A stretch of DNA of 37,467 nucleotides, taken from contig JAJONN010000002.1 of the NCBI GenBank assembly GCA_021323455.1, positions 1 through 37,467 on the forward strand. Direction: 5' to 3'. Under the pieces are notes generated by a model, which saw only the letters and a program-made list of their open reading frames with translations, searched no databases and was not told the DNA's origin. Below, piece by piece: positions 1 to 37,467 of the stretch. The number at the start of each line of letters is the position of its first letter. The stretch's first letter is position 1. Origin of the DNA: Alphaproteobacteria bacterium (GTDB lineage Bacteria > Pseudomonadota > Alphaproteobacteria > Paracaedibacterales > VGCI01). Both the position numbers and the translations under genes were made by a program.

Positions 1-491
1 ACCAGCAGGGCATCGCTGGCGTCCAGGCCGATCACGTCTTCGATTTGGGCCTTGACGCGGTCAGGCTCCGCTGCTGGCAAGTCAATCTTGTTGAGGACAG
101 GGATAATCTCATGGTTATTGTCGATGGCTTGGTAAACATTGGCTAAAGTTTGGGCTTCAACGCCCTGGCTGGCATCAACGACCAACAGGGAGCCTTCACA
201 GGCGGCCAGAGAACGGCTGACCTCATAGGCAAAGTCCACATGCCCCGGCGTATCCATCAAATTCAAGGTATAGATTTTCCCATTCTTAGCTTTATAGGTT
301 AACCGTACGGTCTGGGCCTTGATGGTGATGCCCCGCTCCCGCTCAATATCCATGGAATCCAGAATTTGCTGCTTCATTTCACGGATCTCAAGCCCGCCAC
401 AAAATTCAATCAGGCGATCCGCCAGGGTTGATTTTCCGTGGTCAATGTGGGCAATAATCGAGAAATTGCGGATAGTTGACAGGTCGGTCAT
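1..491 (-). CDS. lepA: Elongation factor 4 (LepA), N-terminal part, cut by window edge
   Basis: Translational GTPase that binds ribosomes and promotes back-translocation or recovery of stalled ribosomes. Only the first 163 codons are in the window; the rest lies left of base 1. The GTPase motifs are visible in order: [10 protein letters not shown] (G1), RERGITI (G2), DTPGHVDF (G3) and NKIDLP (G4), matching the LepA subfamily rather than EF-G. The ATG (489-491) overlaps the TGA stop of pheT in an ATGA arrangement, so lepA is probably translationally coupled to pheT as the last visible gene of pheS-pheT-lepA. Identity is certain from the motifs; pairing with pheST is a lineage-specific arrangement. 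Confidence 0.95.
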
Positions 492-2736
492 AGGCTTCTT
501 AAGGCTCCGTTCGTGGCTTTTATGACGTTTGAGACAATCTTGTCACAGACTTCCGTGATTTGCGCCTCCGTTAGGGTTCCAGCTTCAGGCTCCAGGCGGA
601 CTTGGATGGCGGCGTCAAAGATGTGAATGGCTGTAATCAATGTCCGGTCTGCTTTGGTGGCAGCCTTCACAACCTGGTCAGCCGGAACCACCTCATCCAC
701 CAGGAAAGCAAAGTCACGGACTACAGGCTGGTAAGGGGAGAGGTGGAGCGGCGGTTTTTTCGTTTTCAGCGGCGGAAGCTGCTCCAGAAAAACCTCAAAT
801 CCGGCAAAAGCGCCTTCTCCTCCCATCTGTGTCATAACCAGAGGATGCATTTCTCCGAAAACGGCCACAATCCGGTTGCCTGCCGGAAACAGCCTTTGCG
901 TCCGGGATGGTAATAGTCTGGCCCTGATGTATCAATCTGGAGGGCGGTTTCCGTGACGCCCATCGTAGTTAAGACAGCCAGCGTATGGGCTTTCGCATCA
1001 AATACATCCACAGGACGGGGGGCTTGCGCCCAATGGCGGGGACCTGTTTGGCCAGCCAGTATGCCTGTGGCAACCAGCCGTTGGGCGTCTTTCTCAAACT
1101 GTGGCCCGACTTCAAACAAGGCAACCGTTTCCTGGCCCCGGCTTTGGTTGCGAACAGCCGCTTCAATGAGGTTCGGAATCAAGGAGGGGCGCATAAACCC
1201 TAGATCGACACTGATGGGATTGAGTAGCCTCAAGGAAGGATCTGTCCCTCCGAATGGGGCGGCAAGGCCTTCTGCCATGAAAGACCAGGTCACAACCTCG
1301 TTTAAGCCGCGTGAGGCCAGAACGCGCTTGACCATCGAGGGAACGGAAGGCAGCTTTGGGGCGGAGGAAACGGAGGGCAAGGGCACCGACGGGACTTGGT
1401 CATAGCCTTTGAGGCGCAAAATTTCTTCCACCAAATCAGCCGGCCCTTCAATATCCCCGCGCCAGGTGGGTGCCTGGACGGTAAGGCTGTCTAAATCCAG
1501 CGAAAGGATGGTAAACCCCAAGGTTTCAAGGAATTGTTTCGCTTCTGTTAAAGGAATAGCACACCCGCTTAAAGCATTGAGCTTGTGGTGTGTCAGCGTA
1601 ACCGGCGGTCTTTCTACCTTTGGTTGTGGATTTTGATGGGTTGCAACGGCGGTTTCACTCACAGAGCCCCCACACCATTGCCCAATCAAGTCTGCCGCAG
1701 CCTCTAGGCCGGGGCGGACGCTCAACGGGTCAACACCGCGTTCAAAACGGGTCCGGGCATCGCTTAAAATGGACAGGACCCTTCCTGTCTGGGCTGTCCT
1801 GACAGGGTCGAAGCTGGCGCATTCAACCAGGACATCAACAGTGTTCTCGAGGCAGGCGGTACTCATCCCGCCCATCAAGGTTTCCCCTGCTTTTGACAAC
1901 CGCACGGTCAGGTTCCCTTGAATTTTCGTCAGGTCAAAGACATGCAAAGGGCGGCCTAGGTCAAATGTCAGATAATTGGTCATATCTACGAGGGCAGAGA
2001 GGGGCCTTAAACCAATCGCCCGCAAGCGCCTTTGCACCCAATCCGGGCTTGGACCATTGCGCACGTTCCGGATGACGCGGGCCTGAAAGTCTGGGCAAGC
2101 CTGGCTGTCCTCAATCGTCACAGCGATAGGGCAGGAGAATGACTCTGAAATGGCTTTATAAGCCAATGCTTTCAAGGTGCCCAAACCACTGGCGGCCAGG
2201 TCGCGCGCAATGCCCCGAACGCCAAAGCAATCGGCGCGGTTGGGTGTGATGGCAACATCAATGATGGGGTCTATGACACCAAGTGCTTCAGCCAAAGGCA
2301 TTCCAGCAGGTAAGGAAGGATCAAGGTCAAGGATGCCGTCGGCATCCTGCCCCATTTCCAATTCTGTTGCGGAACAGAACATACCCAAACTATCCACATC
2401 GCGGATTTTGCCTTTTTTTAAAATCGTCCCTGTGGCTGGGATGGTAACGCCCACAGGCGCAAAGGCCACCTTCATGCCGGTACGGACATTGGGTGCCCCG
2501 CAAACAACCTGGAGGTGCTCCCCGTTTCCGGCATCTGCATAGCAAAGGCTCAAGCGGTCTGCATTAGGGTGGCGTCCCGCTTCCACCACTTGGGCAACAA
2601 CAAAGCCTTTGAGCTTTTCAGCAGGGTCTTCAACCCCTTCGACTTCTAACCCCAGAGTGACGAGCTTTTCTGTGATTTCAGCTAAAGATGCTGTTGTGTC
2701 CAGATGGTCTTTTAACCAGGATAACGTGAATTTCAT
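488..2736 (-). CDS. pheT: Phenylalanine-tRNA ligase beta subunit, frameshifted and with a deletion in the editing domain
   Basis: Beta subunit of the heterotetrameric PheRS, which charges tRNA-Phe; it carries tRNA-binding, B3/4 editing, B5 and anticodon-binding domains. Reading from 2736, the frame runs 615 codons to HPGRKG and then goes out of frame, stopping at 832. The correct continuation (LFPAGNRI, then [12 protein letters not shown]...) resumes in another frame and covers the C-terminal FDX-ACB domain to 488. One missing base at about 888-894 explains the break. Rejoined, the protein is about 750 residues against about 795 for E. coli. The shortfall includes roughly 29 residues missing in frame between GETL and MGGMST (junction near 1870-1880) in the B3/4 editing domain. 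The editing-site His (RPLHVFD), Glu (VECASF) and SDAR segment remain. The stop overlaps the lepA start. It may be a sequencing error, a recent mutation or a split gene. Confidence 0.93.
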
Positions 2737-2740
2737 ACCA

Positions 2741-3787
2741 TCAAGCTCCTGCGGGGAAATAAGGGGAAAACCCGTAGTGTTTCAGCCACCGCGCATCGCC
2801 TTCAAAGAAAGGGCGAATATCAGGCAAACCGTACTTAAGCATGGTTATGCGGTCCAATCCCATGCCGAAGGCAAACCCTTGGTAAATATCAGGGTCAATG
2901 CCGCAATTGAGGAGAACTTTTGGATGGACCATGCCGCAACCGAGAATTTCCAGCCAATCCTTACCGGTTCCAATTTTCAAGGCATTCCCTTCGCGGGAAC
3001 AACCAATATCCACTTCGGCAGAAGGTTCCGTAAAAGGGAAGAAGCTGGGCCGAAAGCGCAACGGTAGGTCAGCAATATCAAAGTAATGGCGTAAAAAGTC
3101 AATGATGCAACTCTTTAAATGCCCCATATGGGTTCCTTGGTCAATCACCAACCCTTCGACCTGGTGAAACATGGGGGTATGGGTTGCGTCAAAATCAGAG
3201 CGGTAGACCCGCCCCAAAGAAAGAATGCGAATAGGCGGCGGTGTTGCCTTCATCGTCCGAATTTGAACAGGGGAGGTATGGGTGCGGAGCAACATGCCTG
3301 GCGCATTTAAATAAAACGTATCATGGGATTGGCGAGCAGGATGATGCTCCGGAATATTAAGGGCCGTAAAATTATGCTCTTCGTCTTCAATGTCAGAGCC
3401 TTCAGCCACAGAAAAGCCGGCATTGACAAAGTAAGCCGTGATTTCTTCCAGGGTGCGGGTGAGGGGGTGCAACGTACCAACCGCCTCCGGACGGCTGGAT
3501 AAGGTAACGTCCACCGCTTCTCCCGCGAGTTTATCATCCAGGGCTTGCGCGGCGAGTAAAGCGTGCCTGTCTTCTAAGCACAGGCGGACCCCTTCTTTAA
3601 GTTGGTTAATCTCAGCCCCTTTCTCTCGCCGTTGGCCAGCGTCCAAGGTGCCTAGGTTTTTGAGCATCTGGGTGATTTCCCCTGATTTCCCCAAAAGGCG
3701 GATCCGAATATCCTCCAGGTCTCTCAGGGAAGCACATTGATTAATTTCCTGCTTCCAGTCTTGCAGCCTTGGGCCCATAGATTTCAT
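2741..3787 (-). CDS. pheS: Phenylalanine-tRNA ligase alpha subunit
   Basis: Catalytic alpha subunit of PheRS, a class II aminoacyl-tRNA synthetase that forms Phe-adenylate and transfers Phe to its tRNA. The 348 residues match normal PheS length. The N-terminal coiled-coil arm (residues 1-85) is followed by the class II core: motif 2 region GRVYRSDFDATHTPMFHQVE, then FTEPSAEVD and the C-terminal motif 3 segment GFAFGMGLDRITMLKYG. It begins the pheS-pheT-lepA operon; only 4 bases separate its stop from the pheT ATG. No clear Shine-Dalgarno lies close to the ATG at 3787; an in-frame stop upstream excludes a longer form, and a second ATG three codons in is possible. Unlike pheT it appears intact. 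Confidence 0.97.
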   Translation of the reverse strand: MKSMGPRLQDWKQEINQCASLRDLEDIRIRLLGKSGEITQMLKNLGTLDAGQRREKGAEINQLKEGVRLCLEDRHALLAAQALDDKLAGEAVDVTLSSRPEAVGTLHPLTRTLEEITAYFVNAGFSVAEGSDIEDEEHNFTALNIPEHHPARQSHDTFYLNAPGMLLRTHTSPVQIRTMKATPPPIRILSLGRVYRSDFDATHTPMFHQVEGLVIDQGTHMGHLKSCIIDFLRHYFDIADLPLRFRPSFFPFTEPSAEVDIGCSREGNALKIGTGKDWLEILGCGMVHPKVLLNCGIDPDIYQGFAFGMGLDRITMLKYGLPDIRPFFEGDARWLKHYGFSPYFPAGA

Positions 3788-3932
3788 GCCTGTGTTCGTA
3801 GTGAATTATCCTTTTCTAGCACACAGTCGTGGCAAGACTCAAAGGGTATATGGGGAAGGGTTTTGTTATTTGAGCTTTCTGGCTGGCGTCTCAAAATATT
3901 TTTTATTTTAAAAAAATAACTGGTAATTATTT

Positions 3933-3962
3933 TTGAAGGTCACTATATAAATCTTGTAAAAT
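3933..3962 (+). promoter_or_regulatory. Candidate promoter for the exported coiled-coil gene
   Basis: TTGAAG (3933-3938) and TAAAAT (3957-3962) are separated by 18 bases, resembling sigma70 -35 and -10 boxes. They sit about 50 bases before the ATG at 4012 in an AT-rich stretch between divergent pheS and this gene. In so AT-rich a region chance matches are common. Confidence 0.35.
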
Positions 3963-4011
3963 AAAAAATTTAATTTTTTTATATATTATTTTGAAAAATG
4001 GAGAATTGAAA

Positions 4012-5451
4012 ATGTTAAAATTTTATAAATTAACAAGCATTGGATTGTTAGGGTTGTTATCATCAGTTCCAAGCATCTTATGCGCTGACGATAACGAGGG
4101 GCCAGAGACGCCCCGCGCGGCTCATGTAATAGAAATACGAGGTCTTGATGATGATGCCGAGAATGTAAATAATAATAATTTTATTAAGGCTGAAGAAGGA
4201 TACGAAAAAACTAGAAAAATAATATTAGATGATATCGCTCGTGAACAAGAATTTTTAAGGCCTAAAAATCTTGAGGACCTTCGTATAGATAGCCTCCAAT
4301 ACCATATTAAAGAATTGTGTCGAACTTTGTTGGGAAGAGGTTGTGGTGAAGCTTTCTGGATTTCTTTTCCTAAGAGTAGTTGTTCTAATACTAATATGAG
4401 TTTTTATAAGAATGCCTTGAACTATCACGTCAAGTTACCCATGGATCTATCAGCCTACAATGCCGTTAAAAGGATATTTAATTTAGTGCCAAATATAACC
4501 AATAGGTTAAGTGAAATATCGCTTCATGAATTTAACTCCAGAAGGTATCCAAGATATAGTAAAAAAGCAACCGTGGGTGAAATAGCCACCTTCTCTTCAC
4601 TTCTTGTTGCGGTACAAACTTCATTGGAGAATGATGAGTCATTGGAGAATAATGATGAGGAAAAAGCCTGGAAAATTTTATGGTTGGCTCATCTGGCACC
4701 TGTTGAAGAACGGGAAGCGATAAAAGCTTATGGAAGAGCAATGGAGCAGAAAGAAATTGCTGCAAGCGCTCAACGGGCAAGAGGCAACCCTGAAGAAGTT
4801 CAAAAACACGCAGCCCAACAAGCCGCTAAGGTAGAAGCGGAACGGATTGCTGAGGAGGAGCAGCAAAAAGCTATTGAAGAAATTGCTCAAAGGGAACGAG
4901 ATAATAGAGCCGCTTTAGCAGCACGGACTACTCATGAGGACTGGTTACGAGATCAAGGGGTGTCATCAGAGGATATAGAACAAAGAGCATTAGAAACTGA
5001 ACAAACTTATAAGGCAGACACAAGGCAGGCTGCTAGGGAACGACAGGTGCAAGCAGAGAGATTAGCTAAAGAACAGGCTGTTGAGGAAAAACGAGCGAGA
5101 GCCATTGCTGAAGAAAGAGAAAAACAGCAAGCAGAAGCAACGGCTAAGGCGCAAGCAGAGGAATTAGCTAAAGAACAGGCTGTTGAGGAAAAACGAGCGA
5201 GAGCCATTGCTGAAGAAAGAGAAAAACAGCAAGCAGAGGCAACGGCTAAGGCGCAAGCAGAGAGATTAGCTAAAGAAGGAGTAAGAGCGACTGCTCAATC
5301 AGCTAACGCTTCTAAACCAAAAGTTCTCCCGCAAGTCAGAGAAACTCGAACACAAAGACTAAGGAATGCGGCGATTGCTGCCCGGGCCTCTAAGGCTGAT
5401 CGAGCCGCGAAGGTTAAACCTGTCGGTGATGCTAATAAGAAGGCTTCTTGA
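4012..5451 (+). CDS. Exported coiled-coil protein of unknown function
   Basis: I do not recognise a family. The ATG at 4012 is preferred over the in-frame TTG at 3991 because GGAG (4000-4003) lies 8 bases upstream and it starts a clean Sec signal peptide (hydrophobic core IGLLGLLSSVPSIL, likely cleavage after LCA). The 479-residue product has an N-terminal region of about 230 residues without obvious motif, then a long Ala/Glu/Lys/Arg/Gln-rich segment (about residues 245-435) expected to form a coiled coil. It includes a 34-residue unit repeated in tandem, and the protein ends in a basic tail. It is transcribed divergently from pheS and followed by a hairpin-bearing spacer. A periplasmic, surface or secreted protein is inferred from the signal peptide only. 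Confidence 0.8.
   Translation: MLKFYKLTSIGLLGLLSSVPSILCADDNEGPETPRAAHVIEIRGLDDDAENVNNNNFIKAEEGYEKTRKIILDDIAREQEFLRPKNLEDLRIDSLQYHIKELCRTLLGRGCGEAFWISFPKSSCSNTNMSFYKNALNYHVKLPMDLSAYNAVKRIFNLVPNITNRLSEISLHEFNSRRYPRYSKKATVGEIATFSSLLVAVQTSLENDESLENNDEEKAWKILWLAHLAPVEEREAIKAYGRAMEQKEIAASAQRARGNPEEVQKHAAQQAAKVEAERIAEEEQQKAIEEIAQRERDNRAALAARTTHEDWLRDQGVSSEDIEQRALETEQTYKADTRQAARERQVQAERLAKEQAVEEKRARAIAEEREKQQAEATAKAQAEELAKEQAVEEKRARAIAEEREKQQAEATAKAQAERLAKEGVRATAQSANASKPKVLPQVRETRTQRLRNAAIAARASKADRAAKVKPVGDANKKAS
5049..5277 (+). repeat. 102-bp in-frame tandem repeat (about 2.2 copies)
   Basis: Copies begin at 5049, 5151 and 5253 with the same GCAAGCAGAG start; the third is partial. The first two differ at only a few positions. 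The period of 102 bases is 34 codons, so copy-number change would lengthen or shorten the coiled coil without changing frame. Confidence 0.9.
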
Positions 5452-5772
5452 AAAAATTGCCATGAACCTTTAAGGGGTGCCATAAAAGAGGAAGCCATTC
5501 AAAGGGTTCTGGTTCGATATGGGTACATGAGTGAACGGGATGAAGAGGGAAATTGGAGACCTTAGAACCCAGTCCCCTCTGGCTTTGCTGGAGGGGACTG
5601 TCCCTGTACGGGGTTAATTTCGCATAATCCCATAAGCAATACGTTTCTGAAGAGTTTATGCCGCCATGAACAGAGGTTTTTTTAGGCAATCAACGGATCC
5701 TTGAATGGCCTCCATGTCCTATGGTATAAGGGGGTGTATCAAAAATCCTTTTCATTGAGGAGCCATAATATC
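5452..5772. other. Intergenic region with a strong hairpin
   Basis: It contains a perfect 10-bp stem, CAGTCCCCTC (5570-5579) pairing with GAGGGGACTG (5591-5600) around an 11-base loop. No T-run follows, so a rho-independent terminator is not clear. Codons 5452-5562 stay open in the + frame with a protein-like reading (ending YMSERDEEGNWRP), perhaps a gene remnant, but no start codon or family is apparent. GAGGAG at 5757-5762 serves as ribosome binding site for the next gene. Confidence 0.4.
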
Positions 5773-6987
5773 ATGAATCATTTCTTCAAAAAAATAGGGG
5801 TCTTTTTGGTAGCTTTCCTGCTTATAACTACGTCCGCTGTGCAAGCTACGCCCGCTGTGCAAGCCGGCCAAACTTTCCTTTATCTTCTTTATGATGGCAC
5901 AAGGGCTGGTGAAAAAAACCAGGTTCTTGGCGTCGCTAATGCCCTGGATAAACTCTTGCCAAAGAGTACGGTACGCAAGGAATTTGATTTAAAAGATCGC
6001 GAAGCTTTTTTATCTGCCATTGATAAAAATTTGGCAGAATCTCAAAACAAAGGGATTATTATAGCAGCAGAGGCTGGGAGCATTGCTGTCCTTACGCAAC
6101 TTAAGCCCCGCCCCAATATCGTGATTGTCCATTCTTCCCATCAATATACCAAAGATCATGCCAGCCTCAGAAATGTGGCTGATGTTGTTGCTTTACCGCA
6201 ATATGTTATAACCAGAGAAATTCTTGAAGCGCTTCAGTCTCCTTATACGGTACTCGTCCAAACAGCGGGGGTTCCCCATAATTTATCACCTCGCGACATC
6301 CAAGCGGCTTATGAAAAAGATGGGAGAAACCTGCCTTCTGCTCCTTCATACCTTGGCGTTATCCTTGGCGGGGACGCGGAAACCCCGGATAAGAAAATCC
6401 TGTATTATACAGAGGAAGAAGCAAGGCAACTGGCAGGTTACATTGCTCCCCAGATAAGAGGAGAAAAGACGCATCTCCTTATTTTAAATGGGCCTCGGAC
6501 AGGGAAGCATAATCAAAAAACGGGAGAACTTATCGCAACAAGCCATCGTGATGGCCGTGTGGATGCTGTCACAGCAGCTTTTGTTAAAGCGTTAAAAACA
6601 CATGGATTGACGCCAGGCCAGGATTTTACCCTGCTGGATTTTCATTTTGGTCAACCCAGCGCTTACCCGGTTGTCTTAGGGGCTTTAAAGGCAAAAAAAG
6701 GCCGTATTTTGGTAGCTGGCGAGTCAACCTCTATGGTTTCCGAGACGGCGGATTGCTTACCAGGGCTTGTGACAGCTTATATTAACGGCGCTATGAATGA
6801 AAACCACAGGAAGCATTGCCCGAGCGAACACGCTGCGGGAAGGGTTAACATCCTTGAGAACCAGGGTGGGAACTGGAAGCTTGTTGAAGCCGCAGCCAAT
6901 GCCCACAATGTAGGTGCCAGCCGACCTGCAACTCAAATTATCGCCGAAGCCATTATGAAGCGCCTTGGAGAGAAAATTTCGGGGTAA
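5773..6987 (+). CDS. Exported ELM1/GtrOC1-like putative glycosyltransferase
   Basis: The ATG at 5773 is chosen over upstream starts because GAGGAG lies 10 bases before it and it opens a typical signal peptide (VFLVAFLLITTSAVQA, cleavage likely after an AQA/VQA site). The 404-residue product shows the hallmarks I associate with the mitochondrial-fission ELM1-like family (Pfam Mito_fiss_Elm1): DGTRAGEKNQVLGVANAL near the mature N-terminus, QTAGVPHNLSP, GVILGGDAE followed by a YTEEEARQLA helix, IATSHRDGRVDA, and VAGESTSMVSETAD, matching the family's TxDSxxMxxEA segment. Bacterial members are usually cytoplasmic and tentatively called glycosyltransferases; a signal peptide is unusual. The 3' end overlaps the convergent MFS gene by 35 bases. 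Family assignment is by eye; the biochemical role is unknown. Confidence 0.65.
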   Translation: MNHFFKKIGVFLVAFLLITTSAVQATPAVQAGQTFLYLLYDGTRAGEKNQVLGVANALDKLLPKSTVRKEFDLKDREAFLSAIDKNLAESQNKGIIIAAEAGSIAVLTQLKPRPNIVIVHSSHQYTKDHASLRNVADVVALPQYVITREILEALQSPYTVLVQTAGVPHNLSPRDIQAAYEKDGRNLPSAPSYLGVILGGDAETPDKKILYYTEEEARQLAGYIAPQIRGEKTHLLILNGPRTGKHNQKTGELIATSHRDGRVDAVTAAFVKALKTHGLTPGQDFTLLDFHFGQPSAYPVVLGALKAKKGRILVAGESTSMVSETADCLPGLVTAYINGAMNENHRKHCPSEHAAGRVNILENQGGNWKLVEAAANAHNVGASRPATQIIAEAIMKRLGEKISG

Positions 6988-8155
6988 ATTGACCAGACCG
7001 TAACAGGCTTAAAATAAAAAAGGCGCTCAACAGGCTGGCCGATAAAATAACGAGCGCGATCCGGAGGGGGTGGCCATTGTATATATGCCCTGCTACGCCA
7101 ACACAGGCAAAGCATACGAAGGATCGCATACTCATGACGAGGGACGAAGACGTTCCCTTAATTTCAGGGAAGATTTCTATGGATGCGGCGAAAATAATAG
7201 GGTAAAAAAGAGCCGCTCCTATGCAGCCGACCCCCATGAACAGGGTCGTGAGGTAAGGGGAAGTTGGGCTGACAAGGCTTATGACTACAAGGGAGGTTGT
7301 GCTCACGCCAGATAGCAGGATCCCTTTTATGACGCATCCTCTGGCACCGAGAATTTTAATAATCCTTCCCGAAAAAAGACTCACGACCGCGAAGCACAGG
7401 ATAATGACGGATTGATGAAGAACATACTGCGTTAGGGAAAGATGAAATGTTTCTGTGTAGAGGAAGGGAGCTTGGGCAACAAACGCAAGGTACCCGGCAT
7501 AACTCAGGCTTGGGGCTAGGGAGGCGCTGATAAAAGAGAAGCTGGTCAAGAGCTTGCGGTAATCACGCCGGATTTTGGGAAGATAAAAGGGATCAAAAGT
7601 TTTTTTCGTTTCCGGCAAGAACAAAGCCAAGGATATCGAAGATAACAGGCAAATCAGGGCCACGATGGCATAGTTTCCCCGCCATCCAACAGCTTCATTC
7701 ATAAATCCGCCGACAATCGGGGCCATCGCCATGAGAGAAGAGAAGACGGCATTCATCATGCCAATCAGGGATGCCGCCTTGTCTTTTTGAGGGTAGGCGT
7801 CCGCGATCATAGCAAACATCACAACAGCAGAGGTAGAGGCACCAATTCCTTGGATAAACCGGGTGCCGAGTAGGAAAGGAATGGAGGGAGCCATGACACA
7901 TCCAACGGCGCCAAGGGCCAAAATCGCATTCCCCCAAACCATGACCGGACGGCGGCCGTAGGCATCCGATAAAGGGCCATAGATGGCGGCTCCTAAGCAA
8001 AAGCCCAAAAAATTGTAGGCAACGGTCATCTGGATGATGCCATCTTCAACATTAAAATAACGTCCCATATCCGGAAAACTAGGGACAGAAATATCTACCT
8101 CAATGCAACAGGCAATGAGGGACAAGATTAGGAGCGGTAAAAAATAACGGGGCAT
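6953..8155 (-). CDS. Bcr/CflA-family MFS drug exporter
   Basis: Inner-membrane proton-coupled exporter of the major facilitator superfamily, 400 residues with hydrophobic segments compatible with twelve helices. The motif A loop between helices 2 and 3 reads GPLSDAYGRRPVM, and the early EVDISVPSFPDMGRYF segment is characteristic of the Bcr/CflA (DHA1) group; helix 4 carries RFIQGIGAS. Substrates in this family include bicyclomycin and chloramphenicol, but none can be assigned here. The start is supported by AAGGAT upstream of the ATG at 8155. The last codons overlap the convergent ELM1-like gene. An unusual three-arm repeat lies about 200 bases upstream and could influence its expression. Confidence 0.88.
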   Translation of the reverse strand: MPRYFLPLLILSLIACCIEVDISVPSFPDMGRYFNVEDGIIQMTVAYNFLGFCLGAAIYGPLSDAYGRRPVMVWGNAILALGAVGCVMAPSIPFLLGTRFIQGIGASTSAVVMFAMIADAYPQKDKAASLIGMMNAVFSSLMAMAPIVGGFMNEAVGWRGNYAIVALICLLSSISLALFLPETKKTFDPFYLPKIRRDYRKLLTSFSFISASLAPSLSYAGYLAFVAQAPFLYTETFHLSLTQYVLHQSVIILCFAVVSLFSGRIIKILGARGCVIKGILLSGVSTTSLVVISLVSPTSPYLTTLFMGVGCIGAALFYPIIFAASIEIFPEIKGTSSSLVMSMRSFVCFACVGVAGHIYNGHPLRIALVILSASLLSAFFILSLLRSGQFTPKFSLQGAS

Positions 8156-8353
8156 AAGATCATCCTTTTTTATGACATTAAGGGATTATGGTGAATTTTG
8201 ACAGGAATTAAGAAGAAGCAGAAGGGCAGGGGGGAGAATTACAGGCAGTATGGCGTTAATGAGGTGATTGTGTCAAGCATCTAAGCGCATGATTTTTTTG
8301 AGCATGTTTTGTAATGCCAGTGATATTCTGTTCTCAAATCCTCCAAAAGCCAA

Positions 8354-8396
8354 ACTTTTTAGGAGTGCCATTCCTAAAAAGTCGAACTTTTTAGGA
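8354..8396. repeat. Three-arm alternating inverted repeat
   Basis: ACTTTTTAGGA (8354-8364), its reverse complement TCCTAAAAAGT (8372-8382) and ACTTTTTAGGA again (8386-8396). The middle arm can pair with either flank, giving two mutually exclusive hairpins, or the arms may be paired operator half-sites. Confidence 0.8.
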
Positions 8397-8510
8397 ATAG
8401 AGGCTCTATAGAGTTGTCATAGATAAGAAATATGGACGTTATTGGAAAGCCGATTTATGAGTTAAAATGTCTGTAAAACAACAAATTAAAGATGATTTTG
8501 AATTCTTTTT

Positions 8511-8703
8511 GGTTGTCATCCTGAGGCTTAGATTTTGTTCGTCCTCGCGTTAGTGAGGCGTTACAAAATCTTAGAACCCGGGAACCATGTATTCGCTATT
8601 GGGTTGAAAAGACTGTAAAAAAACATAGATCCCGGATATTAAGCTTTTGTAACGCTTTTGCTGCGCAAAAGACGAACAAAAGCTAAATTCCAGGATGACA
8701 GCC
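8511..8703. repeat. 193-bp imperfect palindrome, REP/MITE-like
   Basis: The ends read GGTTGTCATCCTG and, on the opposite strand, GGCTGTCATCCTG. Inner blocks also match between arms: TTTTGTTCGTC, GCGTTACAAAA, and CCCGGGAACCATG against TCCGGGATCTATG. No ORF lies inside, suggesting a small non-autonomous palindromic element. It borders the 3' end of hsdR. Confidence 0.75.
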
Positions 8704-8756
8704 CCTTTTTAATATATAATTCGGGTTGGAGGGGAAAAGGACTTTGAGGGAATAGC

Positions 8757-11700
8757 TTAAACCCAGGCTGCACTTAATAATTCAGCTTGTTCCAGTACCA
8801 AGGTAGCCGCATTTTCCGCTTTATCAGGCGGATAGCCGTAGTCGCGCAAGGTTTTTTTAACGATCAATCGCAGCTCAGAACGCACGCTGTCGCGCACGTA
8901 CCAGTCTACCCTTATATTCTTGCGAAGTTTTTCTGTAAGCTCATGAGCAATTATTTTAAGGGTTTCATCTCCCAACTCCTTAACAGAGGCTTCATTATCT
9001 GCCAGAGCATCATAAAAGGCGAGTTCATCTTCATTAAGCCCTACGGATTCACCACGTTCAGCAGCTTCTTTAAATTGCTTTGCCATTTTACATAATTCTT
9101 CCATGACCTGGGCCGTTTCAATGGCACGGTTATGGTATTTCCGGATTGTGTTGGTCAATAACTCTGAAAACTTCTTTTCTTGAATGATATTTGTTGAAAA
9201 ACGGGTTTTAATCTCGTCTTCAAGGAGACGTTCCAAGAGATCAACCGCTAAATTTTTTTCGGGTAGGTTTTGGATTTTACTGAGAAATGTTTCATCAAGA
9301 CAATCGATGTAAGGTTTATCTAATCCAACGGCATCAAAAATATCAACAACCTTATCAGATACAACAGTAGAATTTATAATTTTCTGGATGGCAAGCTCGC
9401 GTTCTTCATGCGTTTGCCTTTTTGCGCTTATGTCGCGTTTGGTCAGGATGATTTTTACGTTTTGCATAAAAGCGACTTCTTCACGTACAGCTTTTGCTTC
9501 CTCTAATGTACAACACAAACTAAAAGCTTTTGAAAGAGCAAGTGTCGTGTCTGCAAAGCGTTTTTTCCCCTCTTCCATTCCCAAAATATGGTTCGCTGTT
9601 TTTGCAAGTAAGGTGGGGCTGTTGATAAGAAAGCCGCTATAATCAAAGCCGTGGAGCATCCCCCGCAAGATATCGAGCTTTTCCGTTAGGACAGCGTAAG
9701 CTTCGCGTAGATCAATAATCGGTTTGCCGCGCCCATGGCTTGCTGTGTAATCTCTGAAAGCCTTTTCCAAGCCGTTGCCAATACCAATATAATCGACGAC
9801 CAAACCGCCTGGTTTATTATTAAATACACGGTTTACGCGCGAAATAGCCTGCATAAGGTTATGGTCTTTCATAGGCTTATCAATATAAAGCGTGTGGGCG
9901 CAAGGCACATCAAAACCTGTTAACCACATATCCCGTACAATCACCAAACGCAAATCATCTCCCGGATCCTTGAAACGGTTCTCCAAATCCTTCCGTGTTT
10001 GTTGAGAGTAAATATGGGGCCGAAGCAATGGCTTATCGCTTGCAGAACCCGTCATAACAACCTTAATTGCCCCCTTCGCTGGGTCTTCACTGTGCCAACC
10101 GGGGCGCAAGGCAATAATTTCATCATAAAGATGGACACAAATATCCCGGCTCATACCCACGATCATCCCTTTGCCATATTGCTCTTTGCAACGTTTTTCA
10201 AAGTGGGCAACCAGGTCATGAGCGACTTGTTTGAGGCGTGATTGAGCGCCGACAATTTTTTCTAAGGTGATCCATCCGGGTTTAAGTTGAGCTTGCTCGC
10301 TGTTCTCTTCGTCTTCTGACAATTCATCAATATCTTGATCAAGCGTAAGCATTTCCTTTTTATCAAGGGACAATTTGGCAAGACGGGGTTCGTAGTAGAT
10401 AGGGACTGTTGCGCCATCATCTTTTGCTTGTTGGACATCATAGATATGGATGTAGTCCCCAAACACAGCACGGGTATCTCGGTCTTCCATGGCAACAGGC
10501 GTGCCGGTGAAGGCAACGAACGTGGCATTTGGCAACGCATCCCGTAAATGTTGCGCATAGCCTACGCTATATTTTTCTTGCCCGGCTTTGCCTTTGAGTT
10601 TTGCGGCAAAGCCATATTGCGTGCGATGGGCTTCATCAGCAATCACAATGACATTGCGACGGTTAGACAAAACAGGAAAACTATCTTCATCTTCTCCGGG
10701 CATAAACTTTTGGATGGTCGTAAACACCATGCCTCCTGATGCCCGGTTATTTAATTGAGCGCGTAAATCTTGCCGCGTTTCAGCTTGCAGGGGTTGATCC
10801 CGTAGCAACTCGTGAGAAAGGGAAAATACGCCAAATAACTGGCCATCCAGATCATTGCGGTCTGTAATAACAACAATCGTTGGGTTTTCCAGGGCTGGTT
10901 CCCGCATCATGCGCGCTGCAAAACAGGTCATGGTAATGCTCTTGCCGCTTCCTTGCGTGTGCCATACGACACCACCCTTTTTATTCCCGTCAGGGCGTGA
11001 GGCGATGATTACTTTTTGAAGAGCTGCCCGCACCGCATGGAATTGATGGTATCCTGCGATTTTTTTAACGAGCTTGCGATCATCTTCAAACAATATGAAA
11101 AACTGCAAATACTCCAATAAATAGGAGGGGGTGAATAGCCCACGGGTCAGTGTTTCGAGCTCACGAAATTCTCCCAAGGGGTCAAGGGTGTTGCCATCAA
11201 TGGTGCGCCAGCGCATAAATCGTTCCTTGTTAGCGGAAAGGGACCCCATGCGGGCATCGACGCCATCAGAAATAACCAGGATTCCATTGTATTGGAAAAT
11301 ATCAGGTATCTGTTCCTTGTAAGTTTGAATCTGTTGAAAGGCTTTCCAAATATCAGCGTTTTCACCCGTGGGGTTTTTTAGCTCAATAAAGACCAAGGGG
11401 AGCCCATTAATAAACAAAACGACATCAGCACGGCGCGTATACTTTTCTCCTTCAACGGAAAATTGATTCACAGCCAGCCAGTCATTTTCTGAAGGATTTT
11501 CAAAATCAATGAGGCGCACAAAATCACCGCGTGTTTCGTCGTCCTTCTGGTAGTCGACTTTAACCCCATGAACCAAAAAATGATGAAAGCGGCGGTTAGC
11601 GGATAATAAGTCGGGAGTATTTAAGTCAACGACTAGGTGGAGGGCATCTTCACATGCTGCTGAAGGGATATCGGGATTCAACCGCTCGATGGCTTTACGC

Positions 11701-11843
11701 AATCGATCAACCAATAAAACCTCTCGGTAATTGCTGCGTTCAGGCGTTTTGCCATCGTAAGCAATGTGGGGGCCATAAATAGGCGTGTAGCCAATTTCAG
11801 ACAGCCAGCCCAGCATTTCTTGTTCGAGGTGATTTTCGGTCAC
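8757..11843 (-). CDS. hsdR: Type I restriction enzyme, R (endonuclease/translocase) subunit
   Basis: Motor and nuclease subunit of a type I restriction-modification complex; it translocates unmodified DNA using ATP and cleaves it away from the target. Its 1028 residues are typical. The N-terminal PD-(D/E)xK nuclease shows D140 (RRADVVLFINGLP) and E154/K156 (FIELKNP). The SF2 motor follows with Walker A HTQGSGKS (295-302), DEAH (403-406), TGTP and the motif VI-like QAISRVNRVF; a helical C-terminal region binds the HsdM/S core. The start is GTG at 11843, preceded by AAGGAAC. It lies 36 bases after the Cap15 stop, so the CBASS pair separates it from hsdM-hsdS. It appears intact. Confidence 0.96.
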   Translation of the reverse strand: MTENHLEQEMLGWLSEIGYTPIYGPHIAYDGKTPERSNYREVLLVDRLRKAIERLNPDIPSAACEDALHLVVDLNTPDLLSANRRFHHFLVHGVKVDYQKDDETRGDFVRLIDFENPSENDWLAVNQFSVEGEKYTRRADVVLFINGLPLVFIELKNPTGENADIWKAFQQIQTYKEQIPDIFQYNGILVISDGVDARMGSLSANKERFMRWRTIDGNTLDPLGEFRELETLTRGLFTPSYLLEYLQFFILFEDDRKLVKKIAGYHQFHAVRAALQKVIIASRPDGNKKGGVVWHTQGSGKSITMTCFAARMMREPALENPTIVVITDRNDLDGQLFGVFSLSHELLRDQPLQAETRQDLRAQLNNRASGGMVFTTIQKFMPGEDEDSFPVLSNRRNVIVIADEAHRTQYGFAAKLKGKAGQEKYSVGYAQHLRDALPNATFVAFTGTPVAMEDRDTRAVFGDYIHIYDVQQAKDDGATVPIYYEPRLAKLSLDKKEMLTLDQDIDELSEDEENSEQAQLKPGWITLEKIVGAQSRLKQVAHDLVAHFEKRCKEQYGKGMIVGMSRDICVHLYDEIIALRPGWHSEDPAKGAIKVVMTGSASDKPLLRPHIYSQQTRKDLENRFKDPGDDLRLVIVRDMWLTGFDVPCAHTLYIDKPMKDHNLMQAISRVNRVFNNKPGGLVVDYIGIGNGLEKAFRDYTASHGRGKPIIDLREAYAVLTEKLDILRGMLHGFDYSGFLINSPTLLAKTANHILGMEEGKKRFADTTLALSKAFSLCCTLEEAKAVREEVAFMQNVKIILTKRDISAKRQTHEERELAIQKIINSTVVSDKVVDIFDAVGLDKPYIDCLDETFLSKIQNLPEKNLAVDLLERLLEDEIKTRFSTNIIQEKKFSELLTNTIRKYHNRAIETAQVMEELCKMAKQFKEAAERGESVGLNEDELAFYDALADNEASVKELGDETLKIIAHELTEKLRKNIRVDWYVRDSVRSELRLIVKKTLRDYGYPPDKAENAATLVLEQAELLSAAWV

Positions 11844-11879
11844 TGTTGGTTCCTTATGTGCAGGTTTGCGTTAGAACAC

Positions 11880-12539
11880 TTAAGCTGTTGATTGGTCTTC
11901 CGAAAATATATCAAGGGCAGATTTATAATTTGTAGCATACTTATGTTTACGCTCAAGAAACTCCATATTTCCCTGAGACCAGCGGTCAGTCCAATAGTCT
12001 CCCTTGAGTTGATGTGCAGTGTTTACTTTACTAGCTTTTAGCTCTGCTGATCCCCGATGGCGTTGACTTCTATCTCTGAACGAACGATCTGGTGTGTTAT
12101 CATAATTATACGAAAGTTCCCAAGATCCAGTTTCTGTTGGAGATATATTAGCACTTAATGAATAGGATTCAGACTCTACACTAAAAATACAAATTCTTAT
12201 CGAAAGAAATGTTTGCTTAATTACTAAAAAAACTGGCTGAACAGTGTCTTTTCCATCTATTTTAGTATCGGGATTTATCCATCTATATTTGAGATCACCT
12301 TTCCAAGTACCATTCAAATTCGGGAGACCTGTTATAAATTCTGGCATCCATTTCCATAGCCATTTATTAAAAATGAACACCAAGCCAGTTGTAAGGGTTG
12401 TTGTATAGCTGGCTATCTTAAGTACGCTTTCGATTAAAGTATCAGCATGTATATAAGGACACAATGCGAGACTTGTTGAAATTATTGCAGCTAAGTGTAT
12501 GAGCCATTTTGCATTGTTCGGGTAAATTCCTTTTACCAA
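11880..12539 (-). CDS. cap15: Cap15-type CBASS effector (two-TM, beta-barrel; S-2TM-beta)
   Basis: Predicted membrane effector of a CBASS antiphage system: in this family a C-terminal beta-barrel senses the cyclic nucleotide and the protein then disrupts the inner membrane, aborting infection. Two N-terminal hydrophobic segments (WLIHLAAIISTSLALCPYI and SYTTTLTTGLVFIFNKWLW) are followed by a beta-rich domain: NLNGTWKGDLKY, FLVIKQTFLSIRI, SWELSYNYDNTP, HRGSAEL and LKGDYWTDRWSQGNMEF, a pattern typical of Cap15. I favour the TTG at 12539, which sits in TTGGTAA over the CD-NTase stop with AGGGAAGG about 10 bases upstream, giving 219 residues. The ATG at 12596 would give 238 residues, overlap its neighbour by 64 bases and put a Cys-rich extension before the first membrane helix. 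Adjacency to a CD-NTase supports the call. Confidence 0.82.
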   Translation of the reverse strand: MVKGIYPNNAKWLIHLAAIISTSLALCPYIHADTLIESVLKIASYTTTLTTGLVFIFNKWLWKWMPEFITGLPNLNGTWKGDLKYRWINPDTKIDGKDTVQPVFLVIKQTFLSIRICIFSVESESYSLSANISPTETGSWELSYNYDNTPDRSFRDRSQRHRGSAELKASKVNTAHQLKGDYWTDRWSQGNMEFLERKHKYATNYKSALDIFSEDQSTA

Positions 12540-13453
12540 AGTTGTAATTCCTTCCCTGCATAATAAATATAATTCTTTGCATCTTGTACAGACCATGGTT
12601 GTTTGGGTGAAAAAAGATACTTCATTCGATTGACTTCACACATTTTTTCGATTTCTTGGTTGTTTTGCACTCTGCTTGCTACATTGTGAAGAACAGCTTT
12701 GCAGCCATCAAGAAGAGTTGGAGTATTAAAACAAGCATCGGTTGCGTTCCATACAAGGCATTCAATAAGGAAAGAAGGCGTCTCAGCCACAACAGCATAA
12801 CCGGAATTTCTAATATTCTCTCTCAAAGATTTAAGAATGCGGACGACTTTTTTAAATCGAAAAGATGTTGCCTTATTTTTTTCAATACCAAACCTGTAGT
12901 GATGATCTGGCCAATTCGTAATAATTTTTCCATCTCCCGAAATAAATCTTGTTCCGATATTAACAGAGTTAGACGATAGAAATTGTTGGAAAACAAAACA
13001 TGGCACTGCATCTGCACTAACGCGTCCTGAATTTTTTAGTATTTTTAGAGACTTATTCCCAGTTTGCATTTCTTGGCCAAATTCTGCTTGTAACGAGCGG
13101 ATAACATCGGCCTTGAAAGATTCATACCTATATGTTGCAGGGAGAAGATTAAAAGCAGGTTCTGAAATCAATGATATTTGGGTGTGCTCATAGAAGAATG
13201 AACCTGTATAACAAATAGCTATATCAACATCGCTGTCTTGAGAAACATTAGTTCCATTTTTATAGGATCCTTGAGCAAATATGGAAATTTGCGCCAATTT
13301 ATCAGAATCAAATACTCTTGATTTTTCTATTGCATTTTTAATCATTCGCTCGGCTCGTTCGCAACGTGATATTTCGCTTTCCCCAATAGGTTCAGCATAT
13401 TTCTTACACATATCCTCAAGGGCAGATTGTGCCAATAAAGATAATGCGCTCAT
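12533..13453 (-). CDS. CBASS CD-NTase (cyclic oligonucleotide synthase)
   Basis: cGAS/DncV-like nucleotidyltransferase of a CBASS system, which makes a cyclic di- or oligonucleotide alarm signal on phage infection. The 306 residues show the NTase core: QGSYKNGTN (residues 61-69) with DSDVDI carrying metal-binding D75 and D77, and a third likely acidic residue D148 in SADAVPCF. A helical C-terminal OAS-like half follows. The ATG at 13453 overlaps the hsdS stop (ATGA) and has GGAGG just upstream; the 3' end overlaps the effector start. The pair is A+T-richer than hsdM or hsdR. No Cap2/Cap3 ubiquitin-like accessory genes are present, so this is the minimal type I layout. I cannot fix the CdnA-H clade or the nucleotide product by eye. 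Confidence 0.88.
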   Translation of the reverse strand: MSALSLLAQSALEDMCKKYAEPIGESEISRCERAERMIKNAIEKSRVFDSDKLAQISIFAQGSYKNGTNVSQDSDVDIAICYTGSFFYEHTQISLISEPAFNLLPATYRYESFKADVIRSLQAEFGQEMQTGNKSLKILKNSGRVSADAVPCFVFQQFLSSNSVNIGTRFISGDGKIITNWPDHHYRFGIEKNKATSFRFKKVVRILKSLRENIRNSGYAVVAETPSFLIECLVWNATDACFNTPTLLDGCKAVLHNVASRVQNNQEIEKMCEVNRMKYLFSPKQPWSVQDAKNYIYYAGKELQLW

Positions 13454-14727
13454 ACCACCACCTCCAAGGGTTTTTCGGCATCATGGATACGAATTTCACC
13501 TGAGATAAGTTTAGGAAGGAGTGAGTCTCTAATCTTAGAAAGTATACGTATTTGTTCCTCATTTATTTGAATACGCCCATCTAATGGCATAACCAATTTA
13601 TCGAACGCTTGCATTACAGGTGCCGGTGAGGCTATTATAGGTAATCCTTGAAAGTCTTTTTTGTTAATTGACCCGAAAACGGTGCCACCACTTTCAAAGA
13701 TTTTAAAATGAAAGCCAAGGTTTTGTATCGAGTACAGAGCGAAGCTTTTGTAACCATCAGAATGCCGGACTCCAGCGACTCCTCGACCCAGACAACATTT
13801 TTCTAATGCAACGTTTACATCACCAACTGGAGCGCGGACACTAACTAAGATATCATCTTTCTCAGCTAATCGGACAGGAGAGCAGCAGTAAATTCGTTTG
13901 GATGGAAAGCGGAAACCAAAGTCAGTTCTGCCTTGATAAAATGGTAAGCCCACACCGTTCTCATTATATGTTTCGCCAGGTGGAGACTGCCCCATTGTGA
14001 GGATAAATGATTGATCAACTGTTGAAAACTTCCACCCTTTTGGGATTAAGCCCATCTCAGCCTCTTCAAAGCTGTCAGGAAAAAGCGCTGCTGTTTCTGC
14101 ATTCATTCCTTCCGGTTGGCGGCCTTCTGATTTTGCCCGCACGGGGTCGAAATCGACAAACCAGGATTTGAATAGTGCTTGGGCTATGGTTTCGAGAGTG
14201 GTATTTATTTCCCGTAGATTTTCGATGCGGTCATCAAATAAAGACAGAAAATCAGCAATTGTTATTTGCGTTTTGAGATTAGGAACGGGAAAAACAAGGC
14301 TCCGTAAAACTTCTAAGTTAATATTCTCTTGAACACTTCCATAAGCTCTGCTTTTGATATCTCCTCGAAATGAACGGAACATATATTCAATAAAACGAAC
14401 ATCAGATTTGCCAGTATAGGGTAAAAAACCAACAACACTATCAGGGAAACACGCTGGAAAAGTTAACAACGCTGTTTCTGCGATATTAGCAGCAATCGTA
14501 ATACAAAGCGTTCCTTCAGGCCACAATTTGCTTTGCGCTAGTCCAGCTTCTGAATATGTTTGTCTATAGCTAATGATACGTCCGCCAGAAGCTGTTATGT
14601 CACCTGTTTGTATGAATGGGTAAGAACCGCCATACAAATGCGTTGCATCGCGTGGTCGGTGCTTTGATTTTCCTCTATCAAATGTTCCGAGGTCAGAGAG
14701 TTTTGTCTGTACCCACTCAGAACTCAT
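13450..14727 (-). CDS. hsdS: Type I restriction-modification specificity subunit
   Basis: Target-recognition subunit that directs HsdM and HsdR to a bipartite DNA sequence. The 425 residues have the usual two-fold layout: TRD1 (about 1-155), central conserved helical region (LSLFDDRIENLREINTTLE through QALFKSWFVDFDPVRAK), TRD2 (about 232-375) and a C-terminal conserved helix (MPLDGRIQINEEQIRIL then RDSLLPKLISGEI). The recognition sequence cannot be deduced. The ATG at 14727 lies within the end of hsdM (11-base overlap) behind GGGGAGG. Its stop overlaps the CD-NTase start, so the defense genes are translationally coupled. It appears complete, with no inverted hsdS copy nearby to suggest shuffling. 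Confidence 0.94.
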   Translation of the reverse strand: MSSEWVQTKLSDLGTFDRGKSKHRPRDATHLYGGSYPFIQTGDITASGGRIISYRQTYSEAGLAQSKLWPEGTLCITIAANIAETALLTFPACFPDSVVGFLPYTGKSDVRFIEYMFRSFRGDIKSRAYGSVQENINLEVLRSLVFPVPNLKTQITIADFLSLFDDRIENLREINTTLETIAQALFKSWFVDFDPVRAKSEGRQPEGMNAETAALFPDSFEEAEMGLIPKGWKFSTVDQSFILTMGQSPPGETYNENGVGLPFYQGRTDFGFRFPSKRIYCCSPVRLAEKDDILVSVRAPVGDVNVALEKCCLGRGVAGVRHSDGYKSFALYSIQNLGFHFKIFESGGTVFGSINKKDFQGLPIIASPAPVMQAFDKLVMPLDGRIQINEEQIRILSKIRDSLLPKLISGEIRIHDAEKPLEVVV

Positions 14728-16273
14728 ACCCCAGCCTCCCCAATTTCTCCCGAATCAGGGCATCCAGCTCTGCGCCTTTTGCCATCTGCTCACCAAGTTT
14801 TGTGGTGAGCTGCTGCATCTTTACAGCAAAAGCTTCCTCATCGTCCTCCACGGCTTCTGAGCCAACATATCGGCCAGGGGTGAGGACATGCCCATGTTGG
14901 GCAATTTCAGCCAAGGGGACACTGCGGCAAAACCCGGCAATATCCGCGTAGGCTCCCTTAGTTGCGTTATCTCCGCGCCAGGTGTGGACAGTATCGGCAA
15001 TTTTCTGGATATCGGCTTCTGAAAATTCAATCTGCACGCGGCTAACCATAGTCCCCAGCTTACGGGCATCAATAAAAAGAACTTCCCCTTTGCGCGTCCT
15101 TTTTTGTTTGGCAAGGAACCACAGACAAGCGGGAATTTGCGTATTGAAAAATAACTGGCCGGGTAAAGCGACCATACATTCCACCACGTCGGCTTCGATC
15201 ATGTTTTTACGAATATCCCCTTCGCTGTTTTGGCTGGAGCTCATGGAGCCGTTCGCTAAAACAATGCCTGCCCGTCCATGGGAGTTAAGATGATATAAGA
15301 TATGCTGCAACCACGCGTAGTTCGCATTCCCTTGGGGAGGGGTTCCATAGACCCAGCGTGGATCCTTTTCAAGGCTGCCGTGCCACCAATCAGAGATATT
15401 GAAAGGGGGATTGGCTAACACGAAATCAGCCCGTAACTCAGGATGCTGGTTCTTTGTGAAGGTATCAGCCGGTTCTTTGCCAAGGTTAAAGTCCATACCG
15501 CGGATGGCAAGGTTCATGGCTGCCAAACGCCATGTGGTTGGGTTGGATTCTTGTCCGTAAATAGAGACATCCCCCAATTTTCCACCATGGGCTTCGATAA
15601 ATTTTTCAGACTGCACAAACATACCACTTGACCCACAACAAGGGTCATAGACTTTACCCTGATGAGGCGCTAAAACGGCAACCAATGTTCCCACAATGCT
15701 CACAGGAGTATAAAATTGGCCGCCTTTCTTCCCTTCAGCGCTTGCAAATTGGCCGAGGAAATATTCGTAAACCTGCCCCAATAAATCTTTTGCATGTTGA
15801 CCGGAAACGCCAAAGCCGATAGAGGAAATCAAGTCAACCAACTCCCCTAACTTGCCGTCTGGTAGCTGTACGCGGGCATACCGTTTATCAAGGATGCCTT
15901 TGAGTTTGGGATTTTCTGTCTCGATCATAGCTAAAGCATGATCAATAAGCTTTCCAATATCAGCCTGTTTTGCGCGTGCCCGTAGGCTTTCCCAACGCGC
16001 GGCTTCTGGAACCCAAAAGACGTTTTTTGCCGTATAATAATCGCGGTCTTCTAACGCGTGGGCGAGGGTTTCGGCATTCGCATTGGGGATATAATCCTCA
16101 TCATTTGGATCAGCAAAGCAGCGGGTCAGTTCATCACGGCGTATTTGAAAGGCGTCTGAAATATACTTCAAGAAGATCAAGCCAAGGACAATGTGTTTGT
16201 ATTCCGCAGCATCCATGTTGGCGCGAAGCTTGTCGGCTGATGCCCAGAGGGCCTTCTTAATATCTGCTCGCAT
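14717..16273 (-). CDS. hsdM: Type I restriction-modification DNA methyltransferase (N6-adenine)
   Basis: Modification subunit that with HsdS methylates adenine at the recognition site, using S-adenosylmethionine and protecting host DNA. The 518 residues carry an N-terminal helical HsdM_N domain (about 5-150), the SAM-binding motif I VYDPCCGSSGMF (208-219) and catalytic NPPF (288-291) in VLANPPFNISDWW. It is first in the defense operon. The 144-base gap to the upstream same-strand hemF holds a TATAAT at about 16292-16297 and GAAGGAC before the ATG at 16273, so it likely has its own promoter. It appears intact. Confidence 0.96.
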   Translation of the reverse strand: MRADIKKALWASADKLRANMDAAEYKHIVLGLIFLKYISDAFQIRRDELTRCFADPNDEDYIPNANAETLAHALEDRDYYTAKNVFWVPEAARWESLRARAKQADIGKLIDHALAMIETENPKLKGILDKRYARVQLPDGKLGELVDLISSIGFGVSGQHAKDLLGQVYEYFLGQFASAEGKKGGQFYTPVSIVGTLVAVLAPHQGKVYDPCCGSSGMFVQSEKFIEAHGGKLGDVSIYGQESNPTTWRLAAMNLAIRGMDFNLGKEPADTFTKNQHPELRADFVLANPPFNISDWWHGSLEKDPRWVYGTPPQGNANYAWLQHILYHLNSHGRAGIVLANGSMSSSQNSEGDIRKNMIEADVVECMVALPGQLFFNTQIPACLWFLAKQKRTRKGEVLFIDARKLGTMVSRVQIEFSEADIQKIADTVHTWRGDNATKGAYADIAGFCRSVPLAEIAQHGHVLTPGRYVGSEAVEDDEEAFAVKMQQLTTKLGEQMAKGAELDALIREKLGRLGYEF

Positions 16274-16417
16274 CGAAATTTCTTGTCCTTCATTATATAT
16301 TTGGGGTTAACCCTTTGCGTTTTTTGTTCAGCAGCATCTTTAAATGTTATAACCAATGATAATGAATGATCAATGCAAGTTTCAAGGGTGAAACCCCCGC
16401 TGAATCTTTGCGTAAAC

Positions 16418-17278
16418 CTACGCCCAGCTTGCCAAGGGAGGCAGGGACATAAGGATGGCATCCACATTTCCGCCGGTGTTAAGGCCAAATCGCGTGCCAC
16501 GGTCGTAGAGGAGGTTGAATTCAACATACCGAGCGCGTTTGAGCAACTGTTTTTGTTTCTCCTCTTCTGTCCAGGGTTTTTTCATGTGGCGGCGGACTAA
16601 ATTGGGATAGATGGTCAAGAAAGCTTCGCCAACGTCCCGGGTGAAGGCAAAGTCCTTCTCAAAGCCCTCTAACGTATCGCCACTGGTCAGGTTATCGTAA
16701 AAAATACCGCCAATGCCGCGGGGTTCTTGACGATGCGGCAGGTAAAAGTACTCATCGCACCACGCCTTGAAACGGGGATAATACGTCGGGTCATGCGTAT
16801 CGCAAGCGGTACGAAAAGCTTGATGAAAGTCAGCTGTGTCTTGTTCAAATTCAAAGGTTGGGGTCAGGTCAACCCCTCCGCCAAACCAGCATTGTGAGGT
16901 TACGATATGGCGCGTGTTCATGTGGACGGCGGGTACAAAAGGATTCAGGGGATGGATCACTAAGGAAATGCCACTGGCCCAAAAGCGAGGATCTTCCGCC
17001 GCGCCGGGGATTTCTTTGGCGAATTGTGGGGGAAACTCCCCGTAAACGGTCGATACGTTGACACCCGCTTTTTCAAAAACACGGCCTTTCATCAGCGCCA
17101 TGGTCCCTCCGCCACCGTCGGGGGCTGAGGCGTCTTTCCGCTTCCAGGTTTTACGGCAGAAACGCCCAGGGGCTAGCTCATCAACTTCCTCTTCCAAACA
17201 CTCAAGGGCCGCGCAAATCCGCTCTTGTAAATGAGAAAACCACGTGCTTAACTGCGTTTTTTGATTAGGTGTCGTCAT
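16418..17278 (-). CDS. hemF: Oxygen-dependent coproporphyrinogen III oxidase
   Basis: Cytoplasmic enzyme that decarboxylates coproporphyrinogen III to protoporphyrinogen IX using O2, late in haem synthesis. The 286 residues match family length. Signature segments are DGGGGTMALMKG, SGISLVIHPLNPFVPAVHMN with the conserved His and Asn, QCWFGGGVDLTP, and the C-terminal RYVEFNLLYDRGTRFGL followed by SLPP. The ATG at 17278 overlaps the 3' end of trmL by 14 bases, so it is the tail of the lptF-lptG-lptD-trmL-hemF run. Presence of the aerobic form implies oxygen-using metabolism. Confidence 0.96.
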   Translation of the reverse strand: MTTPNQKTQLSTWFSHLQERICAALECLEEEVDELAPGRFCRKTWKRKDASAPDGGGGTMALMKGRVFEKAGVNVSTVYGEFPPQFAKEIPGAAEDPRFWASGISLVIHPLNPFVPAVHMNTRHIVTSQCWFGGGVDLTPTFEFEQDTADFHQAFRTACDTHDPTYYPRFKAWCDEYFYLPHRQEPRGIGGIFYDNLTSGDTLEGFEKDFAFTRDVGEAFLTIYPNLVRRHMKKPWTEEEKQKQLLKRARYVEFNLLYDRGTRFGLNTGGNVDAILMSLPPLASWA

Positions 17279-17744
17279 CGGATATTCTTCCCCTTGCCAG
17301 GTTCAGCTGCCGTAATGCTTCCCCCGCAACCATGGCGGCGGCCAAGGAAACGTTTAGGGAACGACATCCGGGAGCCATGGGAATGAGGAGACGCTCTGGA
17401 ATGCTCTGGAAAACATCTTCAGGAACACCAGAGCTTTCTTGCCCCATCATTAAGATATCTTTCTCTTGAAATGAAAAATGGGTATACGGGATGTCGGCTT
17501 TTGCATCCAGCAGAATGAGCCGGTGCGGTTCATTTGCTGCCCAGGCATGAAAGGCTTCCCAGCTCGTGTGGTGACGAACGGCAGCCCTCTCCGCATAGTC
17601 CATACCAGCCCGCCGTAAGTGGCGGTCATTCCAGACAAACCCGCAAGGATGGATGATATCAAGCTGGATGTCTAGGCAAGCACACAGGCGCATGAGGGTT
17701 CCCGTGTTCTGGGGAATCTCTGGCTGGTAAAGGGCAAGGCGCAT
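17265..17744 (-). CDS. trmL: tRNA (cytidine/uridine-2'-O)-methyltransferase TrmL
   Basis: SPOUT-class enzyme that 2'-O-methylates the wobble nucleotide (position 34) of tRNA-Leu isoacceptors in E. coli. The ATG at 17744 gives 159 residues, the usual TrmL size, beginning MRLALYQPEIPQNTGTLMRL; the 48-codon extension upstream overlaps lptD and is not needed. The knot region shows MMGQESSGVPE, IPMAPGCRSLNVSLAAAMV and a preceding HPCGF. Ten bases separate it from the lptD stop, and its end overlaps hemF. Confidence 0.92.
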   Translation of the reverse strand: MRLALYQPEIPQNTGTLMRLCACLDIQLDIIHPCGFVWNDRHLRRAGMDYAERAAVRHHTSWEAFHAWAANEPHRLILLDAKADIPYTHFSFQEKDILMMGQESSGVPEDVFQSIPERLLIPMAPGCRSLNVSLAAAMVAGEALRQLNLARGRISDDDT

Positions 17745-17754
17745 CCTGGATGAC

Positions 17755-20172
17755 CTATAGAACGTTATTGGCGTTAATGCCAAGCGCGCCCAAGGGGCTG
17801 ACAGACCCCAGGTTCTTAAAGTCGAATTGTACAATAACGCCTGAGTTGGGGCGAATATCCCGGTCAGAAGAGCGTGTTTTAAAGGCACTGACCGTCATTC
17901 GGAAACACTCATCATGATAGAGGGCTGACACCGTATGGGAAAGGGCACCACGTTGGTGGCGCTTTAGGTTTCGCGTCTCCCCCACGGAAAAACTCCAGTG
18001 ATCCAGTGGCTGGGAGCCGATGACCCAGGTAGCCTGAGAAATACCGATCCCATTGGTTGTTGAGTATTTATTCACAAAAGTATGGTTTAATTGCAAAATA
18101 ATTAATTTTTTTCCAAAGGTAGCCGAGGTGTCGGAAATGCGGGGGCGTGTCTGCTGAGAATGCCACGCCATCCGGTTGAGTAATTGGATACCCTCTGTTG
18201 GGTTGACTCGAAAACGGCTGACAATATCAGAAGCCCGTTTGTCTTCTCCGGCGCCATTTGGCAAAACTTGGCGGTGATCCAGTCGAAGGCTTTGACCCAA
18301 GAAGAACTGGACAAGCCTTTGGCGAGGAAAAAACCATGTAGAGTTCGCACCATAAATGAACCGCCCGCCTGTATCGACACGATCCAGTCCCGAAAACCGT
18401 TGAGGTAAGAACAGGGATGTATCTTCCACTTGGATGTTTAAAGAGTCTTCATTGGGAATGGAGCTATTGTTCACGCGAGGCGTTCCCACAACCATGGCCG
18501 TTGGCTCTAGGACCCAATTGACGCTATTGAGGCGTTTCATTAAAGGATAGCGCCATTGCGCAGAAGCCATGGGGAACAGCCGCCCCCGGAAAGCTGAATG
18601 AAGAGCAGGTTTTGTGCGGGTGGGTTGGTAATGCTCAAGGGCATAAGTATCCCCTCGCATATTCATTTGTAGCGTCCAAATATGACCGTTCGCAGATACA
18701 TAAGGCAAGCGCCACCCCCCGTTTAGGGACAACCGTTGCATATGCCGTGCATTTTGCCCCGGCGTATCAAGGCGTCGTCCAAGAGACAGGAAGTTAGCAT
18801 CCAGGTTCCAGATCCCATTCCAGGGACCAGGGTCGCTTTGATAAGTGTACCAGGCATGGGGGACGATGTAGGGTGTTGTGGCCGGGTTGTCCGTTTGATA
18901 GGCTGTTGCCCGGACAACGCCATAGTTATGGTCCTTAAATTGTTCAACAGCTCCCGTACTCACCATGTTCTTTACAGGGGATTTCAGGCGAAACCCTTGG
19001 GGTAAAATGGGATAGCGGCGCAAATATGTCGTATCAGAAGCCTTATTAATATCAAAGGTAGCGACATGCTCATCATTCAAGTCAAGCCGCCCTTGCGTAA
19101 AGATATGCCAGCGGTCACTTCCGGGCAGCATAGAACCTTTGGGAATTTTCTTTAAATCATGGGTTTGCGTATAGCTTGCGCTGCCTGTTATGTCCCCATC
19201 GCGAAACCGATGGCGATATTCTCCAACCATCACAGGACCTTGTTTTGTTGTGATTATGGGGACAAGCGTAAGGTCACTATTGGGAGTGATCGCATAATAA
19301 AATGGCGTACTGACGATGACGCCTAAGTCTGAAAAGGAGCCATAAGCTGGCATTAAGAAACCTGTTTTACGCTTGACAGTTGGGTCTGGATGGCGAAAGT
19401 AAGGCATGTAAAAAACAGGGATGCCCCCCATTTCTAAACGGGCATGGTGATAAATGATCAGTTGGTCTGTCTTGCTGTGAATGACCTTATCTGCTTTGAG
19501 TTGCCAGAGGGGTTGCTTGGTTGGATCGAGCCGACAAACCTTGCAGGGACTATAGACAGCTTGACGAAAGACAACTTTTCTGCCGCTAATGTGCTTTGCT
19601 GAATTGGCCGCCAGGCGGGCATTATCTGCCATCAGCATTTTTGCTTCTTGAATAAAGCCATCTTGAAATTTGTTGGAGAATTCTGCATAGGGCGCAAAAG
19701 AAAAGGTGTATTGAGGTGTGCCTGGGTCATTTTCTTCATGTTCTGCTGCCGGGAATTGATTGCTAAGCTGCGGTAAATTTAACGGGTTTGAGGTTAAAAC
19801 GCTGTTTGCCATTAAACTATTAAATATCGCGTCTTGGTGGCTTAAAAACTCATTATGCCTCGAAGTTTCTGGATTGAATGCAAATTTTCTTTTTTCTTGT
19901 TCTTTCAGGCAGACGTTCCCCATGGCCGTCATCACCCCTGTTTTTCTGTTATAGGTAATCTTCTGTGCACGTAGGATACGGCCTCCCTGGGCAATCTGAA
20001 CATCCCCTGTTGCCATAACTGTTTCTGTTTCCTGGTTATAATTAATCTGGTCAGCACTTAAAAGGATAGGGGAAGGCCCCTCAGAAGATAAGGGATCAAT
20101 ACTCGCACAAGGAGTCGGCAATAATGCGGCGCTTAAGAGTAAGGATGAAAAAAGGTAAGAACGAAAGGGCAT
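17755..20172 (-). CDS. lptD: LPS-assembly protein LptD
   Basis: Outer-membrane beta-barrel that, with LptE, inserts lipopolysaccharide into the outer leaflet. The 805 residues start with a signal peptide (about 1-24), then an OstA/LptA-like N-terminal domain (about 35-92, LLSADQINYNQETETVMATG), and a large C-terminal barrel rich in alternating residues from about 215 on. The YSPCKVC segment (Cys210/Cys213) and PLWQLKADKVIH resemble alphaproteobacterial LptD. About 70 residues (roughly 91-160) interrupt the usual junction between the OstA domain and the DNARLAA segment, probably a lineage-specific insertion. It follows lptG by 11 bases in lptF-lptG-lptD. Confidence 0.94.
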   Translation of the reverse strand: MPFRSYLFSSLLLSAALLPTPCASIDPLSSEGPSPILLSADQINYNQETETVMATGDVQIAQGGRILRAQKITYNRKTGVMTAMGNVCLKEQEKRKFAFNPETSRHNEFLSHQDAIFNSLMANSVLTSNPLNLPQLSNQFPAAEHEENDPGTPQYTFSFAPYAEFSNKFQDGFIQEAKMLMADNARLAANSAKHISGRKVVFRQAVYSPCKVCRLDPTKQPLWQLKADKVIHSKTDQLIIYHHARLEMGGIPVFYMPYFRHPDPTVKRKTGFLMPAYGSFSDLGVIVSTPFYYAITPNSDLTLVPIITTKQGPVMVGEYRHRFRDGDITGSASYTQTHDLKKIPKGSMLPGSDRWHIFTQGRLDLNDEHVATFDINKASDTTYLRRYPILPQGFRLKSPVKNMVSTGAVEQFKDHNYGVVRATAYQTDNPATTPYIVPHAWYTYQSDPGPWNGIWNLDANFLSLGRRLDTPGQNARHMQRLSLNGGWRLPYVSANGHIWTLQMNMRGDTYALEHYQPTRTKPALHSAFRGRLFPMASAQWRYPLMKRLNSVNWVLEPTAMVVGTPRVNNSSIPNEDSLNIQVEDTSLFLPQRFSGLDRVDTGGRFIYGANSTWFFPRQRLVQFFLGQSLRLDHRQVLPNGAGEDKRASDIVSRFRVNPTEGIQLLNRMAWHSQQTRPRISDTSATFGKKLIILQLNHTFVNKYSTTNGIGISQATWVIGSQPLDHWSFSVGETRNLKRHQRGALSHTVSALYHDECFRMTVSAFKTRSSDRDIRPNSGVIVQFDFKNLGSVSPLGALGINANNVL

Positions 20173-20183
20173 ATTAAATAAAA

Positions 20184-21284
20184 TTATCCGTCTTCAAGGT
20201 GTAAAAGTAGTGCAAGGCTTAAGAGGGCCATGATCAGCGTTGGCGTCCAGGCGGCTAAAAGAATGGGAACCTGGCCTCCTAATCCTAAAGCATAAACAAT
20301 ATCATTGAGAAAGTAGAGAGCAAATCCGCTTCCAATGCCTAAGGTGATATAAAGGACTGTTCCTCCCTGGCGAATGGGGCGGATACCAAAGGCGGCAGCA
20401 AGCAATATCATGGCCATCATCATGCCTATTTTAGCGATTTGGCCATGCCAATAGAGCCGGTAACTCACGCTTGATAGGCCAGATTTATCTAGAATATCAA
20501 TAAATTTTGGCAAGGACCAAAAAGAAATGGTTTCCGGAGAGGTATTGCTGTCCTGGATTTTCTCAATGGTTAAGGGAGTTGGGACCTTCATAACAGGGTG
20601 GGTTTTAAATGCCCCTTCCTTATCTTGCCAAATGACGGCGTCCCGTAATTCCCAATATCCTTTTTGTAAAATGGCGCAAGCAGCATCAATGCGTGTTTCA
20701 TAACGGCCATCAGGGAGAAAATTATGGAATGTAACTGTGGTAAATGTTTTCATTTCTGGTTGTACATGGACAGTATGGATAATACTTTGGCGGTCGGGTG
20801 TGATCTCCTTGAACCACAGTCCTGTTTCAGAAATAGCAATACGATTGCTTGTGTTGGAAAAATAAAGGGTATCAAGGTTTTCAAGGCGGTTGCTCATGGC
20901 GGCGCTTAACGGGTTGAGGATGATGAGCTGCATCACGCCCAACGCCAAAATAAAAGACATCAAGCCCCATAAAAGTTGCCATATAGACAAGCCTGAACTG
21001 CGGGCAGCGACAATTTGGTGGGTGTGGTTCAATCGGTAGAAAGTCACCATGGTGGCTGAAAGGATAATAAAGGGCATCAACATTTGGAAATGGTTGGGCA
21101 GCTTTAAAATGATCATTTCAAGAATAAGGGACAGACCAATGTTTGCCCTGCCCATAGAACGACGGATGAGTTCTGACCCCTCAAACAGGGAGATCACGGT
21201 GCCAATCACAACCGTACAAGTTCCGAGCCAAACCAGGAAAACACGGCAGAAATATAAGTTCAGGGTAGAAAATAAATAGCTCAT
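20184..21284 (-). CDS. lptG: LPS export ABC transporter permease LptG
   Basis: Inner-membrane permease that pairs with LptF and the LptB ATPase to extract LPS and push it onto the LptC/A/D bridge. The 366 residues show the YjgP/YjgQ layout: three N-terminal membrane helices, a periplasmic beta-jellyroll (about 130-270) and three C-terminal helices. RLNHTHQIVAARSSGLSIW is the coupling-helix region contacting LptB. The ATG at 21284 overlaps the lptF stop by four bases (ATGA). The LptG rather than LptF label rests on order and resemblance. Confidence 0.9.
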   Translation of the reverse strand: MSYLFSTLNLYFCRVFLVWLGTCTVVIGTVISLFEGSELIRRSMGRANIGLSLILEMIILKLPNHFQMLMPFIILSATMVTFYRLNHTHQIVAARSSGLSIWQLLWGLMSFILALGVMQLIILNPLSAAMSNRLENLDTLYFSNTSNRIAISETGLWFKEITPDRQSIIHTVHVQPEMKTFTTVTFHNFLPDGRYETRIDAACAILQKGYWELRDAVIWQDKEGAFKTHPVMKVPTPLTIEKIQDSNTSPETISFWSLPKFIDILDKSGLSSVSYRLYWHGQIAKIGMMMAMILLAAAFGIRPIRQGGTVLYITLGIGSGFALYFLNDIVYALGLGGQVPILLAAWTPTLIMALLSLALLLHLEDG

Positions 21285-22453
21285 AAGGTTTGCACTTTGC
21301 CAATCCTTTGATCAACCTGATTCTGAACGTATTGCCGCCACCAGGCAAGAATACCCTGCTTTTCCAATACAACAAGGGAAAATACCCCGATTAAGGCAAT
21401 GGACAGATAAGCTAAAGGAATCGTTATACTCCAGCGCCCGCTGGCATTAATAAGGGAAACCAGGCCGATATGGATACTTGCGGCAAGACCAATGACCGCC
21501 ATGATGCGCTTTTGCCGTCCCCGGCGGTTCAATTCATGGGGGAGGAGAGCGCTTAATCCAATGAGGGCGAATACTATAACCAAGAAGGGAGATAAGAGAC
21601 GTTGATGCCCCTCTGAGTTAAACTGCGCTCTTGTGGTTGAAGGGAGCTTGTCTGCATCTGGGGGGTTAAGCAAGTCCAATAAAGAGCGTTCATACGGTTT
21701 GATGATGCGTTCCTGAATGTTCGTTGCCAGTTGGTCCAAATCGTAGCTCAAGGTTTGAAAATGGAAAAAACTCACTTTTCCTGTTTTTTCGTCTTTTTCT
21801 TGACGTGTTCCCTGAAACAGCATCAGTAACGACTTCTTGCCTTCCTTTTCCGTAAGGGTTCCGTGCTGGGCGACAATTGTAAAAGGGTTCCGTTTGGGCT
21901 GAGACGCGCTGGCGCCTTGTCCCATACTATGAATGAAGACGCCGTCCAGGTCCCCGTTGACAGCCCGTGTTCGGGCATAAACGGTTACGCCCCTTAAGGT
22001 ATTAAACATGCCATCTTGAACAAAGTTGGAAGAAAATTCATTGCGAAGTTCATATTCCATATCCCGAAGGTGGCGGTAAGATAGAGGAACAAGGTAAATA
22101 TTCATAAAAGCGACGACACAAGCCATGAAGAAGGCCATAATCAGTGCCGGGCGGGCAAGACGCCAGTTGCTCAAGCCGCACGTGCGGAAAATGCTCATCT
22201 CGTGGTCAGCGATCAGTTTATTATAGGTAAACAGGACGCTGATGAGGATGCAAATCGGTAATACAATGGCAAGCAAATCTGGAATTAAAAAACCAACAAG
22301 AGAGAAGTACCCCCCTATAGACACATTTTGGTTGACGATAATTTCGACAAAGCGTAAAGACTGTGTTAACCAGACGCCTGTGGTTAAAACGGTTGCAAGA
22401 AATGCTAAACTCGTAAAAAGATATTTAAAGATATGGCGCGTAACAAGACTCAT
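21281..22453 (-). CDS. lptF: LPS export ABC transporter permease LptF
   Basis: Partner of LptG in the LptB2FG LPS extractor. The 390 residues have N-terminal helices, the coupling segment NKLIADHEMSIFRTCGLSNW, a periplasmic domain (about 135-280) and C-terminal helices with LPHELNRRGRQKR between them. It is first in the minus-strand run to hemF and divergent from the surA-like gene across a 256-base spacer containing both promoters. In many alphaproteobacteria lptF-lptG-lptD is followed on the same strand by surA, pdxA and rsmA; here that block is on the opposite strand. Confidence 0.92.
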   Translation of the reverse strand: MSLVTRHIFKYLFTSLAFLATVLTTGVWLTQSLRFVEIIVNQNVSIGGYFSLVGFLIPDLLAIVLPICILISVLFTYNKLIADHEMSIFRTCGLSNWRLARPALIMAFFMACVVAFMNIYLVPLSYRHLRDMEYELRNEFSSNFVQDGMFNTLRGVTVYARTRAVNGDLDGVFIHSMGQGASASQPKRNPFTIVAQHGTLTEKEGKKSLLMLFQGTRQEKDEKTGKVSFFHFQTLSYDLDQLATNIQERIIKPYERSLLDLLNPPDADKLPSTTRAQFNSEGHQRLLSPFLVIVFALIGLSALLPHELNRRGRQKRIMAVIGLAASIHIGLVSLINASGRWSITIPLAYLSIALIGVFSLVVLEKQGILAWWRQYVQNQVDQRIGKVQTL

Positions 22454-22624
22454 ATAAGGCTATTCCCAATAAAGTCACCGATTTCTGTATTTCTCTTGGC
22501 TTGTATGACCATGATTTTGGGAGATCTTTTTAAGAAAAGCATTAAAAAAATTCCTTGTCAGAGGACTGGTATGTGACCATCGGACATCTTATATAGTAGT
22601 CAAGAGGTTAAAAAACAATCCATA

Positions 22625-22658
22625 GACCTTTGATCAGGTTTACTATAAAACAAAGGTC
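22625..22658 (+). promoter_or_regulatory. Stem-loop in the surA leader region
   Basis: GACCTTTG (22625-22632) pairs with CAAAGGTC (22651-22658) around an 18-base AT-rich loop, about 50 bases before the surA ATG. It may be a leader hairpin or operator; no ligand or regulator can be named. Confidence 0.35.
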
Positions 22659-22709
22659 AAAGGCAATGGCCTACAGGTTTCAAAGGTGTAAAATAAGGAT
22701 GGAAGAAAG

Positions 22710-23660
22710 ATGAAGTTGTTACGTGTATTGTTGCTTTTAACAGGCTTTAGTTTGGGGGTGGCGTCTGAGGCGGCGGTGGCGTCTACTCGGATTGTTGTTA
22801 TCGTCAATAAGGACGCGATTACAGCCGCTGATGTAGAAGAACGTATCCGCCTGTTAAACTTGAGCGCTGGCAAACCTGTAACAACCCCTGTTCCTGATGA
22901 CATGCGCAAACAAATTATTCAAGGAATGGTTGATGAGGCCCTGCAGCTTCAGGTTGCAAAATCAAAGAAAATCAAGGTAACCGATGCTGAAGTAGAGAAG
23001 TCGCTTGAGGGGTTAGCCAAAGATAACAAAATGTCATTGGATGTGATGGTCACAATGCTTAAATCCAATGGTATTTCCAAACAGACCATGCTGACGCGCC
23101 TGAAAGCGCAAATAGCCTGGGGACGTTACATTCGGGAAATGTATGGACCGTTGGTCTATATTAGCGACCAAGAAGTTGATACAGCCTTATCCAAAGAAAA
23201 AGAAGTCAAAATAGAGGAACCGTCCCCAGATCTCATGGATGTTACGCTATGCCAGGCTATTTTTGACGTGACGCCAGAAACCCCGGAAGAAGTCATGATG
23301 CTTCTCGGTCCTAAAATTGAAGAAACCCACCAAGCCAAGGGATGTCCTGCTTTCCTGGAGGCTGCGCGGGGTTTTGGGGCAAAAGTTGACGCAAACCGCC
23401 TGGTCAAGTTCGGGCAACTTCCTGACGGGTTAAAATCACTCGTGCAAAAAACAAAGACAGGAACCTGCATGCAACCAACAATGACGCCCGACGGGCTGGT
23501 TTTGACGATGGTTTGCTCTAAGGTGATGCCAAAATTGGCTCCTCCCATGCCTTTGACGCGGGATACGGCATCAATCGCCCTGGAACAAGAAAAACTAGGG
23601 AAGCGGGCCGCGCAAGAAATGGCTAAACTCAGGACGGCAGCTTGTATTGAGTGGAAATAG
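22710..23660 (+). CDS. surA: SurA-like periplasmic chaperone / parvulin-type PPIase
   Basis: Periplasmic chaperone for outer-membrane proteins such as LptD. The 316 residues begin with a signal peptide (LLRVLLLLTGFSLGVASEAAVA). The SurA N-terminal domain follows (STRIVVIVNKDAITAADVEERIRLL), with the helical segments QIIQGMVDEALQLQVAK and ITKQTMLTRLKAQIAW-like GISKQTMLTRLKAQIAWGRY. The later part (about 175-275) has the layout of one parvulin domain (GCPAFLEAARGFGAK, KFGQLPDGLKSLV, PDGLVLTMV) but is divergent. E. coli SurA has two parvulin domains and about 430 residues, so this is short. GGAAGAAAG precedes the ATG. The end overlaps rsmA by 14 bases. Confidence 0.82.
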   Translation: MKLLRVLLLLTGFSLGVASEAAVASTRIVVIVNKDAITAADVEERIRLLNLSAGKPVTTPVPDDMRKQIIQGMVDEALQLQVAKSKKIKVTDAEVEKSLEGLAKDNKMSLDVMVTMLKSNGISKQTMLTRLKAQIAWGRYIREMYGPLVYISDQEVDTALSKEKEVKIEEPSPDLMDVTLCQAIFDVTPETPEEVMMLLGPKIEETHQAKGCPAFLEAARGFGAKVDANRLVKFGQLPDGLKSLVQKTKTGTCMQPTMTPDGLVLTMVCSKVMPKLAPPMPLTRDTASIALEQEKLGKRAAQEMAKLRTAACIEWK

Positions 23661-24495
23661 GGAACCTCTCCCCTCTTTGCGGGACGTTATTGAGCACTAT
23701 GGCCTTTTAGCCAAAAAAAGCCTGGGTCAAAATTTTCTCCTCAATATGGACGTGACACGGCGGATTGCGAAAGCTGCTGGAAATTTCGATGAGGGGATGG
23801 TTCTTGAAATTGGCCCAGGCCCAGGGGGGCTAACCCGTGCTATGCTGGAGGCGGGGGCTGATGTTGTCGCTATTGAGCGTGACCATCGCTGCCTTGAAAT
23901 TCTCAAGGATATTCAAGCTGCTTTTCCAGGAGACCATCAAAGTAAGTTGCAGGTTATGGAAGGGGATGCTCTCAAAATTTCGCCCCAGGCGGCCATTCCT
24001 GAAGGACGTATCAAAATTGTTGCGAATTTGCCCTATAATATTGGGACAGCCCTCTTGATCCAATGGCTATCTAACCTTGATCGCCTTACATCCTTGACAT
24101 TAATGTTTCAAAAAGAAGTCGCCTTACGGCTGATGGCCAAGCCCCGTACAAAAAGTTATGGGCGCTTGTCCGTTTTAACCCAGTGGCTATGTGATGGGCA
24201 GCGGCTTTTTGATTTATCGCCCAAAGCTTTTACGCCAGCGCCAAAGGTGACTTCCAGCGTGATCCATCTGGTTCCAAAATCCCTTCATCCTGCAGAAAAA
24301 ATGCTCTTTCCGACAGTATCCACGATCACGCACCATGCTTTTGGCCAGCGGCGAAAGATGCTTCGCTCGAGCCTGAAACCGTTGTTTTCTGAAGCTGAAT
24401 TAACCGAGCTGGGGATAAACCCCTGCGCCCGCGCAGAAGAATTGGCTGTTGGAGATTTTATCCTTTTGGCGCGCCGTTTATCAGGTATCCACTAA
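23647..24495 (+). CDS. rsmA: 16S rRNA dimethyladenosine transferase (RsmA/KsgA)
   Basis: Methylates the two adjacent adenosines near the 3' end of 16S rRNA (A1518/A1519 in E. coli) as a late 30S checkpoint. The 282 residues show KKSLGQNFLLN, SAM-binding EIGPGPGGLT (54-63), the acidic IERDH and catalytic NLPYN (127-131). The C-terminal helical domain has HHAFGQRRKMLRSSLK, as in the family. The start is uncommon: TTG at 23647 inside the end of surA, with AGGA about 12 bases upstream. No pdxA lies between surA and rsmA, where many alphaproteobacteria have it. Confidence 0.95.
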   Translation: MSGNREPLPSLRDVIEHYGLLAKKSLGQNFLLNMDVTRRIAKAAGNFDEGMVLEIGPGPGGLTRAMLEAGADVVAIERDHRCLEILKDIQAAFPGDHQSKLQVMEGDALKISPQAAIPEGRIKIVANLPYNIGTALLIQWLSNLDRLTSLTLMFQKEVALRLMAKPRTKSYGRLSVLTQWLCDGQRLFDLSPKAFTPAPKVTSSVIHLVPKSLHPAEKMLFPTVSTITHHAFGQRRKMLRSSLKPLFSEAELTELGINPCARAEELAVGDFILLARRLSGIH

Positions 24496-24503
24496 TGTAA
24501 CCC

Positions 24504-24560
24504 AATAAGCATTTACGGTCCCCCATTATGGGCAATAATAATATAATGATGCTTATTTTT
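24504..24560 (+). terminator. Candidate terminator after rsmA
   Basis: AATAAGCAT (24504-24512) pairs with ATGCTTATT (24549-24557), which runs into a T-stretch to 24560. The long loop contains the small palindrome CCCATTATGGG. It is placed just after the rsmA stop; the large loop lowers certainty. Confidence 0.45.
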
Positions 24561-24603
24561 AAATAAGGGTTATACTCAATAACGTGTCCATGCAAAGGAA
24601 GGG

Positions 24604-24770
24604 TGAGAGAGTTAAAAAGCTCGTGTTACTCCGTCAATGACGTAGAGAGAAGTAACCGTGAGGAGATAAAAAAACTATCTTTTCTACGTCAGTGACGTAG
24701 GGGAAAATACGCATGCGCAGGTGAAAAAACCACTTTTATACGCCATTGGTGTATAGGCGTATCGTAAGAT
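24604..24770. repeat. Degenerate tandem repeats of about 58 bp with palindromic cores
   Basis: Three diverged units each hold an A-rich lead and a palindromic core: CTCCGTCAATGACGTAG near 24634, CTACGTCAGTGACGTAG near 24684 (perfect 8-bp arms around one base) and TATACGCCATTGGTGTATA near 24737. They lie between rsmA and putA, so they could be operator sites or decayed repeats. Confidence 0.6.
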
Positions 24771-24961
24771 TATACCAAGCTCGTTTATAAAGTGAGTTTT
24801 TGGCTCTCTGCGGCGACCTTTCCGCACCTCGTCATTGCGAGGAGCGAAGCGACGCGGCAATCTCAGGGGAATGAGGACAAGGAGATTGCCACGGCCTTCG
24901 GCCTCGCAATGACGGAATGGGAGGAACTAAAAAACTCATTTTATGACTGAGGTTAAGTATA
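24771..24961. repeat. 191-bp REP/MITE-like palindrome with GTCATTGCGAGG core
   Basis: The inner arms are the widespread CGTCATTGCGAGG (from 24830) and CCTCGCAATGACG (24902-24914), with GGCAATCTC facing GAGATTGCC. Outer arms also match: ATAAAGTGAGTTTTT (24787-24801) against AAAAACTCATTTTAT, and both ends read TATAC/GTATA. No ORF is inside. Confidence 0.8.
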
Positions 24962-25060
24962 TTTTAGGAAAAAATCCCAAAAATAATAAATTCACTTGGG
25001 CAAGGCTACCAATCTTGCTACAACTTTTAATTAAACTCGATCTCACGGAGAAGAAAGGGC

Positions 25061-28000
25061 ATGAAACCAAACCTGAAGAGCAAGAAGGCTCTTAAAGACA
25101 AAGAAATTCTTGACGCTGGCCTAGATGTTACTGCCTCTTCTTTTGATCTGCCCTCCTCTTTCAATGATTTTTATCGCCGGGATGAAGCGCAGGTTGTTGC
25201 CTATCTTCTGGAACAGCTTCAACCAAATGCTGAACAATCGACGCGCATCTTACAGCAGGCCCGTGACCTTGTTGAAGGGGTAAGGTCCCAGAAGCTGGCA
25301 AACTTTAGCATTGAAAATTTCCTGCAAACTTATCAGTTGAATAGCCAGGAAGGGCTGGCTTTAATGTGCCTGGCAGAAGCGTTGTTGCGTATACCCGATA
25401 AAGGCACAAAAACACGGCTGATCCGGGACAAACTGAGTTCGATTGAGTGGGGGAAACGGTTGGCTCAAGAGGGAGTGCCCGAAAGACCTCTTTTTGCCAA
25501 ACTCACCAATTTTGGGTTAGTTACCGCAGATCATTTGATGCATTGGGGTCTGGAACGTAATGGTTTTTTGGAAGTGCTGGGAGGTTTAACACGGCGGATA
25601 ACTGAGCCCGTTATCCGGCAAGGCATTGCTCAAGCCATGAAAATTTTGGGTCGTCACTTTGTGATGGGAGAAACCATCAAAGACGCCTTAAAGCGGGCGA
25701 AACCTTTTGAAAAAGAAGGTTATTGTTATTCTTATGATATGTTGGGCGAGGCCGCTTGCACGAAAGAAGACGCCCATCGCTATTATCAAGCTTATGCCCA
25801 AGCCATCGACACCATTGGAAATGCGAAAAGGGAAGGGAATATTTTCACGCAACCAAGTATCTCCGTCAAGCTCTCAGCCCTTCATCCCCGTTATGAGCTG
25901 GCAAAAAGGGAGCGTATCCGGCAAGAATTGTCCCCCCTTGTTTTAGCTTTGGCCCGCCTCGCGAAAGACCAAGCTATTGGCTTCACAATTGATGCGGAAG
26001 AGTCCGAACGGTTAGACCTTTCTTTAGACGTTATTGAATTTATTTCTAGCCATGAAGACTTAAAAGACTGGAATGGGTTTGGCCTTGCGGTTCAGGCGTA
26101 TCAGAAGCGGGCACCGTTGCTGATTGATCATCTGATCGGGATGGCCCAGCGCCACGGGCGGCGGCTCTGTATTCGGCTGGTGAAAGGGGCTTACTGGGAT
26201 TCGGAAATCAAGCGGACCCAAGAAAAAGGCTTAAAAGGCTATCCCGTCTTTACGCGCAAAGTCTTTACAGATGTATCCTATCAAGTTTGCGCCCAAAAGA
26301 TGCTGGCAACGCCAGAAGCCATTTACCCGCAGTTTGCGACCCACAATGCCCGCACGGTGGCAACAATCCTTGAACTGGCAGGCGAAAGCGCCGAATTTGA
26401 GTTTCAGCGACTTCATGGTATGGGAGAGGCCCTTTATGCTGAAGTTATGAAAAGGAAAGGCCCCCATGTTCCCTGCCGTATTTATGCGCCTGTTGGAGAA
26501 TATCGGGACTTGCTGGCCTACCTGGTGAGGCGGCTGCTGGAAAACGGCGCTAATACATCTTTTGTCCATAAGATTTATGATCCTTCTGTTCCTGTTGACG
26601 CTTTGATCGCTGACCCTGTTGAAGAAGCGCGCTCAATTGAAACCATTCCTCATCCTCAAATTCCATTGCCGGCGGATTTATTCCGTCCTCAACGGCAGAA
26701 TTCTCTCGGAATTGACTTGAATGACTTAGAGGAAATTCAGGCTTTCCGGGAAAAAATGGAAATAACAAAATTAGCAATGCCGCATCATTTTCCCTGGTGT
26801 TCATCACCACTTGTTTCCGGAAATGATGTGCGCTTTGGGGAGCCTGTGCAAATGGTCAATCCGGCGCATAACGGCCAAATCATAGGTCAAGCCTGGCATG
26901 CGTCAGAAGAACTTGCTGGGCAAGCGATGGATGTGGCCAGTAAGGCTTTTGAGGAATGGAGCATAACATCTGTGGAATTCCGCGCTCAAAAGCTTGAGCG
27001 CCTGGGCAGCCTCTTAGAGGGCCATCGGGAAGAGCTGATGGCGTTGTTGGTGGATGAAGGGGGGAAAACACTTCCCGATGCGTTATCAGAAGTTCGTGAA
27101 GCCATTGATTTTTGCCGATACTACGCAGCTGAAGGACGCCGTTTGATGAGTTTTCCTGTCTCTTTGCCAGGGCCAACCGGAGAAATGAACCAGTTGAGCC
27201 TTCATGGGCGGGGCGTGGTTGTTTGCATCAGCCCCTGGAACTTTCCGCTCGCTATTTTTATAGGCCAAGTTGCGGCAGCGCTCGTTGCTGGAAATTGCGT
27301 CATCGCAAAACCGGCCCATCAAACACCTTTGGTTGCTTACCGGACGGTTCAGCTCGCTCACCTAGCAGGAATTCCAAAAGATGTATTACATTATCTTCCC
27401 GGGAAGGGGAGCATTTTAGGGAACAAATTGATGCGGGATGTGCGAACAGCAGGGGTTGCCTTTACAGGATCTACCCTTGTGGCCCAGCATATTGCCAAAA
27501 CCCTTTTGTCCCGGGAAAACGCCCCGATTGTTCCCTTGATTGCTGAAACAGGGGGGATGAACGCCATGATTGTGGATTCCTCCGCTTTGCCAGAGCAAGT
27601 GATCCACGATATCATTATTTCTTCTTTCCAAAGCGCAGGACAACGCTGTTCGGCCCTGCGTTTGGTCTTTGTTCAAGAAGAGATTGCCGATAACCTGTTG
27701 GCTATGCTGAAAGGAGCTATGGCAGAACTCTCTGTGGGGGATCCCAATCTGTTGTCAACGGACGTTGGGCCGATTATTGACCGTGAGGCTTGCCAGCATT
27801 TGCAAGCCTATGAGGAACATTTACAGCAAACGGCCCGTCTCATTTACCGGGTCCCGTTGAATGGGGACCATGAACACGGCAGTTTCCTGGCGCCTCAGGC
27901 TTGGGAATTAGCGACACCCGACCCCATGACGGAGGAAGTTTTTGGCCCTGTCTTGCATGTTGTCCGTTTCAAAGGTGGGGATCTGGACAAGGTTATTGAC

Positions 28001-28285
28001 CAGGTCAATGCAACGGGCTACGGCTTAACCCTGGGGCTTCATAGCCGCATTGATGAAACCATCCAACGGGTCCGGCAAAAAGCGCGTGTCGGGAACCTAT
28101 ACGTTAACCGAAGCATGATCGGGGCTGTCGTTGGTGTCCAACCCTTTGGAGGCGAAGGGCTTTCGGGAACAGGCCCGAAAGCCGGTGGGCCGAATTATGT
28201 CGCACGCTTTACGGTGGAACGGACCTTTAGCCAGGATACAACCGCGTCCGGCGGGAATGCCTCCCTGTTGGCGGACCTGGAGTGA
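25061..28285 (+). CDS. putA: Bifunctional proline dehydrogenase / glutamate-semialdehyde dehydrogenase
   Basis: Oxidises proline to glutamate in two steps: an FAD-dependent proline dehydrogenase barrel, then an NAD-dependent P5C dehydrogenase. The 1074 residues fit the bifunctional PutA class without the ribbon-helix-helix DNA-binding domain of longer regulators. The PRODH part (about 150-530) includes [28 protein letters not shown] and [20 protein letters not shown]. The P5CDH part (about 590-1060) includes [17 protein letters not shown], the catalytic Glu829 in AETGGMN, nucleophile Cys863 in [10 protein letters not shown] and [18 protein letters not shown] precedes the ATG. Proline as carbon or nitrogen source would fit growth on host amino acids (inference). 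Confidence 0.97.
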
Positions 28286-28311
28286 TCCGCCCAGATGGTG
28301 GCATGTCACCG

Positions 28312-30306
28312 TCATCGCTCAATAATATCCGCGTCAATCAGCACGTTACGTAGGGCCATAAATATAGATCCATGAGGGTTTTCGGTATGTGAATGATGGT
28401 AAGTGCGTGCATAGAATCTATCGGAAAGAAAGGATTTAATAGCAAAGTATCCTTTGTTATTTCTTTCGGCTGTTTCTGCGAAAAAACCATACTCTTTTAG
28501 TTTATTAAATAAGCCGATCACTTTTCGCGTATTTTTTTCCGCTAATAAAGCTTGGATAAAGGAATGGAATTCTGCTGTTCTAAGGGTTTCTGGAAGCATG
28601 GAAACGTTTTTCTCATTTTTTTTCATAGCTACTGTGGTTTCGGACGCTTCCTCGAGGGAAGACGTACGTCGCGTCTTCTTAACCTTTACTGGTACTACAG
28701 GAGATTCAGACTGGACAATTGATGCAGCAGCTTGGCTTAATGCAACGGGCTCTATGATCGGAGAGGCAGGGGCCGCCGCAGCGTCACTGGGTCTGTTTTC
28801 GTTCTTTGCTTCCATTGATGCAGCGATATTCTGTTGGTTTAATTCTTCCCTTGCCGGGGGTAACGCCTGAGTTGATGCTGGTTGCTTGGTCTGTTCCTGT
28901 TCCTGTTCCTGTTCCTGTTCCTGTTCCTGTTCCTGTTCCTGTTCCTGTTCCTGTTCCTGTTCCTGTTCCTGTGTCTGTTCCTGTTCCTGTGTCTGTTCCC
29001 GTTTCTGTTTCTGTTTCTGTTTCTGTCTTTTTTGTCGCTTACGTTGAGACCGGACATCAGCCGCAGCAGCGGCAGCAGCACGTGTCGCCTCTTGTGCCTT
29101 AGCCATTTCCATTCTGTCTTGGTCTTGGAGATAGGTAGTTATGATGTGTTTATACTGAAGCGGTAGCGTTCTGTAGAGCTTGCTTTCGCCTTTAAATTTT
29201 TTCAACCATTCAATTGTATCTTTTTCGATTTTTCTGATTTTTTCTGATACAGCTTCATAAGCTTGTATAGCTTTTAGGACGAGAAGGCCAGATTCATTAT
29301 ATAAAAAACAGTCTTTCATATCATGGGGTAAAACTTGTTGAGATAATGCTCCTACTTCTTCTATAAGGGTAGCGCGAATTTTACACTCCTCGCTATGGCA
29401 TTCAGATAAGGCGTCCTGAATCGTTCTTAATTGGCCTTTAGAAAATTTTTTTATATCGTTGCTGACTGGATCTCTGCTGCTTGGGGGATCTCGGTCGGTT
29501 GGAGCCAACCAGAAAAACGGGCAGGTCTTGTCGAATGTACGTACCAATTTTTGAGTTATTGATTCGTAATAGCTAAAAAGTGCCTGATTATCAACTTGGT
29601 GATATATTATACCTGGAATAAATAAAGTTTTAATATACTTATATTCTTCTAGAGTATCATATGGTTTTGTATCTTTTGCGCATATTTTTAAAGAAATTAG
29701 TTTGTAAAAACTATCTTCCCCCAAATGTTCAGGGATCTGGCGGGGGTAAAAATTGTTCATAACGTCTTTAAAGTGTCTTTCTTCGTATGATAGAAAAGAC
29801 CATAAACTGTTTTTGTGCCGATCTCTTTCTTCTTGTGTATCTGCGATTATAGTGCGTTGAGCAAGTTCTTTTATTGACATGTAGGTCTCTAGCAAAGAAG
29901 AAATATAACGACAATACGAAGTTATTTTTTCCTCATTAGTGCTGTCTTCTTGGGTTATATCGTGAGGTATATCTGAAGGCGTATCATTAAAATGACGTAA
30001 AAAGCGTTCTATTTTATCTTCCATAGGAATATTGGAAGAATTAAGCCATTCAAGTAATTCTTTTCTCTGTCTAATACGGTCTTGTAAGATATTCCAGCCA
30101 ATTTCGACGCTATCCTTTTCCGTTGCAGAAAATAAAGGGGATGTTTTGAGGGTAGAAACTATGGCTTCATCTGAATGTGCAAAAAGGGGAGTTTCAGAAG
30201 CATCCGCAGGATTCTTATATTCCCCTATCTCCATGGAAAAGGTTGCTGATGGTGTAAGGGTAAGAGCCAATACCAGAATTGCTGTTGTTTTTAAGTATAA
30301 TTTCAT
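28312..30306 (-). CDS. Exported protein with Gln/Glu repeat tract, function unknown
   Basis: The ATG at 30306 starts a clear signal peptide (MKLYLKTTAILVLALTLTPS, cleavage likely near TFS), giving 664 residues; the longer frame upstream lacks one. Residues about 25-400 are helical and charged, without a family I recognise. An Ala run, a Lys/Arg/Gln stretch and a (Gln-Glu)n tract (about 423-472) follow, then a Pro/Ala/Ser linker. The last about 88 residues look like a separate globular domain: VIGLFNKLKEYGFF, then YHHSHTENPHGSIFMALRNV. That resembles the HicA toxin-type fold (Lxx.GF, H followed by G-x(3)-ALR), but this is weak pattern matching. It is convergent with putA, 26 bases apart. A secreted effector or surface protein is conceivable, not shown. 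Confidence 0.7.
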   Translation of the reverse strand: MKLYLKTTAILVLALTLTPSATFSMEIGEYKNPADASETPLFAHSDEAIVSTLKTSPLFSATEKDSVEIGWNILQDRIRQRKELLEWLNSSNIPMEDKIERFLRHFNDTPSDIPHDITQEDSTNEEKITSYCRYISSLLETYMSIKELAQRTIIADTQEERDRHKNSLWSFLSYEERHFKDVMNNFYPRQIPEHLGEDSFYKLISLKICAKDTKPYDTLEEYKYIKTLFIPGIIYHQVDNQALFSYYESITQKLVRTFDKTCPFFWLAPTDRDPPSSRDPVSNDIKKFSKGQLRTIQDALSECHSEECKIRATLIEEVGALSQQVLPHDMKDCFLYNESGLLVLKAIQAYEAVSEKIRKIEKDTIEWLKKFKGESKLYRTLPLQYKHIITTYLQDQDRMEMAKAQEATRAAAAAAADVRSQRKRQKRQKQKQKQKREQTQEQEQTQEQEQEQEQEQEQEQEQEQEQEQEQEQTKQPASTQALPPAREELNQQNIAASMEAKNENRPSDAAAAPASPIIEPVALSQAAASIVQSESPVVPVKVKKTRRTSSLEEASETTVAMKKNEKNVSMLPETLRTAEFHSFIQALLAEKNTRKVIGLFNKLKEYGFFAETAERNNKGYFAIKSFLSDRFYARTYHHSHTENPHGSIFMALRNVLIDADIIER
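28891..29026 (-). repeat. Hexanucleotide tandem repeat encoding Gln-Glu
   Basis: On the plus strand CTGTTC repeats without interruption from 28891 to about 28971 (13.5 units), then continues with substitutions to about 29026. Read on the minus strand it encodes alternating Gln and Glu. Gain or loss of units keeps the frame, so length variation between strains is expected. Confidence 0.95.
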
Positions 30307-30733
30307 TTCCTTGTAACCTTTTCTTAAAAGATTTTTTCTCATTTCTTCGCAAAAGATAATAATATATTTTGGATAAAAAATTTCTAAAATGTCAATCATC
30401 TATAGATCTAGGGAGATTGAATCCTGCTCAAAGGATCAGTTCAAAAATATACTTGATGATGTTATTAATTTCAATGGCTTTGGAGAAAAAAATAAATGAA
30501 ATTTTTTATGAATTCGGTTTTTTTTGTCAATTTTCCCCTCTAATTTTCTGCAAGCTTCGGCCACACTATTTTTATGCGCGCAGTATTATGGTGTTGGCAG
30601 ATACAGATCATATGGCATTGAACGAGCACCATAGAACACAACAGAAAAGAGACTTTATGGTATTGTTCTTCCTAATGGGGCATGACCTTTCAGTGAGCAC
30701 CATTTGATCAAAATGCTCATCTAACAAGAGAGG
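30307..30733. other. Intergenic region upstream of the exported Gln/Glu-repeat gene
   Basis: AT-rich sequence (30307-30540) probably containing the promoter of the leftward exported gene, then sequence downstream of the GT9 gene. Short imperfect hairpins such as GAGCACCATTTGATC... (from 30696) are present but lack T-runs. I see no credible gene; the longest open frame across it has no homology I recognise. Confidence 0.5.
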
Positions 30734-31696
30734 TCAAAAACCTATAGGAGGGGTTCCAACAACTCGATTCTTGAACTTTTCAATAAACTCAGGTAGAAGT
30801 TCCAGGACGGAGGAGGGGAGGAGCATTTCTTTCTGGGCAGCGTATACATGGCGGTGAAAAATACCCCGGGGACCACCGGCATTGGGATCATTTTTTCCAA
30901 AAAACAGGACCAGAACAGGACAAAGGCAGGTTGAAGCGATATGCATGGGGCCGGTATCGTTACCAATAGCGAATGCAGCATGGGTTGCTAAAGTAATCAT
31001 ATCCATTATTTTTGTTTTTCCTGTTAAGTCGATGACTTCAGGACACAGGTCGGTAATAATGCGGTTATCTTCATCGGGACTCCCCACGATAATGGGCGTT
31101 ATGCCAGCTTTAAGGAGCGCAGCGGCAACTTCTGCATATCGCTCTAGGGGCCAGCATTTCGTGTGCCGATGGGCTTGGGACGCGCCAGGCGCAAAAAGGA
31201 CATACGGGAATTTTACAGGGAAAGCCTGAATATCTCCTGATAAACGGGTCAAGTCTAAAGGGGGTAGGGGGCTGATGCCCGCTCTTTCGAGAAGGCCGCG
31301 TAGCCGATCTTGATGATAGGTTGGTATCTTTGGCAAATGGTACCGATGGGATGCCCCCCGTGCTGTCCCAACCCATTCAGGGCGCTGGCCCGGGCCAGCC
31401 AAATGATAATAAAAATTGGTCCGGTCAACCATTTGAAGATCGTAAACCCGATCAAAAGATCTAGACCGTAATTCTTTCCGAAAATCCCATACTTTTTTGG
31501 GATAGGTCAATTTTGCCCGCCCATCGAACCAAATGTCATCAAAATATCCAATTTGCCTGGCCAGATTTTCGTAAGGGGGGGTGGTTAAGAGGGTGATGTG
31601 GTCAGACGCGTGATGGTTGCGGATGGCTTCAAAGGCAGAAGTTGTTGCAAACATATCCCCTAAAGCGCCTAATTTAATGATAAGGATGCGGTTCAT
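30734..31696 (-). CDS. Glycosyltransferase family 9 (heptosyltransferase-like)
   Basis: GT-B fold enzyme related to ADP-heptose:LPS heptosyltransferases, expected to act on the cytoplasmic face of the inner membrane in LPS core or other surface glycan synthesis. The 320 residues show the family start ILIIKLGALGDMFATTSAFEAIR, a mid-protein PYVLFAPGAS followed by CWPLERYAEVAAALL, and the donor-binding IGNDTGPMHIAS near residue 245. Its ATG overlaps the stop of the upstream GT4 gene (ATGA), so the two are co-translated and likely act in one pathway. Donor and acceptor sugars cannot be assigned. Confidence 0.88.
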   Translation of the reverse strand: MNRILIIKLGALGDMFATTSAFEAIRNHHASDHITLLTTPPYENLARQIGYFDDIWFDGRAKLTYPKKVWDFRKELRSRSFDRVYDLQMVDRTNFYYHLAGPGQRPEWVGTARGASHRYHLPKIPTYHQDRLRGLLERAGISPLPPLDLTRLSGDIQAFPVKFPYVLFAPGASQAHRHTKCWPLERYAEVAAALLKAGITPIIVGSPDEDNRIITDLCPEVIDLTGKTKIMDMITLATHAAFAIGNDTGPMHIASTCLCPVLVLFFGKNDPNAGGPRGIFHRHVYAAQKEMLLPSSVLELLPEFIEKFKNRVVGTPPIGF

Positions 31697-32811
31697 TGTA
31701 TTAATTCCTTATACAAATCTATGGTTTCTGTACACATGCGCTCCAGGGAGAAGTTGGCGCAGACATAAGCTCGCGCTGTTTCTCCCATCTTTCGGTAATC
31801 TTCTGGTGGCATTTTCATCGCATTCATCATGGCATCTGCCAGGGCCCTTGAATCACCCGGAGGAATGAGAAAGCCCGTCTTTGCAGATTGACAGAGTTCC
31901 ACCGTGGCGCCGTGGTTTGTAGCGATAACAATACGTTTCATTGCGCCTGCTTCCGCCGTAACACGCCCAAAGGCTTCTTCGGCCAGAGAAGCAGAAACAA
32001 TAAAGTCAGCAGCACCATAGGCAACCCTTGGCCGTAATATATGAGGAATGAGACGGATTGGTAACCCTTCAGATTGGCAGCGTACTTCGGCAGGATAGGA
32101 GGAGTTATCCTGATTTTGGCCTAAAATGACGCCCATGATATTAGGGTTGTTGAGACGGCGTATAGCATCAATAAAAACTGTTTGCCCTTTGAGGCGCGTT
32201 ACACGGCCAGGCATTAAAAATAGGGTAGCTGTTGCAGGAATATTCCAGGCTTTTCTCAAGTCCAGGCGTTCTTGCTGGGAAACAAGGCGGGGATTAAATT
32301 CCTCAAGGTCGATTCCTTCGCGGATTAAGCGTACCCTTGGCAAAGATGCGGGATACTGGCGCTGGATACGCTGGGCAATAAATTCAGAAATGGCAATCAC
32401 GCGGTCTCCCCGCACCATAACAGAATTATAAAAGGCCTTGGGTGGATTTGAAGACGCATAGGCCCCATGACAGGTCGTAACCAGCGGGACTTTTGTCCAA
32501 TGCGCTGCCCATAAGGCGCTCCAGGCTGGCGCACGGGAACGAGCATGAATGAGTTGAATATGATGGGTACGGACCAAGCGGGCCAGGGTGAAGGCATTGA
32601 GCATCATCTGAACAGGGTTTTTAGAGGCAAGCGGTAAAGGCATATGCGTTCCGCCGCGCTGCTCGAGGTTAGGTAAAAGGGTTCCGCCTTGTGAAGCAAC
32701 ATAGGTGACAGCGTATCGTTGGCGCAACGCCGCCACCATATCAAGCGTGACATGTTCAACACCTCCGCTATTCAATTCTGGCAAGACTTGTAAGATTCGC
32801 AATTCAGGCAT
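31693..32811 (-). CDS. Glycosyltransferase family 4 (group 1)
   Basis: GT-B retaining glycosyltransferase, 372 residues. The N-terminal acceptor domain has LQVLPELNSGGVEHVTLDM with the glycine-rich turn typical of GT4. The C-terminal donor domain has LMPGRVTRLKGQTVFIDAI and the E-x7-E signature in EEAFGRVTAEAGAMKRIVIA. It is the first gene of a two-gene unit with the downstream GT9 (4-base overlap), consistent with LPS core or a cell-surface polysaccharide. Specificity is unknown. Confidence 0.9.
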   Translation of the reverse strand: MPELRILQVLPELNSGGVEHVTLDMVAALRQRYAVTYVASQGGTLLPNLEQRGGTHMPLPLASKNPVQMMLNAFTLARLVRTHHIQLIHARSRAPAWSALWAAHWTKVPLVTTCHGAYASSNPPKAFYNSVMVRGDRVIAISEFIAQRIQRQYPASLPRVRLIREGIDLEEFNPRLVSQQERLDLRKAWNIPATATLFLMPGRVTRLKGQTVFIDAIRRLNNPNIMGVILGQNQDNSSYPAEVRCQSEGLPIRLIPHILRPRVAYGAADFIVSASLAEEAFGRVTAEAGAMKRIVIATNHGATVELCQSAKTGFLIPPGDSRALADAMMNAMKMPPEDYRKMGETARAYVCANFSLERMCTETIDLYKELIQ

Positions 32812-33008
32812 GACTTTATCCTTATTCTTGAAGGAGTATAAGATAGGAGATGAGAAGAAGTCCAGATTTGTCCTTAAGGAAAATTCTAAGTAATATTTAA
32901 GTATTTATTTTATTGAAAGTGATATTTAACAATAAAAATACATAATTAATAAAAAAATAACCTTTTTTATATAGTATTAAAAACGTAAATCAAAAAGGAG
33001 ATATTAAA

Positions 33009-33176
33009 ATGAAAAAGTCACTCGTTCTCATCACATTATTTTTTAGTGTTTTGGCTTACGCACATAAAGCGGAAGCCGGAAGCCCTTGGGATCCAAGGCC
33101 ACCAAGAGAAGAGCAAAGCCATACCAATGACACGGGCAATGAACCGTCTCCTCAGCAAGCTCAAGCTGAAGAATAA
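33009..33176 (+). CDS. Small secreted peptide, 55 residues
   Basis: A short gene supported by several independent signals: AAGGAG (32995-33000) lies 8 bases before the ATG; the product starts with a textbook signal peptide (MKKSLVLITLFFSVLAYA, cleavage near AEA); and a strong terminator follows the stop within 10 bases. The predicted mature peptide is about 32 residues, hydrophilic and rich in Pro, Glu and Gln (SPWDPRPPREE...), with no Cys. I recognise no family. It stands alone between the divergent GT4 gene and the convergent hsp20 gene, behind an AT-rich upstream region. It may be a secreted or periplasmic peptide of the lineage. Confidence 0.75.
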   Translation: MKKSLVLITLFFSVLAYAHKAEAGSPWDPRPPREEQSHTNDTGNEPSPQQAQAEE

Positions 33177-33185
33177 GCTGAGCGG

Positions 33186-33224
33186 CTGATGCCTTGTAGG
33201 GGGTTACAGGGCATCAGTTTTTTT
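33186..33224 (+). terminator. Rho-independent terminator after the small peptide gene
   Basis: CTGATGCCTTGTA pairs with TACAGGGCATCAG (one mismatch) around a G-rich loop, ending at 33217 and followed by seven T (33218-33224). Confidence 0.9.
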
Positions 33225-33269
33225 GAAGGCTGCAGACAGATTATGAAGGGCAAGGAAGGTAAAGGCTAG

Positions 33270-33323
33270 AAAAAAATTGCCAACCTGACCTTTCTGAAAG
33301 AAAAAATCATAGCTGGCAATTTT
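33270..33323 (-). terminator. Candidate terminator after hsp20
   Basis: AAAATTGCCA (33273-33282) and TGGCAATTTT (33314-33323) pair. On the minus strand the stem runs into a stretch of T just downstream of the hsp20 stop at 33379. The loop is about 31 bases. Confidence 0.6.
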
Positions 33324-33378
33324 ATTTCAACTTATTATTTCTATTCTGAATTTTTAACCCAGAATCGAAGTGCTTCTA

Positions 33379-33996
33379 TTAACCAATCTTTACTTTGCGT
33401 GGTGTTGTTCTTTTTTCCGATGGAGTCTCTTTTGCAATGCGAATTTTCAAAACACCATTATCTAGAGATGTATTAATGGCTTTACTTGCGCTTAAGTCAA
33501 AAGGAACAGAAATAGCCCGTGTTATATTTCCTTTGGCAATTTCAGAATAAGCTAAGGTTTTTGCTTCCTGAGAATCCTTGCGAATTCCATTAATAAAAAT
33601 GGTATTCCCAGATAAGGATACATCCAGGTCTTCTACATTAATACCCGGAACGTCAAAAGATAACACAAACTCATGGTTGGTCTCAGCTAATTCAGCTGCG
33701 AAAGATTGGCTTAAGGCAGGGCTCCCACCGTGCCAACCAGAAGGAACACCACTGTAATAAGGCGTAAAGGCGGCAGGGGTCTCAGGCGTGTTCTGAGAAG
33801 TATTGTTTTCCCATGATGCACTTGGATTCCAAGTCGCCGTTGGGCTCCATGGGGAACCTGGATACCAAGCTGCAGCTGAACTCCATGGGGAACCTGGGTT
33901 CCAGCCTGTTGGTTGGCTCCAGCTTGCATTCGGATTCAAGCTTTGTGGTCCCCAACCTGTTGGTTGTGCTTGAAGGGGGATGAATGTACCTGTCAT
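33379..33996 (-). CDS. Small heat shock protein (Hsp20) with Trp-rich N-terminal extension
   Basis: ATP-independent chaperone that holds unfolding proteins. The alpha-crystallin domain spans about residues 101-190: ELAETNHEFVLSFDVPGIN, LSGNTIFINGIRK and the closing LDNGVLKIRIAK, all typical of Hsp20. The first about 100 residues are unusual: short Trp/Pro/Gly/Ser motifs (PTGWNPGSPWSS, AAAWYPGSPWSP, TATWNPSASW) instead of a normal sHsp arm. Total 205 residues, against about 140-160 usually. GAAAGGAC precedes the ATG at 33996. The neighbouring upstream gene has the same start and motifs without the crystallin domain, so the two are tandem duplicates. Confidence 0.9.
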   Translation of the reverse strand: MTGTFIPLQAQPTGWGPQSLNPNASWSQPTGWNPGSPWSSAAAWYPGSPWSPTATWNPSASWENNTSQNTPETPAAFTPYYSGVPSGWHGGSPALSQSFAAELAETNHEFVLSFDVPGINVEDLDVSLSGNTIFINGIRKDSQEAKTLAYSEIAKGNITRAISVPFDLSASKAINTSLDNGVLKIRIAKETPSEKRTTPRKVKIG

Positions 33997-34031
33997 TTGC
34001 TTGTCCTTTCAAAAAATAGCCAAAACGATAT

Positions 34032-34093
34032 TAGACTTGCTGCATAAGCCTTCTTGACCCTTTTGGGACATTCTTGCCTATGCAGCAGGTCTA
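34032..34093. repeat. 62-bp inverted repeat upstream of hsp20
   Basis: TAGACTTGCTGCATA (34032-34046) and TATGCAGCAGGTCTA (34079-34093) form a 15-bp stem with one mismatch. The ends resemble terminal repeats of small insertion sequences, so it may be a MITE; otherwise an mRNA leader hairpin of hsp20. Confidence 0.75.
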
Positions 34094-34105
34094 TTTAAAA
34101 TAAAC

Positions 34106-34164
34106 TTATGTCACTGTTTGCGCTTACCATTAAGTTAGAACGCAGAACAATTCTTAATAAACGG
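34106..34164 (-). promoter_or_regulatory. Duplicated upstream segment of hsp20
   Basis: This segment resembles 34755-34821 upstream of the paralogous repeat gene: both share CACTGTTT, CTTACCATT and TTCTTAATAAA...CGG (plus-strand reading) in the same order. Conservation ahead of two paralogues suggests a shared promoter or heat-shock control region. No clear sigma32 boxes were found. It also encodes the last codons and stop of the repeat gene. Confidence 0.45.
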
Positions 34165-34681
34165 ATAACGCAATTGAGTTCCAGCCTGTTGGTTGGCTCC
34201 AGCTTGCGCCTGGGTTCCATGCTGCTGCTTGATTCCAGCCTGTACCTGGATGCCATGCTGCTGCTTGATTCCAGCTTGTGCTTGGGTTCCATGCTGCTGC
34301 TTGGTTCCAACCTGCGCCTGGGTTCCAACCTGCGCCTGGGTTCCATGCTGCTGCTTGGTTCCAACCTGCGCTTGGGTTCCATGCTGCTGCTTGGTTCCAA
34401 CCTGCGCTTGGATTCCATGCTGCTGCTTGGTTCCAGCTTGTGCTTGGATTCCATGCTGCTGCTTGGTTCCAACCTGCGCCTGGGTTCCATGCTGCTGCTT
34501 GGTTCCAGCTTGTGCTTGGGTTCCATGCTGCTGCTTGGTTCCAGCTTGTGCTTGGATTCCATGCTGCTGCTTGGTTCCAACCTGCGCCTGGGTTCCAGGC
34601 TGCAATTTGGTTTGAGCCGTTGGATCCCCAACCTTTATTATGAGCATAAAATGGGACGAATGTTCCTACTTGAGTTGTCAT
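34154..34681 (-). CDS. Trp-rich 12-residue repeat protein, Hsp20 paralogue lacking the crystallin domain
   Basis: The 175-residue product opens like the adjacent Hsp20 (TGTFIPLQAQPTGWG versus VGTFVPFYAHNKGWG) and has GGAAAGGA before its ATG, which identifies this frame among six open ones. Residues 26-163 are eleven copies of a 12-residue unit, AAAWNPxxxWNQ, where xxx is GAG, STS or SAG; one copy has a 6-residue insert and one has WHP. The repeat closes with ASWSQPTGWN, as in the Hsp20, then stops after SIALSVY instead of entering a crystallin domain. It has no signal peptide and no Cys. It is either a domain-loss remnant or a stand-alone repeat protein; function unknown. Confidence 0.7.
   Translation of the reverse strand: MTTQVGTFVPFYAHNKGWGSNGSNQIAAWNPGAGWNQAAAWNPSTSWNQAAAWNPSTSWNQAAAWNPGAGWNQAAAWNPSTSWNQAAAWNPSAGWNQAAAWNPSAGWNQAAAWNPGAGWNPGAGWNQAAAWNPSTSWNQAAAWHPGTGWNQAAAWNPGASWSQPTGWNSIALSVY
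34193..34606 (-). repeat. 36-bp tandem repeat array (11 copies)
   Basis: Repeated core GCTGCTGCTTGGTTCCA (plus strand) every 36 bases, with one extra 18-base half unit near 34318-34335. The array has no stop codon in any of the six frames. Confidence 0.95.
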
Positions 34682-34861
34682 TGTCTTTTCCTTTCCAAAA
34701 AATTTTCAAAGTTCTTTCTTGAGCTTTGACGTTAAGTAAAACAGGCCCATACGTTATGAAGCACTGTTTACCCTTACCATTCTTGATGTTAAAGGATATT
34801 TCTTAATAAATTACTAAACGGAAGAAAATATTGAGTTGTGTATTTTAAGATCTTCTTCTAG
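34682..34861 (-). promoter_or_regulatory. Upstream region of the Trp-rich repeat gene
   Basis: It holds the ribosome-binding GGAAAGGA just above 34681 and the 34755-34821 block shared with the hsp20 upstream region. Clear -35 and -10 boxes are not evident. Confidence 0.35.
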
Positions 34862-35017
34862 GCGGGGAAAATTGATTTCAAACGGATTTACGAGCATATT
34901 CATCAAATTATTGCAGCAATTACGCCTCAAGGTTCCCTTGAGGGTTTTGAAAAGCTAGGCGTTAGGCTGCCCTTGGGGAAGGGCTCTTTCGCGATGCAAG
35001 GATCCTCGAACCTCTGA
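34862..35017 (+). pseudogene. Fragment of a mercuric reductase/lipoamide dehydrogenase-like flavoprotein
   Basis: Fifty-one codons from 34862 to a TGA at 35015-35017 read DFKRIYEHIHQIIAAI, then TPQGSLEGFEKLGVRL and GKGSF. This matches the central segment of FAD-dependent pyridine nucleotide-disulfide oxidoreductases (pattern F..v...v...ia.i.P.dS.e.f..lGV.v..G...F). A stop lies directly upstream, and neither the N-terminal FAD motif nor the C-terminal dimerisation domain is present, so it is a remnant of a lost gene. Identification is by memory of the family pattern. Confidence 0.55.
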
Positions 35018-35022
35018 TCATG

Positions 35023-35649
35023 TTATTCAGGCAAAGCTTTGCTTTCCTCTGTCTTATCTTCTTCTGTTTTACGCTCTACAGGAGACCCTTTTACAGGATG
35101 GGCATCAAGATATTGAATATTATTTTTTGTGTAAGTGAGACGTTTTTCCAAGGTAGCTTCATTTTGCTCATCGCTTTTGATTTTTAAGGTGACCACCACT
35201 TTATTTGTTGGCCCCGTGATCGTTTGACCAAGATAAGCCTCTTGAAATTTGCGGGGCGCCCTTTCTTCTCTCTCAAAAAGTTCTGCAATCTCTTTAGGAT
35301 AATCAAATTCTCGATAAATCTTTAACATCCCTGTTGTTGCCGTTTCGTCCATAATGTCTTGTGGGGCTTCTAGGACCAAGCTAATAATGTCGTGGATGAG
35401 GGAAACATCATCGCTATAAAAATAGGGTTGGTTCTTTTCGTGGGCAGACAAGCTATGCTCCTGCATAACTTTGCCCTGAATCATTTTTTGAAAAGAATCA
35501 TTTACCCCATCATTTTTAATATTTTCAAGGAGCTTCTTGACAGTTAAAAGGACCGATTTGTCCTCTGCTTCAGCGCTTAAGGAGACTTGGCTATAAAAAA
35601 TCAAGCCCATCATAATGAAAATTATGCTTATCGACCTGCTAAACGCCAT
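35023..35649 (-). CDS. Exported protein of unknown function, 208 residues
   Basis: Signal peptide at the N-terminus (SIIFIMMGLIFYSQVSLSA, cleavage likely after LSA). The mature part of about 184 residues is hydrophilic and mostly helical to residue 130 (ERE-rich segment AELFEREERAPRKFQEAY). A predicted beta segment follows (VVVTLKIKSDEQ), then an acidic, Lys/Glu-rich tail (KTEEDKTEESKALPE). No Cys and no family recognised. It lies on the same strand as the larger exported gene upstream, separated by 178 bases and a terminator, so it is probably a separate transcription unit. A periplasmic or secreted location is inferred. Confidence 0.7.
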   Translation of the reverse strand: MAFSRSISIIFIMMGLIFYSQVSLSAEAEDKSVLLTVKKLLENIKNDGVNDSFQKMIQGKVMQEHSLSAHEKNQPYFYSDDVSLIHDIISLVLEAPQDIMDETATTGMLKIYREFDYPKEIAELFEREERAPRKFQEAYLGQTITGPTNKVVVTLKIKSDEQNEATLEKRLTYTKNNIQYLDAHPVKGSPVERKTEEDKTEESKALPE

Positions 35650-35724
35650 GAATACCTAAACGCCTCCCTTAAAATCAGAGTAATTTGACTCCCTTAACAT
35701 TTCGTAAAAAAGGACAGATAGAGC

Positions 35725-35755
35725 AAAAAAAAGGCGTCCTCAACGAAGAGACGCC
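35725..35755 (-). terminator. Rho-independent terminator after the 543-residue exported protein gene
   Basis: On the minus strand GGCGTC and GACGCC enclose an 11-base loop and are followed by eight T (complement of 35725-35732). It is placed 73 bases past the stop at 35828. Confidence 0.9.
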
Positions 35756-35827
35756 AGGGCTGGCCATCAGGGACACGCCTCCATCCACGAGCGCAGATAA
35801 GAGGCGGTAGTTGTGCTAATCGGAGAA

Positions 35828-37459
35828 TTACTGGTTATATTCAGCCAAACGAGGATGGTCTTTACCATAGAGTATCTTAAAGTGATTCATCCAATCTGTT
35901 AATTCTTTCCTTAATTCTAGTTTAAGATCATTAAGGCGCTTTTCCTCCACTGGATCGACTGGCGCGGCTGCGGGAGCTGGCGCTACGCCTGCGGGCGCGG
36001 CTGCCGCTTGCCCGTTCCTAAGTTGTGTTATCTTAGCTTCATTCTCCACATATTTGCCCCGTATTTTATCTATTTGTGCAAGGCTAACTTGTTCTTGGCG
36101 AGCCAGCAGGTCTGCGCTAGTTGCTGCCACTTTCTGCAACCCTTGTTCCAAAGCAAGCCTTTTTTCCTCAGTCTCAGAAAATCTTTTCTCATGTTGAGCT
36201 ATAAGCTCTTTGAATTGATCGGCTTCTCTTCTGGTTGCGGCTTCTTGCGCTTGTCTCTCATTTTCCAGCTGTTTCTCTTTAGCAAGTTCCTCAGCTCTGT
36301 GTTTCGCCTCTGTCTCTGCTCTCTTTCTTGCTTCTACTTCTGAATATCGGTAACGTATTGTGTACAGATTTTTTGTATGTGGATTCTCGCTGTAGTCCCT
36401 GATAATACTTACAAGGAATTCGCTGGCTTCCACCGGTTTGTTGATAGCCTCGCAAACAACCGAGAATATTCGGCCATCCGATATATCAACCTCTTCTCCG
36501 GTCGTGCCATGCCAACAATTTTCATGCTGAATTTCTTCCAAGTCGCTTGGTTCTTGCCTCAAAAGGCTATAAACCCCGGCAGGTGCTCCCGGCCAATTCT
36601 GGCGTTGTTCTGCTGGAAATTCTGCATGCGTGACTTGCTTTGTGACTTCCGATTGGGCCAACCATTTCGAGGAGTAAAACTTCTGGGTTGTATCTCTTTT
36701 AAAAACATGTTCCCCGGTTATCGGGTGAGGAAATGTTTGGGAATGGGGCTCGAGGCAATAAGAAGAGCCATTAAGATCAAATGCTCCTTCCAAGGTTACT
36801 GTTGTTGTGTTCACCGTGCCACGTTTAGAAGAATAAGTAACTTGGGGATCGCATCCCGTGGGTTGAGCGGTATTTTCAATCGCATAAGTACCGCTGAAGT
36901 GATAGCCCCCTGGCGGAGAAGCGGAAACTAACAATTCCGCTAAAGAAGGGGCTGATTTGTCAATATCTACATTAAAATTATAAGCGATCGCGATTCGATT
37001 TGTAAAATTCGCTTGGCTCAACCAAGACGTAAATTGATCATAACTTTCAAAAGCGTCTGGTTTGGGTGGCAAGTTACAAGTTGCGGATGAAGGGGCACAA
37101 TCAACTTTAACTGTTATCTCAACAGGAGCATGGTGCGTGACAGAAGAGGAAAAGTCGGTAAGAAAAAGCCGGACAGGAATGTCTTGTTGGTGCGGTTCTC
37201 CAACAAGCTTCATTTTCAAGCCCTTTAAGCACTCTAAGTCTACTCTCATTTTGAGGAGAACATTGTTACCCGTTCCCAGAACGGATTCCAGTATTGTATC
37301 ACAGTCCCCTTTGATCAGTTGCATGGCTTCTGTTGAAGCTTTTCGCTTGGCTACTGGGGGTGGTAGGGGGTTGTCCTCCATGCCGTGAGTTGCTGAAGGC
37401 GCAGAAAATGCGATAACAACAAGAGCTGAGGATACAAGAAGTTTAAGGTCGTTTCTCAT
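35828..37459 (-). CDS. Exported coiled-coil protein of unknown function, 543 residues
   Basis: The N-terminus is a signal peptide (LKLLVSSALVVIAFSAPSATHG). Residues about 40-350 form a Cys-containing, beta-rich region (for example VDLECLKGLKMKLVG, APSSATCNLPP, SSYCLEPHSQTF, ENCWHG), suggesting disulfides in the periplasm or outside the cell. Residues about 375-480 are a charged coiled coil (ARKRAETEAKHRAEELAKEK), then an Ala/Pro linker and a short helical C-terminus. The overall plan, exported head plus coiled coil, resembles the gene at 4012-5451, though I see no sequence match in the head. The ATG lies 8 bases from the window end, so its ribosome binding site is not visible and an upstream start cannot be excluded. 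Confidence 0.75.
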   Translation of the reverse strand: MRNDLKLLVSSALVVIAFSAPSATHGMEDNPLPPPVAKRKASTEAMQLIKGDCDTILESVLGTGNNVLLKMRVDLECLKGLKMKLVGEPHQQDIPVRLFLTDFSSSVTHHAPVEITVKVDCAPSSATCNLPPKPDAFESYDQFTSWLSQANFTNRIAIAYNFNVDIDKSAPSLAELLVSASPPGGYHFSGTYAIENTAQPTGCDPQVTYSSKRGTVNTTTVTLEGAFDLNGSSYCLEPHSQTFPHPITGEHVFKRDTTQKFYSSKWLAQSEVTKQVTHAEFPAEQRQNWPGAPAGVYSLLRQEPSDLEEIQHENCWHGTTGEEVDISDGRIFSVVCEAINKPVEASEFLVSIIRDYSENPHTKNLYTIRYRYSEVEARKRAETEAKHRAEELAKEKQLENERQAQEAATRREADQFKELIAQHEKRFSETEEKRLALEQGLQKVAATSADLLARQEQVSLAQIDKIRGKYVENEAKITQLRNGQAAAAPAGVAPAPAAAPVDPVEEKRLNDLKLELRKELTDWMNHFKILYGKDHPRLAEYNQ

Positions 37460-37467
37460 AAGAATTC

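Follow-up and report, generated by a model that had tools for sequence, protein, structure and literature searches.

Identification of the array ORF

The question raised by this locus is whether a tandem repeat that encodes tryptophan at every sixth residue, in DNA open in many reading frames, represents a gene, and if so from what source it was derived. The repeat was located in the window (the whole 37,467-nt stretch of DNA that was analyzed) within an ORF of 175 aa on the minus strand (34154-34681), which begins with ATG and is preceded by the ribosome binding site GAAAGGA (34689-34695, minus), a motif identical to that before all three hsp20 orthologues described below. A conserved N-terminus (MTTQVGTFVPFYAHNKGWGSNGSNQ, 34607-34681, minus) is followed by 24 tandem hexapeptides of the form xxxWN(P/Q) (residues 26-169, 34175-34606, minus), with a few deviations at the N and P/Q positions. 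Tryptophan is found at residues 18, 29, 35, 41 and onward to 167, a gap of 11 and then of 6 throughout, and is unbroken from W29 to W167 over the 24 hexads. The arm so encoded is nearly uncharged and Trp/Asn-rich; the 25 Trp in the 175 residues of the ORF amount to 14%, against 1.25% in the other coding sequences of the window, which bears out the exceptional Trp load claimed in the preliminary description.

That description also counted eleven 36-bp units. A strong 36-bp period is present (TRF score 464) and nine units fit AAW(N/H)PxxxWNQ exactly, but the units are pairs of hexads (AAAWNP plus xxxWNQ), one of them is in fact 54 bp or three hexads long, and the natural repeat unit is 18 bp or 6 residues (xxxWNP, xxxWNQ). 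The genome is a draft of 104 contigs, in which the array length may be collapsed. No Pfam or NCBIfam domain was matched by the ORF, and the alpha-crystallin domain of PF00011 was not found in it.

Six-frame openness of the array

The interval 34193-34606 had been described as free of stops in all six frames. This was confirmed for 34267-34612 (~345 bp), the longest six-frame-open stretch in the window (the next are of 166 and 96 bp), but not for the low end, where two stops fall in one plus-strand frame. Since 36 bp is a whole number of codons, a repeat will be open in six frames if its unit is, and repeated random 36-mers were open in 20% of cases at the composition of the array and in 1.6% at that of the window. 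Random recodings of both peptides, with codons drawn according to window usage, were six-frame open in 19% and 46%. With 19-46% expected for such repeats, the openness is a by-product of periodicity and composition, and it was rejected as a signal. It is hardly credible, therefore, that one of the other open frames, which reach 121-204 aa on both strands, encodes the real product: they are accounted for by periodicity, and the homologous start and N-terminus, the ribosome binding site and the Trp register matched with hsp20 occur solely in minus 34154-34681, the frame preferred from the outset.

Homology to the neighboring hsp20 gene

One link had been overlooked: in the adjacent gene downstream, the same N-terminus and Trp register precede an Hsp20 domain within one protein. 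This hsp20 gene (33379-33996, minus) encodes 205 aa, of which residues 104-204 (33385-33687, minus) form an alpha-crystallin domain (PF00011, E 1.2e-17) that places the protein in the Hsp20/small heat-shock protein (sHSP) family. Its N-terminal arm holds seven Trp hexads (W26-W62, every 6 residues; 33805-33930, minus), and its Trp residues (15, 26, 32, 38, 44, 50, 56 and 62) follow the same 11-then-6 register as those of the array ORF. The N-terminus M(TTQV)GTF[IV]P..GWG is common to both proteins. When residues 1-25 of the array protein were aligned to Hsp20 of the same genome and to its orthologues in two congeneric species (G003 and G001), none of 5000 shuffles scored as well in any of the three comparisons, and a profile built from these three Hsp20s recovered the array ORF over positions 1-75 of the model (E 7.7e-10). 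Register, profile, shuffles and the shared upstream element described next indicate common ancestry of the array ORF with an sHSP N-terminal arm. The repeat, which had been left without a family, was thus resolved as such an arm copied without the alpha-crystallin domain.

Similarity extends upstream of both genes. An element TTTATTAAGAA..AATGGTAAGGGTAAACAGTG lies before the array ORF (34762-34810, minus) and a second copy before hsp20 (34112-34161, minus); the pattern common to the two, TTTATTAAGAA...AATGGTAAG(C/G)G(C/T)AAACAGTG, is found at only these two places in the genome and resembles sequence 5' of the hsp20 genes of G001 and G003. The final array hexads (..GASWSQPTGWN) correspond to hexads 1-2 of hsp20 and are identical to them over ~30 bp. 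Sequence comparison showed that after ..PTGWN the tail of the array runs into the duplicated upstream region (34162-34174, minus), the element copy itself beginning at 34161, soon after the last hexads. Since the two copies separated, many substitutions have accumulated and an in-frame loss of 9 bp has occurred in hsp20. The TTQV/STQL segment is kept in the array ORF and in the orthologues and is lost from the local Hsp20, so the array was not copied very recently from hsp20 in its present form.

Origin of the array ORF

From these comparisons the array ORF is most probably an N-terminal-domain-only tandem paralogue of the neighboring hsp20, a reading to which we assign a probability of roughly 0.8. 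Briefly, the upstream element, ribosome binding site and N-terminal arm of hsp20 would have been duplicated in tandem as one segment. The duplication would have ended inside the arm (at ..QPTGWN), so that the new copy has no alpha-crystallin domain and its frame extends a few codons past the arm, into the duplicated upstream region, where it meets a stop. A single partial duplication of this kind accounts for the observed order of element, arm, element, arm and alpha-crystallin domain. Slippage or unequal exchange between the 18/36-bp hexad repeats may then have expanded the array to 24 Trp hexads, compared with 7 in hsp20; alternatively, the arm of hsp20 may have contracted. Duplication of the whole gene followed by loss of the alpha-crystallin domain would look nearly the same. 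The hsp20 gene may be either parent or sister, and the copied control region would be the presumed source of transcription of the array ORF. At this locus an sHSP arm appears to have been detached from its alpha-crystallin core and multiplied into a repeat, with the likely parent still adjoining.

Distribution among related genomes

One such Hsp20 was found in each of G001 and G003, in which the N-terminus is conserved and the arm is N/Q-rich and carries almost no charge; the C-terminal half of the local Hsp20 is 71% identical to the G003 orthologue and 67% identical to the G001 orthologue. The gene at 35023-35649 also has a homologue near hsp20 in G001 (49% identity), which supports orthology of the locus. 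A significant 11-residue repeat was detected in the arm of the G001 protein (0 of 2000 shuffles) and no significant period in that of G003. No recognizable hsp20 orthologue was found in G002 (90% complete), and no copy restricted to the N-terminal domain was found in G001, G003 or any other genome searched, so that the array ORF is confined to this species among those genomes.

A search for WNP/WNQ repeat proteins in related genomes, proposed earlier as a check, yielded no true relative of the array among the genomes searched in the order (42), the class (385) and the phylum (398), the matches being low-complexity, antisense or unrelated; the same was true of the matches listed for viral contigs and phages. 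A match in a Curvibacter phage was rejected as antisense to an annotated gene, and a WNPWTP match (G468) as lying on the strand opposite the repetitive tail of a longer ORF. The PDB sequence search gave no match to the array, and a literature search for Trp-rich repeats in sHSPs gave no relevant report. Tryptophan at every sixth residue of a long frame was also observed at the C-terminus of a subtilase-like protease from another genome of the same class (L059), whose WDSGS(M/L) hexads (~8 units) are unrelated in sequence to the array and represent an independent case.

In G003, the hsp20 orthologue lies (L047, G003:C19, 401-11035) near genes for a class I PHA synthase, an acetoacetyl-CoA reductase, an esterase-like protein and a patatin-like protein, and the PHA synthase is extended N-terminally by a stretch in which Trp-containing segments recur (EWxxMWxxFxxETQ-like). 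A link between Hsp20 and PHA granules, considered on account of phaC near the G003 hsp20, is unsupported, because phaC is present in 4/4 genomes, including G002, where no hsp20 orthologue was found.

Possible function of the amplified arm

If expressed, the arm would be cytoplasmic, and its most likely function would be to co-assemble with full-length Hsp20 by contacts of like with like between their Trp hexads, altering the size of oligomers or condensates; this is a tentative reading, held at somewhat less than even odds and drawn by analogy. Assembly of sHSPs is governed by their N-terminal regions, which in human HSPB1 include a Trp-rich sub-region that affects the oligomer balance (PMC6791718), and sHSP duplicates can specialize as partners, as in IbpA/IbpB (PMC10708888); by these analogies a paralogue that consists of the arm alone, and whose Trp hexads match those of Hsp20, would be expected to co-assemble with it. 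The array arm resembles sHSP N-terminal regions such as the HSPB1 sub-region (PMC6791718) in being low in charge and rich in aromatic residues, but it differs from the arms of the family in lacking an alpha-crystallin domain and in consisting of 24 regular Trp hexads rather than a short irregular segment. Similarly, the two genes are hsp20 duplicates that could act together, as IbpA/IbpB of Enterobacterales do (PMC10708888), but IbpA and IbpB are both complete sHSPs that form heterodimers, whereas the array copy has lost the pairing domain and so does not form a pair of that type. A more specific proposal is unlikely: that the arm-only protein is a partner of Hsp20 whose 24 hexads act as a Trp sticker and tune its assembly or condensation, in a lineage seemingly unable to make Trp.

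The partial duplicate and its expansion may instead be functionless by-products of slippage, a neutral remnant with the same origin as that proposed above. No clear sign of purifying selection was seen in the array: synonymous changes between units numbered 6 of 12 (p 0.054), or 4 of 8 when the edge unit was left out (p 0.11), zero stops among the 12 inter-unit changes would be expected 27% of the time, and the sparing of TGG sites gave p 0.07. A remnant would also be consistent with the restriction to one species, with an array tail derived from intergenic DNA and with the ease with which stop-free repeats arise at this composition. On the other side, the start codon, ribosome binding site, upstream element and N-terminal motif have been kept despite clear divergence from hsp20, no frameshift is present, and Trp is unbroken across the 24 hexads. 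Because selection is not demonstrable, a neutral remnant has nearly an even chance of being correct, much the same as a working gene. If expressed, the arm-only paralogue is a natural experiment on whether sHSP assembly can be driven or modulated by the arm by itself; if unexpressed, it is a clear example of repeat slippage making gene-like long ORFs open in many frames.

Predicted structure

The repeat had been suggested to be fibrous, aggregating or ligand-binding. Aggregation stays plausible because sHSP arms drive assembly; binding of a ligand found no support. That the W-N-P/W-N-Q repeat is an independent fibrous or amyloid-like element, either a beta-solenoid fiber or a surface ligand binder, is improbable. 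The best AF2 model made with no alignment did consist of 11 evenly spaced beta strands (pLDDT ~75-83 over most of the array, 68 overall), and its best Foldseek match, non-significant, was the functional amyloid FapC. However, only one of five AF2 models was confident, no PDB match was obtained by Foldseek at E<0.001, and a translation of the array DNA in the wrong frame gave the same 11-strand pattern at pLDDT 50. For repeat sequences, AF2 has a known tendency to predict solenoids that are unrealistic (PMC11795689). Given this and the wrong-frame control, the model was uninformative, the beta-solenoid fold was rejected as evidence and the fibrous suggestion was left without usable support. The N-terminus, moreover, is that of the neighboring Hsp20, and by reading no obvious secretion signal was seen.

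Tryptophan supply and the intergenic hairpin

A trpB gene was not found in the four genomes of the genus (G000-G003), in a search of the Trp pathway that covered trpB alone and in which the control was positive in 14/14 reference genomes. Trp is therefore probably imported and the organism probably auxotrophic for it, in which case a protein with 25 Trp would be costly. A strong hairpin (34032-34093, minus) was identified by folding energy between the stop of the array ORF and the start of hsp20 (MFE -37.3 kcal/mol for the 121-nt region, z -5.3, 18-bp arms) and may be a terminator, an attenuator or an insertion. It is single-copy in the genome and absent upstream of the hsp20 orthologues, and the Rfam search returned no match above the gathering score and no ROSE thermometer.

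Trp import, the hairpin and the position of the array ORF, on the same strand as hsp20 and 157 bp upstream of it, would suit a Trp-responsive leader, in which translation of the 25 Trp codons and the hairpin couple hsp20 expression to the Trp supply. Known trp leader peptides are far shorter than the array ORF, however, and hsp20 carries its own copy of the upstream element, the hairpin has no clear U-run and the arrangement is absent from relatives, so that a leader function is very improbable.

Other features of the window

Three large proteins (3991-5451, 28312-30399 and 35828-37459) have signal-peptide-like starts and low-complexity coiled or QE-rich repeats, with no significant match to a Pfam family. 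On the minus strand (8757-16273), a type I restriction-modification operon contains, between its hsdS and hsdR genes, a CBASS pair that consists of a CD-NTase (12533-13453) and a Cap15-type effector with two TM segments (11880-12596).
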